Of a stretch of 64,000 nucleotides of DNA, positions 1 to 64,000 are shown piece after piece. The position numbers and the translations under genes were made by a program. Numbering within the stretch: the stretch's first letter is position 1; every line of letters begins with the position of its first letter. This DNA is from Amycolatopsis keratiniphila subsp. keratiniphila. Lineage in GTDB: Bacteria; Actinomycetota; Actinomycetes; Mycobacteriales; Pseudonocardiaceae. The notes under the pieces were generated by a model that did not search any database, was not told the DNA's origin, and worked only from the letters and a program-made list of their open reading frames with translations. The stretch covers positions 1 through 64,000 of the forward strand of contig NZ_LQMT02000033.1 in the NCBI RefSeq assembly GCF_001620365.2. Direction: 5' to 3'.

Positions 1-20
1 AGGAACGGCCCGTTCATTGC
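1..20. repeat. Truncated copy of family A gene-end palindrome
   Basis: The first 17 bases match one arm of the long palindromes at 24038-24090 and 31521-31567 with one mismatch (GGCCCG for GGACCG). The opposite arm would lie left of the window. It is probably the end of a terminator belonging to a gene outside the window. Confidence 0.5.
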
Positions 21-73
21 ACGCCCGGGGCGATCAAGGTGCCACCGGCCGTGCACCGGGCTACGTTCGGTCC

Positions 74-1447
74 ATGGTGCTGCACAAGGGAACCGCGTCC
101 GATCCGGACCGCAAGACCGGGGGCAATCCGCTGTACGCCGGGGCGTATCCCGCGCTCGCCGCGAACATCCGTCTCCCGCACGACAGCCTCGCCGAAGACC
201 CGCTCCCGCCCGACACCGCGCTCCAGCTGGTACGCGACGAGCTGATGCTCGACGGGAACGCCCGGCTCAATCTCGCCACGTTCGTCACCACGTGGATGGA
301 GCCGCAGGCCCGCGAGCTGATGGCCGAATGCGTCGACAAGAACATGATCGACAAGGACGAGTACCCGCAGACCGCGGAACTCGAGCGGCGCTGCGTCAAC
401 ATCCTCGCCGATCTGTGGCACGCGCCCGATCCCACCGCGATCATGGGCTGCTCCACCACCGGTTCGTCGGAAGCCTGCATGCTCGCCGGCATGGCGCTGA
501 AGCGCCGCTGGTCGAAGCTGGGCCGCACCGGCGGGCCGAATCTGGTGATGGGCGCGAACGTCCAGGTCTGCTGGGAGAAGTTCTGCGAATACTGGGAGGT
601 CGAGCCGCGGCTGGTGCCGATGGACGGCGACCGCTTCCATCTCACCGCCGACGAGGCGATCGCCCGCTGCGACGAGAACACGATCGGCGTCGTCGCGATC
701 CTCGGGTCCACCTTCGACGGCAGCTACGAGCCGGTCGCCGAGATCGCCGCCGCGCTCGACGGATTGCAGGAACGCTCCGGCTGGGACATCCCGGTGCACG
801 TCGACGGCGCTTCGGGCGCGATGATCGCGCCCTTCCTCGATCCGGAGCTGAGCTGGGACTTCCGCCTGCCGAGGGTGGCGTCGATCAACACCTCGGGGCA
901 CAAGTACGGGCTCGTCTACCCAGGCGTCGGCTGGGTGCTGTGGCGTGACAAGGAGGCGCTGCCCGACGAACTCGTCTTCAACGTCAACTACCTCGGTGGC
1001 GACATGCCGACTTTCGCGCTGAACTTCTCCCGTCCCGGCGCCGAGGTGGCCGCGCAGTACTACACGTTCGTCCGGCTCGGCCGCGAAGGTTTCCGTGCCG
1101 TGCAACAGGCTTCGCGTGACGTCGCGACCCAGCTGGCGGACGGGATCGCCGAGCTGGGCCCGTTCCGGCTGCTGACGCGCGGCGATCAGCTGCCCGTGTT
1201 CGCCTTCACGACGAAGCCGGACGTCGAGGGCTTCGACGTCTTCGACGTGTCACGGCGGCTTCGCGAGCGCGGCTGGCTCGTCCCGGCGTACACGTTCCCG
1301 GAGAACCGGACCGACCTCGCCGTGCTGAGGATCGTGGTGCGCAACGGTTTCACCCACGACCTCGCCGATCTGCTGCTCGCCGACCTCCGCCGCCTGCTGC
1401 CCGAGCTCGATCACGGCCCGCGACCGCGGACCGCGTTCCATCACTGA
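74..1447 (+). CDS. gad: Glutamate decarboxylase (PLP-dependent)
   Basis: Decarboxylates L-glutamate to 4-aminobutyrate in the cytosol and uses up a proton, so it serves acid tolerance and GABA metabolism. The 457-residue product has the usual length of the GadA/GadB group. The cofactor lysine is K277 in the motif SGHKYG, close to K276 of the E. coli enzyme. Upstream, STTGSSEACMLAG is the conserved cofactor-phosphate region and VHVDGASG supplies the aspartate that pairs with the pyridine nitrogen. ATG at 74 is preferred because MVLHK is the conserved family start; an in-frame ATG at 17 would only add a non-conserved tail. There is no clear ribosome binding site, so the mRNA may be leaderless. 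No antiporter gene is adjacent. Confidence 0.95.
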   Translation: MVLHKGTASDPDRKTGGNPLYAGAYPALAANIRLPHDSLAEDPLPPDTALQLVRDELMLDGNARLNLATFVTTWMEPQARELMAECVDKNMIDKDEYPQTAELERRCVNILADLWHAPDPTAIMGCSTTGSSEACMLAGMALKRRWSKLGRTGGPNLVMGANVQVCWEKFCEYWEVEPRLVPMDGDRFHLTADEAIARCDENTIGVVAILGSTFDGSYEPVAEIAAALDGLQERSGWDIPVHVDGASGAMIAPFLDPELSWDFRLPRVASINTSGHKYGLVYPGVGWVLWRDKEALPDELVFNVNYLGGDMPTFALNFSRPGAEVAAQYYTFVRLGREGFRAVQQASRDVATQLADGIAELGPFRLLTRGDQLPVFAFTTKPDVEGFDVFDVSRRLRERGWLVPAYTFPENRTDLAVLRIVVRNGFTHDLADLLLADLRRLLPELDHGPRPRTAFHH

Positions 1448-1509
1448 GCCGGGTGCCCTGCGTCACGCCGGATTTCCCCGGGCCCTACCGGCGCGTAACG
1501 TCGGGGGCT

Positions 1510-2136
1510 ATGGGAGTCGCCGGAGACGAACGTCGTGCGTTGAGCGAGCTTTTCGAAGAGGTCGGCCCGGACGCGCCGACCTTGTGCGCGGGCTGGAAGA
1601 CGCGGGATCTCGCGGCGCATCTGCTGGTCCGCGAGCGGCGGCCCGACGCGGCGCCCGGCATCCTGGTGCCCGCGCTCGCTTCGTACACGCAGCGGGTGCA
1701 GGACTCCTACGCCGCACGGCCGTGGTCCGAGGTCGTCGGCAAGGTCCGGTCCGGCCCCGCCTGGTACTGGCCGACGTCGATCGGTGCGGTCGACGAGCTG
1801 GCGAACAGCGCGGAGTTCCTGATCCACCACGAGGACGTCCGCCGCGGACAGCCCGGCTGGGAGCCGCGTCCGGCGGACTCCGCGCGGGACGCGGCGGCGT
1901 GGAAGTCGGCGAAGCAGGCCTCGAAGTTGAACCTGCGGAAATCACCGGTCGGCGTCATCCTGAAGACCCCCGAAGGCCGCGAAGCGCGGGTGAAGGAAGG
2001 CCCGGACACGGTGACCGTGATCGGCGCGCCGATCGAGCTGCTGCTGTTCGTCTTCGGCCGTGACGCCGCCCGGATCACCTTCGAAGGTGACGCCTACGCC
2101 GTCGACCGTCTGCGGAAGCACGACCGCGGGCTTTAG
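1510..2136 (+). CDS. TIGR03085 family protein (mycothiol-dependent MDMPI/DinB-like fold)
   Basis: The 208-residue protein matches the actinobacterial TIGR03085 family, which shares a four-helix DinB-like fold with mycothiol-dependent maleylpyruvate isomerase. Visible marks are PTLCAGWKTRDLAAHLLVRE near the N-terminus, containing the first metal-ligand histidine, and the central FLIHHEDVRR with two more histidines. A metal-dependent thiol transferase or detoxification role is the usual inference; the substrate is unknown. ATG 1510 is chosen because the 19 codons before it are not family-like. A tautomerase gene starts 10 bases after its stop, so the two may be co-transcribed. Confidence 0.85.
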   Translation: MGVAGDERRALSELFEEVGPDAPTLCAGWKTRDLAAHLLVRERRPDAAPGILVPALASYTQRVQDSYAARPWSEVVGKVRSGPAWYWPTSIGAVDELANSAEFLIHHEDVRRGQPGWEPRPADSARDAAAWKSAKQASKLNLRKSPVGVILKTPEGREARVKEGPDTVTVIGAPIELLLFVFGRDAARITFEGDAYAVDRLRKHDRGL

Positions 2137-2146
2137 AGTTCCGGCC

Positions 2147-2332
2147 ATGCCGATGATCAGTGTTTCGATGTTCCCCGGCCGCACGGCCGAGCAGAAGCAG
2201 GCCCTCGTGCGCGAGGTGACCGACGCCTTCGTCCGCACCTGTGGCGGCAATCCCGAAGGCGTCTGGGTGACCATCAACGAGATTCCCGCCGAACACTGGG
2301 CGTCCGGCGGGACTCTCTTCTCGGAGCGCTGA
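2147..2332 (+). CDS. 4-oxalocrotonate tautomerase-like small enzyme
   Basis: A 61-residue member of the 4-OT superfamily. After removal of the initiator Met, Pro1 is the catalytic base; PMISVSMFPGR also keeps Arg11. Aligned by eye with classical 4-OT, position 39 is Trp instead of the catalytic Arg (VWVTINE) and position 50 is Trp instead of Phe (EHWASGG). It may therefore be a tautomerase of different specificity rather than a catechol meta-pathway enzyme, and no such pathway lies nearby. Start ATG 2147 is required because Pro must be residue two. Its stop codon lies in the hairpin shared with the converging peptidase gene. Confidence 0.9.
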   Translation: MPMISVSMFPGRTAEQKQALVREVTDAFVRTCGGNPEGVWVTINEIPAEHWASGGTLFSER

Positions 2333-2353
2333 CCCCGTTCGCCGGGGTCAGCG
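2327..2353. terminator. Bidirectional hairpin between converging genes
   Basis: Arms 2327-2336 and 2344-2353 pair perfectly (10 bp, 7-nt loop). The TGA of the tautomerase gene (2330-2332) and the TGA of the - strand peptidase gene (2348-2350) both lie in the stem. There is no T-run, as is common in high-G+C actinobacteria. Confidence 0.75.
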
Positions 2354-4192
2354 AAGCCCGACGGCCCGCAGCGCGAAGAACACCTCGATCGCGGTCTGCT
2401 TGATCGTCTCGGCGATCACCAGCGACCCGTGGCCCGCGTCGAACCGGTAGAACTCGAACGGGATCTCCCGTTTCGCGAGCCTGTCGAGGTAGTTCTCGAC
2501 CTGCCGGATCGGGCAGCGCGGGTCGTTGTCCCCGGCGAGCACCAGCACCGGCGCCGTCACGGCCTCGACGTAGGTGATCGGCGAGCATTCCCGGTACACC
2601 GCCGGCACCGTCTCCGGCGAACCGCCGAACAGTGCCCGGTCGAACGACCGGAGCTGCTCCATCTCGTCCTCGTACGCGGCGACGTAATCCGCCACCGGCA
2701 CCCCGGCGATCCCCGCCGCCCAGCGCGCGGGCTGGGTGCCCAGCGCCAGCAGGCTCAGGTACCCGCCCCACGAAGCGCCGTTCACGACGCACTTCTCCGG
2801 ATCTGAAAGTCCACTTTGGACGGCCCAGTCGTGCACGGCGGCGACGTCTTCGAGCTCGGTCAGGCCGGGGCGGCCTTCGATGGCGTCACGCCAGGCCGAG
2901 CCGTACCCGGTCGAACCGCGGTAGTTGACCTCGACGACGGCGAATCCGGCGTCGAGCCAGACGGCGCGGTACGCGGAGAAGCGGTCCTCGTCGGCCGAAT
3001 GCGGCCCGCCGTGCAAGGAGAAGACCGTGGGCAGCGGACCTTCCTGCGCGTCGGCCGGACGTGAGACCAGTGCGTGGATCTGCCCGCCGATACCGTCGAC
3101 GAACGCGTCGGTGACCGGTACGGATTCCGGGGCCCGATCACCCGGCGGTTCGAGCAGCACGGAGTCTTCGCCGCCCGCTGTCCGCGCGCGCACCGCCGTC
3201 GGCCGCGCGGCACTGGACCACGAGTACTCGACCGTGCCGTCGGGCCGCACGCCCGCGCCGCCGATCCGGCCGGGCGGAGTGTCCAAAGAGGACAGCTCGC
3301 CGGTCGAGAGGTCGTACCGGTGCAGGGAACTGCGGCCTTGGTGGAAGTGCACGACCAGCAATGCCGTCGCGTCGGGATACCAGCCCGCGACCACCTCGCC
3401 GGGCAGATCCAGCTCGATCTCCTGCTCGGTGTCCGCGGCGGTGTCCCAGATCAGGAGCTCTTCGCGGCCGCGCCGCTCGTGCAGCACCAGCAGCCGCTGA
3501 TCACCGGCGACCGGTGAGTACTCGAGCGCGCCGAGGCCTTTGCCCTCGCCGTCCCATTTGTCGGCGATCGTCGTGAATCCGTCGGTGGACAGGACGCGCA
3601 GCGCGGGGTGTCGTGAATCACCGTGCTCGGAGTGGGAGATCGCGAGCAGCGACTCGTCGCGGGACAGCGAGGCGATCCCGGCGTCGTCCTCGTGTTTGTA
3701 GAAGGACGTGGTTTCGCCGTCGATATGGGCGAATAGTTCGCTTCCGTCGTCGGTCGAGACGCCGACGGCGACCATCTTGGTGCCGATCTCGAGGCCGGCG
3801 GGGTAGCCGTCGTGGACGTCGGGCACCGCGCGCTCGGCGGCGGCTCCCGGCGCGAACGGTTCGCGGACCCAGGAACCGAATTCGTCGCCGTCGGTGTCGT
3901 TGAACCACCAGATCCAGCGGCCGTCGGGGGACGGGGTGGCGTGCATGGTGCCGTTGGGTCGATCGGTGACACGGCGGTGCTCGCCGGTCGACCGGTCCCA
4001 GGAGTAGACCTCCCACACGCCGCTGGCGTTGGAGACGTAGACGTTGGCGTCGGGGGCGTCGATGGCCCACTCGGGCACCGAGATGCGCGGCGCGTGGAAG
4101 CGGGCCCGCCACCTGCTCTCGGCTTCGGCGTCGTCGAACAGGCGGTCCGGGACCGCCGCGGACGGATATTCAGTGCCTGACTGCGTGCTCAC
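2348..4192 (-). CDS. S9 family prolyl-oligopeptidase-type peptidase
   Basis: A cytosolic serine peptidase of the prolyl oligopeptidase/acylaminoacyl peptidase family, 614 residues, with no signal peptide. The first ~360 residues carry repeated WD-like blades (for example SPDGRWIWWFNDTDGDEFG) expected of the substrate-gating propeller. The C-terminal alpha/beta-hydrolase domain has S474 in GASWGGY, D557 in AGDNDPRC and H588 in DAGHGSL, a complete triad. Start is GTG at 4192 (VSTQSG); the open frame continues upstream into sequence unlike a protein. It diverges from the methyltransferase gene with about 30 bp between them, so both promoters must lie in or very near the coding starts. Confidence 0.93.
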   Translation of the reverse strand: MSTQSGTEYPSAAVPDRLFDDAEAESRWRARFHAPRISVPEWAIDAPDANVYVSNASGVWEVYSWDRSTGEHRRVTDRPNGTMHATPSPDGRWIWWFNDTDGDEFGSWVREPFAPGAAAERAVPDVHDGYPAGLEIGTKMVAVGVSTDDGSELFAHIDGETTSFYKHEDDAGIASLSRDESLLAISHSEHGDSRHPALRVLSTDGFTTIADKWDGEGKGLGALEYSPVAGDQRLLVLHERRGREELLIWDTAADTEQEIELDLPGEVVAGWYPDATALLVVHFHQGRSSLHRYDLSTGELSSLDTPPGRIGGAGVRPDGTVEYSWSSAARPTAVRARTAGGEDSVLLEPPGDRAPESVPVTDAFVDGIGGQIHALVSRPADAQEGPLPTVFSLHGGPHSADEDRFSAYRAVWLDAGFAVVEVNYRGSTGYGSAWRDAIEGRPGLTELEDVAAVHDWAVQSGLSDPEKCVVNGASWGGYLSLLALGTQPARWAAGIAGVPVADYVAAYEDEMEQLRSFDRALFGGSPETVPAVYRECSPITYVEAVTAPVLVLAGDNDPRCPIRQVENYLDRLAKREIPFEFYRFDAGHGSLVIAETIKQTAIEVFFALRAVGLR

Positions 4193-4222
4193 CCCTCGAT
4201 CCTGCCACTCGGGAGCCGTACT

Positions 4223-4912
4223 GTGTGCGGGGTGCTGGAGGGAAACGCGCCACGCGCGCGGTCCGCGCGTCAGGCGGTCGAACGGGCCGTGTTCGCGCAA
4301 CCGCTGTTCGGGCCGGGGATGGGGTGCGTCGACGTCGGCTGCGGGCCGGGTTCGATCACCCTCGGTATCGGCGACGGGCACAGAAAGTCCACAGTGGACT
4401 TCCTGGTGGCGGAGGCGTGCGCGCTGCCGTTCGCCGACGATGCCGTGGACGTGCTCTTCGCGCACGCCGTTTTCGAGTATCTGAAGGAACCGGGTGCCGC
4501 GCTGGCGGAGTTCCGGCGCGTCCTCAGGCCGGGCGGCACCCTCGCACTGTCCACATCGGACTGGAGCCGGGCGCGGCTGCGGCCGAAGACGGCGAACGTC
4601 GACGCCGCCCTCCGCGGCCACTATCTGCTGTGGCGCCGCGCGGGCGGTGATCCGTTCGCCGGACGCTCGCTTCCCGCCGCGGTCGCGGCCGCCGGTTTCA
4701 CCGACGTACGAACGAAAATCCGCTACCGCACGGACACGACGTACCGCGCGCTGGCGACGTCCGTGGAGGCGGGGCTGGTGACGGCGCTGGAAACCGCGAC
4801 GACTCCGGACCGCGACCAGCTCGCCTCGGCCGCCCGGTCGGCGTGGTCGTGGGCGCGCTCGGGGGATGGGGATTTCGCGCAGTGCTGGACCGAGCTGCTC
4901 GCCACCCGCTGA
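4223..4912 (+). CDS. Short class I SAM-dependent methyltransferase
   Basis: A 229-residue methyltransferase of the UbiE/Methyltransf_11 type. Motif I is VDVGCGPGSIT, motif II is ALPFADDAVDVLFAHAVFEYL, followed by RVLRPGGTLALST. The segment between motifs I and II, which normally holds the acidic residue binding the SAM ribose, is shorter than usual and contains the 13-bp palindrome described in the findings (4387-4399). The protein may thus bind cofactor atypically. Start GTG 4223 is the first possible; GTG 4232 is an alternative. The substrate cannot be inferred, and neighbours give no pathway. Confidence 0.8.
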   Translation: MCGVLEGNAPRARSARQAVERAVFAQPLFGPGMGCVDVGCGPGSITLGIGDGHRKSTVDFLVAEACALPFADDAVDVLFAHAVFEYLKEPGAALAEFRRVLRPGGTLALSTSDWSRARLRPKTANVDAALRGHYLLWRRAGGDPFAGRSLPAAVAAAGFTDVRTKIRYRTDTTYRALATSVEAGLVTALETATTPDRDQLASAARSAWSWARSGDGDFAQCWTELLATR

Positions 4913-4931
4913 GCGCCTTTCGGCTTTCGGC

Positions 4932-4984
4932 GCCCCCGATGTGGCATTGGGGACGTTGAGTGTCCCCAATGCCACATCGGGGGC
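4932..4984. terminator. Long perfect gene-end palindrome (family D)
   Basis: Arms 4932-4954 and 4962-4984 are perfectly complementary (23 bp, 7-nt loop) and include GATGTGGCATTGGGGAC. It lies 20 bp after the methyltransferase stop and is its likely terminator, although no T-run follows. Confidence 0.75.
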
Positions 4985-5217
4985 ACTCAGCGACTTGGGA
5001 ACCCTCGGCCTTCGGGCGCGCTGCGGGTTGTCCACAGGCACCCGCCGTTGTGGACCACTGGCCCCGCCGCCCCCTCATCAGCCCAGTCCCGACGCCCCTC
5101 GGCGATACGCTGGAGCCGGGGTCGCCCCCCTGGGAGTGGCGGGGGCTGTCCGGGGCGCGGTGACTTGGGCATCGTCCTGGTCGGTGGGCTTCTGAAGGAA
5201 GGCGTCATGCCGCAACG
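4985..5217. other. Gap without a supported gene
   Basis: I see no credible coding sequence here. The stretch contains a TTGTCCACA nonamer (5028-5036), which matches the high-G+C DnaA-box form, and a TTGTGGAC about 10 bp later. A single box is not an origin. Confidence 0.6.
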
Positions 5218-5257
5218 CGAAAGGGCCTTGCTCGCGAAGGCGAGCAAGGCCCTTTCG
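5218..5257 (-). terminator. Terminator hairpin after tRNA-Pro
   Basis: Perfect inverted repeat: 18-bp arms 5218-5235 and 5240-5257 with a 4-nt GAAG loop. It lies 8 bp beyond the 3' end of the tRNA read on the - strand. Confidence 0.85.
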
Positions 5258-5265
5258 ATCTTGCG

Positions 5266-5339
5266 TCGGGGTGGCGGGATTCGAACCCACGACCTCCTCG
5301 ACCCGAACGAGGCACGCTACCAAGCTGCGCCACACCCCG
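5266..5339 (-). tRNA. tRNA-Pro, anticodon CGG
   Basis: Read on the - strand, this is a complete 74-nt cloverleaf. The acceptor stem is CGGGGTG/CACCCCG with discriminator A. The anticodon stem CCTCG/CGAGG holds the loop TTCGGGT (anticodon CGG, reading CCG codons). The T-arm has the GTTCGAATC sequence. CCA is not encoded. No integrase or duplicated 3' end was found beside it. Confidence 0.97.
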
Positions 5340-5367
5340 GATACTTCTTAGCGGGTCGAGGAGAAGT

Positions 5368-6348
5368 TTAGCGGACGGTGTTTCGGGCTTTGCGGGGGGC
5401 TGCTTTCCGGTGGTTCTCGCTGGTCGTGCCCCGTGGCACGAGGGTCAGCAGGCTCGCCTCGGGCGGGCACGCGAAGCGGACCGGGGCGTACGGCGAGGTG
5501 CCCAGTCCGGCGGAGACGTGCAGCCACATCTGGGCGCCCCAGCGGGACGCGCCGCGGGCGCGGGTGCGGTCCAGCTCGCAGTTGGTGACGAGCGCGCCGT
5601 AGCCGGGGACCCGGAGCTGCCCGCCGTGCGTGTGGCCCGCGAGGACGAGGTCGTAGCCGTCGCCGGCGAACTCGTCGAGCACGCGGGGCTCCGGCGAATG
5701 TGTGACGCCGATGCGGACGGCGGCCGCGGTGTCCACGGGGCCGGCAATGTCGGCATAGCGGTCGCGGTGGAGGTGCGCGTCGTCGACGCCGGCGGTGAAC
5801 ACGTACTGGTCGGCGACCTCGATGGTGCGCCGGACGTGGGTGAGGTCGTGCCACCCGTGTTCGACGAAGGCCGCGCGGAGGTCGCGCCACGGCAGGTGCT
5901 CGCCGTGGATCCGCTTCTTCTTGCCCTTCGGCATGAGATAGCGCGCGGGGTTCTTCGGCTTCGGCGCGTAGTAGTCGTTGCTGCCGAAGATGAACACGCC
6001 GGGCCGGTCCAGCAAGGGGCCGAGTGCGCGCAGCACGGACGGGACGGCTTGGTGATGTGACAGGTTGTCACCGGTGTTGACGACGAGATCCGGTTCGAGT
6101 TCGTCGAGCGCCGCTACCCAGCGTTGTTTGCTCACGTGTCCGGGCAGCATGTGCAGGTCCGAGATGTGGAGGATCGTGAAGGGCTTCGCCCCTGCCGCGA
6201 GGACCGGGAGCTCCGCGGTGCGAAGCGTCCACCGGCGCCTTTCGATACCGACCGCGTAACCGAGGGTCGCGGCTCCCAGGGCGACGGTTCCCACGGCCAA
6301 GCGCCGTACCGTCGCCCCCGAAGTGCTTTCGTTACTGAGCGTGCTCAC
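5368..6348 (-). CDS. Membrane-anchored metallophosphoesterase (Rv3683-like)
   Basis: A calcineurin-like phosphoesterase of 326 residues. One N-terminal transmembrane segment (RRLAVGTVALGAATLGYAVG) is followed by the two-metal motifs in order: SDLHMLPGH, NTGDN, GSNDYY (the GNHD position), THSPEP and GHTHGGQ. The family includes the YkuE/YaeI envelope lipid hydrolases, so a lipid-phosphate substrate at the membrane is possible. GTG 6348 is preferred over ATG 6393 because GGA lies just upstream and TAAACT ends 7 nt before it, compatible with a leaderless promoter. In M. tuberculosis its homologue is next to ponA2; here the low-G+C island separates them. Confidence 0.9.
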   Translation of the reverse strand: MSTLSNESTSGATVRRLAVGTVALGAATLGYAVGIERRRWTLRTAELPVLAAGAKPFTILHISDLHMLPGHVSKQRWVAALDELEPDLVVNTGDNLSHHQAVPSVLRALGPLLDRPGVFIFGSNDYYAPKPKNPARYLMPKGKKKRIHGEHLPWRDLRAAFVEHGWHDLTHVRRTIEVADQYVFTAGVDDAHLHRDRYADIAGPVDTAAAVRIGVTHSPEPRVLDEFAGDGYDLVLAGHTHGGQLRVPGYGALVTNCELDRTRARGASRWGAQMWLHVSAGLGTSPYAPVRFACPPEASLLTLVPRGTTSENHRKAAPRKARNTVR

Positions 6349-6570
6349 AATGTCCAGTTTACGTGCTCTCCGGTGGTGATCGTTCGCCCCCATTCCGGCG
6401 ATCTCGGTAAATCGCTGGAATGGCCTCTTTTCTTCACCTTCCGTGGCCGGCGCGGAGTGTCGCGATCGACCGACATGGTCTTGTCGACCGCTGTTCCCCG
6501 TTAGGCCGCCAGGCAGTCACTCAAAGTTAGCGGTATGTGACAGATTGTGACTTGCGCCGGTGAAAGAGCA

Positions 6571-6885
6571 TCAGTTCTGCCCATCGTCTTTCGGTGTGCT
6601 GTTCCATGCTCGCTGCTCGGTGCCGGCAAGTTGGTGCCACAGTAGGACGAGGAGGCGGCCCAGGGCGATGGCTGCGCCCGGGCCGAAGATCGCCAACCAG
6701 AGCCCGATGATGCCGGGCTCCTTGGGGCTGACCGTCGCCACGCTCAGCGCCGTCACCGTAATTGCGGATAGCAGCATATGGACTGATAGTGCGACGAGCT
6801 TGGTTCGTGGTGTCGGGTACGCCCTGCTGGCGAGGTAGGTGGACACAGTGAACGCGAGGATGTAGACGAGCCATGCTCCGGCCAC
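6571..6885 (-). CDS. Small membrane protein, unknown
   Basis: A 104-residue protein with three hydrophobic segments (about residues 2-20, 28-50 and 57-82) and a polar C-terminal tail. GTG 6885 is chosen because AAGGAG lies 7 nt upstream (GAAGGAGTTGCC). I recognise no family. It lies 60 bp downstream of the 1427-residue secreted protein on the same strand and shares the lower G+C of that region, so it probably belongs to the same transcript and the same acquired segment. A role as membrane partner is only a guess. Confidence 0.7.
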   Translation of the reverse strand: MAGAWLVYILAFTVSTYLASRAYPTPRTKLVALSVHMLLSAITVTALSVATVSPKEPGIIGLWLAIFGPGAAIALGRLLVLLWHQLAGTEQRAWNSTPKDDGQN

Positions 6886-6945
6886 GGCAACTCCTTCGTG
6901 CTGATTGTCGGTGGTAGTTAACCGGAGCAAGGCTCGGCATATCAC

Positions 6946-9900
6946 CTACCTTCCGCTGTGCGAGGGATCCGGCGTGATTTTCGAATCAAGACAGAACGTG
7001 GCTGACTCAGGGTCTATCCCGGGGTTCTCCGGGATGGGGACGGGTGTCATGCCCCAAGGGTTACCGTTTTGTCCCGTTCCAACGTCGCACCTGCCATGTG
7101 CGCTTCCCCAGGGGGCGGGGCCGCCGGTAGGGTCTGGCAACGAGCTGAATGCTACGAAGTCTCCTCTGATGACCGGTTCTGCGCTGCGTGAAGGTGTTCC
7201 ATCGAGATTTATCGCAACGCTGTTATGGTAGAGGTACTGACTCGGCATGTGGCTGCTTCTGAGTAGTGGATTCCCGCCGAGCTTGCGCATAGAGCCATCA
7301 GTGCAGGCCAGGAAATTCAGTTCCTGCCAGATCGGTGGCGCTTGCGTAAATATACTGGCGTCAACGCTGGGTGCCAAGCCGTTGTTGAAGAACATATCTC
7401 GGACAGTAACCCCTAGCTTGCGTAGTCCCTCTGGAAGTCGTATGTCGGTACCGACCTGCTCCGACCAGCTCTTCATCGCGCTAACCGGTCCTGACTGGCT
7501 GAGCATCGGGCGGTAGCCGATCGAGCCTCCCCCATTCGTCAACGCAGCAACACAGGTGGCACTGGTTCTCGTGGGTGTGCCCTGAGAATCGGTCAGTACG
7601 GGTGCTTTGCCGGCGCTAACATAGGACCGTCCGGGGAGTATGCCGGTGTTGGTGGGATCAGTTCTTCGCCACACTCCATCGTGCTTGAGAAGATTTGGCA
7701 TGGAATAGCTTAGGTTGGGTGCATTGATGTCATAATCTGCTTGCAGATTCTTTATCAGTTCCAAAAAGAACTTGGGCAGGTGAGTATTTCCTGTCTGGTG
7801 TTCATAACTCGTGAACTCGGATCCGTCGACAACTTTCCCTGAAGGATCACTGACAAACATGGCTGTTGCTTTAATTTTTATTTTGAATCGGTTGAAATCG
7901 TCGAAGTGAGCCGGCCGTCTGTCACTGGAGGGTCGGTCGTTATAGGGTTGGGCGAAGGCGATCCATGTGCCAATACTGTTGCCGTCTGGATGGTTTACCG
8001 GGTCCATGCCTGCTTCCAGTATCTGACGTCGCCAGATTTCAAGCCCTGAGCGGGTATGTTGGCCGACGCAGCCGGAGTTTGCTGCACCTTGACATACGGG
8101 AAATGTTAGGATCCGGTTGGTTATTCCGCTCGCCCATTCATAGAGTGATTTCCTGTTCGCTAATGGCCCACTTAGCCAGGATGCGCCGCCAGAAGTGTCA
8201 ATGTCCTGGTCCTCGTCGAACTGGGCTACTGCCTCAACGGATTCTTCATGATAGGTTCCGTTGATGGGTACGAACGCCACAGCATCGAATGCGATGTCCT
8301 GACTCCCATCGCCGTCTTCCGTTACTGAGCTCAGTGTCACCTGGGGGACAGTGTTTTCGAACATGTATGTGCCGATCGGGACCCAGCGGTTTCCGCTGCC
8401 TGGCTGGGAGGTGGTCTGCGTTCGTGTGCCGCGAGCCGTGTTGACTGAGTACGCGGCCAGCTTGGTGTGCGCTCCGTGGTCGGGCAGTGCCACAAGCACC
8501 TTCATTGGGCCAGTATGCTGGCGGTTGAGTTTCCAGGTCGCGTTGACCTGGAGTTTCCCGGACTCTGCAGCTCGAGTTCGGGTGTGGGTGAACCAGAAAT
8601 GGCCGCCAAAGCCGCCGCCGATCTGATGGGTGTCGACCTTGCCGGGGAAATGCCCGGTTCCGTCGTCGGAATAGTTGAGTGTAAATGTGCCCGCGTTGCT
8701 CCATGGTCTGCCACAGTCGGGACGCACTGCTGGCACTCCATCGGGCACGTCATCGATGATCAAGGCTCCGGAAGGAAGCCCGCTGAGGCCGCAGTTCGGT
8801 GCGTAGTTTGTGGCATCTTCTTGATAGGCAAAACCAGGATCGAATCGGAGCACTTCGCGGCCACATGAGTAAGAGCAGTCAGATTTCCAGGTGCTGGGCT
8901 GGTGGTACCAGCATCTTAGGTCAAATAGGCCGGAAGTGTTTTTGTGCGCGCAGGGGCCAGCAGGTTCGCCGATGACGTCAGGGTCATTGGGGGTGTGCTT
9001 GGATCCTGGCTCGCAATTGTTGCTGGTATCGCAGAATTGGGTGACCGGTGGTTTGACTTTTTGCCGGTTGACTGGGCCGGCGGTGTCGCCGCCGTTCCAG
9101 TAGGCGGCACGGTAGCCGTGTACGAAATTGCCGGGAGATTCGAGGGATTCGATAGGATGTCCGGCCCAGCCCATGACCTTTTCGGGATAAGGCCAGTCCT
9201 GAGGATGGGAGGCATCCTCGTAGGTGAATTCGAGGAAGGGGAGACGGTTGGCTGGATAGCGGGGGTTTACGGGATTGTTGAGCCAGCCGACTCCCCATGG
9301 GGAGCCGTCGTTCTTGTTTGGATAGAAGCCGGAGTTGTAGGCCCAAATAGCGAAGAACCAGTTCTCGAGCTTCGCTGGGTCGCCGTTATTTACCAGCAGC
9401 CCAGCTTCACGTGTTTGGTTCCACTTGCTCTGGAGAATCTGTAGTCCGGCGGCCACGTTGGCCGCGAAGTCAAGTGCGATGGCTCGTTGATGACCGTACG
9501 GACGTGCTACCTCTCCGGGCTTCTCCTTGCCGGCGAGGCGCATCCCATCGGTTACCTGCGTTATGCCGTACCCGCAGTCCGCATCTGGCCAGTTGATGGT
9601 CCAGTCGTCAGCTGCGGTGTCGTTGTAGTAGTCGATGCCATAGTAATTTCCGATCAGTGGGTTCGCAGTCACCCCGGGGAGGGCAAAGCGTGCTGCCTGC
9701 CATAGGTTCGATTCTTGTGCGGCTACACCGAGCATGATCTGGGCGGGTACGTACCCGCCGCCGGACAGTGGGATGGAGGGGAAGAGTCCCTGAGGGGTGT
9801 AGGCGGGCATTCCGAGGTTCTTCCAGTTGGCGGGGCGCTGAACATTCAGCACTCCACGGACCGCCTGGTCAACCGCCCATTCAACCTGTCGTGGCTTGGG

Positions 9901-11229
9901 CTGCATGGTCTGGTTGCGCGGATCACCACGCGGCACGGAGCAGAACCTCTCGGCGAAATCCGCCGGATTGTTCGGATCAGCGGATTGTGGTCGGATGCCA
10001 CTTCTACCGGAGAGCGACGGGTGAAGGACCTTGTCGTCTGCCGGGCTGAACCTGCTCGACTGGCCGGGGATCGTCGTGAGCTCGATCTGTTTGCCGGTCT
10101 TGAGGGCGATTGCGGACACATTCACGGGCTGAGCCGCGAGTGGGTCCTGAGCAGGAAGCCGCGGATCGTCCTGCCGGGTTTTACGAACGGAGGTCACTGC
10201 GAGGTGGCCCTCGGTCGAAACCTTGGCGCCTGCCGGTGCTGCTACGACGGATACGCTGGACACCGACTTGGCGACGGAGTCGGCCTTCCCGGTGATGAAG
10301 ACCCTCCCCCCACGTGCGGAGGCGATATCCAATGCGGCCAGCTCGCCGGTGGCGACGGTGTTCACGCGTCCGCCCGCAGCCCGTTTGACAGTCGCGCGAT
10401 TCTGGTCGCGCTCGATGAACATGACGCCGCCATCGGCGTCGACTGCCAGCCGGAACGGCACGCCGGTCGCCGGCGCGACAACGCGACGTTCTCCGGAAGC
10501 GGACACCCGGACTAGGGCGCCGGAGTCCGCGCCCACGATGCCTTCGTGAGTTGGTACTGCCGAGGTGAGTTGGCCCGCTACCTCGATCGGCTTGCTGAAG
10601 GTGCCCGCCGCTGCGTCGAGGCGATGGAGGCGAGTTTTCCCGAGTGATTCGTGGCCTTCCTGGGTCAGAACCGCGGATTCGCCGTCTCCGCAGCCTGGAT
10701 TGAAATAGGCAAGGCTGGAGCGTAATGGCAACTTCTGCACTGCCCCGGTTTCGAGATTCACGGTCGCGGTGAACCCGCCTCGTCCCGCCAGAGCTTCCTT
10801 GTTGGTGAACGTCCGCGGCGCATAGACCACAACGGCACGTTTTCCGGATGCCGTGACGCAGGCGTTTCCGATCCATTGATCGGTGTCGAATCCGATTTCC
10901 GACAGCGTGGCCGCCGTTCGCCACTGATATCCGTCAGACTGTTTGGCGACGAGGAGGTGAAACCCCTGTGCGTCGCCACTCGTGGTCCAGGCTGTGTCAG
11001 TGGACTCCTTCCAGCCGGGCCCGAGCTGGGAAGTGCGCTGTTCAGTTGGGATCTGCCGCGGTGCGGTTAGAGGTCGAGGCGCGACCTCTACGTCCTTGTC
11101 TGGAAGCACTTCTTGCCGTGCCTCAGCGGGGGTGCTGGCTAGAGCCGAAGTCAGAACGGCGGCCAGAACTGCGGCAAGCCATCTTCGACGGTAGGTGTAC
11201 GTGGGTCGAACCTTCATGGAAGCCTTCAT
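6946..11229 (-). CDS. Giant secreted protein: lytic-transglycosylase-like and golvesin-like domains
   Basis: A 1427-residue exported protein. A Sec signal peptide (basic start, hydrophobic LAAVLAAVLTSALASTPAEA) is followed by about 400 residues of beta-rich sequence resembling a propeller. Residues ~490-660 look like a soluble lytic transglycosylase/goose-lysozyme fold: AAQESNLWQAA places a glutamate near 507, then CGYGITQVTDGM and WAYNSGFYPN. Residues ~845-995 resemble the golvesin/xanthan-lyase binding domain. The last ~430 residues are unassigned. Cys is frequent, fitting a disulfide-bonded extracellular protein. A role in cutting or binding cell wall is inferred. ATG 11229 (GAGG upstream) and ATG 11217 (AAGG upstream) are both possible starts. 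G+C is clearly below the core genes. Confidence 0.8.
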   Translation of the reverse strand: MKASMKVRPTYTYRRRWLAAVLAAVLTSALASTPAEARQEVLPDKDVEVAPRPLTAPRQIPTEQRTSQLGPGWKESTDTAWTTSGDAQGFHLLVAKQSDGYQWRTAATLSEIGFDTDQWIGNACVTASGKRAVVVYAPRTFTNKEALAGRGGFTATVNLETGAVQKLPLRSSLAYFNPGCGDGESAVLTQEGHESLGKTRLHRLDAAAGTFSKPIEVAGQLTSAVPTHEGIVGADSGALVRVSASGERRVVAPATGVPFRLAVDADGGVMFIERDQNRATVKRAAGGRVNTVATGELAALDIASARGGRVFITGKADSVAKSVSSVSVVAAPAGAKVSTEGHLAVTSVRKTRQDDPRLPAQDPLAAQPVNVSAIALKTGKQIELTTIPGQSSRFSPADDKVLHPSLSGRSGIRPQSADPNNPADFAERFCSVPRGDPRNQTMQPKPRQVEWAVDQAVRGVLNVQRPANWKNLGMPAYTPQGLFPSIPLSGGGYVPAQIMLGVAAQESNLWQAARFALPGVTANPLIGNYYGIDYYNDTAADDWTINWPDADCGYGITQVTDGMRLAGKEKPGEVARPYGHQRAIALDFAANVAAGLQILQSKWNQTREAGLLVNNGDPAKLENWFFAIWAYNSGFYPNKNDGSPWGVGWLNNPVNPRYPANRLPFLEFTYEDASHPQDWPYPEKVMGWAGHPIESLESPGNFVHGYRAAYWNGGDTAGPVNRQKVKPPVTQFCDTSNNCEPGSKHTPNDPDVIGEPAGPCAHKNTSGLFDLRCWYHQPSTWKSDCSYSCGREVLRFDPGFAYQEDATNYAPNCGLSGLPSGALIIDDVPDGVPAVRPDCGRPWSNAGTFTLNYSDDGTGHFPGKVDTHQIGGGFGGHFWFTHTRTRAAESGKLQVNATWKLNRQHTGPMKVLVALPDHGAHTKLAAYSVNTARGTRTQTTSQPGSGNRWVPIGTYMFENTVPQVTLSSVTEDGDGSQDIAFDAVAFVPINGTYHEESVEAVAQFDEDQDIDTSGGASWLSGPLANRKSLYEWASGITNRILTFPVCQGAANSGCVGQHTRSGLEIWRRQILEAGMDPVNHPDGNSIGTWIAFAQPYNDRPSSDRRPAHFDDFNRFKIKIKATAMFVSDPSGKVVDGSEFTSYEHQTGNTHLPKFFLELIKNLQADYDINAPNLSYSMPNLLKHDGVWRRTDPTNTGILPGRSYVSAGKAPVLTDSQGTPTRTSATCVAALTNGGGSIGYRPMLSQSGPVSAMKSWSEQVGTDIRLPEGLRKLGVTVRDMFFNNGLAPSVDASIFTQAPPIWQELNFLACTDGSMRKLGGNPLLRSSHMPSQYLYHNSVAINLDGTPSRSAEPVIRGDFVAFSSLPDPTGGPAPWGSAHGRCDVGTGQNGNPWGMTPVPIPENPGIDPESATFCLDSKITPDPSHSGR

Positions 11230-11753
11230 TTTGCCGCCTCGAAGTGTAGGTGCAACCGAGGAAGTTGTTTGCAGGCGAGAGAGGTGATTCGTAAACAGTC
11301 GTGCAAGAAGCTACGAATAGCGTGGTAGATACCATGGGTTGAAGCGGTATATGTAAGACATCCGGCTCCCTCCCCGGAGCGCGATGATGTGCCAAGAACA
11401 GTGATCACTTGGAAGTAGATCGAACTTCCCGAGGTGGCGCAATAGGCCGCTCGGAGGTCCGCCTGCTGGCGCGTCGGTCTTCGGTGATCGCTCGTCACTC
11501 GAACGGTCGATTGATCGACACTGGTTGGACGCGGCATTGTCTTCGTGGGGAACAAATGCCAAAGATTCTCGGCTTCGCGTCTGTCGAGAGTCCGTGACGT
11601 TCGTATCGATTCCCGTATCGTGCGGCAAAGTTTGACGCGAACTGATTGTCGTTGCGCGATAATTATTTGAATGGATTAGTTGACTAGAGCTGCGGCTCGA
11701 ACTTCTCGTGGCCGATTGCTGCTTTCGATATTTATTTTCAGGGAGTGATGAGT
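11230..11753. other. Divergent, AT-richer intergenic region
   Basis: About 520 bp between the - strand giant gene and the + strand SH3-like gene. No gene is convincing. The part near 11640-11740 is unusually AT-rich for this genome and should hold the + strand promoter; I cannot pick one pair of hexamers with confidence. AGGGAG at 11740-11745 is the ribosome binding site of the next gene. Confidence 0.5.
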
Positions 11754-12140
11754 ATGAAGGTGAAGCGTACCTTTGCCGTCTTAGGTCTGTCAGTGTTGGC
11801 TTCATTGGGTGCTGTGCAGGTCGCGGAGGCATCGCCCGATTCGACGGAGGAGGTCTTCACTTGTGCATACCAGGCGTATAGCGTGTGGTGTTCCTCTACG
11901 CTCGCCAATTTGAACGTGCGAACTCAGCCGAACTCGCAGTCTGGCCGCGTGGTAACGCTCCCGAAGAACGAGACGTTCGAATTGCAGTGCTGGAGGCGTG
12001 GCGAGTCCATCAATGGCGATGACGTTTGGTACTACGGCAGCGGGAATTATGTGGACCCGTGGGAGCGGGGCAATGGATTCGTGTCTGGTTACTGGCTTGC
12101 TACCGGCAAGGACCCCGCTCCGCAGATTCGAGCATGCTAG
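11754..12140 (+). CDS. Small secreted SH3-like protein
   Basis: A 128-residue protein with a signal peptide (MKVKRTFAVLGLSVLASLGA then VQVAEA). The mature part has the bacterial SH3-type pattern LNVRTQPNSQSGRVVTL followed by WYYGSG and GFVSGYWLATG, plus several Cys residues. Such domains bind peptidoglycan stems or other proteins outside the cell. ATG 11754 is chosen because AGGGAG lies 8 nt upstream; GTG 11745 and ATG 11748 overlap that site. It is transcribed away from the giant secreted protein and shares the same lower-G+C segment. Confidence 0.75.
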   Translation: MKVKRTFAVLGLSVLASLGAVQVAEASPDSTEEVFTCAYQAYSVWCSSTLANLNVRTQPNSQSGRVVTLPKNETFELQCWRRGESINGDDVWYYGSGNYVDPWERGNGFVSGYWLATGKDPAPQIRAC

Positions 12141-12351
12141 CTGTGGGGATGGTCGATTCGAGGACGTGTCCGGCTTTGATTGAGCAATCCACACAATTGA
12201 TCGTCGGTGTCGGCTGCTGATGCTTCAAGTTTGACCGTTGCAATCCGACAATTCCCGGTCTTCTTGTTGTCGGTACGGTGGTTTCATGAAGGCTTTATGG
12301 GAATCGATTAAATGCCTCGATTTACGTCTGGGCAAGATTTGAGGAAATCCA

Positions 12352-13116
12352 ATGTCAAATTGCTTGTCCCGTAGATCTGTATATGTCGTCAGCGCGCTTG
12401 TGGCGGCCATCGTCACAGTAGGTGGGCCGGCCTTCGCTACAGCCGGCCCGGATTTGAAGGTAACGGCGACAGTGGCACAAGGCCCGTACCTGGCCGACGA
12501 GGAAATCCCGGTCGAGCTGACCATCACCAACAACGGAGATGCCCCGGCGACCGAGGTCAAGGCAACCGGTCTCTCCCAGTTCGGCGCGTTTCTAACTTGG
12601 GAGTACCAGACGTGGCGTGACCTCGACGTTCATGGCCACGGCGCCACCTTTGCCCCTGGGGAGAGTCGGACCTACCACTTGGTCGGCAATGTCCCCAGCT
12701 TGGTTGGGGGCAGTCCTGTGGTGCGGATCAACGCGACGGGGCTGGCCGAGGCCAACCCTGCGGACAACTTCCAAGATGTCACCGTGAATCTTGTCCCGGC
12801 CGGAACGACGGATCGTGTCGCCGGCCAGGTTTTCGCCGATGCGAACGGCGATGGCCTACCCACTCCGGGCGAGGAACTGGCTGGTGTGAAAGCCATCGCC
12901 TACGTCTGGGATCCAGGAGCCAACCATGTTGTGACGACGACTGACGCAAACGGTCGTTTCTCACTTGACGGGATCCCCGTCGGAGCGGCGCAGCGTCATA
13001 TCGGTTTCGAAGACGTACCGGCTGGTTGGGAGCTCGGTATCCAACCGGCCATGCGCCTTGACGGAACCGGGCAGTACACCTCGTTGACCATCATGGCAAA
13101 GCGGGTTAGCGGCTAG
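12352..13116 (+). CDS. Secreted protein with CARDB-like and SdrD-B-like domains
   Basis: A 254-residue exported protein. After the signal peptide (VVSALVAAIVTVGGPAFA), residues ~35-140 read like a CARDB/DUF11-type Ig fold (DLKVTATVAQGPYLADEEI, VELTITNNGDAPATEVKA). Residues ~155-250 resemble an SdrD B-type or carboxypeptidase-regulatory domain, beginning GQVFADANGDGLPTPGEE, an EF-hand-like calcium loop. GAGG lies 9 nt before ATG 12352. It has no LPXTG or membrane anchor, so it is probably released or loosely bound. The 211 bp before it show no gene. Function is unknown; adhesion or scaffold is typical of these folds. Confidence 0.75.
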   Translation: MSNCLSRRSVYVVSALVAAIVTVGGPAFATAGPDLKVTATVAQGPYLADEEIPVELTITNNGDAPATEVKATGLSQFGAFLTWEYQTWRDLDVHGHGATFAPGESRTYHLVGNVPSLVGGSPVVRINATGLAEANPADNFQDVTVNLVPAGTTDRVAGQVFADANGDGLPTPGEELAGVKAIAYVWDPGANHVVTTTDANGRFSLDGIPVGAAQRHIGFEDVPAGWELGIQPAMRLDGTGQYTSLTIMAKRVSG

Positions 13117-13128
13117 AGCCGTCAGGTA

Positions 13129-13181
13129 GTCCGTGAAGGCCTTCTTCCGTGCGCCACGGCCGGAAGGATGCCTTCACGGAC
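13129..13181. terminator. Gene-end palindrome (family C-like)
   Basis: Inverted repeat GTCCGTGAAGGC...GCCTTCACGGAC with an inner complementary pair TTCTTCCG/CGGAAGGA, one small bulge. It lies between the converging 12352-13116 gene and ponA2, and resembles the stems at 16050 and 18534 (GTGAAGGCC core). Confidence 0.7.
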
Positions 13182-13193
13182 GTATGAGAGAAA

Positions 13194-15371
13194 TCAGCGG
13201 CCGCCGCCCATGTACTTCGGGTCCGGCTGCGGTAGCGGCAACGCCTCCTGGCCTTCGAGGATCTTCGACATCGCCCCGAACCAGGTCTGCGCCGGCGTCT
13301 TCCCGCCCCACATGTTTTCGCAGCCCCGAGTGGAGACGTTGCCCGGGCCGAGGTAACAGAGGCCGCCACTTCCACCCTTCGGCCGGAACACCATCGCCGC
13401 GCCTGCGAGCTGGGGAGTCGCCCCAAGGTAAGAACCTGCGCCGTTGTTCTGTGTTGTTCCGGTCTTGCCGATCACCGGTCGGTTCCACTTGGCACCGCTC
13501 GCGGCGCCGAACGACGTCCCACCAGGTTGGCTGTCCTTGCTCATACCGACTGCGAGTGTGTTAGCGAGGCCCTCTGGCACCACCTGTTCGCAAGCGGCTT
13601 CCTTGACCGGGACCGGCTTCCCATCCCGGTCGGTGACACTCGCCAGCGGGGTCGGCGGGCACCAGACGCCACCGCTCATGATCGTGGCGCCGACATTCGC
13701 CAGTTCCAGGCCTGACAGTGGGCTCACGCCGAGGGTGAACGCACCGGACCCGGCCCAGCCCGGCTTCGGTCCGTACGCCTGGAGTTGGTTGACGTTTACG
13801 CCGTCGTCTTTGGAGTTCGGGTCGACGGTCCCGCCGCCCCGGTTGCTGGCCATGGTGTCGCGCATGCCGAGCTTGCGAGCCATCTCCACGACCGGACCGG
13901 TGCTCCCAAGCCTGTCCTCGAGATGCACAAACGCGGTGTTCGGCGAAGTCGCCAGCGCCTGCTGCATCGACATGGTCCCGCCCGCCGGGTTGTAGTCACC
14001 CGCGTTGCCGACGCAGTACCAGTTACCACCTGGTCCAGCGGGGGGCCGGGGAGCCGCAGGACACCGCTTCGGGCCACCGGCGAACACATGAGACACGTAG
14101 AGGTCGGGTACTGGGAGTGAGCTGTTGATCCCTGCTACGCCGGCTTCCAGGGCCGCGGCGGCGGTGAAGACCTTGTAGGCGGAACCGGCGCCTGCGGTGT
14201 TGTAGACGCCGGAAGGCAACGCGAACGTCGTCTGCCCCTGGTCTTCGTGCAGCCCGTAGTCGCGGTTCGCCGCCAGCGCGACGACCTCATGCCGCTGTTT
14301 GCCCGGCTTCACCAGGGAAAGCGTGTTCGCGACGTTGTCCTGCGTCTTCTTGACCTGGGCTTCGGCCGACATCTTGGCCTCGTGGTTCGCCCGTTCGTCC
14401 AAAGTGGTCTTGATCTGGTAGCCGCCGGTGTAGAGGTCGTCCTTCGTCATCCCGGACTTGAGGAGATAGTCCTCGACGTACTGGCAGAAGAAACCGTTCT
14501 CCGGGCCGGCGCCGGTGCAGTTCGACGCGGGCTTCTGCGGGCCGCCTTCGACGACGCCGAGCGGCTCGGCCTTGAAGCGTTCGGCGTCCACCTTCGCGAG
14601 CTTCTGGTTGTCGACCATGCGGTCCAGCACCAGGTTGCGGCGTTCGGTCGCCTTCGCGGGGCTCTTCCACGGGTCGTTGACGATCGGGTTGTTCACCAGG
14701 CCGGCCAGCAGCGCCGCCTGCGGCACCGTGAGCTTCTCGACGGACGTGTTGAAGTACGCGTTCGCGGCCGCGCCGACCCCGTAGATCTCGCGCGAGAACT
14801 CGACGACGTTCAGGTAGCCGGTCAGGATCTGCATCTTGTTCAGCTTGGTTTCCAGCTGGATCGCGATCCGGGCTTCCTTCAGCTTCCGGGCGACCGACTG
14901 TTCCTGTGCGCGCTTCTGGCCCGGCTTGTCGTCCCGGTAGACGACGTTGATCAGGTAGTTCTTGACGTACTGCTGGGTCAGCGTCGACGCGCCCTGCGTG
15001 TCCCCGCCGGTGCTGTTGCTGACCGCCGCGCGCAGCGTGCCCTTCCAGTCCACCCCGTTGTGCTCGTAGAAGCGCTTGTCCTCGACCGAGATCAGCGCCC
15101 ACTTCATGGCGTCGTTGATCTGGGTCTCGGTGGTCGGGATGCGGTACTGCTTGTACAGCGTCGCGATCTGCTTGCCGGTGTTGTCCGTGATCGTCGTCAC
15201 CAACGGCGGCGGGATGTCCGCCAAGTCCGAAGATGTCTTGTCGACGGTCTCGCTCGCCTGGTTCGACAGCACCCCCGCGGCACCCGCCACCGGGAACAAC
15301 ATCCCCGCGACCAGCACCCCCGCGAGCACACACAGGCCAATGAGCTTCAGCAGACCGTCCGTTTTGCGCAC
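13194..15371 (-). CDS. ponA2: Bifunctional class A penicillin-binding protein (PonA2-like)
   Basis: Polymerises and crosslinks peptidoglycan outside the membrane. The 725-residue protein has an N-terminal transmembrane anchor (residues ~8-35), a GT51 transglycosylase domain with SVEDKRFYEHNG (glutamate near 97) and STLTQQYVKN, then a transpeptidase domain with SAYK near residue 397, SPN in ATSPNTAF, and KTG in IGKTGTTQNN. Unlike M. tuberculosis PonA2 it ends without a PASTA domain. The start is GTG 15371. It diverges from whiB4, the same arrangement as Rv3682/Rv3681c, which supports the name. Confidence 0.93.
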   Translation of the reverse strand: MRKTDGLLKLIGLCVLAGVLVAGMLFPVAGAAGVLSNQASETVDKTSSDLADIPPPLVTTITDNTGKQIATLYKQYRIPTTETQINDAMKWALISVEDKRFYEHNGVDWKGTLRAAVSNSTGGDTQGASTLTQQYVKNYLINVVYRDDKPGQKRAQEQSVARKLKEARIAIQLETKLNKMQILTGYLNVVEFSREIYGVGAAANAYFNTSVEKLTVPQAALLAGLVNNPIVNDPWKSPAKATERRNLVLDRMVDNQKLAKVDAERFKAEPLGVVEGGPQKPASNCTGAGPENGFFCQYVEDYLLKSGMTKDDLYTGGYQIKTTLDERANHEAKMSAEAQVKKTQDNVANTLSLVKPGKQRHEVVALAANRDYGLHEDQGQTTFALPSGVYNTAGAGSAYKVFTAAAALEAGVAGINSSLPVPDLYVSHVFAGGPKRCPAAPRPPAGPGGNWYCVGNAGDYNPAGGTMSMQQALATSPNTAFVHLEDRLGSTGPVVEMARKLGMRDTMASNRGGGTVDPNSKDDGVNVNQLQAYGPKPGWAGSGAFTLGVSPLSGLELANVGATIMSGGVWCPPTPLASVTDRDGKPVPVKEAACEQVVPEGLANTLAVGMSKDSQPGGTSFGAASGAKWNRPVIGKTGTTQNNGAGSYLGATPQLAGAAMVFRPKGGSGGLCYLGPGNVSTRGCENMWGGKTPAQTWFGAMSKILEGQEALPLPQPDPKYMGGGR

Positions 15372-15721
15372 GCGGACCAGGGTACGCGGATGCCGTTAGC
15401 CCACCGTGACGTCACCTCGCGGTAAGTGTGGATTCGGTTACGAAATCGACCCCATGAGGTGACGGCCGGTAACGGCAGGCATTCTAGGGCTTGGCGGGGG
15501 GAACCGAGGGCCCCTACAGTCCGTCAACGTCTCACGTATGAAAAAGCCGACAGACGGGTGAGTGCGAGCGGCAGTCGCATTCGGCCGAACGGAGGCACCG
15601 GCACCGGGGAGGTGTCGGCTCAACCGACGTGAGCACACAGGGAGACACGCTCATGGGGGCAGGAGCGCAGGCTTTTCGTCCTCCCGTGGTGTGTCGAACA
15701 CCAGGGTAGGGAGCTGGGGGT
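15372..15721. promoter_or_regulatory. Divergent ponA2/whiB4 control region
   Basis: 350 bp with no gene, expected to hold both promoters. A perfect 10-bp palindrome GTGACGTCAC lies at 15406-15415, 35 bp upstream of the ponA2 start. I could not assign hexamers with confidence. The length allows a long whiB4 leader, as is common for whiB-like genes. Confidence 0.4.
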
Positions 15722-16039
15722 ATGGAAACCAACCAGTCGAGCTGGCGAGTCAATGCGTCGTGCCGCGACACCGATCCGGACGGCTTGTTCGTCCGGGGGG
15801 CGGAACAGAACCGGGCCAAGGCGGTCTGCCTCGGTTGCCCGGTCAGGACGGAATGCCTCGCCGAAGCGCTCGATGGCCGGATCAACTTCGGCATCTGGGG
15901 AGGTATGACCGAACGGGAACGGCGGGCGCTGCTGCGGCGGCGGCCGGACGTTTCCAGCTGGGCGGACCTGCTCGAAGCGGCGAAGCGCAGCTTCACCGGG
16001 ATCGACGAAGAGGAAGACGTGCGCGTCCGAGTCTCGTGA
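15722..16039 (+). CDS. whiB4: WhiB-family iron-sulfur regulator (WhiB4-like)
   Basis: A 105-residue WhiB protein. The four cluster cysteines are C14, C36, C39 and C45 (CLGCPVRTEC), binding a [4Fe-4S] cluster. The turn GIWGG (57-61) precedes the basic helix ERERRALLRRRP that contacts DNA. WhiB4 in mycobacteria senses oxidation and NO and controls redox and beta-lactam responses, fitting its divergent pairing with a penicillin-binding protein. ATG 15722 has a G-rich stretch just upstream. A palindromic terminator follows within 11 bp. Confidence 0.93.
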   Translation: METNQSSWRVNASCRDTDPDGLFVRGAEQNRAKAVCLGCPVRTECLAEALDGRINFGIWGGMTERERRALLRRRPDVSSWADLLEAAKRSFTGIDEEEDVRVRVS

Positions 16040-16049
16040 TCATGGTTTC

Positions 16050-16097
16050 GTGAAAAGGCCCCTTCCCTGAGTCCAAGGTAGGGAAGGGGCCCTTCGC
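16050..16097. terminator. Gene-end palindrome (family C)
   Basis: Core arms GGCCCCTTCCCT (16057-16068) and AGGGAAGGGGCC (16080-16091) pair perfectly, with imperfect extension on each side. It separates the converging whiB4 and ATPase genes. The core is shared with 18534-18588. Confidence 0.75.
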
Positions 16098-16103
16098 GGA
16101 GCC

Positions 16104-17234
16104 TCAGGACTGGGTGGCGAGCTTGGTTCCGATGTCGCGCAGGCCTTCGAGATCGTGCACGTCACTGGGGAGCGCGGGCACCCGCACCAGCGGGACCTCG
16201 GGATGTGCCCGCGTGAACCTGGCGAGCAGCCGCGTCTCTCGATCGGCCAGCGCGACCCGGTCCGCGTGCAGGCGAAGGACGGCTTCGGCCAGCGGAGCGC
16301 TGGTCTCGCCCTTCGCGAGCTGCTCGGCGGCCGCGACGGCTTCGGCACTGGACAGCGGGGCGAGCACCGGATGCGTCCGGTTCGCGACCAGCCCCGCCAG
16401 CGGCATGCTCTCCTCCGAAAGCCGCTCCACGAAATAGGACGCCTCGCGCAGCGCGTCCGGCTCCGGCGCGGCCACCACGAGGAACGACGTCCCGCCGGAC
16501 CGCAGCAGTTCGGAGGTCTTGCGCGCGCGTTCGCGGAAGCCGCCGAACATGCTGTCGAAGGCTTGCATGAACGCCGAAGCGTCGGTCAGCAGCTGGCCGC
16601 CGATGATCGTCGAGACGGCCTTCGCGAACATCGAGAATCCGGCGTTGACCACCTTGCGCAAGCCCCAGCCGCCCGCCTTGGCCGGGCCGGTGAGCAGTCG
16701 GATCATCCGGCCGTCGAGCGCGGTCGAGAGCCGCGTCGGCGCGTCGAGGAAGTCCAGCGCGGACCGGCTCGGCGGCGTGTCGACGATGATCAGATCCCAC
16801 TCGTCGGTGGCCGCGAGCTGCCCCAGCTTCTCCATCGCCATGTACTCCTGCGTGCCGGAGAACGACGTGGAAATGGTCTGGTAGAAGGGGTTCTGCAGCA
16901 GCTGCTCGGCGCGTTCCGGGCCGGCGTGCACGCGCACCATGTCGTCGAAGGTGCGGCGCATGTCGAGCATCATCGCCCACAGCTCGCCCTTGGGCTCGAA
17001 GCCTTCGACCTGCACCTGCTTCGGGTGATTGCCCAGCTCGCGCAGGCCGAGCGCCTGCGCCAGCCGCCGGGCCGGGTCGATGGTGAGCACCACCGTCTGC
17101 CGTCCGCGTTCGGCCGCGCGCAACGCGAGCGCCGCCGCGGTGGTCGTCTTGCCGACCCCGCCGGAACCGCAGCACACGATGACCCGGCTCTCCGGATCGT
17201 CGATCAGCTTGTCGACCTCCAGGACGTCCGACAT
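16104..17234 (-). CDS. ArsA/GET3-like ATPase, second subunit (Rv3680-like)
   Basis: A soluble P-loop ATPase of 376 residues related to anion-pumping and tail-anchored-protein ATPases. The deviant Walker A is GSGGVGKTT near residue 23; the switch region [15 protein letters not shown] and the Walker-B-like LIIVDTPPS are present. It begins inside the TGATG that ends the upstream ATPase, so translation is coupled and the two products probably act as a heterodimer. In M. tuberculosis the equivalent pair (Rv3679-Rv3680, named BagAB in the literature) lies next to whiB4 and is linked to envelope-stress tolerance. The ion-pump annotation often given to this family is not supported by a membrane partner here. 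Confidence 0.9.
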
Positions 17235-18247
17235 CAGCGCACCCCCTGCTCGGTCAGCGCTTCGGCGAGGTCGTAGAGCGCCGCGACGTCGACGCCGTCG
17301 GTCAGATCCGGCAGTTCGAGACCCGGCAAGTCCGCTTCGGAAAGTTGCTCGCGGGCACGCTGCTCGGCCGCGACCCGCACGGCGTGTTCGACGGTCTCCT
17401 CGACGAGCGCGTCGAGAGTGCTTTCGGGCAGGTCGAGACCGGCCGACGCGAGGCCGGCGCGGACACGCGAGGCGTCGACACGGCCGTCCGCGGCGGCGGT
17501 CACCGAGCGGGCGGGCAGCCGCGGCGGGCGGACCCGGTTCACCAGCACGGCGCCGGGGCGCAGATCGGCGCCGTCGAGTTCGGCGACCGCTTCGACGGTC
17601 TCCCGCACCGGCATCTCTTCCAGCAGAGTCACCAGGTGGACCGCGGTCTCACCGGAATGCAGCAGCCGCACGACGCCGTCGGCCTGGCCGCGGATCGGGC
17701 CGGTCTTGGCGAGATCGGTCAGCGCCTTGGTGACGTCGAGGAACTTCACGACCCGGCCGGTGGGCGGCGAGTCGACGACGACGGCGTCGTAGGTGTGGCG
17801 GCCGTCCGATTCGGTGCGGCCGACGCATTCCTTGATCTTCCCGGTGAGCAGGACGTCGCGCAGGCCCGGCGCGAGCGTAGTCGCGAACTCGATCGCGCCC
17901 ATCCGCCGCAGCGTCCGCCCCGCGAAGCCGAGGTTGTAGAACATCTCGAAGTATTCGAGCAGCGCGGCCTCGACGTCGATGTGCAGGGCGCGCAGTTCGC
18001 CGCCGCCGGGGACGGCCGCGATGCGCTGCTCCGCGTACGGGAGAGGCTCGGTGTCGAAGAGCTGGGCGATGCCCTGGCGGCCTTCGACCTCGATCAGCAG
18101 CACTCGGCGTCCGCCCTTGGCGAGCGCGAGGCCCAGCGAGGCGGCGAGCGTGGTCTTGCCCGTCCCGCCCTTACCGGTGACGAAATGCAGCCTGGCTCTC
18201 GCGAGTTCGTCGGTCCAGCCGGCAAGGGGTGTGCTCACCGGTCCCAC
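17234..18247 (-). CDS. ArsA/GET3-like ATPase, first subunit (Rv3679-like)
   Basis: A 337-residue P-loop ATPase with deviant Walker [13 protein letters not shown], the [13 protein letters not shown] block strongly conserved in Rv3679, [13 protein letters not shown], and [10 protein letters not shown] as switch I. The stop overlaps the start of the partner ATPase by one base. Start GTG 18247 is used; GTG 18238 (VSTPLAG) is an alternative. A small membrane protein lies 13 bp upstream on the same strand and probably heads the operon. Confidence 0.9.
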
Positions 18248-18260
18248 CCTAATTGAGCGA

Positions 18261-18509
18261 TCAGCTCGCCAGCATCATGACGCCGAGCGCGGCCACGACC
18301 AGTCCTGCGACGCACCAGGTCAGGACGCCGGGCAGCACCGTGAGCATCACCACACCGAGCAGCAGGAGGGCGACGAAGGCCACCGCGCCGGTGACCGCGA
18401 CCGTCGCCGAGCTGTCCGTGCGGTCCCGTGCCTTCGCCATCAGGACCAGCACCAGCGGCAGCCCGGCGGCGGCGAGCAGGACGGTCGCGATCACACGCCA
18501 GGTCTCCAC
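18261..18509 (-). CDS. Small membrane protein, unknown
   Basis: An 82-residue, very hydrophobic protein with three likely membrane segments (about residues 3-20, 31-48 and 54-78) separated by KARDRTD. GTG 18509 (VETWRVIATVLL) is preferred; reading further upstream would translate the adjacent palindrome. It precedes the two ArsA-like ATPases by 13 bp, so it may be their membrane partner. No family was recognised. Confidence 0.7.
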   Translation of the reverse strand: METWRVIATVLLAAAGLPLVLVLMAKARDRTDSSATVAVTGAVAFVALLLLGVVMLTVLPGVLTWCVAGLVVAALGVMMLAS

Positions 18510-18533
18510 GGGCCCACCGTAGCGCCGCCGAAC

Positions 18534-18588
18534 GCGCGTGAAGGCCCCCTTCCCTCGGCTCAGCAGAGGGAAGGGGGCCTTCACGCGC
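18534..18588. terminator. Gene-end palindrome (family C)
   Basis: Perfect 22-bp arms at 18534-18555 and 18567-18588 with an 11-nt loop, containing GTGAAGGCCCCCTTCCCT. It sits just beyond the lipase stop on the - strand and upstream of the small membrane gene. Confidence 0.75.
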
Positions 18589-18593
18589 TTCCG

Positions 18594-19538
18594 TCAGCTC
18601 CCGATGGGGGTCGCGGGCACGCAGGGGACCGGCTTCGCGTGCGCCGGGTCCAGCGCGTTGAGGACGTGCCCGGCGGCGTTGCGGTCGGCGGCGACCCCGG
18701 CGTGCTCGGCCAGGTCCAGCAGGCAGCTGTCCTGCAGCACGATGTTCTTCACGTTCGGGCCGGAGCCCATGCCGCTCGTGTACGGGACGACGGCTTCGTC
18801 GTAGCGGGTCATGATGTTCGTGTAGGTCACGCCAGGCTGGAAGACGCCGTTGCCCGACCGCAGCTTCGTGAGGAACTCCGAACCGCGCAGGAACTGTCGG
18901 CACGAACCGCAGAGCGGGTCGAGGATGCCGTTGAACCCGGGTGCGAGCCCCAGCGCGCCGGCGAGCGCGTACAGATGCGACGCGCCGAACAACGTCGTGC
19001 CGTTCCAGAGCGGGGTCAGGCTGACGTACTTGTCCACTTTGGACGCTCCGCCGAGGAACTTCACATAGTAAGAAGGCATCAGCGTGCCTTCGGAATGCCC
19101 GAGGATGTCCACCTTGGCCGCGCCGGTCGCGCCGCGCACCTTGTCGATGAACGCGGAAAGCTCCTTCGCGCTCTGCTCCATCGGCAGCAGCCCGCCGGGC
19201 TGGTAGATCGGCAGCGGCTCCCCTGGGACGCCATAGGTGAGGGAGAAGACGCAATACCCCTGGTTCTTGAGAAGCGGGCCGAACGTCTGCCAGTTCACCG
19301 TCTGGTTGGCGCTGAGGCCGTGGGTGAGCACCACCGGATTCGGATGGGCCGTGCTCGGACGGCAGTCGAAGTCGTTCGCGCCGGGTGGCGGGCCGCCGGG
19401 GTTCGCCGCCTGTGCGGGCAGTGCCGCGGCCAGCGTCCACGGGACGGGGAGTTCCTCGTCGGCGGTCGCGGGTGCAGTGCAGATCAGGGCAAGGGCCGCG
19501 GCCAGGAAGGTGGCGGCGAGGGACTTCGTCGTCCGCAT
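18594..19538 (-). CDS. Secreted triacylglycerol lipase (Lipase_2-like)
   Basis: A 314-residue exported lipase. A Sec signal peptide (LAATFLAAALALICTAPATA) is followed by an alpha/beta hydrolase with oxyanion region VVLTHGLSANQ, nucleophile Ser in GHSEGT, Asp likely in RYDEAVVPYTSG and His in AEHAGVAADRNAAGH. Cys pairs (CGSC, C near both ends) suggest disulfides. Substrates would be extracellular acylglycerols or esters. AGGA lies 8 nt upstream of ATG 19538, and an inverted repeat in the leader is a candidate operator. It stands alone between the ATPase operon and the DUF4177/RidA genes, a position that in mycobacteria carries no lipase, so it may be an insertion. Confidence 0.88.
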   Translation of the reverse strand: MRTTKSLAATFLAAALALICTAPATADEELPVPWTLAAALPAQAANPGGPPPGANDFDCRPSTAHPNPVVLTHGLSANQTVNWQTFGPLLKNQGYCVFSLTYGVPGEPLPIYQPGGLLPMEQSAKELSAFIDKVRGATGAAKVDILGHSEGTLMPSYYVKFLGGASKVDKYVSLTPLWNGTTLFGASHLYALAGALGLAPGFNGILDPLCGSCRQFLRGSEFLTKLRSGNGVFQPGVTYTNIMTRYDEAVVPYTSGMGSGPNVKNIVLQDSCLLDLAEHAGVAADRNAAGHVLNALDPAHAKPVPCVPATPIGS

Positions 19539-19551
19539 GTCGGCGTCCTAT

Positions 19552-19565
19552 CTACTCCCGAGTAG
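19552..19565. promoter_or_regulatory. Candidate repressor operator in front of the lipase
   Basis: CTACTC and GAGTAG form 6-bp inverted arms around CC, 14-27 nt upstream of the lipase start. The placement would let a bound repressor block transcription or initiation. TetR-type lipid regulators often use similar short palindromes; no regulator gene is adjacent. Confidence 0.4.
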
Positions 19566-19667
19566 GTGTGAAGTGAACCACATCGGCGGGAAATCGGCGA
19601 ACCGGTCGCGAGAGGGTTTTCCGCATGTGTGTCGGGCGCCCTTGCCGGTTTGGCTACGCTCCCGGGC

Positions 19668-19829
19668 ATGAGCGCCACCAAGTGGGAGTACGCGACCGTC
19701 CCCCTGTTGATCCACGCCACCAAGCAGATCCTCGACCAGTGGGGCGAGGACGGCTGGGAGCTCGTCACCGTGCTCCCGAACCCGACCGGCGAGCAGCACG
19801 TCGCCTACCTCAAACGACCGAAGAACTGA
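19668..19829 (+). CDS. DUF4177 small protein
   Basis: A 53-residue protein starting MSATKWEYATVPLL and continuing ILDQWGEDGWELVTVLPN, the DUF4177 signature. ATG 19668 follows TACGCT closely, so the transcript is probably leaderless. It precedes the RidA-like gene by 12 bp, as the short gene Rv3678A does beside Rv3678c. Function unknown. Confidence 0.85.
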   Translation: MSATKWEYATVPLLIHATKQILDQWGEDGWELVTVLPNPTGEQHVAYLKRPKN

Positions 19830-19841
19830 GGGCCTGAAGCC

Positions 19842-20297
19842 ATGACCTGGAGCGATCGCCTCGCCGAGCTCGGTATCGAACTGCCGGCCGTCGCCGCCCC
19901 GCTGGCGGCGTATGTGCCCGCCGTCCGCACCGGTTCGCACGTCTACACGGCCGGGCAGCTGCCCTTCGTGAAGGGTGAGCTCGAAGCGACCGGCAAGGTC
20001 GGCGCCGAGGTCAGCCCCGAAGAGGCGAAGCAGTACGCGCGGACGTCGATCCTCAACGCCCTCGCCGCGGTCGACTCGGTCGCCGGTATCGACAACGTCG
20101 TGCGGGTGGTCAAGGTCGTCGGGTTCGTGGCGTCCGCGGAGGGCTTCACCGGCCAGCCCGCGGTGATCAACGGCGCGTCCGAGCTGCTCGGCGAGATCTT
20201 CGGCGAGGCGGGTATCCACGCCCGCTCGGCCGTCGGCGTCGCCGAGCTGCCGATCGGGGCGCCGGTCGAGATCGAACTGATCGTGGAGGTGAAGTGA
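19842..20297 (+). CDS. RidA/YjgF-family protein (Rv3678c-like)
   Basis: A 151-residue member of the RidA superfamily, whose best-known members hydrolyse reactive enamine/imine intermediates such as 2-aminoacrylate. Visible marks: VYTAGQLPFVKGEL, NALAAVDSVAGIDNVVRVVKVVGFV, and the C-terminal ARSAVGVAELPIGAPVEIELIVEV block. The conserved ARSAVGV arginine that binds the substrate carboxylate in active RidA is present. It overlaps the next gene in TGATG, so the two unknown paralogues downstream are translationally coupled to it. Confidence 0.9.
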   Translation: MTWSDRLAELGIELPAVAAPLAAYVPAVRTGSHVYTAGQLPFVKGELEATGKVGAEVSPEEAKQYARTSILNALAAVDSVAGIDNVVRVVKVVGFVASAEGFTGQPAVINGASELLGEIFGEAGIHARSAVGVAELPIGAPVEIELIVEVK

Positions 20298-20926
20298 TGG
20301 ACCCGGACATCGAACGGTCCTCGCACGAGCTCCTGCTCCGGCTGGCCGGACGGCTGCCGGACCAGCTCTTGTGGCGGTTCCGTGACTGGCTGGGCGAAGG
20401 CGCGATGGGCACGCTCGCGCGCACCCTGCCCAGGTCTTTGCTTAAGCACAGGATCGACCTGGATCAAACCGAGTATCGCCTGCTAGTCGCCGGACTCATC
20501 CCTCACGGGGCCGACTGGCATCAGGTGAGTTCCACCCTGGGGGTAGACGACGTCACCGAGACCAGGTACACATTCACGCAGAGTGCGCCCGAATGGGTGA
20601 ACTCCGTCGACTCTGTGTCCGTATTGATCCACGCGACGTTGCGGGGACGGCCGGATGTGGGTGAAGTGCGGCAAAGCTGGCGACACCTCGGTGTGGTCGG
20701 CGAGGGTGGGGCGAAACGAGTCCTCCTGGTCACGGCGACGAACGGCCTGCCGAGGCTGACCGGCGAACTGCAGCGCGTCCTGCGCGTGCTGGGTGACGAG
20801 GAGCCCGGCGTCGAGGTTCTCCCGCCGAGCATCGACCTCACCGGCTATCACCGCACCGCGCTCGCCAACTCCGAGCTGGTCTGTGTGGGCGCGGTGGACA
20901 CCGGAAGTCGGCTGGTCGCCGCTTAA
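20297..20926 (+). CDS. Unknown protein, first of a tandem paralogous pair
   Basis: A 209-residue soluble protein without signal or membrane segments. ATG 20297 is set by GGAGG 7 nt upstream and by overlap with the RidA stop. I recognise no named family. Its N-terminal helical part (HELLLRLAGRLPDQLL, later EYRLLVAGL) and C-terminal alpha/beta part (KRVLLVTATNGLPRLTGEL, GYHRTALANSELVCVG) both align by eye with the next gene (NLLLALAGRIDDSAL; RVVLVEIGPEGNPPAVAF; AYHQAASS). The pair seems to have arisen by duplication. Context links it to RidA-type metabolite repair or to the redox genes downstream, but no function is claimed. Confidence 0.75.
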   Translation: MDPDIERSSHELLLRLAGRLPDQLLWRFRDWLGEGAMGTLARTLPRSLLKHRIDLDQTEYRLLVAGLIPHGADWHQVSSTLGVDDVTETRYTFTQSAPEWVNSVDSVSVLIHATLRGRPDVGEVRQSWRHLGVVGEGGAKRVLLVTATNGLPRLTGELQRVLRVLGDEEPGVEVLPPSIDLTGYHRTALANSELVCVGAVDTGSRLVAA

Positions 20927-20964
20927 CGCTCGCTCCACCAGGCGAGCCGGGAGGGAGCAGAGCA

Positions 20965-22110
20965 ATGGTGGAGGTCCACGACGGCCCGCCCATGGACGGG
21001 TTCTCGGTGCCCCTGCGCCTGCACAACCTGTTACTGGCCCTGGCGGGTCGTATCGACGACAGTGCTTTGACCGAAGCGCGTGAGCTGATCGCGCGTGCGC
21101 ACATCGACGAAGCGGTGGAGCTCACCACCGGCACCCTGATCGCGGGGAAGATCCCGGTGAGCTCCTCCGAACAGCGCGAACTCGCGCTCGTCCTCGAGAT
21201 GAGCCGGTCCGACGCCACCCTCGCGAACGACCTGCTGGTCGTCGAGGAGGACGAGCCGGTGCTCACCCACCGGTTCACCGGGGAGAACCAGCCCGAATTC
21301 GGCCTCGCCGAGGCGCTCGACCGCACCCTGCAGGTGCTGCCGGACGTCCGGTCGGTGCACGCGGTGTGGCGGAACACGCCGGCGGGCAGTGTGCCCGGCG
21401 CGCTGCCGCAGCGGGTGGTCCTGGTCGAGATCGGGCCCGAGGGCAACCCGCCCGCGGTCGCGTTCCGCGTGGACACCGCGCTTCGCCGCGCGGGTATCCG
21501 CTCGGTCGTCGAGGTCGCGGGTCCCGGCGTCGCACGGTCCGCGTACCACCAGGCCGCGTCTTCGGCCGCGAGTCCTGTCTGGGTCACCGGGAGTACCCAC
21601 TCCAGTGACTTTCGATCCGAACCGGTGACCCCGCCGCCCGCTCCCTCCCCGGCTCCCGAGCCGGTCAAGGAGCAGCCGAGCAGGCACGGGCTGCGGCCGG
21701 TGAGCGCCGGGAGCCACGAACCGGCCGAGCCGATCGCGCCGGTGGTGCCGATCGTGCAGCAGGCGCCCGCGACGACGTCGTCCTCGTCTTCGTCGGAGTC
21801 GGCACCGCCGCGCAAGTCGCGGGCGGAGACCCGCGCCGAGCGCACGGCCGACCTGACCCCGGCCGAGGTGGCGCAGCTTCGCCAGGCGCTCAAGGAGGAC
21901 CCCGAAAAGGGCCGCGAGATCGCCACGGGCAAGCCGAGCATGCACGAGGTCGTCGAGCTGCCCGCTCTCGACCTCGACGATCCCAGCCTGAGCGAGCGCG
22001 ACCGCGCGCTCCTGCGCGAGCTGCACGCCGAGCTCGCCGAACGGGAGCGTGCCGAAGCTGCGAAGATCCGGCTGAACGGCGCTTCGCGCAGCAGCGGCTG
22101 GTCCTCCTGA
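20965..22110 (+). CDS. Unknown protein, second of the pair, with Pro/Ser-rich linker
   Basis: A 381-residue protein. Residues ~10-200 form the domain shared with the preceding gene. Residues ~205-290 are low-complexity and rich in Pro, Ser, Ala and Glu (PPPAPSPAPEP; a run of six Ser). Residues ~290-381 are strongly charged and helical (KSRAETRAERTADLTPAEVA, RDRALLRELHAELAERERAE), a likely coiled coil. GGGAGGG precedes ATG 20965 by 9 nt. The charged tail may mediate assembly. No catalytic motif is visible. It ends shortly before a cruciform-like inverted repeat. Confidence 0.75.
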   Translation: MVEVHDGPPMDGFSVPLRLHNLLLALAGRIDDSALTEARELIARAHIDEAVELTTGTLIAGKIPVSSSEQRELALVLEMSRSDATLANDLLVVEEDEPVLTHRFTGENQPEFGLAEALDRTLQVLPDVRSVHAVWRNTPAGSVPGALPQRVVLVEIGPEGNPPAVAFRVDTALRRAGIRSVVEVAGPGVARSAYHQAASSAASPVWVTGSTHSSDFRSEPVTPPPAPSPAPEPVKEQPSRHGLRPVSAGSHEPAEPIAPVVPIVQQAPATTSSSSSSESAPPRKSRAETRAERTADLTPAEVAQLRQALKEDPEKGREIATGKPSMHEVVELPALDLDDPSLSERDRALLRELHAELAERERAEAAKIRLNGASRSSGWSS

Positions 22111-22119
22111 CGAGTCCCA

Positions 22120-22183
22120 CGCGTTTCGTCCTCTGAATGCGGTAGTTGCACGCGCAACGATCGCAACCAGAGGACGAAACGCG
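22120..22183. terminator. Nested inverted repeat (family F)
   Basis: Outer arms CGCGTTTCGTCCTCTG (22120-22135) and its complement (22168-22183) are perfect; an inner GTTGC/GCAAC pair (22145-22158) nests inside. It lies between two + strand genes, so it should end the RidA transcript before the Nudix gene, whose leaderless GTG starts 17 bp later. Confidence 0.65.
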
Positions 22184-22199
22184 GTGTTAGGTTGCGGGT

Positions 22200-23012
22200 G
22201 TGGCTGAAGAACTGACATTCGACATCCCGGTGGGGGCCGGGGTGGGCACCCGCGCCAACGCCGACGGCGAGCCCGTGACGCCCAAGGACGCGGCGACCGT
22301 GATCCTCCTCCGCGACGGCGCCGAAGGCGTCGAGGTCTTCCTGCAGCACCGGGTGAAGGGCATGCCCTTCGCGGGCGGCATGACGGTCTTCCCCGGCGGC
22401 GGCGTGGATTCCCGCGATGTCGACACCTCCGTGAGCTGGGCGGGCCCGGAGCCCGCCTGGTGGGCGGAGCGCTTCGGCTGCGACGAGTCGCTGGCCCGCG
22501 CCCTGGTGTGCGCGGCCGTGCGGGAGACGTTCGAGGAGTCGGGCGTGCTGCTCGCGAGCACCGGCGACACGGTCGTCACCGACACGACGCCGTACCACGA
22601 CGCCCGCGAAAAGCTGGTCTCCCGCGAGCTCTCGCTCGCCGCGTTCCTCGAAGCGAACGGTCTGACACTGCGCGCGGATCTCTTGCGCCCGTGGGCGAAC
22701 TGGGTCACCCCGCCGCAGGAACCGCGCCGCTACGACACCTGCTTCTTCGTCGCCGTGCTGCCCGAGGGCCAGGAGGCGGACGGCGCCACCTCCGAGGCCG
22801 TCAGCTCCGGCTGGCAGCGGCCGGAAGAGGCCATCGCCGATGCCAAGGAAGGCCGCCGCATGCTCATGCCACCCACCTGGATCACGCTCGCGGAACTCGG
22901 CGAATTCGACTCGTCGGCCGCGGCCCAGGCCGCCGAGCGCGAGATCTCGAAGATCATGCCGACGCTGGTGCGCGACGGCGACAAGGTCCGCGTCATCCTG
23001 GACCCGGCGTGA
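22200..23012 (+). CDS. Nudix hydrolase with split Nudix box (NUDT19-like)
   Basis: A 270-residue Nudix-fold protein that should hydrolyse a nucleoside-diphosphate-linked compound. The box is interrupted: FPGGGVDSRD is followed by about 40 extra residues before AAVRETFEESGV supplies the REUXEEXGU part. The same kind of insertion is known in NUDT19/RP2-type CoA diphosphatases, which makes a CoA-type substrate plausible. The 5' flank TAGGTT...GTG suggests a leaderless start at GTG 22200. Its stop overlaps the MBL gene start (GTGA). Confidence 0.88.
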   Translation: MAEELTFDIPVGAGVGTRANADGEPVTPKDAATVILLRDGAEGVEVFLQHRVKGMPFAGGMTVFPGGGVDSRDVDTSVSWAGPEPAWWAERFGCDESLARALVCAAVRETFEESGVLLASTGDTVVTDTTPYHDAREKLVSRELSLAAFLEANGLTLRADLLRPWANWVTPPQEPRRYDTCFFVAVLPEGQEADGATSEAVSSGWQRPEEAIADAKEGRRMLMPPTWITLAELGEFDSSAAAQAAEREISKIMPTLVRDGDKVRVILDPA

Positions 23013-23779
23013 GCGCCCCCGCGTACGGCGTGCTGCGCCGGATCACGCCGACGGCTTCCGTGCTGCTGGAGAACAATCCTTCGTCGATGACGTTGGAGGG
23101 CACCAATTCCTGGGTGCTGCGCGGGCCCGGCGCGTCCGGTTCCGTGGTCGTCGACCCCGGTCACGAGGACATCGAGCATCTGACGCTGCTCGCGGAAACC
23201 GGCGACGTCGAGCTGATCGTGCTCACCCACCATCACCCCGACCACGCCGAGGGCGCGCCCTGGTTCGCCGAGCGCGTCGATGCTCCCGTGCGGGCCTTCG
23301 ACGAGAAGCTCTGCATCGGCGGGAAGTCCCTTGTGGACGGTGAGGTGATCGAGGCCGGCGGTGTCCGGCTGTCGGTGCTGCACACGCCCGGGCACACCGG
23401 CGACTCGATCTGCCTGGTGTCCGACGGCCAGATCCTGACCGGTGACACCATCCTCGGCCGCGGCACCACCGTGCTGCACGACCTCGGCGACTACCTGCGC
23501 TCGCTGCGGAAACTCATCGGGCTGCCCGACGGCACCGTCGGCCTGCCGGGACACGGCCCGGAACTGCCCGATCTGGCCGCGACCGCGCGCGAATACCTGG
23601 CACACCGGGAAGAACGGCTCGACCAGGTGCGTTCGGCACTGGAGACGCTCGGCGCGGACGCCACCCCGCGCCAGGTGGTCGAGGTCGTCTACGCCGACGT
23701 CGACAAGGCTTTGTGGGCGCCCGCCGAATGGAGCGTGCGGGCGCAGTTGGACTACCTGAGGTCGGAGGACGGCGAATGA
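23009..23779 (+). CDS. MBL-fold metallohydrolase (Rv3677c-like)
   Basis: A 256-residue metallo-beta-lactamase-fold hydrolase of the glyoxalase II/LACTB2 group. The dinuclear zinc motif THHHPDHAEG, the HTPGHTGDS block, TGDTILGRG and GLPGHGPE are all present. A C-terminal helical domain (AHREERLDQVRSALE) is typical of LACTB2-like members. LACTB2 is an RNase, so thioester hydrolysis and RNA cleavage both remain open. Start GTG 23009 overlaps the Nudix stop, and ATGA at its end overlaps the glutaredoxin-like gene, giving a tight three-gene unit. Confidence 0.9.
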   Translation: MSAPAYGVLRRITPTASVLLENNPSSMTLEGTNSWVLRGPGASGSVVVDPGHEDIEHLTLLAETGDVELIVLTHHHPDHAEGAPWFAERVDAPVRAFDEKLCIGGKSLVDGEVIEAGGVRLSVLHTPGHTGDSICLVSDGQILTGDTILGRGTTVLHDLGDYLRSLRKLIGLPDGTVGLPGHGPELPDLAATAREYLAHREERLDQVRSALETLGADATPRQVVEVVYADVDKALWAPAEWSVRAQLDYLRSEDGE

Positions 23780-24027
23780 GTGACGTCGAGGTCGAGTTCT
23801 ACTGGCGCCCCGGATGCGGGTTCTGCGCCGCGCTGGAGCGGCCGCTGTCGAAGAGCGGCTTCAAGGTGAAGCGGGTCAACATCTGGGAGGACCCGGAGGC
23901 CGCCGCGCGGGTGCGTTCCGTGGCCAATGGGAACGAGGTCGTGCCGACGGTGTTCGTGGGCTCGAAGGCGATGGTGAACCCTTCGTTCGGGGAGATCGAG
24001 GCCGCCGTGAAGGCCGCCTCAGCCTGA
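23776..24027 (+). CDS. Glutaredoxin/mycoredoxin-like protein
   Basis: An 83-residue thioredoxin-fold protein with the active site RPGCGFCAALE (CGFC) and the cis-proline region VVPTVFVG. The size and CxxC placement near residue 14 fit mycoredoxin-type proteins, which reduce mycothiol-mixed disulfides in actinobacteria. ATG 23776 overlaps the stop of the MBL gene. A long terminator palindrome follows 10 bp after the stop. Confidence 0.88.
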   Translation: MSDVEVEFYWRPGCGFCAALERPLSKSGFKVKRVNIWEDPEAAARVRSVANGNEVVPTVFVGSKAMVNPSFGEIEAAVKAASA

Positions 24028-24037
24028 CCCGCAGCGT

Positions 24038-24090
24038 GCTATGAACGGTCCGTTCCTTGCAAAATTTGCAAGGAACGGACCGTTCATAGC
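24038..24090. terminator. Gene-end palindrome, family A (copy 1)
   Basis: Arms 24038-24063 and 24065-24090 are perfectly complementary (26 bp around a single base). The central 47 bases are identical to the copy at 31521-31567, 7.4 kb away. It ends the Nudix/MBL/glutaredoxin operon and converges with the clamp gene. Confidence 0.8.
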
Positions 24091-24183
24091 GTTCAGTGCC
24101 GGATGACGCGTCGAGCAACCGGGGTGCGAAAGCCACTTTCGCAACACGTCGCCGAGCCGCCCGGCCACGCACGAAAGCGGACG

Positions 24184-25248
24184 TCAGCGCGCCAGCATCG
24201 GCATCACGTAGTACGTCAGCTCCACATCGCCCGGCTCGACCGCGCGGATGACGCAGGCCCGCATCCCGGGCTGGATGTCGAGCCGCACCCGTTCCCCGGC
24301 GAAACCCTGCAGCGCGTCCAGCAGGTAGCGCGCCTGGAACGAGGGCGACGTCCGGCCGCCGGAGACCTGCGCCTTCAGCGTTTCCTCGGCCTCCCCGGTG
24401 TCGCGCTTCGAGCTGGCCAGCCGAAGGTGTGCGTCGCCGACCTCCAGCGTCAGCACCCGGCGATCGTCCGCGTAGACGCCGACGCGGCGCACGGCGGCGG
24501 CCAGCGCGTCGGCGGCGACCTCGACCGTCGTGTCCACAGTGGACGATTCGATCAGCTTCTCCGACAGGAAACCCGCGTCGAGAACGGCGGTGGTGACGGC
24601 GACGCCCGCCCAGCTCAGCCCGAACCGGGTGCCGTCGCCGTGCAGGCCGACGGGGCCGCGTGCCTGCTTCGCCGTCTCCGCGAGCAGGCCCGCCGGGACG
24701 AGCGCGTCGATCGGCTCGCCTGCGGAGCGCAGGGGCAGGGTCGCCACGGCCATCCGATACCGGTCGGACGCCGTCAGCCGCAGCTCCCGGCTGAAGCTCT
24801 GCACGCGGACGCCGGTGAACATCGGCAGCGCGTCGTCCTTCGCCGCCGTGCCCGCGACCGTGCGCAAGGCGGTGACGAGCGCGTGACCGTCCACTTCGGA
24901 CACCTTCGGCGGCATGTCCGGAAGGTTCAGCTCGCGGCTCAGCAACGGCAGCGCGTAACGCCCGCCCTCCACCCGCACGGCCAGCCGCGAACCCTCGACG
25001 ACCAAACGCACCAAGTCGTCTTCGAGCATGCGCAGCGTCTCCGCGAGGGGCCCGGCGGGGACGAGGACCTCACCATCGGTGTGGACCATGGCCTCGGCGG
25101 TCAGGCGGACGGCTCGTTCACTGTCGTTGCCGCCGACGGCCAGCCCTTCCTTCCCGGCGCGCAGGAGCAGGCCGGAGCGGGCCGGCAGCAGCCGGGCGGC
25201 GGCGGAGACGGCGGACGAAAGCGGGCGGGTGGCGGCGGTCAGGTCCAT
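24184..25248 (-). CDS. DnaN-like sliding clamp paralogue
   Basis: A 354-residue protein with the beta-clamp fold pattern: VLVPAGPLAETLRML, ELNLPDMP, RLTASDRYRMAVATLPL, and the clamp-type C-terminus VELTYYVMPML. Main bacterial DnaN proteins are somewhat longer and sit beside dnaA and recF; none of these is here. It is therefore a second clamp, perhaps one serving repair or translesion polymerases. It follows an MFS gene by 9 bp on the same strand, so it is expressed from that promoter. The start ATG 25248 has only a weak binding site. Whether the ring and the hydrophobic partner pocket are intact would need modelling. Confidence 0.85.
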   Translation of the reverse strand: MDLTAATRPLSSAVSAAARLLPARSGLLLRAGKEGLAVGGNDSERAVRLTAEAMVHTDGEVLVPAGPLAETLRMLEDDLVRLVVEGSRLAVRVEGGRYALPLLSRELNLPDMPPKVSEVDGHALVTALRTVAGTAAKDDALPMFTGVRVQSFSRELRLTASDRYRMAVATLPLRSAGEPIDALVPAGLLAETAKQARGPVGLHGDGTRFGLSWAGVAVTTAVLDAGFLSEKLIESSTVDTTVEVAADALAAAVRRVGVYADDRRVLTLEVGDAHLRLASSKRDTGEAEETLKAQVSGGRTSPSFQARYLLDALQGFAGERVRLDIQPGMRACVIRAVEPGDVELTYYVMPMLAR

Positions 25249-25257
25249 GCCCGCAAG

Positions 25258-26532
25258 CTAGCGGGTGGCACCGACAAGTTCGGGCGCTTCGGTGGCGGCC
25301 GCGGCGGGCTGGGGGCGGAAGGTGCCGCGCAGCAGCCACACCACCGCGGCGAGCGCGAACCCGACCCCACCGGCGGCGAGGAACGCCGCTTCGTGCCCGG
25401 CGTGCTCGACGAGGTAGCCGCTGATCGACTGCCCGAACGCGAGACCGAGGGTCACCGCGGTGAGCACCCAGCCGAACGCCTCGGCAGCCGTACCCTTCGG
25501 CGCGGCGATCTCGATGGCAGCCGAGTGCGTCGTCGACTGCGGCGTGATGAGCGCGCCCGCGGCGAGCATGGCGAGCGCGAGGCCCCAAAGCGAACCCGGC
25601 AGCGCGAGCAGCGCCACCAGCGCGCCGAACCCGGCCAGCAGCACCGGCAGCCGCAGGCCCATCTGACGCGGCCACGGGCGCAGGCTGTACGCCACGCCGA
25701 ACGCGACCGAGCTGACCGACCAGGCCGAGAGCAGCAGACCGCCGATGGAGGTGTTCCCCGCCTCGGTGGCGGCCGCCGGGACGGCGACCTCGACGAATCC
25801 GATCACCGCGCCGAAACCCAGCGCGGCGATCGCGAGTGTGCGCATCCCGGGGCTGGCCAGCGCGCCGAGCAGTTTCCCGCCCGTCGACGGCGACGGCCCC
25901 CACGCGCGCACGGTCGGGCTCAGCGCGAACAGCACCGCGCCCGCGATCATGGTCAGCGAACCGGTCACGATGCCGGTGCCCGCCCACGGCGCGGCGATCA
26001 GCAGCCCCGCGAACCCGGGGCCGAGGATGAAGAAGACCTCCATGCTGATCGCCTCGTAGGAGAACGCGGCGTTCCGCGTCGGCCCGGCGGGCAGCAGCCG
26101 TGTCCACAGCGCCCGCGAGGCCGAGCCGACCATCGGTTCGGTGATCCCGGTGCCGAAGGCCAGCGGGACCAGCACGAGCGTCGGGGCGTGCGCCTCGATC
26201 GCGAACACCAGCCCGGTCATCGCCAGTGCGAAGAGCACCGTGGTGGTCAGCAGCGGGCGGGTCGGCCCGAAGCGGTCGATGAGCCGCCCCTGTACGACCG
26301 CGCCCACGGAGACGCCCACCAGCGACCCGGCCGACACCAGTCCGGCCGCGGCGAAGGAGCCCGTCTCACGCTGGACGTAGAGCAGCGCGGAGATACCGAT
26401 CATCGCGATCGGCAGGCGGGCGAGCAGCGACGCGATCACCGCCCCGCGGGATCCGGGCGCGGTCAGCGCGGCGCGGTAGTCGGCGAGGGAGGTGCGGTGA
26501 CTCTCGGCGGAAGCGGACACAGACTGGGACAC
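25258..26532 (-). CDS. MFS exporter
   Basis: A 424-residue, 12-segment major facilitator. The first cytosolic loop has the GRLIDRFGPTRPLL motif A variant. The substrate cannot be read from sequence; drug or metabolite efflux is typical. GTG 26532 (VSQSVSASAESHR) is preferred over GTG 26550, because CATACT lies 8-14 nt upstream and would be the -10 of a leaderless transcript. Three GGTAC/GTACC half-sites surround this promoter. The stop lies 9 bp before the clamp gene. Confidence 0.85.
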   Translation of the reverse strand: MSQSVSASAESHRTSLADYRAALTAPGSRGAVIASLLARLPIAMIGISALLYVQRETGSFAAAGLVSAGSLVGVSVGAVVQGRLIDRFGPTRPLLTTTVLFALAMTGLVFAIEAHAPTLVLVPLAFGTGITEPMVGSASRALWTRLLPAGPTRNAAFSYEAISMEVFFILGPGFAGLLIAAPWAGTGIVTGSLTMIAGAVLFALSPTVRAWGPSPSTGGKLLGALASPGMRTLAIAALGFGAVIGFVEVAVPAAATEAGNTSIGGLLLSAWSVSSVAFGVAYSLRPWPRQMGLRLPVLLAGFGALVALLALPGSLWGLALAMLAAGALITPQSTTHSAAIEIAAPKGTAAEAFGWVLTAVTLGLAFGQSISGYLVEHAGHEAAFLAAGGVGFALAAVVWLLRGTFRPQPAAAATEAPELVGATR

Positions 26533-26567
26533 GCGTACCAGTATGAACACTTTGGTACGCGAGTACC
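26532..26567 (-). promoter_or_regulatory. Promoter with triple GTACC operator for the MFS/clamp operon
   Basis: CGCGTACC (26532-26539) and GGTACGCG (26554-26561) form an 8-bp inverted repeat 14 nt apart; a further GTACC (26563-26567) makes GGTACGCGAGTACC. Between the outer arms lies the likely -10 CATACT read on the - strand. A dimeric repressor bound here would cover the promoter. Confidence 0.5.
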
Positions 26568-26639
26568 AGATCTTCGACGGTAAGTTTGGTCACCACCGGA
26601 TCCGGGTACTACGGACCAGGAATCGGCCGGGTTCATCAC

Positions 26640-26900
26640 GATCGGGTAACAGTCAGGTGATTCTGGGTCATTCGGGGCAACAAATCGACGCAGATGGCGT
26701 CCTTGAGAGTGAAAGAACTTGAGTTCACGGCCGATGGCCGTGGATGGTTGTACGACAAACACACAGCTTCCAGCTCCCTCCGGCGTACGGGTCGGGGCCT
26801 TGTTCCGGAGGGCGGGGAGCGCGGATCGTCGGGGGATGGTCCGCGCACAGCGAAGAGCCGGTGCGCCACGTCGGGGGTGGCGCCCGGCTCTTCGTTGTGT
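26640..26900 (+). ncRNA. Candidate structured RNA, unassigned
   Basis: A gene-free stretch with consecutive strong hairpins on the + strand: ACGGCC/GGCCGT (3-nt loop), CTCCGG/CCGGAG extended by GCTCC/GGAGC, GCGCGGA/TCCGCGC, then a terminator-like hairpin CGAAGAGCCGG...CCGGCTCTTCG (26851-26894) followed by the moderately T-rich TTGTGT. No + strand gene lies downstream, so it would be a free RNA. On the - strand the same sequence could be a long leader of the MFS gene. No RNA family was recognised. Confidence 0.4.
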
Positions 26901-26924
26901 CGAGCGTTGTGTTCAGGCTCAGAT

Positions 26925-26977
26925 GTCATGAAAGGGTCGTTCAGGACGAAAAACGTCCTGAACGACCCTTTCATGAC
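26925..26977. terminator. Gene-end palindrome, family B (copy 1)
   Basis: Perfect 23-bp arms 26925-26947 and 26955-26977 around a 7-nt loop; arms contain GTCATGAAAGGGTCGTTC. The arms are identical to those at 41548-41600. It lies 21 bp after the crp stop on the - strand. Confidence 0.8.
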
Positions 26978-26998
26978 ACTTCTGAAGTGCGGGGGGGG

Positions 26999-27673
26999 CT
27001 AGCGCGCGCGGCGGGCCAGACGCTCCGGGTCCAGGATCAGGACGCTCTTGCCTTCGAGCCGCAGCCAGCCGCGGTGCGCGAAGTCGGCGAGAGCCTTGTT
27101 GACGGTCTCGCGCGAGGCGCCGACGTACTGGGCGATCTCTTCCTGCGTCAGGTCGTGGGTGACCCGCAGCAGGCCTGCCTCCTGGCTGCCGAAGCGCTGC
27201 GCGAGCTGCAGCAGCGCCCGCGCCACGCGGCCGGGGACGTCGGTGAAGATCAGCTCGGCGACCATGTTGTTCGTCCGGCGCAGCCTGCGGGCGACCACGC
27301 GGAGCAGCTGCTCGGCGATCTCCGGGCGGGTGGAGATCCACTGCCGCAGCGCCGGGCGGTCCATCGTCACCGCGCGGACCTCGGTCACCGTCGTCGCGCT
27401 GGACGTCCGGGGGCCGGGGTCGAAAATGGACAGCTCTCCGAACATGTCGGACGGGCCGAAGATGCCAAGCAGGTTCTCGCGGCCGTCGGGTGACTTGCGG
27501 CCGATCTTCACCTTGCCGGACTGGATGATGTAAAGCTTGTCGCCGGGTTCACCCTCGTTGAAGATGACATGCCCGCGAGGGAACTCCACGGATTCCAAGG
27601 TCTGTGCCAGCGCCTCGGCGGCTGCCGGCTCAACACCCTGGAAAATGCCCGCTCGGGCCAGGGTTTCGTCCAC
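26999..27673 (-). CDS. crp: CRP/FNR-type cAMP receptor regulator
   Basis: A global transcription factor of 224 residues, very close to M. tuberculosis CRP (Rv3676). The cyclic-nucleotide pocket has [18 protein letters not shown] with R89 and T90 as phosphate contacts. The winged helix contains [21 protein letters not shown] as recognition unit. Start GTG 27673 has GAGGAGG 8-12 nt upstream. A GTGTCGTCGATCAC sequence (27727-27740), GTG-N8-CAC, lies about 55 bp upstream and could be an autoregulatory half-palindrome. Flanking nth, MBL and Rv3675-like genes match the mycobacterial order. Confidence 0.95.
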
Positions 27674-27833
27674 CTCGGGTGCCTCCTCATCGAGATACGA
27701 CGTCGATCCTCATTCTGCCGAGGGCCGTGTCGTCGATCACTTTTCGCGTCAGTCTAGGTCGTGCGCGCGAGATCGCTCGTCGGCACGCCGAACGCGCGCG
27801 CGGGCCGGGAACGATCTCGCTCGAACGTGGAGC

Positions 27834-28085
27834 CTAACTCCGCACGCGTCGCGCGCGAAGCCTGGCCGCCTTCCCGCCCAGCCTGCGCAGCCGGAAAAGC
27901 TCGAGAGCGCGCCCGATGCCGTGCCCGTAAAGGGCCCTGACCTCGTTGGGCTGAGCCTGCTCGAGGAACTCCTCGACCTCGTTCTCCTGCACCGCGACGT
28001 GCTTGAGCCTGGTCTCCACGCGTTCCATGAACAGCGCGAAGAACATGATCACCAAGGGGACGAGGATGACGAACCAGACGGTCAT
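27834..28085 (-). CDS. Small membrane protein (Rv3675-like)
   Basis: An 83-residue protein with one N-terminal membrane helix (VWFVILVPLVIMFFALFM) and a charged, Arg-rich cytosolic tail. It sits just upstream of crp on the same strand, at the place of the membrane gene Rv3675 in M. tuberculosis. ATG 28085 is the start. An inverted repeat GCGAGATCG/CGATCTCGC (27767-27820) follows its stop and may be its terminator, leaving crp with its own promoter. Function unknown. Confidence 0.75.
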   Translation of the reverse strand: MTVWFVILVPLVIMFFALFMERVETRLKHVAVQENEVEEFLEQAQPNEVRALYGHGIGRALELFRLRRLGGKAARLRARRVRS

Positions 28086-28242
28086 GCGCCCTGCCCAGGG
28101 AATTCCGAAAAGTTGTGCATTACTCCAGATCCTCGCTCATGGCGTCCTCGATCGAAGCGCCGAGGTGGTGCTCTGGCGTGTCGGCCGTCGACCGGCGGGA
28201 TGCTCCCACTGGCTCGTCCGATGGCGCCCGTAGGCTATCGGG

Positions 28243-29007
28243 GTGCCTCCTGCCCCCACCAATGCCCCCCGCGCGGGGGGTAAGGGTGAAAGCCGGCTCG
28301 CGTTGGTGAGACGCGCCAGGCGGATGAAGCGTTGCCTCGACGACGAGTTCCCCGACGCGCACTGTGAGCTCGATTTCACCACTCCGCTCGAACTGCTGGT
28401 CGCGGTCGTGCTTTCGGCACAGACCACCGACGTCCGCGTGAATCAGGTCACGCCCGCGCTCTTCGCGCGCTACCGGACCGCCGCGGACTACGCCGGCGCC
28501 GACCGCGCCGAACTCGAGGAGTACCTCCGCCCGACGGGCTTCTACCGCGCCAAGGCGAACTCGGTGCTGGGACTGGGTGCCGCGCTGGTGGAGCGCTACG
28601 ACGGCGAGGTGCCCGGCAAGCTGAAGGACCTCGTGACGCTGCCCGGCGTCGGCCGCAAGACGGCCAACGTCGTGCTCGGCGACGCCTTCGGGGTCCCCGG
28701 GATCACCGTCGACACGCATTTCGGCCGCCTGGTCCGCCGCTGGGGCTGGACCGAGGAGGAGGACCCGGTCAAGGTCGAGCACGCCGTCGGCGAGCTGATC
28801 CCGCGCAAGGAGTGGACGCTCCTCTCGCATCGGACGATCTTCCACGGCCGCCGCGTCTGCCATGCCCGCAAACCGGCCTGCGGCGCCTGTCCGCTGGCCA
28901 AGATGTGCCCCTCGTACGGAACCGGCCCGACGGGTTTCGAAGAGGCCGCGAAGCTCGTCAAGGGCGAAGAGCGCGACCACATCTTGGATCTGGCGGCCCG
29001 CCGGTGA
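28243..29007 (+). CDS. nth: Endonuclease III (DNA glycosylase/AP lyase)
   Basis: Base-excision repair enzyme that removes oxidised pyrimidines and cuts the abasic site. The 254-residue protein has the helix-hairpin-helix [13 protein letters not shown] with the catalytic Lys, the catalytic Asp in [10 protein letters not shown], and the [4Fe-4S] loop C-x6-C-x2-C-x5-C ([17 protein letters not shown]). GTG 28243 closely follows a TAGGCT element, so the transcript is probably leaderless; a 16-bp GC palindrome (28265-28280) lies in codons 8-13. The stop overlaps the next gene in GTGA. Confidence 0.95.
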
Positions 29008-29600
29008 CCAGGGTCACCAAACTGGCCCTCGGTGCCGCCGTGCTGGTGGTGGCCCTGATCGTCGCGTTGCTCACGACCCGTGACGACCAGGCACCCGCCA
29101 AGACGTCGGGGGATCTCACGGCCGCGCGCGCGAAGGCCGCGCTCGCGCCCTGCCCGCCGCCTGGGCCGGGTGAGGTGGCGAAGCTGGCCGGTGTCGACGT
29201 CGAGTGCCTTGGCGACGGCTCCCGGGTCGACCTCGCCAAGGCGGTCTCGGGCGGGCCCGTGCTGGTCAACCTGTGGGCGTCGTGGTGCGAGCCGTGCCGC
29301 GCCGAACTGCCGCTGCTCCAGGAGTACGCGGCGTCGCCCGGGGCCGCGCGCGTGCTCCTCGTCCAGGTCGCGAGCTCCGGCGCCGACGGGCTGGCGATGC
29401 TGGCCGAACTGGGTGTCCGGTTGCCGTCCGTGTTCGACGGTGACGGACGGACCGGGCCGGTGCGGACGGCACTGAAGGTCCCCTCCTCCCTGCCAGCGAC
29501 GTACCTGGTCACGGCGGGCGGCGACGTCCGGCTCATCGAGAACCCACGCGTCTTCCTGAACACTGACCAGGTGCGCGCCGCTGTGGAAGGGACACCATGA
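29004..29600 (+). CDS. Membrane-tethered TlpA/ResA-like thioredoxin (Rv3673c-like)
   Basis: A 198-residue thiol-disulfide oxidoreductase held by one N-terminal membrane helix ([17 protein letters not shown]), with the catalytic domain outside. The active site is [14 protein letters not shown]. Additional Cys near residues 50 and 68 may form a structural pair. The gene overlaps nth at the start (GTGA) and the Nudix gene at the end (ATGA), giving a tightly coupled operon nth-tlpA-nudix-marP identical in order to Rv3674c-Rv3671c. Likely role: reducing or repairing envelope thiols. Confidence 0.92.
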
Positions 29601-30304
29601 CCGGCCCCCTCGTGGACCCGGAGGCCGTGCCCGCCTGGCTGCAACCGCTGGTCAAGATCAGCGGCGAAGTCGACGCGGCGACCTTCAGCCGGTTCAGCGT
29701 GCCACCGGACGCGAGCTACCGGTCCGCGTCCGTCCTGATGCTCTTCGGCGAGGGCCCGCAGGGGCCCGACGTCCTGCTCCAGCGCCGCGCGGACACCCTC
29801 GGCTCGCACGCGGGCCAGGTCAGCTTCCCCGGCGGGGGAGCCGAGCCGGAGGACGGCGGGCCGGTCGGCACCGCGTTGCGCGAGGCGGAGGAGGAGACCG
29901 GCGTCGAGCCCGCGGGGGTGTTGCCGGTGGCGGTCTTCCCGGAGCTGTTCGTGCCGGTGTCGAGCTTCGCGGTGACGCCGGTGCTCGCCTACTGGCGGAC
30001 GCCATCGCCGGTGCACGCCGTCGACCCGGGCGAGACGGCGGCCGTGGCCAGGGTGCCGGTCAGCGAGCTCACCGACCCGGCCAACCGGTTCCAGGTCACG
30101 CGCAAGGGCTACGACTGGAAGGGTCCGGCGTTCGACGTCGGGGGGATGTTCGTCTGGGGCTTCACGGGCGGCCTGCTGGCGATGACGCTGGCGCTCGGCG
30201 GCTGGGAACGGGACTGGGACCACGGCGACGTCCGGGACCTTGACGTAGCGTTGGCCGAACATCAGGCGCGGGTCGACGGGCGGCAAGTGCCGGAGAAGGA
30301 GTAG
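29597..30304 (+). CDS. CoA-type Nudix hydrolase (Rv3672c-like)
   Basis: A 235-residue Nudix enzyme. The box GGGAEPEDGGPVGTALREAE plus EETGV is complete (with the small spacing variation of this group), and the upstream LLQRRADTLGSHAGQVSFPG is the UPF0035 motif of CoA pyrophosphatases (NudL type). It should cleave CoA to phosphopantetheine and adenosine 3',5'-bisphosphate. It overlaps the thioredoxin gene (ATGA) and lies 6 bp before marP. Confidence 0.9.
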   Translation: MTGPLVDPEAVPAWLQPLVKISGEVDAATFSRFSVPPDASYRSASVLMLFGEGPQGPDVLLQRRADTLGSHAGQVSFPGGGAEPEDGGPVGTALREAEEETGVEPAGVLPVAVFPELFVPVSSFAVTPVLAYWRTPSPVHAVDPGETAAVARVPVSELTDPANRFQVTRKGYDWKGPAFDVGGMFVWGFTGGLLAMTLALGGWERDWDHGDVRDLDVALAEHQARVDGRQVPEKE

Positions 30305-30310
30305 GCGCCG

Positions 30311-31495
30311 GTGAACTGGGTCGACGTACTGGTGATCCTGCTCGCGCTGCTGGCGGGCGTGTCCGGCGCGTTCCAGGGGGTGATCATCGCCCTCCCCTCG
30401 CTGGTCGGGGTGGTGCTCGGCGCGCTCGCGGGGATCAAGATCGCGCCGCTGGTCGTGGAACTCTTCCAGCATCCGGCGGCGAAGGTCGCCTTCGCGGTGG
30501 CGACCGTGGTGTTCCTGGTCGCGCTCGGCGAGACCCTCGGGGTCTGGGCAGGCCGGAGGCTGCGGCAGAAGATCAACCCGGACAAGCTTTCCGGCGTCGA
30601 CAAGACGCTCGGCGCGGTGGTGCAGGCCGCCGTGGTGTTCGTGGTCGCGTGGCTGATCGCGACCCCGCTCACCGCCGTCTCGGGCGTGCCGGGGCTGGCG
30701 AAGTCGATCAACGGCTCGGTCGTGCTCGGCGGCGTCAACGACGTCATGCCCGAAGCGGCGCAAGGCTTCCCGAGCGAACTGCGCAAACTGCTGGACGCAT
30801 CGGGCTTCCCGTCCATTGTGGACCCGTTCCAGAAGCCGAACGTCGAGGACACCAGCCCGCCGGACACCGCGCTGCAGGCGAGCGCGATCGTCAAACAGGT
30901 GCACCGCAGTGTGGTGAAGATCCGCGGCAACGCGACCTCGTGCTCGCGGGCGCTGGAGGGCAGCGGTTTCGTCGTCGCGCCGCAGCGGGTGATGACGAAC
31001 GCGCACGTCGTCGCGGGCACCGACGAGGTCGCCATCGAGTCGACCTCGGGCAAGTTCCCGGCCAGGGTCGTCTACTTCGACCCCGAGGCCGACGTGGCCG
31101 TGCTCGCGGTGCCGAGGTTCCAGGCCCCGGTGCTCCCGTTCACGCCGCGGGTCGCGCGGGCCGGCGACAACGCGATCGTGCTCGGTTACCCGCTCGACGG
31201 CCCGTACACCGCGACGCCCGCCAGAGTGCGCGGCCGGATCAACCTGCGCGGACCGGACATCTACGAGTCCAACACCGTGCAGCGCGACGTGTTCACCGTG
31301 CGCGGGCAGGTCCGCAGCGGGAACTCGGGCGGGCCGATGATCAACCCGGAAGGCGAGGTCATCGGGGTCGTGTTCGGTGCGGCCGTCGAGGATCCGGAGA
31401 CCGGCTTCACGCTGACTTCGGAGCAGGTGCGGCCGGTGGTGGAGACGGCTCCGGCGCTGAGCGCGAATACCTCGACGGGGCCGTGCGCTAACTGA
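30311..31495 (+). CDS. marP: Periplasmic serine protease with CvpA-like membrane domain
   Basis: Orthologue of MarP (Rv3671c), the protease required for acid and oxidative resistance in M. tuberculosis. The 394-residue protein has four N-terminal membrane helices (residues ~5-140, CvpA-like) and a chymotrypsin-type domain with H232 (TNAHVVAG), D261 (PEADVAVL) and S339 (RSGNSGGPM). Cys in NATSCSRAL and in the C-terminal TGPCAN match the regulatory disulfide of MarP. Start GTG 30311; GGAG lies 9-12 nt upstream. It ends the operon beginning at nth and is followed by a family A palindrome. Confidence 0.95.
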   Translation: MNWVDVLVILLALLAGVSGAFQGVIIALPSLVGVVLGALAGIKIAPLVVELFQHPAAKVAFAVATVVFLVALGETLGVWAGRRLRQKINPDKLSGVDKTLGAVVQAAVVFVVAWLIATPLTAVSGVPGLAKSINGSVVLGGVNDVMPEAAQGFPSELRKLLDASGFPSIVDPFQKPNVEDTSPPDTALQASAIVKQVHRSVVKIRGNATSCSRALEGSGFVVAPQRVMTNAHVVAGTDEVAIESTSGKFPARVVYFDPEADVAVLAVPRFQAPVLPFTPRVARAGDNAIVLGYPLDGPYTATPARVRGRINLRGPDIYESNTVQRDVFTVRGQVRSGNSGGPMINPEGEVIGVVFGAAVEDPETGFTLTSEQVRPVVETAPALSANTSTGPCAN

Positions 31496-31520
31496 GCCCA
31501 CTCACTCACCAGCCGATGCA

Positions 31521-31567
31521 ATGAACGGTCCGTTCCTTGCAAAATTTGCAAGGAACGGACCGTTCAT
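31521..31567. terminator. Gene-end palindrome, family A (copy 2)
   Basis: 47 bases identical to the core of 24038-24090, forming 23-bp perfect arms around one base. It lies 25 bp after the marP stop and 19 bp from the converging DUF1992 gene. Confidence 0.8.
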
Positions 31568-31586
31568 AGCACGCGCGGGAGGTGGG

Positions 31587-32003
31587 TCAGGAGGAAGGCG
31601 AGAGGCCTTCGCGCCACGAAGCGACCGTCTCCTCCACGTCCAGCGGCCGTGCCCGCAGCACCGGACCGCCCGCCGGACGCCGGTGCTCGGCGCGGATCCG
31701 CTCGTTCAGGTCCTCGACGATCTCCCGCACCCGCGCCTCCCGGCGCACCTTCGCCAGGGTGTCCGGCAGATCGTCGAGCTCCTTCGCGATCGCCAGCGAA
31801 GGCGGCAGCAGCGCCGAAACGTCGTGCCCCTCGGCGCGGACCTTGTTCACCACCCAGGCCAGCGCGGTGTCCTTGCCGTCACTCTTCGGCAGCGGTTTCC
31901 CCGCGCCGGGAAGGTCGTCGAACTCGCCCTTCGCCGCGGCGGCACTGACCTGCCTGTCCACCCAGGACTCGAACGACACGCCCGTCGGTTTGCGCTCGGT
32001 CAT
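31587..32003 (-). CDS. DUF1992 (DnaJ-C28-like) protein
   Basis: A 138-residue protein with the conserved N-terminal signature FDDLPGAGKPLPK of DUF1992, the domain found in human DNAJC28 without its J domain. The rest is helical and charged. ATG 32003 overlaps the stop of the upstream hydrolase gene (ATGA), so it is the last gene of a three-gene operon with ephE and the holin-X-like gene. Function unknown. Confidence 0.88.
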   Translation of the reverse strand: MTERKPTGVSFESWVDRQVSAAAAKGEFDDLPGAGKPLPKSDGKDTALAWVVNKVRAEGHDVSALLPPSLAIAKELDDLPDTLAKVRREARVREIVEDLNERIRAEHRRPAGGPVLRARPLDVEETVASWREGLSPSS

Positions 32004-32923
32004 GCGTCCAGGGTACGGAAAAACTCCAGCAACGCGGCCGACGTGCGGTCCGGGGCCTCCAGATGGGGGAAGTGCCCGATGCCCGGCCAGCGCTCGAGGC
32101 GGGCGTCCGGGGCCCAGCGACGGGACGTTGCCGCGGTGTCGGGAAGGACGCATCGATCCTCTTCACCGTGCAGCTGCAGCACGCGGGGAGCGAAGCGGCC
32201 TCGCAGCGCTTCGCCGAACCGGCGTCCTTCGCCGCGGAACTGTGCCCGGAACGCCCATCGGTAGTACTCGAGCGCGCTGTGCGGCACTCCCGGCACGAGC
32301 ATCGCCTGCCGAAACGCCCGCACGGCGTCGGTGAACTCCGCCGTGTCCGTCCACTGTGGACCGGACCAGGCGCGGAACAACTCTTCGACGGCGAGCGCGT
32401 CGTCCCTGACCAGCCATTTCTCCGGCGCCATCGGCAACTGGAAGCGGAACAGATGCCCCGAAGCCCGCAGCTGCCCCGGCCGCCGGACGGCCCGGCGCAA
32501 CGCCAGCGGATGCGCGCCGCCCAGCACGCTCACCGACGAGACCAGCCGCGGATGCAGCGCGCCGACCGTCCACGCGAGCATGCCGCCCCAGGCATGCCCG
32601 ACGAGATGGGCCTTGCGCGCGCCGAGCGACTTGATCAGCCCGCCGACGTCGCCCGCGAGGGTCCAGGCGTCGTAGCCGCGCGGGGGTTTGTCGGAGTCGC
32701 CGTAGCCGCGCAGATCCACCGCGACCGCGCGGAAACCGGCGTCGGCGAGCGCGGTCAGCTGGCGGTGCCAGGTCCACCAGAACTCGGCGAACCCGTGCAG
32801 CAGTACCACCAGCGGTCCGTCGCCGAGCTCGGCGACGTGCAGCCGGATGCCGTTCGCCGAGACGTCACGATGGGTCCACGGACCGTCGATCCGGACGATC
32901 GACGGATCCGGTGTCGCCTGCAC
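32000..32923 (-). CDS. ephE: EphE-like alpha/beta hydrolase lacking the usual nucleophile
   Basis: A 307-residue member of the epoxide hydrolase/haloalkane dehalogenase group, homologous to Rv3670. The oxyanion region LLHGFAEFWWTWH and cap domain are recognisable, and GIGHFPHLEAP provides the His. At the nucleophile elbow the sequence is GHAWGG: Ala (codon GCC) occupies the Asp position of the usual GHDWGG. As I recall it, Rv3670 has GHADGG, also Ala there. Catalysis must therefore differ or be absent. GTG 32923 is the start; the gene follows the membrane protein by 15 bp. Confidence 0.88.
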   Translation of the reverse strand: MQATPDPSIVRIDGPWTHRDVSANGIRLHVAELGDGPLVVLLHGFAEFWWTWHRQLTALADAGFRAVAVDLRGYGDSDKPPRGYDAWTLAGDVGGLIKSLGARKAHLVGHAWGGMLAWTVGALHPRLVSSVSVLGGAHPLALRRAVRRPGQLRASGHLFRFQLPMAPEKWLVRDDALAVEELFRAWSGPQWTDTAEFTDAVRAFRQAMLVPGVPHSALEYYRWAFRAQFRGEGRRFGEALRGRFAPRVLQLHGEEDRCVLPDTAATSRRWAPDARLERWPGIGHFPHLEAPDRTSAALLEFFRTLDA

Positions 32924-32938
32924 CGACTCGAAGACTTC

Positions 32939-33433
32939 TCAGTCGCGGTCCGCGGGCGCGTCGTCATGACGCGGCTTGAACGCGGCGGCGGTGTCCTTGA
33001 AGCTGTTGATCGTGCGCTCGGGCGCCTTGATCTTCTTCACCTTGCGGTAGCCGAGGAAGCCCGCGACCGCCGTCGTGGCGAGCATCAGCCCGAACACGAT
33101 CGCGAACGCCGCCCAGCGCATCAGCCACTCCGACAGCAGCTCGCCGAGGAAGAAAAAGAAGAAGAACGAGCTGTACAGCCCGACGACCAGCGCGACCAGG
33201 AAGAAGATGGCGCCCTTGAGGCCCTTCTTCGCCTCCGCGACGACCTCGGATTTGGCCAGCTCGACCTCGGCGCGGATCAGCGTCGAGACGTGTTGTGTGG
33301 CATCGCCGACGAGTTTCCCGAGGGACTGCTCGCTCGCTACCACGTCGTCATCGCTCGACAGGGGGAGGTAGGGCACGGCCCCCACGCCGTCGGGGCCGGT
33401 ACGTTCGTGCTTGGGGCTGCTCACACCGGTCAT
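32939..33433 (-). CDS. Holin-X/DUF1469-like membrane protein (Rv3669-like)
   Basis: A 164-residue protein with two membrane helices (around GAIFFLVALVVGLYSSFFFF and WAAFAIVFGLMLATTAVAGF) preceded by an amphipathic stretch LGKLVGDATQHVSTLIRAEV. This is the actinobacterial holin-X superfamily layout; despite the name these genes are chromosomal and not phage-derived here. ATG 33433 is used; GTG 33424 is possible. It heads the operon with ephE and DUF1992, as in mycobacteria. Confidence 0.85.
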   Translation of the reverse strand: MTGVSSPKHERTGPDGVGAVPYLPLSSDDDVVASEQSLGKLVGDATQHVSTLIRAEVELAKSEVVAEAKKGLKGAIFFLVALVVGLYSSFFFFFFLGELLSEWLMRWAAFAIVFGLMLATTAVAGFLGYRKVKKIKAPERTINSFKDTAAAFKPRHDDAPADRD

Positions 33434-33484
33434 CGTGCCACGTGCCCCGATCACGGGCGCGACGGACCGGCGAGTGTCGCCGGT

Positions 33485-34684
33485 TCAATCCTCGCGCGCG
33501 TGCACGCGACTGCGGTGCAGCAGCATCCCGGCGCCCGCCAGCGAGGCGACCGCCGAGGCGATCAAGACCGCCATCTTGGCTTGGTCCACGGCTTCGCCGT
33601 CGAGCGCGAGATCGGCGATCAGCAGGCTGACGGTGAACCCCACGCCGCCGAGCATCGACAGCGCCCCGATGTCACGCCAGCCCATGCCCCTGGGTTTCTC
33701 CGCGAGCTTGAACTTCACCGCGAGCAGGCTGGCGCCGAAGATCCCGAGCAGCTTCCCGCCGACCAGCCCGATCAGCACGGCCAGCGGCAACGCCGTGGTG
33801 AACACCGCGCTGAGCGATTCGCTGTCCACTTTGATCCCCGCGGCGAACAGCGCGAACAACGGCACCGCGACCGCGGCCGACCACGGCTGCAACCGGTGTT
33901 CGAGCCGGATCGCGGGCGCGTGCTCCTCGCCCTCGTCGGCGCGGACGCGGGTGAGCAGGCCGAGCGCGACGCCGGCGATGGTGGCGTGGATGCCCGCCGA
34001 ATGCACCGCGACCCAGGTGATCAAGGCCAGCGGCACGTAGATCCAGGCGCTGCGGACGCGGCGGTGCTGCAGGTACGCGTACAGCGCGAGCGCGACGACG
34101 GCGACACCCGCGGCGACGAGGTCGAACTTCGCGGTGAACAGGATCGCGATGAGCAGGATCGCGCCGAGGTCGTCGACCACCGCGAGCGAGAGCAGGAAGA
34201 CCCGGGCGCTGCTCGGCAGATTCGACGCGGTCAGCGCGAGCACGCCCAGCGCGAACGCGATGTCCGTGGCGACGGGGATGGCCCACGCCCGTTCGATACC
34301 CGGCGCTCCCCAGCCGACGGCAAGCGCGACCAGCGCCGGGACGACCATGCCGCCGATCGCGGCGACCACCGGCAGGATCGCCTGCTTGAACCGCGAAAGT
34401 TCACCGACCACGAGTTCACGTTTGAGTTCGAGCCCCGCGACGAAGAAGAAGAGCGCGAGCAGGCCGTCTTTCGCCCAGTCACCGATCGTCAGATTCAGGT
34501 GGAGCACTTCGGGGCCGAGCCGGAAATCGCGGATGGTGCGATAAAGGTCGTCGATGGGCGAATTCGCCCACAGGAGGGCGATCGCGGTGGCGCCGAGCAG
34601 GATCATTCCGCCGGTGGTCTCCGTGCGGAGATAGCGGGCGAAGTCCGCGACGACGGCTTTCGCGGGGCGGTTCGGGCCGGACAA
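33485..34684 (-). CDS. nhaA: Na+/H+ antiporter NhaA
   Basis: A 399-residue electrogenic antiporter of the NhaA family, 12 membrane helices. The ion-binding aspartates are in SLAVVDDLGAILLIAIL, and VPLFALFAAGI and LSMLGGVGFTVSLLI match conserved helices. TTG 34684 is chosen as the start because GGAGG stands 5 nt upstream (GGAGGTTGCC) and no ATG or GTG fits as well. It diverges from the peptide transporter with ~200 bp between starts. Likely role: pH and sodium homeostasis. Confidence 0.93.
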   Translation of the reverse strand: MSGPNRPAKAVVADFARYLRTETTGGMILLGATAIALLWANSPIDDLYRTIRDFRLGPEVLHLNLTIGDWAKDGLLALFFFVAGLELKRELVVGELSRFKQAILPVVAAIGGMVVPALVALAVGWGAPGIERAWAIPVATDIAFALGVLALTASNLPSSARVFLLSLAVVDDLGAILLIAILFTAKFDLVAAGVAVVALALYAYLQHRRVRSAWIYVPLALITWVAVHSAGIHATIAGVALGLLTRVRADEGEEHAPAIRLEHRLQPWSAAVAVPLFALFAAGIKVDSESLSAVFTTALPLAVLIGLVGGKLLGIFGASLLAVKFKLAEKPRGMGWRDIGALSMLGGVGFTVSLLIADLALDGEAVDQAKMAVLIASAVASLAGAGMLLHRSRVHARED

Positions 34685-34892
34685 GGCAACCTCCGGTTTT
34701 CGGCGACGATGAATACTGTTGCCGACCAGGCTTCCCGGCGCACCTTGACGCGACTTTAACGCCCGGAGCTGCGGAAATCATGCCTTCATGACGGTTGACA
34801 CAAGATCCATGCGGACGTCGGTGTCCCGTCCACATGCTGGGCTTCTAGCATGTCAACTGAAAACCGACAACGATGTCTTCGATAAGGACGGC

Positions 34893-36353
34893 ATGGTGAG
34901 TACCTCTACCGAGGTCCAGCAAGACACGAGGTTCTTCGGGCACCCACGAGGGCTGGCGAACCTCTTCGGCGTCGAGATGTGGGAACGGTTCTCGTTCTAC
35001 GGGATGCTCGGCATCCTCCCCATCTACCTCTACTACGAAGTCAGTCAGGGTGGCCTCGCGCTGCCGAAGGCCTCCGCGCTCGGCATCGTCGGCGCGTACG
35101 GCGGCATGGTCTACCTGTCGGCGGTGATCGGCGCCTGGGTCGCGGACCGCGTCCTCGGCTCCGAACGGACGCTGTTCTACAGCGCCATCCTGATCATGAT
35201 CGGGCACATCAGTCTCGCCGTGCTGCCGGGGCTGGCGGGTATCGGCGTCGGTCTCGTCTGCGTCGCGGTGGGCAGTGGTGGGCTGAAGTCCAACGCCACG
35301 GCCATCGTCGGGACGCTGTACGCGCCGGGTGACGAACGCCGCGACGGTGGTTTCACCATCTTCTACATGGGCGTCAACATCGGCGGTTTCGTCGGGCCGC
35401 TGCTGACCGGCCTCGCGCAGAGCGAGATCGGTTTCCACGTCGGCTTCGGGCTCGCCGCCGTCGGGATGGCGCTCGGCCTGATCCAGTACACGATCGGCCG
35501 CAAGAACCTCGGCGAGAAGGCGAGCGAGGTCCCCAACCCGCTGCCCGCGTCGCAGCGGCCGCTGGTCTTCGGCGGCACCCTGGTGGGTGTCGTGGCGATC
35601 GTGCTGCTCGTGGTCTTCGGCGTGATCAACCCGGGCAACCTCGTCGACGTCGTAGTCTGGGCCGTCGCGGTCATCTCGGTGATCTACTTCGTGGTGATCA
35701 TCAGCAGCAAGAAGATCACCTCCGACGAACGCAGCCGGGTGTACTCGTTCATCCCGATGTTCATCGCGAGCGCCGCGTTCTTCTCGCTGTACCAGCAGCA
35801 GTTCACCGTCGTCGCGGCCTACACCGACGAGCGGCTGAACCGGACGATCTTCGGCTGGGAGATGCCGGTCGCGTGGGTCAACTCGATCAACCCGGTGTTC
35901 ATCATCCTGTTCGCGCCGGTGATCGCGGCGATCTGGACGAAGCTCGGCTCGCGGCAGCCGTCCTCGCCGATCAAGTTCGTGCTCGGCACGGTCACCATGG
36001 GCGTGGCGTTCCTGCTGTTCCTCCCGATGGTCGGCAGCGGCAAGAACGCGAGCCCGCTGCTCGCGCTGGCCGGCATCCTGTTCGTGTTCACCATGGCGGA
36101 GCTGATGCTTTCGCCGGTCGGTCTCTCGCTGTCGACCAAACTCGCGCCGGAGGCGTTCAGGACGCAGATGGTGGCGCTGAACTTCCTGTCGATCTCGCTC
36201 GGTACGGCGATGTCCGGGAAGCTCGCCGAGTACTACACGGTCGACGACGAAGCGCCGTACTTCAGCATCGTCGGCGGTGTGGCCATCGTGGTCGGTGTAG
36301 CGCTCCTGGTGGCGACGCCGATGATCCGCAAGCTGATGAAGGGCGTTCACTGA
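34893..36353 (+). CDS. Proton-coupled oligopeptide transporter (POT/PTR2)
   Basis: A 486-residue importer of di- and tripeptides. Family signatures are EMWERFSFYGMLGI in helix 1 (the ExxERF proton-coupling motif) and FYMGVNIGGFVGPLL (PTR2 signature 2). Fourteen membrane segments are expected from the hydrophobic profile. ATG 34893 is selected because AAGGA precedes it by 5 nt; the open frame upstream lacks conserved sequence. A hairpin terminator follows 42 bp after the stop. Confidence 0.92.
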   Translation: MVSTSTEVQQDTRFFGHPRGLANLFGVEMWERFSFYGMLGILPIYLYYEVSQGGLALPKASALGIVGAYGGMVYLSAVIGAWVADRVLGSERTLFYSAILIMIGHISLAVLPGLAGIGVGLVCVAVGSGGLKSNATAIVGTLYAPGDERRDGGFTIFYMGVNIGGFVGPLLTGLAQSEIGFHVGFGLAAVGMALGLIQYTIGRKNLGEKASEVPNPLPASQRPLVFGGTLVGVVAIVLLVVFGVINPGNLVDVVVWAVAVISVIYFVVIISSKKITSDERSRVYSFIPMFIASAAFFSLYQQQFTVVAAYTDERLNRTIFGWEMPVAWVNSINPVFIILFAPVIAAIWTKLGSRQPSSPIKFVLGTVTMGVAFLLFLPMVGSGKNASPLLALAGILFVFTMAELMLSPVGLSLSTKLAPEAFRTQMVALNFLSISLGTAMSGKLAEYYTVDDEAPYFSIVGGVAIVVGVALLVATPMIRKLMKGVH

Positions 36354-36394
36354 CGCACTTCTTCCCGCGCTGACGAGCGACCCTCGGAGGTGCT

Positions 36395-36437
36395 GAAAGG
36401 GCCCTTCACCGCATAGGAAGCGGTGAAGGGCCCTTTC
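36395..36437. terminator. Gene-end hairpin after the peptide transporter
   Basis: Perfect 17-bp arms 36395-36411 and 36421-36437 with a 9-nt loop (arms GAAAGGGCCCTTCACCG). It lies between converging genes and contains the GGGCCC and TTCAC elements also seen in families B and C. Confidence 0.8.
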
Positions 36438-36454
36438 GCTACCTGGGACCGCCG

Positions 36455-37174
36455 TTAGCCCACGGTGGTCCCGAACAGCACACCGACGTAGTACGTCACC
36501 ACCATCGTCAGCGCGCCCACGCCGACGTTCCGCGCGATCGCGCGGCCGGCCCGGGCGTCGCCGAGTTTCGCGCTGATGAACCCGGTCAGCGCCAGCCCGA
36601 CCACGACGGCCGCCGCGCACGCCCAGACGCGTGCCGAGGTCGACGTCCACACGATCGCCAGCAACGGCAGCAGCGCGCCGACGGTGAACGCCACCAGCGA
36701 GGCCCATGCCGCCTGCCACGGGCTGGTCAGGTTGTCCGGATCGATGCCGAGTTCGGCCTCGGCGTGCGCCTGCAGCGCGTCCTTTTCGGTCAGTTCGCGG
36801 GCGACCTCGGCGGCCAGTTCCGGGGAAAGGCCCTTGCCTTCGTAGATCTGCGCGAGTTCCCGTTCTTCGGCTTCGGGCATCTCTTTCAGTTCGCGCTTTT
36901 CCAGCCGCAACTGTGCGCGTTCGGTGTCGCGCTGGGTGCTCACGGAGACGTATTCGCCACCCGCCATCGAAAGCGCGCCCGCGACGAGCCCCGCGATTCC
37001 CGCGGTGGCGATCATTGTGGAGTCGGTGGTCGCGCCCGCGACGCCGACCACGATGCCCGCCACCGACACGATCCCGTCGTTCGCGCCGAGCACCCCGGCG
37101 CGCAACCAGTTCAGTTTGCCGCCCAGATCCGCGTGCGGTTCGTGGGGATGTTCGGTCGATACCGTATCGGTCAC
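36455..37174 (-). CDS. VIT1/CCC1-family Fe/Mn transporter
   Basis: A 239-residue membrane protein of the vacuolar iron transporter family. WLRAGVLGANDGIVSVAGIV is the conserved first helix; five helices are visible, with a cytosolic charged loop (ERELAQIYEGKGLSPELAAE) that in this family binds metal through Glu residues. It should export or sequester Fe2+ or Mn2+. GTG 37174 is the start. It diverges from the kinase/Thg1 operon. Confidence 0.9.
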   Translation of the reverse strand: MTDTVSTEHPHEPHADLGGKLNWLRAGVLGANDGIVSVAGIVVGVAGATTDSTMIATAGIAGLVAGALSMAGGEYVSVSTQRDTERAQLRLEKRELKEMPEAEERELAQIYEGKGLSPELAAEVARELTEKDALQAHAEAELGIDPDNLTSPWQAAWASLVAFTVGALLPLLAIVWTSTSARVWACAAAVVVGLALTGFISAKLGDARAGRAIARNVGVGALTMVVTYYVGVLFGTTVG

Positions 37175-37232
37175 CGTTTCAGTGAAACACGGAAAACGGC
37201 ACGATGCGAGCGGAAAGCGTTTCGGTCAATTG

Positions 37233-37279
37233 AGGCAATCCTTATTCATTATTGCCTTACCTAAGTCGTCGGATAGATT
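37233..37279 (+). promoter_or_regulatory. Promoter and operator of the RNA-repair-like operon
   Basis: TTGCCT (37252-37257), a 16-nt spacer and TAGATT (37274-37279) form a good promoter whose -10 ends 7 nt before ATG 37287, implying a leaderless mRNA. The -35 lies within the right arm of an inverted repeat AGGCAAT (37233-37239)/ATTGCCT (37251-37257), so a bound repressor would block it. The region is AT-rich for this genome. Confidence 0.55.
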
Positions 37280-37286
37280 GCCGGAC

Positions 37287-37739
37287 ATGGCCGAGGTGAT
37301 GATCCTGATCGGGTTGCAGGCGTCCGGGAAGTCGACGTTCTTCCGGCGGGCGTTCGCGGGCACGCACGTCCACCTCAGCAAGGACCACTTCCCGAACGCC
37401 AAACGACGGCAGCGGCGGCAGCTGCGGATGCTGGCCGAGGCGCTCGAAGAGGGCCGTTCGGTGGTCGTGGACAACACCAATCCGTCGCCGGAGGAGTGGA
37501 CGCCGCTGATCGAAGTCGCGAGACGGCACGGCGCGCGCGTCTGCGGGTACTGGTTCCCGCCGGATCTCGAAGGCTCCCAAGAGCGCAACGCGCTCCGGAG
37601 CGGCAAAACCCGGGTGCCCGACGTCGGTCTGTATGCGACTCTCAAGCGGCTGCGGCGTCCGAGCGCCGAAGACGGTTTCGACGAGCTGTACACCGTCGGT
37701 TTCGACGGCGAAGGCGGTTTCGTCGTGGAGCGGGGGTGA
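37287..37739 (+). CDS. P-loop polynucleotide-kinase-like protein
   Basis: A 150-residue single-domain kinase. Walker A is GLQASGKST (residues 9-17). D33 in LSKDHF is where T4 polynucleotide kinase has its catalytic Asp, and VVVDNTNPSPEEW (D62) is the lid/Walker-B-like motif of the AAA_33/Pnk group. It lacks a phosphatase domain. The next gene, 3 bp later, is a Thg1-like nucleotidyltransferase, so an RNA 5'-end kinase acting before template-dependent end addition is a good inference. A zeta-toxin-like sugar kinase is an alternative, but no antitoxin is adjacent. Confidence 0.8.
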   Translation: MAEVMILIGLQASGKSTFFRRAFAGTHVHLSKDHFPNAKRRQRRQLRMLAEALEEGRSVVVDNTNPSPEEWTPLIEVARRHGARVCGYWFPPDLEGSQERNALRSGKTRVPDVGLYATLKRLRRPSAEDGFDELYTVGFDGEGGFVVERG

Positions 37740-37742
37740 GGC

Positions 37743-38519
37743 ATGGACGCCGGTGATTTCGAGGCACGGCAACGGGAACGCGAGTGGTTCCACGGGCTGA
37801 CCGTGCCACCGGGAGCCTGGACGGTGCTCCGCGTCGACGGCCGGGGTTTCTCCAAGTTCACCGAAGCGCGGTTCGAGAAACCGTTCGATCCCCGGTTCGC
37901 CGACTGCATGGCCGAAGCGGCGAGCGCGTTGCTGGCGGAGTTCGCCTCGCCTTACGTGTACACGGAAAGCGACGAGATCTCGCTGGTGCTCCCGCCGTCC
38001 GCCGCTCTGTTCGGCCGGGGCGTGGAGAAGCTCGTGTCGATCTCCGCCGGCGTCGCGTCGGCCGCGTTCACTCACGCGGCCGGGGTGCCCGCGCACTTCG
38101 ACGGCCGGGTCTGGCTCGGCACGACCGCGGACGACGTCGTCGACTACTTCTCCTGGCGTCAGGCGGACGCGGCCCGCTGCGCGCTCAACGGCTGGTGCTA
38201 CTGGATCCTGCGCAAGGCGGGGAAATCGCCGAGTGAGGCCGGCGCGGCTCTCGAAGGCACTGGCGTCTCCGAGAAGAACGAATTGCTCTTCGCGCACGGC
38301 GTCAATTTCGCCGAAGTCCCCGCCTGGCAGCGCCGCGGCGTCGGGCTGTACCGGGAGTCCTACGAGCGCACCGGTTTCGACCCGGTGCGAGAGGTCGAGG
38401 TCTCCGCGATCCGCCGCCGCGTCCGCGTCGACCGCGAGTTGCCGATGAAGGGCGAATATCGCGCCTTCCTCGGCGAGTTGCTTCAGCCGATCGGCTCGGG
38501 CAGCCGCCGCACGGAGTAG
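37743..38519 (+). CDS. Thg1-like 3'-5' RNA polymerase (TLP)
   Basis: A 258-residue member of the tRNA-His guanylyltransferase superfamily. Two-metal catalytic carboxylates are D32 (RVDGRGFSKFT), D77 and E78 (YTESDEISLVL), closely matching D29/D76/E77 of human Thg1. The HINNLYN block of true Thg1 is replaced by CALNGWCYWIL, as in bacterial Thg1-like proteins, which add nucleotides in the 3'-5' direction to repair truncated tRNA 5' ends. It follows the kinase by 3 bp. The last 37 bp overlap the converging DUF2848 gene. Confidence 0.88.
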   Translation: MDAGDFEARQREREWFHGLTVPPGAWTVLRVDGRGFSKFTEARFEKPFDPRFADCMAEAASALLAEFASPYVYTESDEISLVLPPSAALFGRGVEKLVSISAGVASAAFTHAAGVPAHFDGRVWLGTTADDVVDYFSWRQADAARCALNGWCYWILRKAGKSPSEAGAALEGTGVSEKNELLFAHGVNFAEVPAWQRRGVGLYRESYERTGFDPVREVEVSAIRRRVRVDRELPMKGEYRAFLGELLQPIGSGSRRTE

Positions 38520-39163
38520 GCGAGTTCGATCGTCTCGCCGGTCGCCGGGTCGCCCAGTTCGACGCGCCAGGAGCCGGCGAACTGGTCGACGCCGTGCACC
38601 ATCGGGATCGTCCCGGAGATCAGCACGGTCCCCGGGGCGTAGAGGTCACGCTCGCGCAGCACGTCCAGCCAGTACGACGGCGGGAGCAGCTCGGCGAGTT
38701 TCCCTTGCTGGATCAGGGTTTCCCCGGCCCAGGCGGACAACGTGAGGTCGTCGAGCCGGTCCTGGACGTCCACGAGCCGCCACGCCTTGGTGGCGAGGAC
38801 GTCGGGGCCGGCGTTCTTGCTCCACGCGACGCCGTGCGCTTCGAGCGCGCGGTCGGTGTGGTCGCAGGCGGCGGTCAGGAGGACGTCCTCCGGCTCGGGA
38901 CCGGTGATGACGATGGCCCATTCGGCCTCGCCGGAGGTCCGCTCGTGCTGCACCGGGACCTCGTCGGTCTGACTCGCCAGGTACGGCGCGACCGGGTAGA
39001 GCGCCGGGATCACCGAAGGCGCGGGGACGCCGAGTTCGGCCAGTTCGGCCACGTGGGCGGCGACGTCCTCCTGGCTGCGACCGGCGTATCCGGCGTTCAG
39101 CAGCGTGTGGACCTCGGTCCGCCGCTCCTGGCCGTCGGGAAGGGTGAAACGCAGCTCAGGCAT
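38483..39163 (-). CDS. DUF2848 protein (FAH-like fold)
   Basis: A 226-residue protein of the DUF2848 family, related to fumarylacetoacetate-hydrolase folds. Visible parts: VIPALYPVAPYLASQ, WSKNAGPDVLATKAW, TVLISGTIPMVHG. Members usually sit with organic-acid transporters, as here, where an MHS transporter and cupin are divergent. A hydrolase or decarboxylase for an imported carboxylic acid is inferred. ATG 39163 lies 33 bp from a TTGTATACAA operator. Confidence 0.85.
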   Translation of the reverse strand: MPELRFTLPDGQERRTEVHTLLNAGYAGRSQEDVAAHVAELAELGVPAPSVIPALYPVAPYLASQTDEVPVQHERTSGEAEWAIVITGPEPEDVLLTAACDHTDRALEAHGVAWSKNAGPDVLATKAWRLVDVQDRLDDLTLSAWAGETLIQQGKLAELLPPSYWLDVLRERDLYAPGTVLISGTIPMVHGVDQFAGSWRVELGDPATGETIELAYSVRRLPEPIG

Positions 39164-39195
39164 CTATCCTCCGAGATTGGGGGTTGCGCATACAG

Positions 39196-39207
39196 CTTGT
39201 ATACAAG
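39196..39207. promoter_or_regulatory. Perfect CTTGTATACAAG operator between divergent genes
   Basis: A 12-bp perfect palindrome, the core TTGTATACAA being a classic site for GntR/FadR-FCD regulators. It lies 33 bp from the DUF2848 start and 64 bp from the transporter start, so one regulator could control both directions. No GntR gene is in the window. Confidence 0.6.
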
Positions 39208-39270
39208 GAGTATATCCGCAATTCAACCCCTCCCGGCGGGGTTGCGGATCTCCTACGGACGGATGTGGAC

Positions 39271-40575
39271 ATGACCTCACCAGCCGGTGACCGGCGTTCG
39301 TTGCACAAGGCCTTCGCGGCCAGCCTCTCGGGGACAGCGCTCGAGTGGTACGACTTCGCGGCCTACTCGGTGGCGGCCGCGACGATCTTCGGGCATCTCT
39401 TCTTTCCCTCGGAAGACCAGCTCGCGAGCACGATGGCGGCGTTCTCGACCTACGCCGTCGGCTACCTCGCCCGGCCGCTCGGCGGGTTCCTCTTCGGCCG
39501 CCTCGGCGACGTGCTCGGCCGCAAACGCATCCTGGTCATGACGCTCGTGCTCACCGGCGTGGCGACGTTCCTCATCGGCGTCCTGCCCACGTACGAGACC
39601 ATCGGCGGCTTCGCGGCGGTGCTGCTCGTGGCGCTGCGGTTCGCGCAGGGCGTCGGCATCGGCGGCGAATGGGGTGGCGCCGTCCTGCTGTCGAGTGAGT
39701 TCGGCGATCCCGGCAAACGAGGCTTCTGGGCGTCGGCCGCGCAGATCGGCCCGCCCGCGGGCAACCTGCTCGCCAACGGTGTCCTCGCCGTCCTGGCCGC
39801 GCTGCTCACCGAGGACCAGTTCAACAGCTGGGGCTGGCGGATCGCGTTCCTGCTGTCCGGCGCGCTCGTCGGGTTCGGGCTGTGGATCCGGCTCAAGCTG
39901 GAGGAGACGCCGGTCTTCAAGCAGATCCAGGAGCGGGGCGAACGTTCGTCGGCGCCGATCTCCGAGGTCTTCCGCACCGAACGCCGCGCGCTCGTGGCGG
40001 CCGTCCTGATCCGCGTCTGCCCGGACGTGCTCTACGCGCTGTTCACCGTCTTCGTCCTCACCTACGTCACCACGCACACCGACCTCTCGCGCGGCGCCGG
40101 GCTGGCCGCGGTGATGATCGGTTCCGCGTTCCAGCTGATCCTGATGCCGCTGTTCGGCGCGCTCTCGGACCGGGTCTCCCGGCGCAAGATGTACCTGTTC
40201 GCGACCATCGCCGCCGGGATCTGGCCGTTCGTGTTCTTCCCGATGGTCAGCGGCGGCTCGTTCGCGATGCTGGCGATCGGGATCGTGCTCGCGCTGGTCA
40301 TCCACGCCGCGCTCTACGGCCCGCAGGCCGCCCTCGTCACCGAGCAGTTCTCGCCGCGCCTGCGCTACACCGGCAGCTCGCTGGCGTACACGCTGGCCGG
40401 CGTGATCGGCGGGGCGCCCGCGCCGCTGCTGTTCACCGCGCTGCTGGCCGGTTTCGACACCTGGCTCGCGATCGGGGGCTACTTGCTCGTGACCGCGGTG
40501 GTGACCATCATCGGTGTCGTGCTCGCCCGTGACCCGGACCGCGAGGAGGCCGCTGCCATGGAGCCCGTGCGATGA
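39271..40575 (+). CDS. MHS-family metabolite:H+ symporter
   Basis: A 434-residue, 12-helix transporter of the metabolite:H+ symporter family (ShiA/ProP/KgtP relatives). Signatures: GTALEWYDFAAYSVAAA at the start, GGFLFGRLGDVLGRKRIL as motif A, and GVGIGGEWGGAVLL in helix 4-5. It should import an organic acid or similar solute, probably the DUF2848 substrate. ATG 39271 is preferred; the frame upstream runs through the operator. It overlaps the cupin gene (ATGA). Confidence 0.9.
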   Translation: MTSPAGDRRSLHKAFAASLSGTALEWYDFAAYSVAAATIFGHLFFPSEDQLASTMAAFSTYAVGYLARPLGGFLFGRLGDVLGRKRILVMTLVLTGVATFLIGVLPTYETIGGFAAVLLVALRFAQGVGIGGEWGGAVLLSSEFGDPGKRGFWASAAQIGPPAGNLLANGVLAVLAALLTEDQFNSWGWRIAFLLSGALVGFGLWIRLKLEETPVFKQIQERGERSSAPISEVFRTERRALVAAVLIRVCPDVLYALFTVFVLTYVTTHTDLSRGAGLAAVMIGSAFQLILMPLFGALSDRVSRRKMYLFATIAAGIWPFVFFPMVSGGSFAMLAIGIVLALVIHAALYGPQAALVTEQFSPRLRYTGSSLAYTLAGVIGGAPAPLLFTALLAGFDTWLAIGGYLLVTAVVTIIGVVLARDPDREEAAAMEPVR

Positions 40576-40907
40576 CCTGGGCTCGGATGTCCACTGTGGA
40601 GGGTCTGCCGCTGATCGGCGGACAGGGCCGGTTCCGGACGCTCGCGACGGCGGAAGGCGGCCTGGCGTACGAGATCTGTTATCCGGCGGGCGTCGCTTCG
40701 CCCGTGCACAGCCACGATCACGACAGCATCGTGTACCTGATTTCGGGTTCGCTGCGCGGCACGCTCGACGGCCGGGAAGTGACGCTCGAAGCGGGCGGGA
40801 CCATCGTCCATCCGCGCGGAGTCCCGCACAGCGTCGAGGCCATTGTGGACAGTCAGTGGGTCGAGTTCAAGACGCCGCCGCCTTCGCGGCCACCGATCGC
40901 GGAATGA
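40572..40907 (+). CDS. Small cupin protein
   Basis: A 111-residue single-domain cupin. Motif 1 is HSHDHDSIVYLISGSLRG (three metal-ligand histidines) and motif 2 is GGTIVHPRGVPHSVEA. Metal-dependent isomerase or dioxygenase, or a sensor role, are typical. It overlaps the transporter stop by 4 bp, so it belongs to the same carboxylate locus. Two copies of the GTCCA/TGGAC palindrome motif lie within it (40589-40601 and 40839-40850). Confidence 0.88.
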   Translation: MTWARMSTVEGLPLIGGQGRFRTLATAEGGLAYEICYPAGVASPVHSHDHDSIVYLISGSLRGTLDGREVTLEAGGTIVHPRGVPHSVEAIVDSQWVEFKTPPPSRPPIAE

Positions 40908-40911
40908 AGAA

Positions 40912-40948
40912 ACCGGGGCGGACACTGATATCCAGCGTCCGCCCCGGT
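40912..40948. terminator. Hairpin between converging genes
   Basis: Perfect 12-bp arms ACCGGGGCGGAC (40912-40923) and complement (40937-40948), 13-nt loop, directly after the cupin stop. Confidence 0.75.
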
Positions 40949-40961
40949 CGGGAGGAAAGTC

Positions 40962-41447
40962 TCAGGCGTCCAGCTCGGCCAGCGCCAGCTTCGCCTTCTC
41001 CAGCTCGGCTTCGAGCTGGGCCACCTTCGCTGCCTGCAGCTCGCGGGCTGCGTTGATGACCTCGTCGATCGGGCCCGACAGGTCCGCGTGCAGCTCCTTG
41101 GCGGCGCGGGACACGGCGGCGGCCGGGATCTCCAGGCCCTTCGCGACCCACTTGGCGCCGTTCTTGAGCTCGGCCTGCCACTCGCCGTCGGCGGTGCCGG
41201 TGACCGTGAGGGTCAGCTCGACGGTGCGGGTCTTCTTCGCCGTCGTGGCGACCTTCGGACGGCCACGCTTCGGCTTGGGGGACTCGACCGCCGCCTCTTC
41301 GGCAGCGGGTTCCGGGTTCTCCGGAGTCTCGGTCTTCGCCTCGGCCGGGGCTTCGGCCGTCTCCGCCTGCGGCGTCGAGTCGACGGGCGCTTCGGTAGCC
41401 GCTTCTTCGGACACGGCGTCAGTGCGTGTCAAGGCATCCACGGTCAT
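40962..41447 (-). CDS. Ala/Glu-rich protein with AT-hook-like motif, unknown
   Basis: A 161-residue protein. Residues ~1-65 are low complexity, acidic and rich in Ala, Glu, Pro and Thr. PKPKRGRPK near residues 57-65 is an AT-hook-like GRP core. A short beta-rich part (RTVELTLTVTGTADGEWQAE) follows, then a helical coiled-coil-like tail (AARELQAAKVAQLEAELEKA). The layout suggests a DNA-associated protein, but no family was recognised. ATG 41447 is chosen over GTG 41492, although AAGGAG lies rather far (13 nt) upstream of it. Confidence 0.7.
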   Translation of the reverse strand: MTVDALTRTDAVSEEAATEAPVDSTPQAETAEAPAEAKTETPENPEPAAEEAAVESPKPKRGRPKVATTAKKTRTVELTLTVTGTADGEWQAELKNGAKWVAKGLEIPAAAVSRAAKELHADLSGPIDEVINAARELQAAKVAQLEAELEKAKLALAELDA

Positions 41448-41547
41448 CGTCGGTGTCGTCTCCTTGCCCGGGTATGGGGTGGTACCCGGCACATCCTAGA
41501 ACAGGCGTTCGACTCGTGCCCGGCGGGGTGTGGTAAGCGTGCCGGAT

Positions 41548-41600
41548 GTCATGAAAGGGTCGTTCAGGACAAAAAGTGTCCTGAACGACCCTTTCATGAC
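41548..41600. terminator. Gene-end palindrome, family B (copy 2)
   Basis: Perfect 23-bp arms 41548-41570 and 41578-41600, identical to the arms of 26925-26977; only the 7-nt loop differs (AAAAAGT versus GAAAAAC). It lies 11 bp after the acs stop on the - strand. Confidence 0.85.
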
Positions 41601-41611
41601 GTTTGGGACGG

Positions 41612-43582
<1,971 letters not shown>

Positions 43583-43682
43583 GGTGCGATGCCTCCTGTG
43601 ATTCGCGTGTCTTCACGCCCGTTGGCACGCTATCGACGTTACGACGCGAAGTAAAAGGTTGCATCGTGGTTGCGCGCGGCAT

Positions 43683-44261
43683 TCACACGCTTGAGGACAA
43701 GGCGGTACGGACCGCCGGCCATTCTGGTCCGGTCAGCGAGTAGACGACGGTGTCGCGGATGGTCCCGTCCGGCCGGACGCGATGCGCGCGCAGCACCCCT
43801 TCCCGTTGTGCGCCGAGACGTTCGATCGCCTTCTGCGACTTGAGGTTGCGGATATCGGTCTCCCACGAGACGCGGTTCGCGCCGAGGTCGTCGAAAGCGT
43901 GGCGCAGCAACAGGAGTTTCGACGCGCGGTTGAGCCCGGTCCGCTGCCATTCGGAACCGATCCAGGTGTAGCCGACGGAAACGATCTTGTGGCGCGCGTT
44001 CATCGCGTAGAACGACGTCGTGCCCGCGACCTCGCCGGTACGCGCGTCGATCTGCGCCCAGGCGCGGCGGTCGGGGTCGGCGAGGATGTCTTCGACCATC
44101 GCTTCGGCGGCGGCGAGATCCCGCGGTTGCCGGAGGCTGAGCCAGGTCCAGATCGCCGGGTCGGAGCCCGCCGCGAAGAGGCCCTTGGTGTGGTCGCGGG
44201 TGAGGGGTTCGAGGCGGACGCGTTCACCGGTCAGGGTCGCGTGGTCGTTCCAGTCGGTCAC
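43683..44261 (-). CDS. GNAT acetyltransferase (RimJ/RimL type)
   Basis: A 192-residue N-acetyltransferase of the Acetyltransf_3 group. LTGERVRLEPLTRDHTKGL is the usual start; VGYTWIGSEWQRTGLNRASK contains the degenerate acetyl-CoA loop (QRTGLN), and NLKSQKAIERLGAQREGVLR is the last conserved block. The substrate, a protein N-terminus or small molecule, is unknown. GTG 44261 is preferred because the preceding codons are not conserved. Confidence 0.88.
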   Translation of the reverse strand: MTDWNDHATLTGERVRLEPLTRDHTKGLFAAGSDPAIWTWLSLRQPRDLAAAEAMVEDILADPDRRAWAQIDARTGEVAGTTSFYAMNARHKIVSVGYTWIGSEWQRTGLNRASKLLLLRHAFDDLGANRVSWETDIRNLKSQKAIERLGAQREGVLRAHRVRPDGTIRDTVVYSLTGPEWPAVRTALSSSV

Positions 44262-44376
44262 GATCTTGACGGTACGACCGGCAATGGCCTTACTGGATAG
44301 CCAGTTTTGAAGCATTCGAGAAGGCCACTGCGGCGTTGCCTATGCTCGCGGGAACGATCGACGAAGGCGAGGCACC

Positions 44377-44874
44377 ATGGCCGAAGAGCGGGAAGAGCTC
44401 ACCTGGGAGTTGTTCGGGACGGCCGGCAGGGATCTGGCACAGGCCGTCGCCGACGACGGCTTCGAGCCGGACCTGATCCTGTCGATCGCGCGCGGCGGGC
44501 TGTTCGTCGCCGGAGCGCTCGGCTACGCGCTGGACGTCAAGAACCTGCACGTGATGAACGTCGAGTTCTACACCGGCGTCGACCAGCGTCTCGACCTGCC
44601 GGTGATGCTGCCGCCGGTGCCGAACGTCGTCGACCTGACGAAGAAGAAGGTGCTCGTCGCCGACGACGTCGCGGACACGGGCGCGACCCTGAAGCTGGTC
44701 CGCGACTTCTGCGCCGACCACGTCGCCGAGGTGCGCTGCGCGGTCGTCTACGAGAAGCCGCGCTCCGAGGTCGAATGCGAGTACGTCTGGAAGCACACGG
44801 ACCGGTGGATCAACTTCCCGTGGTCGGTGCAGGCGCCTGTGGTGCGGCGCGAGGGCCAGGTGCTGGACGCGTGA
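44377..44874 (+). CDS. Purine-type phosphoribosyltransferase
   Basis: A 165-residue type I PRTase. SIARGGLFVAGALGYAL is the pyrophosphate loop and VLVADDVADTGATLKLV the PRPP loop. The size and short C-terminal hood fit xanthine/hypoxanthine-guanine salvage enzymes; a regulatory PRTase is possible. GAGG lies 5 nt upstream of ATG 44377, and TATGCT (44341-44346) may be the -10. It overlaps the Fic-like gene (GTGA). Confidence 0.88.
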   Translation: MAEEREELTWELFGTAGRDLAQAVADDGFEPDLILSIARGGLFVAGALGYALDVKNLHVMNVEFYTGVDQRLDLPVMLPPVPNVVDLTKKKVLVADDVADTGATLKLVRDFCADHVAEVRCAVVYEKPRSEVECEYVWKHTDRWINFPWSVQAPVVRREGQVLDA

Positions 44875-45602
44875 CGGATCCGCTGAAGCCACTGCTGGAC
44901 CTCGAAGGGGTCGCGGCGGCCGCGAAATCGGCTCAGGACGCGGTGTTCGCCGTCCACCGGCTGCCCGCCAACCTGCGCGGCGGCGCGGCGACGGCCGCCG
45001 AAGCGTCCGTGCGGTCGGCGCGGGCGTCGGCGGGGATCGAAGGCGCCGCGCCCGAACTGCCGGAATCCGGCGAGGTGACCGATCCGGTGCTGGCTGGCGC
45101 GTTGCGGGTCGCGGAAGCGCTCGAAGGCCTGCTCCCGACGTGGCGGCGGGCGCCGCTGCAGGCGTTGGCGCGCCTGCACGTTCTCGCCGCGTCGGATCTG
45201 GTGACGGATCTCGACGCGCTGGGGCGGCCGCGGTCGTCCGGTGACGTCGGGCCGCGGCTGGAGATGCTGGCGCAACTGGTCACCGGCGCGACGTCGGTGC
45301 CGGGGCCGGTGCTGACCGCCGTCGTGCACGGGGAACTGTTGGCGCTCAAGCCTTTCGGCTCCGCGGACGGGGTCGTCGCGCGGGCGGCGGCACGGCTTTC
45401 GGCGGTGGCGACCGGGCTGGACCCGAAGGCGCTGACGGTGCCGGAGGTCGCGTACTTCCGGCGTGTACCGAAGTACCTCGAAGCCGCTTCAGGCTTCTCC
45501 AGCGGGTCTCCTGAAGGCGTTCGCGCTTGGCTGCTCTTCTCGTGCGAAGCGTTCGAGGCGGGCGCTCGTGAGGCGAAGTCCATCTCCGACGCCGCCGGCT
45601 GA
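44871..45602 (+). CDS. Degenerate Fic-domain-like protein
   Basis: A 243-residue protein often annotated vaguely as oxidoreductase. By eye it follows the Fic layout: SARASAGIEGAA near residues 48-59 resembles the inhibitory-helix S-x-IEG region of Fic proteins, and ALKPFGSADGVVARAAARL near 157-176 aligns with the active loop HPFxxGNGRxxR. The catalytic His is replaced by Lys and GNGR by ADGV, so AMP transfer is not expected. It is coupled to the PRTase gene by a GTGA overlap, which suggests a joint role in nucleotide metabolism or regulation. Confidence 0.65.
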   Translation: MTDPLKPLLDLEGVAAAAKSAQDAVFAVHRLPANLRGGAATAAEASVRSARASAGIEGAAPELPESGEVTDPVLAGALRVAEALEGLLPTWRRAPLQALARLHVLAASDLVTDLDALGRPRSSGDVGPRLEMLAQLVTGATSVPGPVLTAVVHGELLALKPFGSADGVVARAAARLSAVATGLDPKALTVPEVAYFRRVPKYLEAASGFSSGSPEGVRAWLLFSCEAFEAGAREAKSISDAAG

Positions 45603-45607
45603 CCTCT

Positions 45608-45659
45608 GGCGAGATCCCACATGGGATCTTGCCCAGGTGTAGTGCGTGACCACATGGTC
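45608..45659. promoter_or_regulatory. Two related inverted repeats before the 3-hydroxybutyrate operon
   Basis: Site 1 (45608-45633) has arms AGATCCCA/TGGGATCT extended to 12 bp with one mismatch; site 2 (45648-45659) is GACCACATGGTC. Both share the core CCACATGG and are 32 bp apart (centre to centre, about three helical turns), 35-80 bp upstream of the SDR start. They look like paired operators; site 1 could also end the preceding operon. Confidence 0.5.
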
Positions 45660-45691
45660 TAAGCGCCCCGGGCGACCTAACGTCGTCCGGC

Positions 45692-46450
45692 ATGAGTGGT
45701 GCGTATCACAGCGATCTGGCCGGTAAGTCCGCGCTGGTCACCGGCGCGGCGGGCGGGATCGGCCTGGCCTGCGCCGAAGCGCTCGCCGAGGCCGGGGCCA
45801 AGGTCCATCTCGTCGACATCGACGACGCCGTCGAGAAGGCGGCGGCCGGAGTCGACGGCATCGCGCACGTCGTCGACCTCACCGACGCCAAGGCCGTCGA
45901 GACCCTCCCCACCGAGATCGACATCCTCGTCAACAACGCCGGTTTCCAGCACATCGCGCCGATCCACGAGTTCCCGCCGGAGACGTTCACCCGCGTCCAG
46001 TCGCTCATGGTCACCGCGCCGTTCCTGCTCATCCGCCGTGCGCTGCCGAGCATGTACGAACGCGGCTGGGGGCGCGTGGTCAACATGTCCAGCGTCCACG
46101 GCCTCCGCGCGAGCCCGTTCAAATCCGCGTACGTCACCGCGAAACACGCACTCGAAGGCCTCTCCAAGGTCACCGCGCTCGAAGGCGCCGAACACGGCGT
46201 GACCAGCAACTGTGTCAACCCGGGCTACGTCCGGACGCCGCTGGTCACCGGCCAGCTCCAGGCGCAGGCCGAAGAGCACGGGCTCGAACGCGACGCCGTC
46301 ATCGAGCAGGTCCTGTTGCGGCGGTCGGCGATCAAACGGCTCATCGAACCGGCGGACGTCGCCGCGTGCGTGCTCTGGCTGTCCGGCGACCACGCCGCCC
46401 ACGTCACCGGCACCTCCATCCCCCTCGACGGCGGCTGGACCGCCGCGTGA
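45692..46450 (+). CDS. SDR dehydrogenase, probably 3-hydroxybutyrate dehydrogenase
   Basis: A 252-residue short-chain dehydrogenase. NAD site TGAAGGIGLACA, NNAGFQHIAPI, catalytic MSSVHG and YVTAKHA are complete. FQHIAPIHEFPPE and the substrate region VRTPLVTGQLQAQAEEHG resemble D-3-hydroxybutyrate dehydrogenases, which oxidise 3-hydroxybutyrate to acetoacetate. The context supports this: an MHS carboxylate transporter and a PucR-type regulator follow with overlaps, and PHB-hydrolase-like genes lie at 50-52 kb. Confidence 0.87.
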   Translation: MSGAYHSDLAGKSALVTGAAGGIGLACAEALAEAGAKVHLVDIDDAVEKAAAGVDGIAHVVDLTDAKAVETLPTEIDILVNNAGFQHIAPIHEFPPETFTRVQSLMVTAPFLLIRRALPSMYERGWGRVVNMSSVHGLRASPFKSAYVTAKHALEGLSKVTALEGAEHGVTSNCVNPGYVRTPLVTGQLQAQAEEHGLERDAVIEQVLLRRSAIKRLIEPADVAACVLWLSGDHAAHVTGTSIPLDGGWTAA

Positions 46451-46476
46451 ACCCCTCCCCGGAAAGGACCTCCTCG

Positions 46477-47793
46477 GTGACCACCCAGAACCGCGGCTCG
46501 ATCGCGAAGGTCGTCAGCGCCAGCCTGATCGGCACGACGATCGAGTGGTACGACTTCTTCCTCTACACCTCCGCCGCGGCGCTGGTGTTCGGCAAATTGT
46601 TCTTTCCCTCCAACGATCCGCTCACCGGCACGCTGCTGGCGTTCCTCACCTACGCCGTCGGCTTCCTCGCGCGGCCGATCGGCGGGCTGGTGTTCGGGCA
46701 TTTCGGCGACCGCGTCGGCCGCAAGAAGCTGCTGGTGCTGAGCCTGCTGCTGATGGGCGGGTCGACCTGCGCGATGGGCATCCTCCCGACCTACGCGACC
46801 GTCGGTGTGGTGGCGCCGATCCTGCTGACGCTGCTGCGGCTCGTGCAGGGTTTCGCGCTCGGCGGCGAATGGGGCGGCGCGGTGCTGATCGTCTCCGAAC
46901 ACGGCGACGACAAGCGCCGCGGGTTCTGGGCGTCGTGGCCGCAATGCGGTGCTCCCGGCGGCAACCTGCTCGCGACGGCGGTCTTGGCGATCCTCGCCGC
47001 GACGCAATCCGACGAAGCGTTCCTCAGCTGGGGCTGGCGCATTCCGTTCCTGCTGTCCGGTGTGCTCGTGGTGATCGGGCTGTGGATCCGGCTCGTGGTC
47101 AGCGAATCGCCGGTGTTCCTCGCGGCGCAGAAGAACGACAAGACCACGCACGCGCCGGTCGTCGAGGTGTTCCGCAAGAGCTGGCGCGCGGTGCTGATCA
47201 CGATCGGCTCCCGGATGGCGGAGAACGTCTCGTACTACGTGATCACCGCGTTCATCCTCGTCTACGTGACCACCGGGCTGAGCCTGCCGAAATCCGCCGG
47301 TCTCAACGCGGTGCTCATCGGCTCGGCGGTGCACTTCGTGACGATTCCCTTGTGGGGCAAGCTTTCCGACCGGATCGGCCGCCGCCCCGTCTACCTGTTC
47401 GGCGCGATCGGCATGGCGGTGTGGAGCTTCGTGTTCTTCGCGATGCTCGACACGAAGAACTCCGGCGTCATCATCCTCGCGGCGACCATCGGTCTGGTGC
47501 TGCACGGCGCGATGTACGGCCCGCAGGCCGCGTTCTTCTCCGAACAGTTCCCGACGCGGGTGCGCTACACCGGGCTTTCGGTCGGTGGGCAGCTGTCTTC
47601 GATCGCGGCGGGCGCGGTGGCTCCGCTCATCGCGGTGGCACTGTTCAAGGAGTTCGGCAGCACGGTCCCGGTGTCGCTCTACGTGGTCTCGATGTGCGCG
47701 CTGACCGTGATCGCCCTGCTCGCCGCCCGCGAGACCAAGGGTGAATCCCTGCACTCCGAAGTTCTCACGGAGCGCGGTCACGTGTCAGCATGA
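46477..47793 (+). CDS. MHS-family carboxylate:H+ symporter
   Basis: A 438-residue, 12-helix transporter. GTTIEWYDFFLYTSAAAL, GGLVFGHFGDRVGRKKLLVL and GFALGGEWGGAVLI are the MHS signatures, closely paralogous to the transporter at 39271. It probably imports 3-hydroxybutyrate or acetoacetate. GTG 46477 is chosen because GGAAAGGA stands 8 nt upstream; GTG 46447 overlapping the SDR stop is the alternative. Its end overlaps the regulator gene (ATGA). Confidence 0.9.
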   Translation: MTTQNRGSIAKVVSASLIGTTIEWYDFFLYTSAAALVFGKLFFPSNDPLTGTLLAFLTYAVGFLARPIGGLVFGHFGDRVGRKKLLVLSLLLMGGSTCAMGILPTYATVGVVAPILLTLLRLVQGFALGGEWGGAVLIVSEHGDDKRRGFWASWPQCGAPGGNLLATAVLAILAATQSDEAFLSWGWRIPFLLSGVLVVIGLWIRLVVSESPVFLAAQKNDKTTHAPVVEVFRKSWRAVLITIGSRMAENVSYYVITAFILVYVTTGLSLPKSAGLNAVLIGSAVHFVTIPLWGKLSDRIGRRPVYLFGAIGMAVWSFVFFAMLDTKNSGVIILAATIGLVLHGAMYGPQAAFFSEQFPTRVRYTGLSVGGQLSSIAAGAVAPLIAVALFKEFGSTVPVSLYVVSMCALTVIALLAARETKGESLHSEVLTERGHVSA

Positions 47794-49625
47794 CCGCTGT
47801 GGACGGAGCCGCGGAATTGCGCCGGCTGCTCGAACTGCTCGCCTCCGGCGCGGGCAGCGAGCAGCTGGCGCACGTCCCCGTGGACCCGAAGGCCACCGAG
47901 CTGGCGCTGCGGATCCGGGACACCGTCGCCGAGCACCGGCGGCGCGAGGCGGAGCTGGCCGCGTTGTTCGACACCGCCAGCGACCTCGCCCGGCTGGACG
48001 ATCCGGACGCCGTCCTCCGGTCGATCGTGCGGCGGGCGCGGGCGTTGCTCGGCGTGGACGTCTCGTATCTCAGTCTCAACGACGAGACCGAGGGCAAGAC
48101 CTACGTTCGCGTCACCGATGGGTCGGTTTCCGCGCTGTTCCAGGACATCGTGCTCGGCATGGGCGAGGGGCTCGGCGGGCTGGTCGCGCAGACCGCGCGG
48201 CCGTACGCGACGGCGGATTACTTCAACGACAAGCGGTTCCGCCACACGTCGTCGATCGACACCGGAGTGCTCGACGAAGGACTGACCGCGATCCTCGGGG
48301 TGCCGCTGGCGATCGGCAGCAAGGTCATCGGGGTGCTGTTCGCCTCGGACCGGACCACCCGCGAGTTCTCGCCCGACGAGGTCGCGCTGCTGTCGTCGCT
48401 GGCCGACCACGCGGCGATCGCGCTGGACAACGCGCATCTGCTCGACGAGACGCGTCGCGCGGTCGCCGAGCTGAACGCCGCGAACGCGACGATCAGCGCG
48501 CACAACGACGCGATGCGCCGGGCCGAGGACGCGCACGACCGGCTGATGGATCTCGTGCTGCGCGGCGGTGATCTGGCCGAGGTCGCCGCCGCGGTCGCGG
48601 ACGTGCTCGGCGGCGCCATCGCCGTCTATGACGCGGACGGCGCGGTCCTCGCCAGGACCGACGGTGAGCTGAGTCTTTCGCGCACCGCGGTTTCCGCGTC
48701 CAGGGCGAGCGGGCGCGCGGTGTCCACTGAGGACGGTTGGCTGTGCGCGGTCCAGGCAGGTCAGGAGTTCCTCGGCAGTCTGGTGCTGGGCGGCGGGCAC
48801 TCGCTCGGCGAGGCCGACCGGCGGCTGTTCGAGCGGGCGGGCGTGGTCACCGCCGTGCTGCTGATGCAACGGCGGTCCGTCGCGCGCGCCGAGGACGAGG
48901 TGCGCGGCGAGCTGCTGTCGGACCTGCTCACCGCGCCCGGCCGCAATCCGGCCGCGCTACTGGCACGCGGTCGGCGACTGGGGGTCGATTTGTCGACATC
49001 GCACGCGGTGCTGGTCGCGCATTCCGACGACGTCTCCCGGCGTCGGCTGGCCGCGGCGGCTTCGCGGCACGCGGACCTGGTCGGGGTGCACGCCGACGAG
49101 GTAGTGCTTCTCGTCCGTGGCGCGGATCCCGGTGTGCTGGCGCGATCGGTCGCCGCCGAACTGACGTCCACAATGGACTGCCCGGTGACGGTGGGCGCGG
49201 CGGGGCCGGCTGCGTCACCGAAGGCGCTGGCCGTGGCGCACGCCGAAGCCGCGCGATGTGTCGCGTCGCTGCTGGCGCTGGGCCGGGCGGGGGAAGGCGC
49301 GAGCATGGCCGACCTCGGCTTCGTCGGGCTGCTCCTCGGCGAGCACGCCGACCTCGGCGCGTACGTGGCCGCCACGATCGGCCCGGTGCTCGACTACGAC
49401 GAACGCCGCGGCACGGACCTGATCGGCACGCTCCGCGCGTATTTCGCCTGTGGCGGCAACTTGACGCGGGCGAAGGACCTGCTCCACGTGCACGTCAACA
49501 CCGTCGTCCAGCGACTGGACCGCATCGCGTCGCTGCTGGGCGAGCAATGGCAGGCGCCCGAGCGCGCGCTGGAACTCCAGCTCGCGCTCAGGCTGCATCG
49601 CCTCACCAGTGACCGAAACGGATGA
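47790..49625 (+). CDS. PucR-type regulator with GAF domain
   Basis: A 611-residue transcription factor. A helical N-terminus is followed by a GAF sensor (residues ~70-215; AILGVPLAIGSKVIGVLFASD), a second sensor-like region (~255-360) and a C-terminal PucR helix-turn-helix (DLIGTLRAYFACGGNLTRAK, then HVNTVVQRLDRI). It is translated with the transporter and SDR genes and is the likely regulator of this operon, possibly through the CCACATGG sites upstream. The last 23 bp overlap the converging nitroreductase gene. Confidence 0.9.
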   Translation: MTAVDGAAELRRLLELLASGAGSEQLAHVPVDPKATELALRIRDTVAEHRRREAELAALFDTASDLARLDDPDAVLRSIVRRARALLGVDVSYLSLNDETEGKTYVRVTDGSVSALFQDIVLGMGEGLGGLVAQTARPYATADYFNDKRFRHTSSIDTGVLDEGLTAILGVPLAIGSKVIGVLFASDRTTREFSPDEVALLSSLADHAAIALDNAHLLDETRRAVAELNAANATISAHNDAMRRAEDAHDRLMDLVLRGGDLAEVAAAVADVLGGAIAVYDADGAVLARTDGELSLSRTAVSASRASGRAVSTEDGWLCAVQAGQEFLGSLVLGGGHSLGEADRRLFERAGVVTAVLLMQRRSVARAEDEVRGELLSDLLTAPGRNPAALLARGRRLGVDLSTSHAVLVAHSDDVSRRRLAAAASRHADLVGVHADEVVLLVRGADPGVLARSVAAELTSTMDCPVTVGAAGPAASPKALAVAHAEAARCVASLLALGRAGEGASMADLGFVGLLLGEHADLGAYVAATIGPVLDYDERRGTDLIGTLRAYFACGGNLTRAKDLLHVHVNTVVQRLDRIASLLGEQWQAPERALELQLALRLHRLTSDRNG

Positions 49626-50187
49626 CGTCGTCGAAGTCGCGTCGGGCGATCGTGGTCGCCGACGAGCCGGGCGACGGACCGGATTCGGCGCCGTGCCCGA
49701 GCGCCACGACACCGATCGGGTCGTGATCCTCCGGCACGCCGAACTCGCTGTGAAGCCTCTCCACGCTTTCCGGTGCCAGCCCGAAGAACACTGCGCCGAG
49801 ACCTTCGTCGACGACCGTCTGCAGGATGAGCAACGTCGCCATCCCGGTGTCGACGTCCCAGTACGGCACGCGCCACCACGACTCGTCCCGATCTGCGACA
49901 CCCTTGTCCGGCTTGGCATAGCGGTCGAGGTACGCGTTCTTGACCGAAAGCGGGACGATCGCGACCGGGGCCGTGGTCACGGTTTCCGGCGCCCAGCTCG
50001 CCCCGAACTCCCAGAATTTCGCGAGTTCTTCGCCGGTGAGGACGAGAAATCCTTGTCCCTGGGAGAATCCGGCCGATGGACCCTTCAGCGCGTTGCGCAG
50101 GATGCGCTGAAGGCTCGCCTCGGCGACGGGCTCGTCGGTGAACTTCCGGACCATGCGACGGCGTCGTACGACGTCCTGGAATTCCAT
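49603..50187 (-). CDS. Nitroreductase-family flavoprotein
   Basis: A 194-residue FMN-dependent NAD(P)H oxidoreductase of the nitroreductase family. RRRRMVRKFTDEPV is the N-terminal FMN-phosphate region, GPSAGFSQGQGFLVLTG the middle part, and GLGAVFFGLAPE precedes the second FMN contact. ATG 50187 is the start. The 3' end overlaps the PucR-type gene. Substrate unknown. Confidence 0.88.
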   Translation of the reverse strand: MEFQDVVRRRRMVRKFTDEPVAEASLQRILRNALKGPSAGFSQGQGFLVLTGEELAKFWEFGASWAPETVTTAPVAIVPLSVKNAYLDRYAKPDKGVADRDESWWRVPYWDVDTGMATLLILQTVVDEGLGAVFFGLAPESVERLHSEFGVPEDHDPIGVVALGHGAESGPSPGSSATTIARRDFDDVIRFGHW

Positions 50188-50191
50188 GCGA

Positions 50192-51463
50192 TCAGCTTAG
50201 TGCGCAAGACGTCGCCAGGTCACCGCTCGCGCGCGGGATGGTCGCCGAAGCGGGTGGGCGGACGCCGTCGAGCCAGCCTTCGAGCGCGGTGAACGCCGTA
50301 CGGAAACACGGGCCGATGGGCCGCAGCTTGTCCGGATACGCGTCGTACAGCCCGTCGACGTGGGTGCCGTCGACGATCCGGTAGTAACGCTGGAGCCCGG
50401 CGCGGCCCTGCTCGGCGATCATCCGCTGATAGACATCGGAGTCACGGGTGATCGGCAGGAGCGTGTCGAGGGTGCCGTGCAGGGTGATCAGCGGTTTGCC
50501 GATCCGGCCGGTCAGCGAGATCCGTTCGACCGCGCGGTGCACCGACGGCGGGCGAGTGGCGTAGTCGTAGTCGGTTCCGGCGAACGACGGATCGAATTCG
50601 GCCTGATAGATGCGCTGGGTCAGGCCCCAATAGACGTCGTTGTGGTACGGCCAGAGGAATTCCGAACCCGGCGCGAAACCGGCGTCGAGGATCTCTTGAT
50701 GGGCTTGCGCGGAACCGGCGGCGTACGCGGGATAGGCCTTGATCGCGGGCGGCAGGAAGGTGAACAGGTTCGGGCCGTCTTCGTGCCAAAGCGTGCCCTC
50801 CCAGTCGATTCCGCCGTCGTAGAGCCACGGCCGGTTCTCGAGCTGCCAGCGGACGAGGTAGCCGCCGTTCGACATCCCGGCCGCGAGGGTGCGGCTCGGC
50901 AGGCGTCCGTAGCGGTGCGCGACGGCCGCCTTCGCGGCGATGGTCAGCTGCGTGACCCGCGAGTTCCACTCGGCGATCGCGTCACCGGGGCGGCGTCCAT
51001 CGGTGTGGAAGTCGGCTCCGGTGTTGCCCTTGTCGGTGGCGGCGAACGCGTAGCCGGCGGCGAGGACCTGGTCGCCGATCGCGCGGTCGTTCGCGTACTG
51101 CCGTCGCACGCCGGGCGATCCCGACACCACGAGGCCGCCGTTCCAGCGGTCGGGCAGCCGGAGCACGAACTGCGCGTCGTGGTGCCAGCCGTGCGTCGGG
51201 TTGGACGTCGACGAATCCGGGAAGTAGCCGTCGATCTGGATACCGGGAACGCCCTTGGGAGCGGGGAACCCCGCCGAGGTGAGCCCGGCCCAGTCCGCCT
51301 GGATGGTGTGCCCGGTGACCAGGGTGCCGATGGTCGTCAGATCGTCCAAACAGGACAGTCGTTGGGTCGCGGCGCCGGGAACGCGCACGTTCCCGCAACT
51401 GCTCGCCGCATGGGCGGGGGTGGCCAGGGCCAGCATCATCGCGAGGACCAGGAAGAGCCGCAT
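50192..51463 (-). CDS. Secreted 3-hydroxybutyrate-oligomer-hydrolase/tannase-like esterase
   Basis: A 423-residue exported alpha/beta hydrolase. Signal peptide MRLFLVLAMMLALATPAHA; nucleophile Ser in AAGMSNGGYLVRW; Asp likely in TLHGTLDTLLPITRDSD; His in DGTHVDGLYDA. The lid-rich layout fits tannase/feruloyl-esterase and 3-hydroxybutyrate oligomer hydrolases. The neighbouring PHB-depolymerase remnant and 3-hydroxybutyrate operon favour polyhydroxybutyrate degradation, an inference from context. ATG 51463 is the start. Its stop lies 4 bp from the nitroreductase start. Confidence 0.82.
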   Translation of the reverse strand: MRLFLVLAMMLALATPAHAASSCGNVRVPGAATQRLSCLDDLTTIGTLVTGHTIQADWAGLTSAGFPAPKGVPGIQIDGYFPDSSTSNPTHGWHHDAQFVLRLPDRWNGGLVVSGSPGVRRQYANDRAIGDQVLAAGYAFAATDKGNTGADFHTDGRRPGDAIAEWNSRVTQLTIAAKAAVAHRYGRLPSRTLAAGMSNGGYLVRWQLENRPWLYDGGIDWEGTLWHEDGPNLFTFLPPAIKAYPAYAAGSAQAHQEILDAGFAPGSEFLWPYHNDVYWGLTQRIYQAEFDPSFAGTDYDYATRPPSVHRAVERISLTGRIGKPLITLHGTLDTLLPITRDSDVYQRMIAEQGRAGLQRYYRIVDGTHVDGLYDAYPDKLRPIGPCFRTAFTALEGWLDGVRPPASATIPRASGDLATSCALS

Positions 51464-51480
51464 CGGCCGACGATAAGCGG

Positions 51481-52308
51481 GTGTTTCGCGGATCGGTACC
51501 CGGCGCGACCACACAAAACGGGCCGTCGCTGTGGTGGTCTTCCACGTGGAAACCCCGCGGGCGCCGTCCGGTGACCGGGTTCGGGAGCAATCCCGGTGCT
51601 TTGCAGATGTTCGAATACGTTCCCGACGGTCTGCCGTCCGGACGTCCGGCGGTGGTCGTGCTGCACGGTTGCACGCAGGACGCCGCCGGATACGCGCGTG
51701 GCTCCGGCTGGGTCGGGCTCGCGGACAGGCTGCGGTTCAAACTCGTTCTGCCACAACAGGTCTCGGCGAACAACTTCAGCAAATGCTTCAACTGGTTCCA
51801 GGCCACGGACATCAAACGAGGGGCCGGAGAAGCCGAATCGATCGCGCAGATGGCGCGGTATTCGGCCGGAAGCCGGACGTACGTGACCGGCTTGTCGGCC
51901 GGTGGTGCGATGATTTCGGTGATGCTGGCGGCGTATCCGGAACTGTTCGCGGGCGGCGGTGTCGTCGCGGGGCTGCCCTACGGCTGCGCGGCCTCGATGA
52001 TCGACGCGTACTCATGCATGAACCCCGGCAAGGATCTGACCCGAAGCAATGGGGCGACAAGGTGCGCGCCGCGGGCACGGGGCCGCGGACTACACGGTCG
52101 CCCCGATGAATATGCGTGAGCTTCCGAGCAGTGGACCGATGTCGGCGCGGCCGTCGACACGCACGCCGTCGCCGGGATGGGGCACGGTCAGCCGATCGCA
52201 TCGGGGTCCGGTTGCGGGCAAGCGGGGCCGTATCTGCTCGATGTCGGCGTATGCGCCGCGGCGGAACTCGCGGCGAAGTGGCGGCTAGGCGAGGACGGCG
52301 TCCAGTAG
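51481..52308 (+). pseudogene. Decayed PHB depolymerase (esterase family)
   Basis: Remnant of a secreted poly(3-hydroxybutyrate) depolymerase. From ~51571 the frame reads GFGSNPGALQMFEYVP, VVVLHGCTQDAAGYARGSGW and the nucleophile elbow VTGLSAGGAMISVMLAAYP. At ~52040 one base is missing: after GKDLT the family sequence PKQWGDKVRAA continues in another frame. A block normally holding the Asp region is lost; then GAADYTVAPMNMREL and MGHGQPIASGSGCGQAGPYL continue in shifted frames, the last ending at TAG 52306-52308. The signal peptide is also missing. The tail overlaps the ArsR gene end. No functional enzyme can be made. Confidence 0.9.
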
Positions 52309-52590
52309 CCCGGGGAAGCGCGCGTGGACGTCCTCGGTCCGTAGCTCGACCCAGCGGGTCCGGCCCTCGACGAACGTCGTCGTGAGGCCGGCCTCGCGCA
52401 ACACCTTCCAGTGGTGGGAGAGCGTCGGCGCGCTGATGTCGACGTCGTACTCGGTGACGGCGCAGCTTCGCGGCGAAGGGTTGCTTCGCAGGGCGCGGAT
52501 CAGCTCCAGGCGCACGGGATCCGCGAGCGCCTGGAGCACCGGCACGATCTCGATCTCGTCGATCGACGGCTGCGGCAGCGTGCTGCTCAC
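52285..52590 (-). CDS. ArsR-family repressor
   Basis: A 101-residue winged-helix regulator. QALADPVRLELIRALRSNP and ISAPTLSHHWKVLREAGLTT are the standard ArsR/SmtB helix-turn-helix; no metal-binding CxC motif is present, so a non-metal ligand or redox signal is likely. GTG 52590 has GGAG 4 nt upstream. It diverges from an MFS gene across 52 bp containing a strong promoter and inverted repeats, so it probably represses that exporter. Confidence 0.9.
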   Translation of the reverse strand: MSSTLPQPSIDEIEIVPVLQALADPVRLELIRALRSNPSPRSCAVTEYDVDISAPTLSHHWKVLREAGLTTTFVEGRTRWVELRTEDVHARFPGLLDAVLA

Positions 52591-52602
52591 GGCACTCCAA
52601 AC

Positions 52603-52664
52603 TATTTGACAGTCATCGAACAGTCTCGTCACTATACCTCCCATGACGATTCGACGATCATCAA
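52603..52664 (+). promoter_or_regulatory. Promoter and operator between arsR-like and MFS genes
   Basis: TTGACA (52606-52611), 18-nt spacer, CACTAT (52630-52635) form a near-consensus promoter reading into the MFS gene. TATTTGACAGTCATCGAA over the -35 and its approximate inverted copy TCGACGATCATCAAATG in the first MFS codons suggest a pair of repressor sites. Confidence 0.55.
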
Positions 52665-53812
52665 ATGATCGGCTCGCTCTGGGGGCTCTGCTGGTACTCG
52701 CCGTCGGGACGTTCACCGTCGGCACCGACGGATTCGTCCTGAACGGGCTGCTGCCCGCCATCGCCGCCGACCTGCGGGTTTCCGAGGCCGTCGCGGGCCA
52801 GCTGACCACGGTCTTCGCGGTTACCTACGCCATTTCCTCACCGCTGATCGCGGCTTTCACCGGACGGCTCGACCGGCGCTGGGTGCTCGGCGCGGGGATG
52901 GTGCTGTTCACGATCGGCATGGCCGGTCAGGCGCTCGGCGAATCCTTCGCCGTGGTCGCCGTCGCGCGGGTGCTGGCCGCCCTCGGCGCCGCCGCGTTCC
53001 AATCCAACGCGTATGTGCTCGCCGGTGCGCTGGCGTCGGACGAGCGCCGTGGGCGCGCGCTGGCCACGGTCTCGAACGGGATGAGCGTGTCGATGGTGCT
53101 CGGCGTGCCGATCGGGGTGGTGGCGGGCAACTGGTTCGGCTGGCGTGCGGTGATGTGGGGGATCGGCGCGGTGGCGCTGGTCGTGATGCTGCTGGTGCCG
53201 CTGCTGCCCGGCGTTCGGATGCCGACGGTGTCGTTGCGCGACAGGCTCGCCGTCGTCGCGCGGCCGCCGATCGCGCGTGTGCTCGGCGTGAGCGTCCTCG
53301 GCACCGCCGCGGGCTTCGCGGCCTTCGTGTACCTGCCGGTGCTGGTGGCTCCGGTGGCGGTGGGCGCGACGATCTCGTGGCTGCTCGTCGGTTTCGGGAT
53401 CGGGCAGATCGCGGGCAACGCCTTCGCGGGCCGGGCGACGGACTCGCTGGGGCCTTCGCGCGTCCGCTCGATTTCGTTGATCGGCACGGTCGTGACGTTC
53501 GCGCTGCTGGACGTCGCCGTGCTGAGCCTGCCCGGTTCGCTGGTCCTCGCGCTGGCTTCGGGGGTCTTCGGCGGCATGCTGATGGTTCCGCAGCAGCACC
53601 GGCTGTTCTCGCTGGCGCCCGACGCGCCGACGGTCGCCATGGGGCTCAACGGTTCCGCGATCTACGGCGGCGGAGCCCTCGGTGCCGCGCTGGGTGGCGT
53701 CGTCCTGTCTTCCGCCGGTGTCTGGTGGATCGGTCCCGTTGCCGCCTTCGTCGCACTGTTGGGCTTCGCGCTTTCGGTGCCTTCGCGGGCGAAGGTGCCC
53801 GAGCCTGCGTGA
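52643..53812 (+). CDS. DHA1-type MFS efflux transporter
   Basis: A 389-residue, 12-helix exporter. FTVGTDGFVLNGLLPAIAAD is the first helix of the AraJ/Cml-like DHA1 group, TGRLDRRWVLGAGMVLF the motif A region, and VLGVPIGVVAGNWFGWRAVM the antiporter motif C. Divergent from an ArsR-type repressor, it is likely induced by its substrate, which is unknown. ATG 52643 is the start; no good ribosome binding site is present, so initiation may be nearly leaderless. Confidence 0.9.
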   Translation: MTIRRSSNDRLALGALLVLAVGTFTVGTDGFVLNGLLPAIAADLRVSEAVAGQLTTVFAVTYAISSPLIAAFTGRLDRRWVLGAGMVLFTIGMAGQALGESFAVVAVARVLAALGAAAFQSNAYVLAGALASDERRGRALATVSNGMSVSMVLGVPIGVVAGNWFGWRAVMWGIGAVALVVMLLVPLLPGVRMPTVSLRDRLAVVARPPIARVLGVSVLGTAAGFAAFVYLPVLVAPVAVGATISWLLVGFGIGQIAGNAFAGRATDSLGPSRVRSISLIGTVVTFALLDVAVLSLPGSLVLALASGVFGGMLMVPQQHRLFSLAPDAPTVAMGLNGSAIYGGGALGAALGGVVLSSAGVWWIGPVAAFVALLGFALSVPSRAKVPEPA

Positions 53813-53819
53813 CCCAGGG

Positions 53820-53885
53820 GAGCAAGGGACCTTTGCTACCACTTCTCTCGACATCGAGACAAGTGGTAGCAAAGGTCCCTTGCTC
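53820..53885. terminator. Gene-end palindrome, family E
   Basis: Perfect 25-bp outer arms 53820-53844 and 53861-53885, with a further inner TCTCG/CGAGA pair. The arm contains GGGACCTTTGCTACCACTT, which recurs inside the namZ coding sequence at 60257-60275. It separates the converging MFS and nickel transporter genes. Confidence 0.8.
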
Positions 53886-53906
53886 TCTTTCCGCAGGTCA
53901 GAGCGG

Positions 53907-54938
53907 CTACTTGACCGACCAGCGCTCCTCGATACGCGCAAACCGCCACACGAGGAGCGCGAAGAGCCACGTAAACACGAAGAGCGCTACAACCGCGTAG
54001 CCCACGTAGTCCAGGCTCAGCGATCCGATAGCCGCGAGCGGTCCGGTCGTGATGCCGAACCGTTCGGTGATGATCGAGACGACTTCGATCGTCCCGATGA
54101 GCAAGGCGACCGCGACGGAAAGCGCCGTCACGATGAGGTTGTAGTAGATCTTCCGCACCGGCTTCGCGAGCGCCCAGCCGTACGCGAAGTTCATGAAGCA
54201 GCCATCGACGGTGTCGAACAGCGTCATCCCCGCGGCGAACAGGATCGGCAGTACCAGGATCGCGTACCAGGGCAGCGAGAACGCCGCCGCGCCGCCGGCG
54301 AGCACCAGCAGGCTGACCTCGGTCGCGGTGTCGAAGCCGAGGCCGAACAGCACGCCGATCGGGTAGATGTGCCAAGGCTTGCGCACCGCTTTGGTGGCGC
54401 CGCGGAGCAGGCGGTTCATGAAGCCGCGGTTGTCGAGTTGCCGCTCCAGCGCCGCTTCGTCGAATTCGCCCCGCCGCATACGCCGGAACACCTTCACGAT
54501 GCCGCCGAGCACCACCAGGTTCATGATCCCGATGAGGTACAGGAACACCGCCGAAACGGAGGTCCCGATCAGCCCGGTCGCCTCGTGCAGCGCCGACGAG
54601 TCGTCCTCGACGGCCCCGGCGAGCGCGCGGACGCCGAGCGACAGCAGCAGGCACAGGACGAAGACGATCGTCGAATGGCCGAGGGAGAACCAGAACCCGA
54701 CCGAAAGCGGCCGTTGCCCGTCGGCCATCAGCTTGCGGGTGGTGTTGTCGATCGCGGCGATGTGGTCCGCGTCGAACGCGTGCCGCATCCCGAGTACGAA
54801 CGCCGTGACGCCGAGACCGACCCCGAACACGCCCGTGGCGCCGAGCTCGTACTGGCGCGGCGCCACGAAAAGCGTCAGGACCCCCCAGCCGATGACGTTG
54901 AGCAGCAGGATGAATCCGGCCATCCCGGCGACGGACAC
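53907..54938 (-). CDS. NiCoT-family nickel/cobalt transporter
   Basis: A 343-residue, 8-helix permease. The metal-selectivity motif RHAFDADHIAAIDNTTRKL in helix 2, GHSTIVF in helix 3 and LGFDTATEVSLL are the HoxN/NixA signatures. It should import Ni2+ or Co2+ for enzymes such as urease, none of which is near. The start is uncertain: GTG 54938 is given, ATG 54923 is possible, and conserved-looking residues (SSRRIALTRRE) lie upstream in a frame reaching the murQ stop. It lies directly after murQ on the same strand. Confidence 0.87.
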   Translation of the reverse strand: MSVAGMAGFILLLNVIGWGVLTLFVAPRQYELGATGVFGVGLGVTAFVLGMRHAFDADHIAAIDNTTRKLMADGQRPLSVGFWFSLGHSTIVFVLCLLLSLGVRALAGAVEDDSSALHEATGLIGTSVSAVFLYLIGIMNLVVLGGIVKVFRRMRRGEFDEAALERQLDNRGFMNRLLRGATKAVRKPWHIYPIGVLFGLGFDTATEVSLLVLAGGAAAFSLPWYAILVLPILFAAGMTLFDTVDGCFMNFAYGWALAKPVRKIYYNLIVTALSVAVALLIGTIEVVSIITERFGITTGPLAAIGSLSLDYVGYAVVALFVFTWLFALLVWRFARIEERWSVK

Positions 54939-54994
54939 CCGTTCGCGTCGCGTGAGCGCGATGCGTCGGGATGAACGGGTCTGTCCGCCGGTGT

Positions 54995-55945
54995 TCAGCT
55001 CGCGCGCACCCTGAGGGAGTCGAGAGCCTTTCGTACGTGGCCATCGCTGGCCGTCAGCGCCTTCGCCGCACTCGCGACGTCTTCGCCGGACAGCAGATGG
55101 ACCAGCGCGACCTTGAGGTCGCCGTCGGCCTCGGTGAGCGCGTCGGAACAGTCCGCCATGCTCATGCCGGTGGCCTCGCGCAGGATCCGGATGGTCCGCC
55201 CGCGCAGCTTCGCGTTGGTCGCCCGCATGCTCACCATCAGGTTCGAATACGTGCGGCCGAGCTTGATCATCGTCGCGGTGGAGAACGCCGTGAGGATGAT
55301 CTTCTGCGCCGTGCCCGCCTTCATCCGCGTCGATCCGGCGATCGCCTCGGGGCCGGTGTCCACCGCGATGAGGACGTCGACACCCGGCGGCGTCACCGCT
55401 GCCGGATTGCCCGAGACCAGGGCGGTCCGGGCACCGCGACGGCTGGCCGCGGCCAGCGCGCCGAGGACGTAGGGAGTCCGGCCGGAAGCCGTCAGCCCGA
55501 GCACGAAGTCGCCGGGTGCGACGGACTCGGCCACCTCGGCGGCTCCGGCCTTCGCGTTGTCCTCGGCGTCTTCGACGGCTTGGCGCAGTGCGCGCGCGCC
55601 GCCCGCGTGATGCGCGATGAACCAATCGGAGGGCACGTTGAACGTCGGTACGAGCTCCGCCGCGTCCAACGTCGCCAGCCTGCCGGAAGTACCGGCCCCG
55701 AAGTAGTGCACGCGGTGTCCCGACCGCAGCGCTTCCACGGCGAAGTCGACCGCCCGCGCCACCTGCGGCAGCACCGCGGCGACGGCTTCGGGGACCCGGC
55801 GGTCCTCGGCGTTGATCGCGCCGAGGATGCCCATGGTCGACATCAGGTCGATGTCGGTCGTCCGTGGATTGCGCTGTTCGGTTGGCGAGTCGACGTGCAC
55901 CACCTGGCGTGGGACGGTCATCATGCGCCTCACTTTTTCGCTCAT
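54995..55945 (-). CDS. murQ: N-acetylmuramic acid 6-phosphate etherase
   Basis: Cleaves the lactyl ether of MurNAc-6-phosphate to GlcNAc-6-phosphate in cell-wall recycling. The 316-residue SIS-domain protein has STEQRNPRTTDID-like DSPTEQRNPRTTDID at the N-terminus, VHYFGAGTSGRLATLDAAE, DTGPEAIAGSTRMKAGTAQK and a C-terminal helical UBA-like tail. ATG 55945 overlaps the regulator stop (ATGA); a later start at MMTVPRQ is possible. The genes at 57-62 kb supply the upstream extracellular steps. Confidence 0.95.
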   Translation of the reverse strand: MSEKVRRMMTVPRQVVHVDSPTEQRNPRTTDIDLMSTMGILGAINAEDRRVPEAVAAVLPQVARAVDFAVEALRSGHRVHYFGAGTSGRLATLDAAELVPTFNVPSDWFIAHHAGGARALRQAVEDAEDNAKAGAAEVAESVAPGDFVLGLTASGRTPYVLGALAAASRRGARTALVSGNPAAVTPPGVDVLIAVDTGPEAIAGSTRMKAGTAQKIILTAFSTATMIKLGRTYSNLMVSMRATNAKLRGRTIRILREATGMSMADCSDALTEADGDLKVALVHLLSGEDVASAAKALTASDGHVRKALDSLRVRAS

Positions 55946-56940
55946 TTGCCGGTTTCCCGCGGCCGCCGCCTGCCGTCGGGCCGGACGCCCAGACGGTGCG
56001 AGCCAACCGCGTCCCTGGTCGCGTCGAGCGCGTTGACCGACGCGTCCATGTGCCGCTGCGCGACACCGATGAACAGGCAGTCGATGACGGTCAGCTGCGC
56101 GATGCGACTGGCGGTCGCACCCGAGCGGAACGTCGTCTCCCGCGCGGCCGTGGTCAGCACGTGGTCGGCGACCTCGGTGATCGGTGAACGCGGGAAATTC
56201 GTCACGGCGACGGTGATCGCGCCGTGCTCACGGGCCACCCGCAGCGCCTCGACGGTGTCCGTGGTCGCGCCCGTGTGGGAGATGCCGATCGCGACGTCGC
56301 CGGGGCTCAGCACGGCGGCCGAGGTGAGCATGATGTGCGTGTCCGACCAAGCGAAACTGACCCGCCCGATGCGGTGCAGCTTCTGCTGCAGGTCCGCGGC
56401 GACGAACGCGCTCGCGCCCACGCCGTAGACGTCCACGCGGCCCGCGCCGGCCACGATGTCGATCACGCGCTGTAGCGACGGGACGTCGAGCTGGTCGGCC
56501 GTCTCCTCCACGGCGCGCGCGTCCGCGAAGCTGACCTTGCCGATCACCGCGGCCAAGTCGTCCTCCGGACCGATCTCGCCGCCGAGGTTGCGGGTCGACC
56601 GCGCCTCGGAGCGGGCGGTGTCGGCCGCCAGTGCGATCCTGAGCTGCGGATACCCGCCGACGCCGACCGCCTTGCAGAACCGCGTGACGGTGGTTTCGCT
56701 GGTGTTCGCCGCGAGCGCGACCTCGGTGATGCTGCGCCGCGCGACCTGTGCGGGGTCGTCGAGGACGACCTTCGCGACGCGCTGCTCGGCCCGGGCGAGC
56801 CCGGGCAGGAGGGAGCGAATCCGGACGAGCGGGCTCGCGTCAGCGTCCCGTGTCGGCTGCGCCGGCACGGCCTCGGACGGTGCGGCCGCGATTACGGAAT
56901 CGGTATCGCCCACCGTGGGAAAGTTACTAACCGTTGGCAT
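55942..56940 (-). CDS. murR: RpiR-family regulator (MurR-like)
   Basis: A 332-residue regulator with an N-terminal HTH_6 domain (EVALAANTSETTVTRFCKAV) and a C-terminal SIS domain (VDVYGVGASAFVAADLQQKL, GISHTGATTDTVEAL) that binds a phosphosugar, probably MurNAc-6-P or GlcNAc-6-P. It overlaps murQ. ATG 56940 is the first start, but GTG 56913 is possible: GGAAAGTTACTAACC, similar to RpiR-type operators, lies between them. Confidence 0.9.
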   Translation of the reverse strand: MPTVSNFPTVGDTDSVIAAAPSEAVPAQPTRDADASPLVRIRSLLPGLARAEQRVAKVVLDDPAQVARRSITEVALAANTSETTVTRFCKAVGVGGYPQLRIALAADTARSEARSTRNLGGEIGPEDDLAAVIGKVSFADARAVEETADQLDVPSLQRVIDIVAGAGRVDVYGVGASAFVAADLQQKLHRIGRVSFAWSDTHIMLTSAAVLSPGDVAIGISHTGATTDTVEALRVAREHGAITVAVTNFPRSPITEVADHVLTTAARETTFRSGATASRIAQLTVIDCLFIGVAQRHMDASVNALDATRDAVGSHRLGVRPDGRRRPRETGK

Positions 56941-57070
56941 CTGCGACAAGGCTACCCACACCCTTCGGGAAGATCGCAACCTATCCGTGTCTGCGGATTC
57001 GATTTGCGATTAATCGTTGACCAGAAAGTCGCTAACCAGGTCGAGGCCGTTAACGAGGTCGAGCTAACGA
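56917..57070. promoter_or_regulatory. Repeat-rich region upstream of murR
   Basis: GCTAACCA (57031-57038), GTTAACGA (57049-57056) and GCTAACGA (57063-57070) are three same-direction TAAC elements; the first two are each followed by AGGTCGAG or GGTCGAG. GGAAAGTTACTAACC (56918-56932) adds a related site at the gene start. The pattern suggests cooperative regulator binding, perhaps by MurR. Confidence 0.45.
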
Positions 57071-57150
57071 CTTGGCAACTTAGTGTCGCGACGCAAGGGG
57101 CTGTGTCCCGGTCAACGGGGCCGCTTGGTCAGCGCATCGAAGCCGATTGG

Positions 57151-59085
57151 CTACCTAGTGCTCAACTTCCAGCCGGTAGCGACGAAAGTAGGGGGATTAT
57201 GCTCACTGTCCAGCAGTATGCGGCCGCGTTCAGTGACTTTCACACCATCCAAGGAAATTCCTCGTCCGGTGTAACGGGCATCGGTCGTGTAACGCCACCG
57301 GAGGGTGATTTGTGAGCTTTGTGACACCTCGGCGGCGGCCCGCCACCAAGCGCGGTGTCCGTGTCCGCCGAGGCCGTTTTGCTCTCCGGTGGGGGCGCCT
57401 GGTCCGGACGCACGCACGGTAATCGATTTCCAGGTTGCTCCGCCGTCGGTACTTATTTCCAGGAACAGCGAATCCGACGGTCCTTCGGTGTCCACGAAGG
57501 TGTCGAAGGAGACCTTCAGCGGCCCGCCGCGCGTCCGTAACGGCGGAGTCGTGAGCGTGGCCGTGGAGACGTCTCCGGCGCCGCTGAACCACGCGTCGCG
57601 GCCGCGCACCGGGCGGACGGCCATCGCCTTCGCGAGCGAGCTCGCCCACGTCTCCCTCGCGAGGTTGATCGAGCCCCAGCTCCGCGTCGGGTGCACGCGG
57701 TTGGTGAGCAGGATCGCGAACGACCGCGAGAGCGGATCGATCACCAGCGAGGTCCCGGTGAAGCCGGTGTGCCCGGCCGTCGAGGGGGCCGACAGCGCGC
57801 CCATGTACCAAGGCTGGTCGAGTTCGAAGCCGAGCCCGTGCGCGTTGTCGGGGAACTTGTGGTTGTAGTTCGTCAGCATCGCCCGCACGGTCTCCTCGCG
57901 CAGGATCCGCTGGCCGCGGTACGCGCCGCCGTTGAGGATCGTTTGCGCGAGCACCGCCATGTCGGCGGCCGTGGAGAACACGCCCGCGTGCCCGGCGACG
58001 CCGCCCAGCGACCAAGCGTTCTCGTCGTGCACTTCGCCGCGTACGAGCCCTCTGGGCGGCTTCGCGGCGTACTCGGTCGCCGCGACCCTGGCGAGTTTCG
58101 ACGCGGGCGGGTTGTAGCCGGTGTCCACCAGGCCCAGCGGCGCGGCGATGCGGTCCTGGACCACCTTGTCCAACGGAGCCCCGGCCACCTTCTCGACCAG
58201 GAAGCCGAGCGTCAGCAGGTTGATGTCGGAGTAGAGGTATGTGCTGCCCGGCGCGTTCTTCAGCGGGCTGTCGAGGACGGCCTTCCGGCGGGACGGGATG
58301 TCCGGGTAGCCCTCCCACAACGACGGGAGCGGTGTCGCGGCGAAACCCGAGACGTGGGTGAGCAACTGCTGGACGGTGACGGCCTCCTTACCGTTCACCC
58401 CGAACTCCGGCAGGTACCGCACCACCGGCGCCGAGATGTCCAGCTTGCCCGTCTCGGCCAGCTGCATCACCGCGATGGAGGTGAACAGCTTCGAGATCGA
58501 AGCCATGTCGAAGATCGTGTCCGCGCGCATCGGCACCTGCTGCTCGGGTGGCAGCTCCGTGCCCTTGGCGTCGGCGTAGCGGACCGCGCCGCCGACGGCC
58601 TGGCGCTCGACGATCACGCCGTCATGCGCGAGCAGACCGACTGCTCCGGAGAAGTGCGGATGGCCGGTGGCGTCCGGCTTCGTCCAGCTCTCGATGAACC
58701 GCTCGGCCGCCTTGATCGGCTCCGGGTCGAGGCCGACGTCGGAGGGCGCGCCGTCGCGCAGCACGGTGGACGCCGGCGCGAAGCCTCCGCGCGGCTTGTC
58801 GAACCGGCCCGCCGCGCCGTCTCCCTGTTGCCCGGTCCCCGGAATCGCCTGTGCTCCCGCCGTCGACAGCGTGGTCGCCGCGACCAATACGGAGACGGCC
58901 GCGATCAGGATCTTCCTAACACGGTGCCGACGCGGCTCTGCGCGCGACCGCGATCGCATCGCCAGGGCGTCCGTTGGTATCGATGGTGCGGTGCCCGGTG
59001 CGGACGCCCTGCCGCTGCGATAGCGGGGCCTGTCGGCCGAGGCGCGCTCTATGCTCCCGTCAGGTGCCGCGTCTTGCGTTCCCAT
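57151..59085 (-). CDS. Secreted beta-lactamase-family serine hydrolase (AmiE-like) with C-terminal beta domain
   Basis: A 644-residue exported serine hydrolase. N-terminal export signal after a basic stretch (KILIAAVSVLVAATTLSTAG). The beta-lactamase/esterase fold has DMASISKLFTSIAVMQLA (SISK nucleophile motif), YLYSDINLLTLG (YSD) and STAGHTGFTGTS (HTG). Residues ~490-644 form a beta-sandwich (FDTFVDTEGPSDSLFLEIST, ending RGISLDGVKV) like the C-terminal domain of immune-inhibitor-type proteases. In Bacillus the family member AmiE removes peptide or D-Ala from MurNAc stems beside NagZ and NamZ. ATG 59085 has AGGGGAG upstream. Confidence 0.87.
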   Translation of the reverse strand: MGTQDAAPDGSIERASADRPRYRSGRASAPGTAPSIPTDALAMRSRSRAEPRRHRVRKILIAAVSVLVAATTLSTAGAQAIPGTGQQGDGAAGRFDKPRGGFAPASTVLRDGAPSDVGLDPEPIKAAERFIESWTKPDATGHPHFSGAVGLLAHDGVIVERQAVGGAVRYADAKGTELPPEQQVPMRADTIFDMASISKLFTSIAVMQLAETGKLDISAPVVRYLPEFGVNGKEAVTVQQLLTHVSGFAATPLPSLWEGYPDIPSRRKAVLDSPLKNAPGSTYLYSDINLLTLGFLVEKVAGAPLDKVVQDRIAAPLGLVDTGYNPPASKLARVAATEYAAKPPRGLVRGEVHDENAWSLGGVAGHAGVFSTAADMAVLAQTILNGGAYRGQRILREETVRAMLTNYNHKFPDNAHGLGFELDQPWYMGALSAPSTAGHTGFTGTSLVIDPLSRSFAILLTNRVHPTRSWGSINLARETWASSLAKAMAVRPVRGRDAWFSGAGDVSTATLTTPPLRTRGGPLKVSFDTFVDTEGPSDSLFLEISTDGGATWKSITVRASGPGAPTGEQNGLGGHGHRAWWRAAAEVSQSSQITLRWRYTTDARYTGRGISLDGVKVTERGRILLDSEHNPPTFVATGWKLSTR

Positions 59086-59098
59086 CGCTTTGCTCCCC

Positions 59099-60367
59099 TC
59101 AGCGATAGATGAGATGGCGGCGGCGTTTCCGGTCGAACTCGGCCAGTTCGGCCTGCCAGGACCCGACGATCTCGTCCACTCCGGCGCCCTTGTCGATCAT
59201 CGTGCGCAGCCTGTCCGAGCCGGAGAGCTTGTCGAGGAAGTTGTCCGGGCGCCACTTGAACTTGTCCGGATGCACCTGTTTCGCGGTGACGAACATGGTG
59301 ACCGCGGTGCGGATGGCGTCGAACGCCCGCGGATCGGTGATCGTCACCTGCACGCCGCCGCAGGGCTCGTTGACGAACTTGCCGAATGTCGGCACGAAGT
59401 ACGCCTCACGGAACTTCACCCCGGGAAGCCGTAGCTCGCCCAGCTTCTCGCGCCAGCGCCAATCGAGGCCCGGCGCGCCGATGATCTCGAACGGCCTGGT
59501 GGTGCCCCGGCCTTCGGAGAACACGGTGCCCTCGAACATCCCGGTGCCGGGGTAGACGAGCGCGGTGTCCGGCGTCGGCATGTTCGGGCTCGGCGGGACC
59601 CAGGTCAGCCCGGTGCGGGCGAAGAGCTGATCGCGGCGCCAATCGCGCACCTCGACGATTTCGAGCCTGCCCGGCGTGACCCCCTCGGCAGGCAGGAACT
59701 CGGCCGCGAAGAACCGCGCGAGTTCGCCGACGGTCATGCCGTGCTGCTGCACGATCGGCTTCCGGCCGACACCCGAGGCGAACGCCGGGTTCAGCATCGG
59801 CCCGGCGGCCTTGCCACCCAGCGGATTCGGCCGGTCCAGCACGACCACCGCCGCGCCGACCTTCGCCGCCGCGACCATCGCCGTGTACAGCGACCAGATG
59901 TAGGTGTAGAACCGCGCGCCGACGTCGGCGATGTCGAAGACGACGGTGTCGACGCCCGCCTTCGTGAACATGCCGGCGAGCTTCGTCGCGTCGGCGCCGT
60001 ACGCGTCGTACACCGGCACGCCGGTGCGCGGGTCGGTGTAGTCGCCCTCGGAACCGCCTGCCTGCGCGCTGCCGCGGAAACCGTGCTCCGGCCCGAACGC
60101 GGCGAGCGGCCGGACCCCGGCGGCGGCCATCGAGTCGACGATGTGGTCGCCGCTCGCCAGCACACCCGTCGGATTCGACAGCACGCCGAGCTTGCGGCCG
60201 GACAGCGGTGCCCAGCCCTGTGCGGCGAGCACGTCCGCTCCGGTGCGGGTGAGCGGGGGACCTTTGCTACCACTTTCCGGCTGGGCCCCCGCGACCGAGG
60301 ACCCGGCCGTCAGCGCGGGGACCGCGAGCGCGCCGGTGGCGAGGAAGTGGCGGCGGTTGAGGTTCAC
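59099..60367 (-). CDS. namZ: Exo-beta-N-acetylmuramidase NamZ (DUF1343)
   Basis: Releases MurNAc from the non-reducing end of peptidoglycan fragments. The 422-residue protein has a Tat-type signal (NRRHFLATGALAVPALTAG) and the DUF1343 blocks GVLSNPTGVLASGDHIVDSM, FGPEHGFRGSAQAG, VVFDIADVGARFYTYIWSLY and LVYPGTGMFEGTVFSEGRGT. GTG 60367 overlaps the nagZ stop (GTGA). Codons just after the signal peptide (60257-60275) consist of one arm of the family E palindrome, encoding a non-conserved linker. Confidence 0.92.
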   Translation of the reverse strand: MNLNRRHFLATGALAVPALTAGSSVAGAQPESGSKGPPLTRTGADVLAAQGWAPLSGRKLGVLSNPTGVLASGDHIVDSMAAAGVRPLAAFGPEHGFRGSAQAGGSEGDYTDPRTGVPVYDAYGADATKLAGMFTKAGVDTVVFDIADVGARFYTYIWSLYTAMVAAAKVGAAVVVLDRPNPLGGKAAGPMLNPAFASGVGRKPIVQQHGMTVGELARFFAAEFLPAEGVTPGRLEIVEVRDWRRDQLFARTGLTWVPPSPNMPTPDTALVYPGTGMFEGTVFSEGRGTTRPFEIIGAPGLDWRWREKLGELRLPGVKFREAYFVPTFGKFVNEPCGGVQVTITDPRAFDAIRTAVTMFVTAKQVHPDKFKWRPDNFLDKLSGSDRLRTMIDKGAGVDEIVGSWQAELAEFDRKRRRHLIYR

Positions 60368-62169
60368 CAGGTCAGCCCGTGGCCGAAGGGGTACTTCACC
60401 GTGCCCACGTCCTTGCCCGCGGGAACGTCCACCGGCAGCTTGCCCTGCGGCGTCACCTTCCCGAGGATCACCTTCGCCAGCGCTTCGAGCGAAGGCGTGA
60501 TGTAGCCATACGTGGCGAGCCACGTCTTGATCGGGTTCTCGTAGCCGGCGTCGTAGGGGATCTGGGCGGCGACCGCGACGACGGGCTTCCCGGTGTCGGC
60601 CAGCGCCTGCAACAGCTTGCCCTGCAACGGATACGTGCCGACGTTGTTGGTCAGCACGACGACGAGGTCGACGTTCTTCGCCGCCGCGGCCGCCTGCGCG
60701 ATCTGCGCGTCCGTCGGCGTCTGGCCGGTCTGGAGCGCGGTCGCCTGCGTGCCGTGTGCGGTGAGCTTCGCGGCCAGCGACGTCGTCGTGGTCGCGCCCC
60801 AGCCGGTCACGAGGGTCTTCGCGGGCTGCTGCTTGAGCGGCAGGACACCGCCGTCGTTGCGGATCGCGGTGACCGACCGGTCGGCGATGCCCTGCGCGGT
60901 CGCGAGGTTGGCCGGGACACCGACCTTCGACATCACCTTGGCCGGATCGACGAACGGCGAGGTGAGGATGCCGCGGTTCAGCTTGAGCTTCAGCACCCGC
61001 AGGACGCTCTCGTCGATACGCCGTTCGGTCAGCTCGCCCTTGCGGACGGCGTCGAGCACCGCGTTGATCGCGAGTTCGAGGTTCACCGGCATGAGCAGCT
61101 GGTCGATACCCGCCTTGAGGGCCAGCACCGGGATCTCCGCGTCGGTGTGCATCTCGCGCACGGCGTCCATCGAGAGGGAGTCGGTGACGACGACTCCGCG
61201 GTATCCGAGCTCCTCACGCAGCTTGCCGGTGAGGATCGGCTTCGACAGCGTGGCCGGTTCGCCCGACGGGTCGAGGCTGGGGAACTGGATGTGCGCGCTC
61301 ATGATCGAGTCGATGCCCGCCTTGATGGCGGCCTTGAACGGCGGCACGTCGGTCTCGCGCCAGCTGGCCTCGCTCCGGTCGATCCGGGGCAGCTCGTGGT
61401 GACTGTCGGTGGCCGCGTCGCCGTGGCCTGGGAAGTGCTTCGCGGCGGCGGACACCGTCTCCGAGCGCCGTCCGGAGTTCTGGAAGCCCCTGACCTGGGC
61501 TTCGACGAACTGGCTCGCCAGCTCCGGGCGGCCGGAGAAGGAACGGACGCCGATCACCGGGTTCGCCGGGTTCGAGTTCACGTCGGCGTCGGGGGCGAAG
61601 TCCTGGTTGATGCCGACGGCGCGCAGCTCGTGCCCGAGGATCCGGGCGGCGTCCTGCGCGGCCTTGGTGTCGCGGCCGGCCGAGATCGCCATCGCGTTCG
61701 GCAGCTCCGTGGCGGGGGCACCCATCCGGGTGACCGTGCCGCCTTCCTGGTCGGTCGCGATCTGCAACGGGATGCGGGCGCCGCTGCGGAGCGCGGCCCG
61801 CTGGAGCCCGTTGGACAGCTTGGCGACCTGTACCGGGTCGTCGAAGTTGTCGCGGCTGTCGTTGTTGAAATAGATGACGCCGCCCAGGTGGTACTTCTCG
61901 ATGACCTGCGCGGGGGTGTCGACACCGAAGTCGGCCTTGTTCTTGGCGTTGACCTCGTCGGCGGATTTGCCGTTCACCCAGGTGACGAAGAGCTGCCCGA
62001 CCTTCTGCTCCAGGGTCAGCCCGCGCAGCGTCCGCTGCGCCTCCGCGTCGGCCGTCATCGGCTGCGCGGTAGCCGGAACACCCGCGACACCCAAGGCGAG
62101 CAGACCCGCGAGGGGCAGGGCGAGCGCATAAATCCTCCGATGACGGGCGTGCGCGATTCGGGTCGTCAC
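60364..62169 (-). CDS. nagZ: Secreted beta-N-acetylglucosaminidase (GH3, NagZ-like)
   Basis: A 601-residue glycoside hydrolase family 3 enzyme with a Sec signal peptide (ALALPLAGLLALGVAGVPATA). The catalytic His/Asp dyad motif KHFPGHGDAATDSH is near residue 247 and the nucleophile Asp is in VVVTDSLSMDA near 333. A second alpha/beta domain follows, as in the two-domain Bacillus NagZ. It removes GlcNAc from muropeptides before NamZ releases MurNAc. GTG 62169 has GGGAGG ~7-12 nt upstream. It heads the operon nagZ-namZ-serine hydrolase. Confidence 0.93.
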   Translation of the reverse strand: MTTRIAHARHRRIYALALPLAGLLALGVAGVPATAQPMTADAEAQRTLRGLTLEQKVGQLFVTWVNGKSADEVNAKNKADFGVDTPAQVIEKYHLGGVIYFNNDSRDNFDDPVQVAKLSNGLQRAALRSGARIPLQIATDQEGGTVTRMGAPATELPNAMAISAGRDTKAAQDAARILGHELRAVGINQDFAPDADVNSNPANPVIGVRSFSGRPELASQFVEAQVRGFQNSGRRSETVSAAAKHFPGHGDAATDSHHELPRIDRSEASWRETDVPPFKAAIKAGIDSIMSAHIQFPSLDPSGEPATLSKPILTGKLREELGYRGVVVTDSLSMDAVREMHTDAEIPVLALKAGIDQLLMPVNLELAINAVLDAVRKGELTERRIDESVLRVLKLKLNRGILTSPFVDPAKVMSKVGVPANLATAQGIADRSVTAIRNDGGVLPLKQQPAKTLVTGWGATTTTSLAAKLTAHGTQATALQTGQTPTDAQIAQAAAAAKNVDLVVVLTNNVGTYPLQGKLLQALADTGKPVVAVAAQIPYDAGYENPIKTWLATYGYITPSLEALAKVILGKVTPQGKLPVDVPAGKDVGTVKYPFGHGLTW

Positions 62170-62281
62170 CTCAAGCCTCCCAGATTCGTGCCTGACTCTC
62201 AGATGGAAAGAAGTCCACCTGGAAGCACTGATATCCGGAAGCTACCCACGAGCACTTTGCTTGTCCATCGGCCACCCGCAC

Positions 62282-62296
62282 GAACGGTCCGTTCAT
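62282..62296. repeat. Partial family A arm
   Basis: GAACGGTCCGTTCAT matches the family A arm with one mismatch, but no complementary arm follows. It lies upstream of nagZ, an odd place for a terminator piece. Confidence 0.4.
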
Positions 62297-62340
62297 ACAC
62301 AAAGGGACGCGAACGGGCCTGTCACGCTTGAAAACGTGGG

Positions 62341-62592
62341 CAAAACACTGGCGGCGCCCGTCGGCAAGAAGCCGGCGGGCGCCGCCAGTCGGTGCGGACC
62401 ACTCGGGCGACCAAGCGTGCAACTCTGGTCGTACCTTCATGGACTCGGCGTCCGGCGTCCCGGTACGCAGTCCCTAGACGACGAGCCTCCCGCGGCGCGC
62501 TGCGCGTGGGTACCCGGTGTCCGCACACGGAGATTCGCCGGGGTGGAACAGGCTTCTCTTCTACCTGTTCCCTGGCCGACCGAACGTCCGCA
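62341..62592 (-). ncRNA. Ms1/MTS2823-like structured small RNA (candidate)
   Basis: An RNA of about 250 nt read on the - strand, downstream of and parallel to the HAD-IB gene. A TTGAAG-N17-TAGAAA promoter precedes it and a strong T-tailed terminator ends it. Its ends pair perfectly: GGTGCGGAC (62594-62586) with GTCCGCACC (62399-62391), just before the terminator. Internally GGAACAGG/CCTGTTCC forms an 8-bp hairpin. In M. tuberculosis the RNA-polymerase-binding RNA MTS2823 (Ms1 homologue) lies immediately 3' of Rv3661, the homologue of this HAD gene, on the same strand. The family name rests on position and overall shape, not on an alignment. Confidence 0.65.
62347..62389 (-). terminator. Intrinsic terminator of the small RNA
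   Basis: 19-bp arms 62347-62365 and 62371-62389 (one G-T pair), 5-nt loop, followed on the - strand by GTTTTG (62346-62341). It is the only terminator in the window with a clear T-run. Confidence 0.85.
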
Positions 62593-62597
62593 CCTAC

Positions 62598-62626
62598 TTT
62601 CTACGCCGTGAGCCGGGTCACTTCAA
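62598..62626 (-). promoter_or_regulatory. Sigma-A-type promoter of the small RNA
   Basis: Read on the - strand: TTGAAG (62626-62621), exactly 17 nt, TAGAAA (62603-62598). Start of transcription expected near 62591-62594, where the closing stem of the RNA begins. One of the clearest promoters in the window. Confidence 0.65.
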
Positions 62627-62745
62627 GTGCGCAGACGGGTGCACCGGTACAGAGGCTCGATCTAGTGACACGGGCACCCTCCGCGACGGACAATTCGCGC
62701 CCCTGACTGCGAAAACCGGCCCGGTACCGCCGTGTGGGTGTGCGC

Positions 62746-63543
62746 TCAGCGGGTGCGTTTGCGCCGGTTGTAGCCGTACCAGGTGGCACCCGCGGCGAAG
62801 GCGCCGAGCGCGACCAGACCCGCCGACCGCGCGGGGATCCGGGTCCGCAGCGACATCGGGTGCTCGAAGGCGAGGATCTCCCAGCCCTGTTCCGTCGCGT
62901 GCTTGCGCAGGACGCGGTCGGGGTTGACCGCGTGCGGCCGCCCGACGACTTCGAGGAGCGGGATGTCGGTGCTCGAGTCGGTGTACGCGTGGCACTGGGT
63001 GAGGTCGTAGCCGTACGTCGCCGCAAGCTGCTTCGCGGCGACGGCCTTGTTCTCGCCGTAGCAGTAGAAATCGACTTCGCCCGAGTACCGGCCGTCCACG
63101 ATCTGCATCCGCGTGGCCACGCTCCGCGTCGCGCCGAGCATTTCGGCGACCGGCGCGACGACTTCCTCGCCGGTCGCCGACAGCACCACGACGTCGTGCC
63201 CGTCCGCGCGATGGGACGAGATCAGTTCCGCCGCCTCCGCGTAGACGAGCGGGTCGACGACGTCGTGCAGCGTTTCGCGGACGATCGCGGACACCTGCGC
63301 GACGTCCCATCCGGTGCACAGCGCGGAAACCTCGGCTCGCATCCGCTCGGTCTTCGCCGCGTCCGCGCCCGCGAGAGAGAAGACGAGCTGGGCGTACGCA
63401 CTGCGAAGCGCGGCTCGGCGGTTGATCAGACCTTCGCGCAAAAGCGGCTTGCTGAAGGCCAAAGCGCTCGATGACGCGATGATCGTCTTGTCGAGATCGA
63501 AGAACGCCGCGACCTGGCTCGGCGTCGTGCTGGGTCGGTCCAC
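62746..63543 (-). CDS. HAD-IB family phosphatase (Rv3661-like)
   Basis: A 265-residue SerB-like HAD hydrolase (TIGR01490 type). The nucleophile motif is FFDLDKT (D16, D18), motif II VVLSATGEE, and motif III/IV ENKAVAAKQL ... AYTDSSTDIPLLE. A C-terminal hydrophobic stretch (GLVALGAFAAGATWYGYN) with a basic end suggests membrane association. The substrate is a phosphomonoester, unknown. GTG 63543 (VDRPSTTP) is the start. It is flanked by a 6C RNA upstream on the other strand and the Ms1-like RNA downstream, the arrangement seen around Rv3661. Confidence 0.92.
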   Translation of the reverse strand: MDRPSTTPSQVAAFFDLDKTIIASSSALAFSKPLLREGLINRRAALRSAYAQLVFSLAGADAAKTERMRAEVSALCTGWDVAQVSAIVRETLHDVVDPLVYAEAAELISSHRADGHDVVVLSATGEEVVAPVAEMLGATRSVATRMQIVDGRYSGEVDFYCYGENKAVAAKQLAATYGYDLTQCHAYTDSSTDIPLLEVVGRPHAVNPDRVLRKHATEQGWEILAFEHPMSLRTRIPARSAGLVALGAFAAGATWYGYNRRKRTR

Positions 63544-63711
63544 TCGCCAAGGATAGGAGAGTGCGACGGCCGGCCGCCCGTTGGTCGACCACGATCGGGA
63601 TCCGACGGTGGAAAATTCACGACCGCGTATCCGATCGGGCGCGTCGTGCCGTTATCGAATTGTGGGTACCGGCGCCGCCCGCAACGGGCCGGTATCGGAG
63701 TTACAGTGAGA

Positions 63712-63812
63712 ATGTCCGGTGTTGCACCGGGCCCAGGTTCAGTCCGACCCCCCGGGGCTGAACCCCAGGCGGCCCTCGTCCCTCCCCCCTGGCGAGGGCC
63801 GCCTCCTATTTT
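63712..63812 (+). ncRNA. 6C RNA
   Basis: Two adjacent hairpins each present six cytosines in the loop. Hairpin 1: GGTTCAG (63736-63742)/CTGAACC (63758-63764) with C6 at 63748-63753. Hairpin 2: AGGCGGCCCTCG (63767-63778)/CGAGGGCCGCCT (63793-63804) with C6 at 63784-63789, followed by CCTATTTTC as terminator tail. This is the defining structure of the actinobacterial 6C RNA (B11 in M. tuberculosis, located between Rv3660c and Rv3661), which targets G-rich ribosome binding sites. TACAGT (63702-63707) may be the -10, placing the 5' end near 63712-63714. Confidence 0.9.
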
Positions 63813-64000
63813 CCCGTCGTGCCAATGGTTCAGACCTTGTCGGCGGCGGAAACCACGGCAGGACAAGGCCGAACCGTCCGTAGTTCGTTAACTTTCCTTT
63901 CTCTCAAGGGTTTCTTGTGTTCTTTTCGAGTGCGAGGCCCATAGCGGAGGGGACCGACAGAAATCGAGGGAAACCGGTTTCCCGGAGCGGAGTTGTCCAC
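63813..64000. other. Right-edge gap with a perfect palindrome
   Basis: No gene. GGGAAACCGGTTTCCC (63968-63983) is a 16-bp perfect palindrome and a possible operator. The last nine bases GTTGTCCAC could begin another GTCCAYNNTGGAC motif cut by the window edge. By synteny the next gene should be an Rv3660c-like septum-site protein. Confidence 0.5.

Follow-up and report, generated by a model that had tools for sequence, protein, structure and literature searches.

The minus strand at 62339-62593 of the window, which is the whole 64,000-nt stretch of Amycolatopsis keratiniphila subsp. keratiniphila DNA that was analysed, almost certainly carries the Ms1 small RNA gene of Amycolatopsis, judging from its sequence and conserved structure. 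The Ms1 RNAs of relatives associate with core RNA polymerase that lacks the primary sigma factor, and their level rises in stationary phase; by analogy, the RNA described here very probably binds core RNA polymerase as well, and would, as in relatives, hold the core enzyme as growth slows. Ms1 is already known for this genus and is not a new discovery, since Table 4 of PMC9130861, in the part of that 2022 survey available to us, lists Amycolatopsis among 27 genera of Pseudonocardiaceae, the survey as a whole reporting Ms1 in 824 species and 146 genera. What the present analysis adds beyond the known RNA is a conserved palindrome in its promoter, which is a precise and testable candidate for the control of Ms1.

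Identity and gene neighbourhood of the RNA

The RNA gene and its neighbours are located as follows.

62339..62593, minus strand: Ms1 RNA gene, with its 5' end at about 62591-62594 and its 3' end in the T tract
62746..63543, minus strand: HAD-IB phosphatase gene (the Rv3661 position), directly upstream of Ms1 (PF12710 111.7 bits, TIGR01490 196.7 bits)
60364..62169, minus strand: GH3 glycoside hydrolase gene, directly downstream of Ms1 (PF00933 and PF01915)
63733..63807, plus strand: 6C RNA (RF01066, 68.6 bits), one gene from Ms1, beyond the HAD gene

An earlier note, made from the letters of the window, had proposed an Amycolatopsis homologue of Ms1 and suggested a covariance-model search, which bears the proposal out. 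The Ms1/MTS2823 model RF02566 matches 62342-62592 on the minus strand over its full length (model positions 1-304) at 69 bits (E 6.4e-17), and no better match exists elsewhere in the genome, the next one reaching 11.3 bits (E 5.3). The score is below the Rfam curated cut-off of 162 bits, which is an operational threshold and not part of the published definition of Ms1, and a default Rfam scan is therefore silent at this locus. Rfam yields Ms1 candidates only from close relatives of mycobacteria, according to the accessible text of PMC9130861. A second covariance model, R1, was built from a 73-sequence alignment of relatives, with the window's own Ms1 among the training rows, and matches 62339-62593 at 277.9 bits; in the reciprocal test it matched 9 of 9 mycobacterial-type Ms1 loci at 84.8-113.1 bits (the mycobacterial-type family is the one holding the top-scoring RF02566 loci). 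Among the matches listed, nine Amycolatopsis loci scored 222.7-281.1 bits under R1 and Actinokineospora 214.1 bits, while loci beyond these two genera reached at most 130.4 bits. The homology thus rests on the full-length RF02566 match, the reciprocal R1 test and the same placement.

Relative to the HAD-IB gene, the RNA is placed and oriented as known Ms1 is, in agreement with the note: it is intergenic and on the same strand. The stretch described there as gene-free lies at 62170-62745, between the GH3 and HAD-IB genes, both on the minus strand, and mechanically called open reading frames overlap it. The HAD gene stands beside Ms1 at 50 of 50 genus loci and at 25 of 26 other family loci, and the GH3 gene at 49 of 50 genus loci, so that the gene order HAD-IB phosphatase, Ms1, GH3 is kept across the genus (order and strand being taken from coordinates). 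The synteny phrases 'IB HAD' and 'glycoside hydrolase', the latter after Streptomyces, occur in the available part of PMC9130861. Mycobacteria and S. coelicolor have the same arrangement of 6C RNA and Ms1, according to the portion of PMC6582537 at hand. Elsewhere in the window, a tRNA-Pro (CGG) gene lies at 5265-5339 on the minus strand.

Compared with Ms1/MTS2823 (RF02566), the RNA presents the same full-length sequence-structure match, a HAD-IB gene upstream on the same strand, a stand-alone promoter and terminator, the core strands CCCACGCG...GCACGCTTGGT, a 5' hairpin with a GAAGAGAAG loop and a covariation-supported stem enclosing the conserved core. It differs in not reaching the Rfam cut-off, in having GH3 as its downstream neighbour, and in its length of about 250 nt against 304 for the model, an apical-arm stretch of 63 model positions being represented by 10 nt here. 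In being HAD-linked and shorter than the mycobacterial form it resembles scr3559/Ms1 of Streptomyces coelicolor, which associates with core RNA polymerase (PMC9130861, in the text available).

By its sequence, Ms1 is a transcription unit of its own, running from a sigma-A-type promoter at the 5' end to a strong intrinsic terminator. About 150 nt separate the HAD stop from the start of the RNA, which is on the same strand, and either strand of the locus folds well, as might be expected if this were no more than the terminator region or a long 3' UTR of the HAD gene, without an RNA function of its own. That reading is scarcely credible in view of the conserved promoter directly at the RNA 5' end (the promoter composite described below is present in 79 of 140 loci, overlapping and unrelated ones included), the full-length covariation in favour of an Ms1 RNA, and the existence in relatives of Ms1 copies without an adjacent HAD gene.

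6S RNA (ssrS) has, as Ms1 does, an open-promoter-like hairpin and a growth-phase role. This fold in common, together with the argument in the accessible part of PMC6582537 that Ms1 is a 6S variant, is what could speak for a genuine 6S RNA, which would bind the sigma-A holoenzyme and serve as the template for pRNA, a possibility we regard as very improbable. The 6S family is absent from the 14 Rfam matches obtained up to E 10 in 62170-62745, where Ms1 stands at 6e-17, and the window has no 6S match at gathering level; 6S RNA moreover differs from Ms1 in binding holoenzyme and not core. Matches to Rfam families of miRNA type on the terminator hairpin were taken as hairpin artefacts.

Conserved fold and terminator

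The elements of the fold, for which Ms1 remains the reading that we follow, are these.

62528..62593, minus strand: 5' hairpin domain with a largely conserved GAAGAGAAG loop (A1 alignment and covariation)
62519..62526, minus strand: internal strand B of the main stem, GTGCGGAC, covarying with 62392-62399
62392..62399, minus strand: 3' strand C of the main stem, GTCCGCAC, with B as partner or, less supported, 62586-62593
62342..62389, minus strand: intrinsic terminator, a 19-bp hairpin followed by a GTTTT tail (fold and hairpin scan)

As drawn from the aligned relatives, the Ms1 fold has a hairpin domain at the 5' end, then a long stem that closes the conserved core with its apical arm, and finally the terminator. 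The transcript of 254 nt, whose folding the earlier note had suggested as a check, folds at -150.1 kcal/mol (z -6.97). The opposite strand folds well too (z -6.23), and folding energy alone can therefore not pick the strand. Covariation was examined over alignment A1, consisting of 73 distinct sequences (identical rows were left out, as were L085 and L086, which are aberrant or shortened), against an Rfam-type structure written down from the RF02566 model. This gave 438 cells with two-sided changes, against 142.7 for shuffled and at most 98 for slid alignments. The internal 8-bp hairpin GGAACAGG/CCTGTTCC pointed out in the note is present, with two-sided changes in 7 of its 8 pairs.

The octamer GTGCGGAC occurs twice, at the 5' end (62586-62593) and internally (62519-62526), and both copies are complementary to the 3' strand at 62392-62399. 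The 9-bp pairing between the 5' and 3' ends, as first drawn, does occur in the minimum-energy fold, the closing stem being 1.7 kcal/mol better than the internal pairing in the window's own sequence, but it does not stand as a conserved feature, as the 3' strand pairs better internally. The evidence from compensatory changes in the closing stem, whose absence the note had named among the outcomes that would refute its proposal, is mostly unfavourable to that stem: the closing helix has two-sided changes in 3 of 8 pairs (8 cells), versus 6 of 8 pairs (32 cells summed) in the internal 8-bp helix 62519-62526/62392-62399. The internal pairing is also lower in energy in 54 of the 73 relatives and by a mean of 2.9 kcal/mol over all 73, and the 5' strand is in addition held by its own hairpin. 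Because covariation and energies across the 73 sequences favour it, the internal pairing is taken as the conserved fold, and the closing-stem fold was rejected as the main one. Since the closing stem retains standard pairs in 95.2% of cells, it was kept as a possible alternative state, and a two-state fold through the repeated octamer is possible, with covariation not in its favour; that the RNA is closed by its two ends, or switches between two folds, nevertheless appears unlikely to us. The outcome for the closing stem does not count against the RNA itself.

The terminator helix has two-sided changes in 16 of 17 aligned pairs. The description of this terminator as the only T-tailed one in the window was mistaken, for 6 sites emerge when both strands are scanned for stems of at least 8 with at least 4 T. 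One of them, at 16053-16091 on the minus strand, is another good intrinsic terminator, with a 13-bp hairpin GGCCCCTTCCCT...AGGGAAGGGGCC followed by TTTT. In a simpler scan of 60000-64000 (5 T in 8), the Ms1 terminator was absent from the output.

Distribution among genomes and second copies

At E of at most 0.01, RF02566 matched 59 of 60 sampled genomes of the genus, 118 of 150 of the family, 130 of 141 of the mycobacterial-type family and 13 of 148 of the class (the window's genome included), and none of 14 control genomes; at E of at most 10, matches appeared in 4 of the 14 controls. The Rfam cut-off was exceeded in 0 of the 150 family genomes and in 22 of the 141 of the mycobacterial-type family. 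Within the latter family, genus g129 gave an RF02566 match in 0 of 9 genomes (2.2-2.9 Mb), which would fit the published absence of Ms1 in Corynebacterium if g129 is taken to be that genus. R1, at E of at most 0.001, found Ms1 in 16 of 36 sampled class genomes. As a by-product, R1 matched 12 genomes of this sample that lie outside the order and in which RF02566, run with different filters, gave no match. A HAD gene is present at 11 of the 13 R1-matched loci outside the order, one of these HAD matches being weak.

Second RF02566 matches above 40 bits were found in 2 of 150 genomes of the window's family and 6 of 141 of the mycobacterial-type family. These second Ms1-like RNAs, with scores of 44.8-112.2 bits, lie at L032 1501-1748, L034 1501-1761, L129-L133 near 5001-5260 and L135 5001-5253; L138 (29.1 bits) was not counted as a second copy and falls outside in the tree on a very long branch. 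Phylogenetically, 7 of the 8 second copies group together (support 86/80, or 93/87 with two G358 copies), and the HAD-linked RNAs of the window's family stand apart from them (97/99). No HAD gene was found in the flanks examined of the eight copies, whose neighbours differ by locus among the genes scanned (Stealth, bile-acid symporter, thiamine-binding, CorA). Queries with dinG, thioesterase, NAPRT, Hsp20, TetR and others gave no shared neighbourhood, a weak TetR-family match occurring beside second copies in two loci. It is possible, on this sequence grouping, that the second copies form a family of Ms1 paralogues comparable to 6S-1/6S-2; the terms 'paralog' and 'two copies' are absent from the available text of PMC9130861.

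The window's genome has no second Ms1 copy by RF02566 or, one partial match aside, by R1. That match (G000:C16, 23.3 bits, E 0.0056) was taken as chance because it covers only model positions 98-166 of 254. Weak second RF02566 matches in three other genomes, namely G031 (L062, 28.4 bits) and G006 (L061, 27.3 bits) of the genus and G164 (L063, 25.9 bits) of the family, were likewise treated as chance, since retesting gave no Ms1 match at E of at most 0.001. R1 does match L061, at 24 bits (E 2.8e-05), where the match runs over the end of a glutathione-peroxidase frame.

A promoter palindrome and its candidate regulator

Three further features bear on the control of Ms1.

62598..62626, minus strand: promoter, with -35 TTGAAG (62626-62621), a 17-nt spacer and -10 TAGAAA (62603-62598), read from the sequence
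62608..62621, no strand assigned: GTGA-N6-TCAC palindrome, GTGACCCGGCTCAC on the minus strand, between -35 and -10 and centred at about -23.5; predicted CRP/GlxR-type operator
26999..27673, minus strand: CRP/GlxR orthologue, the predicted regulator, which is the genome's best HTH_Crp_2 match

The promoter TTGAAG-N17-TAGAAA is present on the minus strand at 62626-62598, as the note had described, and contains a palindrome that was counted at loci selected by their RNA and not by their promoter. All 50 genus loci carry it in exact form. The other family loci (n = 26) comprise 15 with an exact palindrome, nine with one mismatch and two with two or three, and the mycobacterial-type loci (n = 35) comprise 18 exact, five with one mismatch and 12 with at least two. 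Outside the order, the palindrome was found within one mismatch at 0 of 13 loci, where some RNA 5' ends, and thus promoters, are uncertain; in this the window's promoter differs from those 13 sampled loci, which include no named S. coelicolor sequence. Column counts were made over 55 of the 61 non-genus promoters, six off the fixed spacing being left out (three with an exact palindrome, two with one mismatch, one without). Among the 55, the letters of GTG are kept at 54, 49 and 49 promoters and those of CAC at 51, 50 and 51, and the information content of the N6 columns is 0.56-0.61 bits. The two half-sites tend to be intact together, with both present in 30 promoters, a single one in 7 and 6, and none in 12 (Fisher p 0.0008, relatedness ignored).

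The promoter was also searched for directly, using the composite CTTGNNGTGAN6TCACNNNGTANNAA on a collection with one genome per species, which yielded at least 120 stretches. Among the 80 matches listed, R1 found Ms1 in 74 (61 distinct promoter sequences), starting 5 or 6 nt past the composite in 74 of 74; in 70 of these the distance back to the end of an upstream HAD match is 47-224 nt, and in four no HAD match was found. The listed matches without Ms1 are five records labelled archaea or non-actinobacterial bacteria and a sixth from Gordonia amarae, in which the stretch ends 37 nt past the composite. With a looser composite, the 9.09-Mb genome gives a single occurrence, at Ms1. Other GTGA-N6-TCAC sites in the window, at 15187, 28438 and 29004, lie in or at the end of predicted frames. 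A record labelled as a Bifidobacterium breve MAG contains Ms1 with the palindrome promoter (L226 1090-1382) and is probably a mis-binned contig. At L092, L094, L106 and L107, the first three at least belonging to one genus (g47), the -35 and -10 are both kept and the palindrome has 2-4 mismatches; these loci provide a natural contrast for the role of the palindrome.

The site resembles actinobacterial CRP/GlxR operators in its GTG-N8-CAC half-sites, its overlap with a promoter and the cognate-type CRP encoded in the window, and differs from those operators found in the literature in lying between the -35 and -10 of a gene for an RNA-polymerase-binding sRNA. Residues 1-224 of the 224 of the window's CRP align to the CRP/FNR-family protein of PDB 3h3u (399.8 bits), and a stretch of 20 residues is identical in the two. 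We take PDB 3h3u to be M. tuberculosis CRP and PDB 4cyd, next in the list after it, to be GlxR, and the identical stretch presumably holds the recognition helix. The score of the window's CRP under the NCBIfam CRP equivalog model, 101.7, falls short of the cut-off of 266. Within the window, 35 kb separate the CRP gene from Ms1, and both are on the minus strand.

In the text available, PMC10033298 gives GTG-N8-CAC as the GlxR motif and GTG(N)6GNCAC as the S. coelicolor Crp motif. The window's palindrome fits the GlxR form and not the Streptomyces Crp form, GTGACCCGGCTCAC having C where the latter has G. In Amycolatopsis and many family members, moreover, GTGA is preceded by A and TCAC followed by G or T, which is not the form TGTGA-N6-TCACA; this and the misfit to the Streptomyces motif are what one might expect if another regulator (a GntR-, MarR- or TetR-like dimer) bound the palindrome, or if it were a feature of the promoter DNA and not a CRP site, which seems to us doubtful but well within reason. 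Against such a reading stand the agreement with the published GlxR motif, the exact sites of mycobacterial type, which read TGTGA-N6-TCAC and in five cases form a perfect TGTGA-N6-TCACA, and the 20 residues identical in 3h3u. From these sequence comparisons, we consider it reasonably probable that the palindrome is bound by CRP/GlxR.

The position of an operator generally predicts its effect on transcription. With a CRP dimer at about -23.5, sigma would be denied access and Ms1 repressed, and Ms1 would rise once CRP is released; since a dimer at this position should exclude sigma, repression is the effect we infer, with a chance that falls a little short of even.

Published work supplies context for this proposal, cited here from the portions of each paper that were accessible. 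PMC4191392 describes the sigma factor and regulator controlling Ms1 as not established, puts the stationary-phase rise at about 130-fold and notes binding of LexA at MTS2823. In PMC3207917 a different sRNA, MTS0997, is reported to depend on CRP, and MTS2823 to have no promoter match. M. tuberculosis CRP ChIP-seq (PMC4117774) placed CRP sites upstream of ncRv13843, ncRv11373 and ncRv13660c, neither Rv3661 nor MTS names being mentioned in the accessible main text. In PMC12709188, Ms1 is the gene most affected in stationary phase under CrsL/CarD depletion, and CRP is mentioned, in the part at hand, only as a sigma-A partner. Among the papers listed in a search of mainly freely accessible literature, none was found that describes the Ms1 promoter palindrome or links CRP with Ms1.

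We tentatively propose, as a model that could well prove wrong, that the Ms1 of Mycobacteriales is a direct CRP target, in which a dimer between -35 and -10 shuts the gene, its release in stationary phase leads to the large rise in Ms1, and cAMP thereby sets the reserve of core polymerase, the operator having been gained in the order and lost in some clades. If true, the model would make the amount of available core RNA polymerase depend on cAMP in an order that is large and important to industry.
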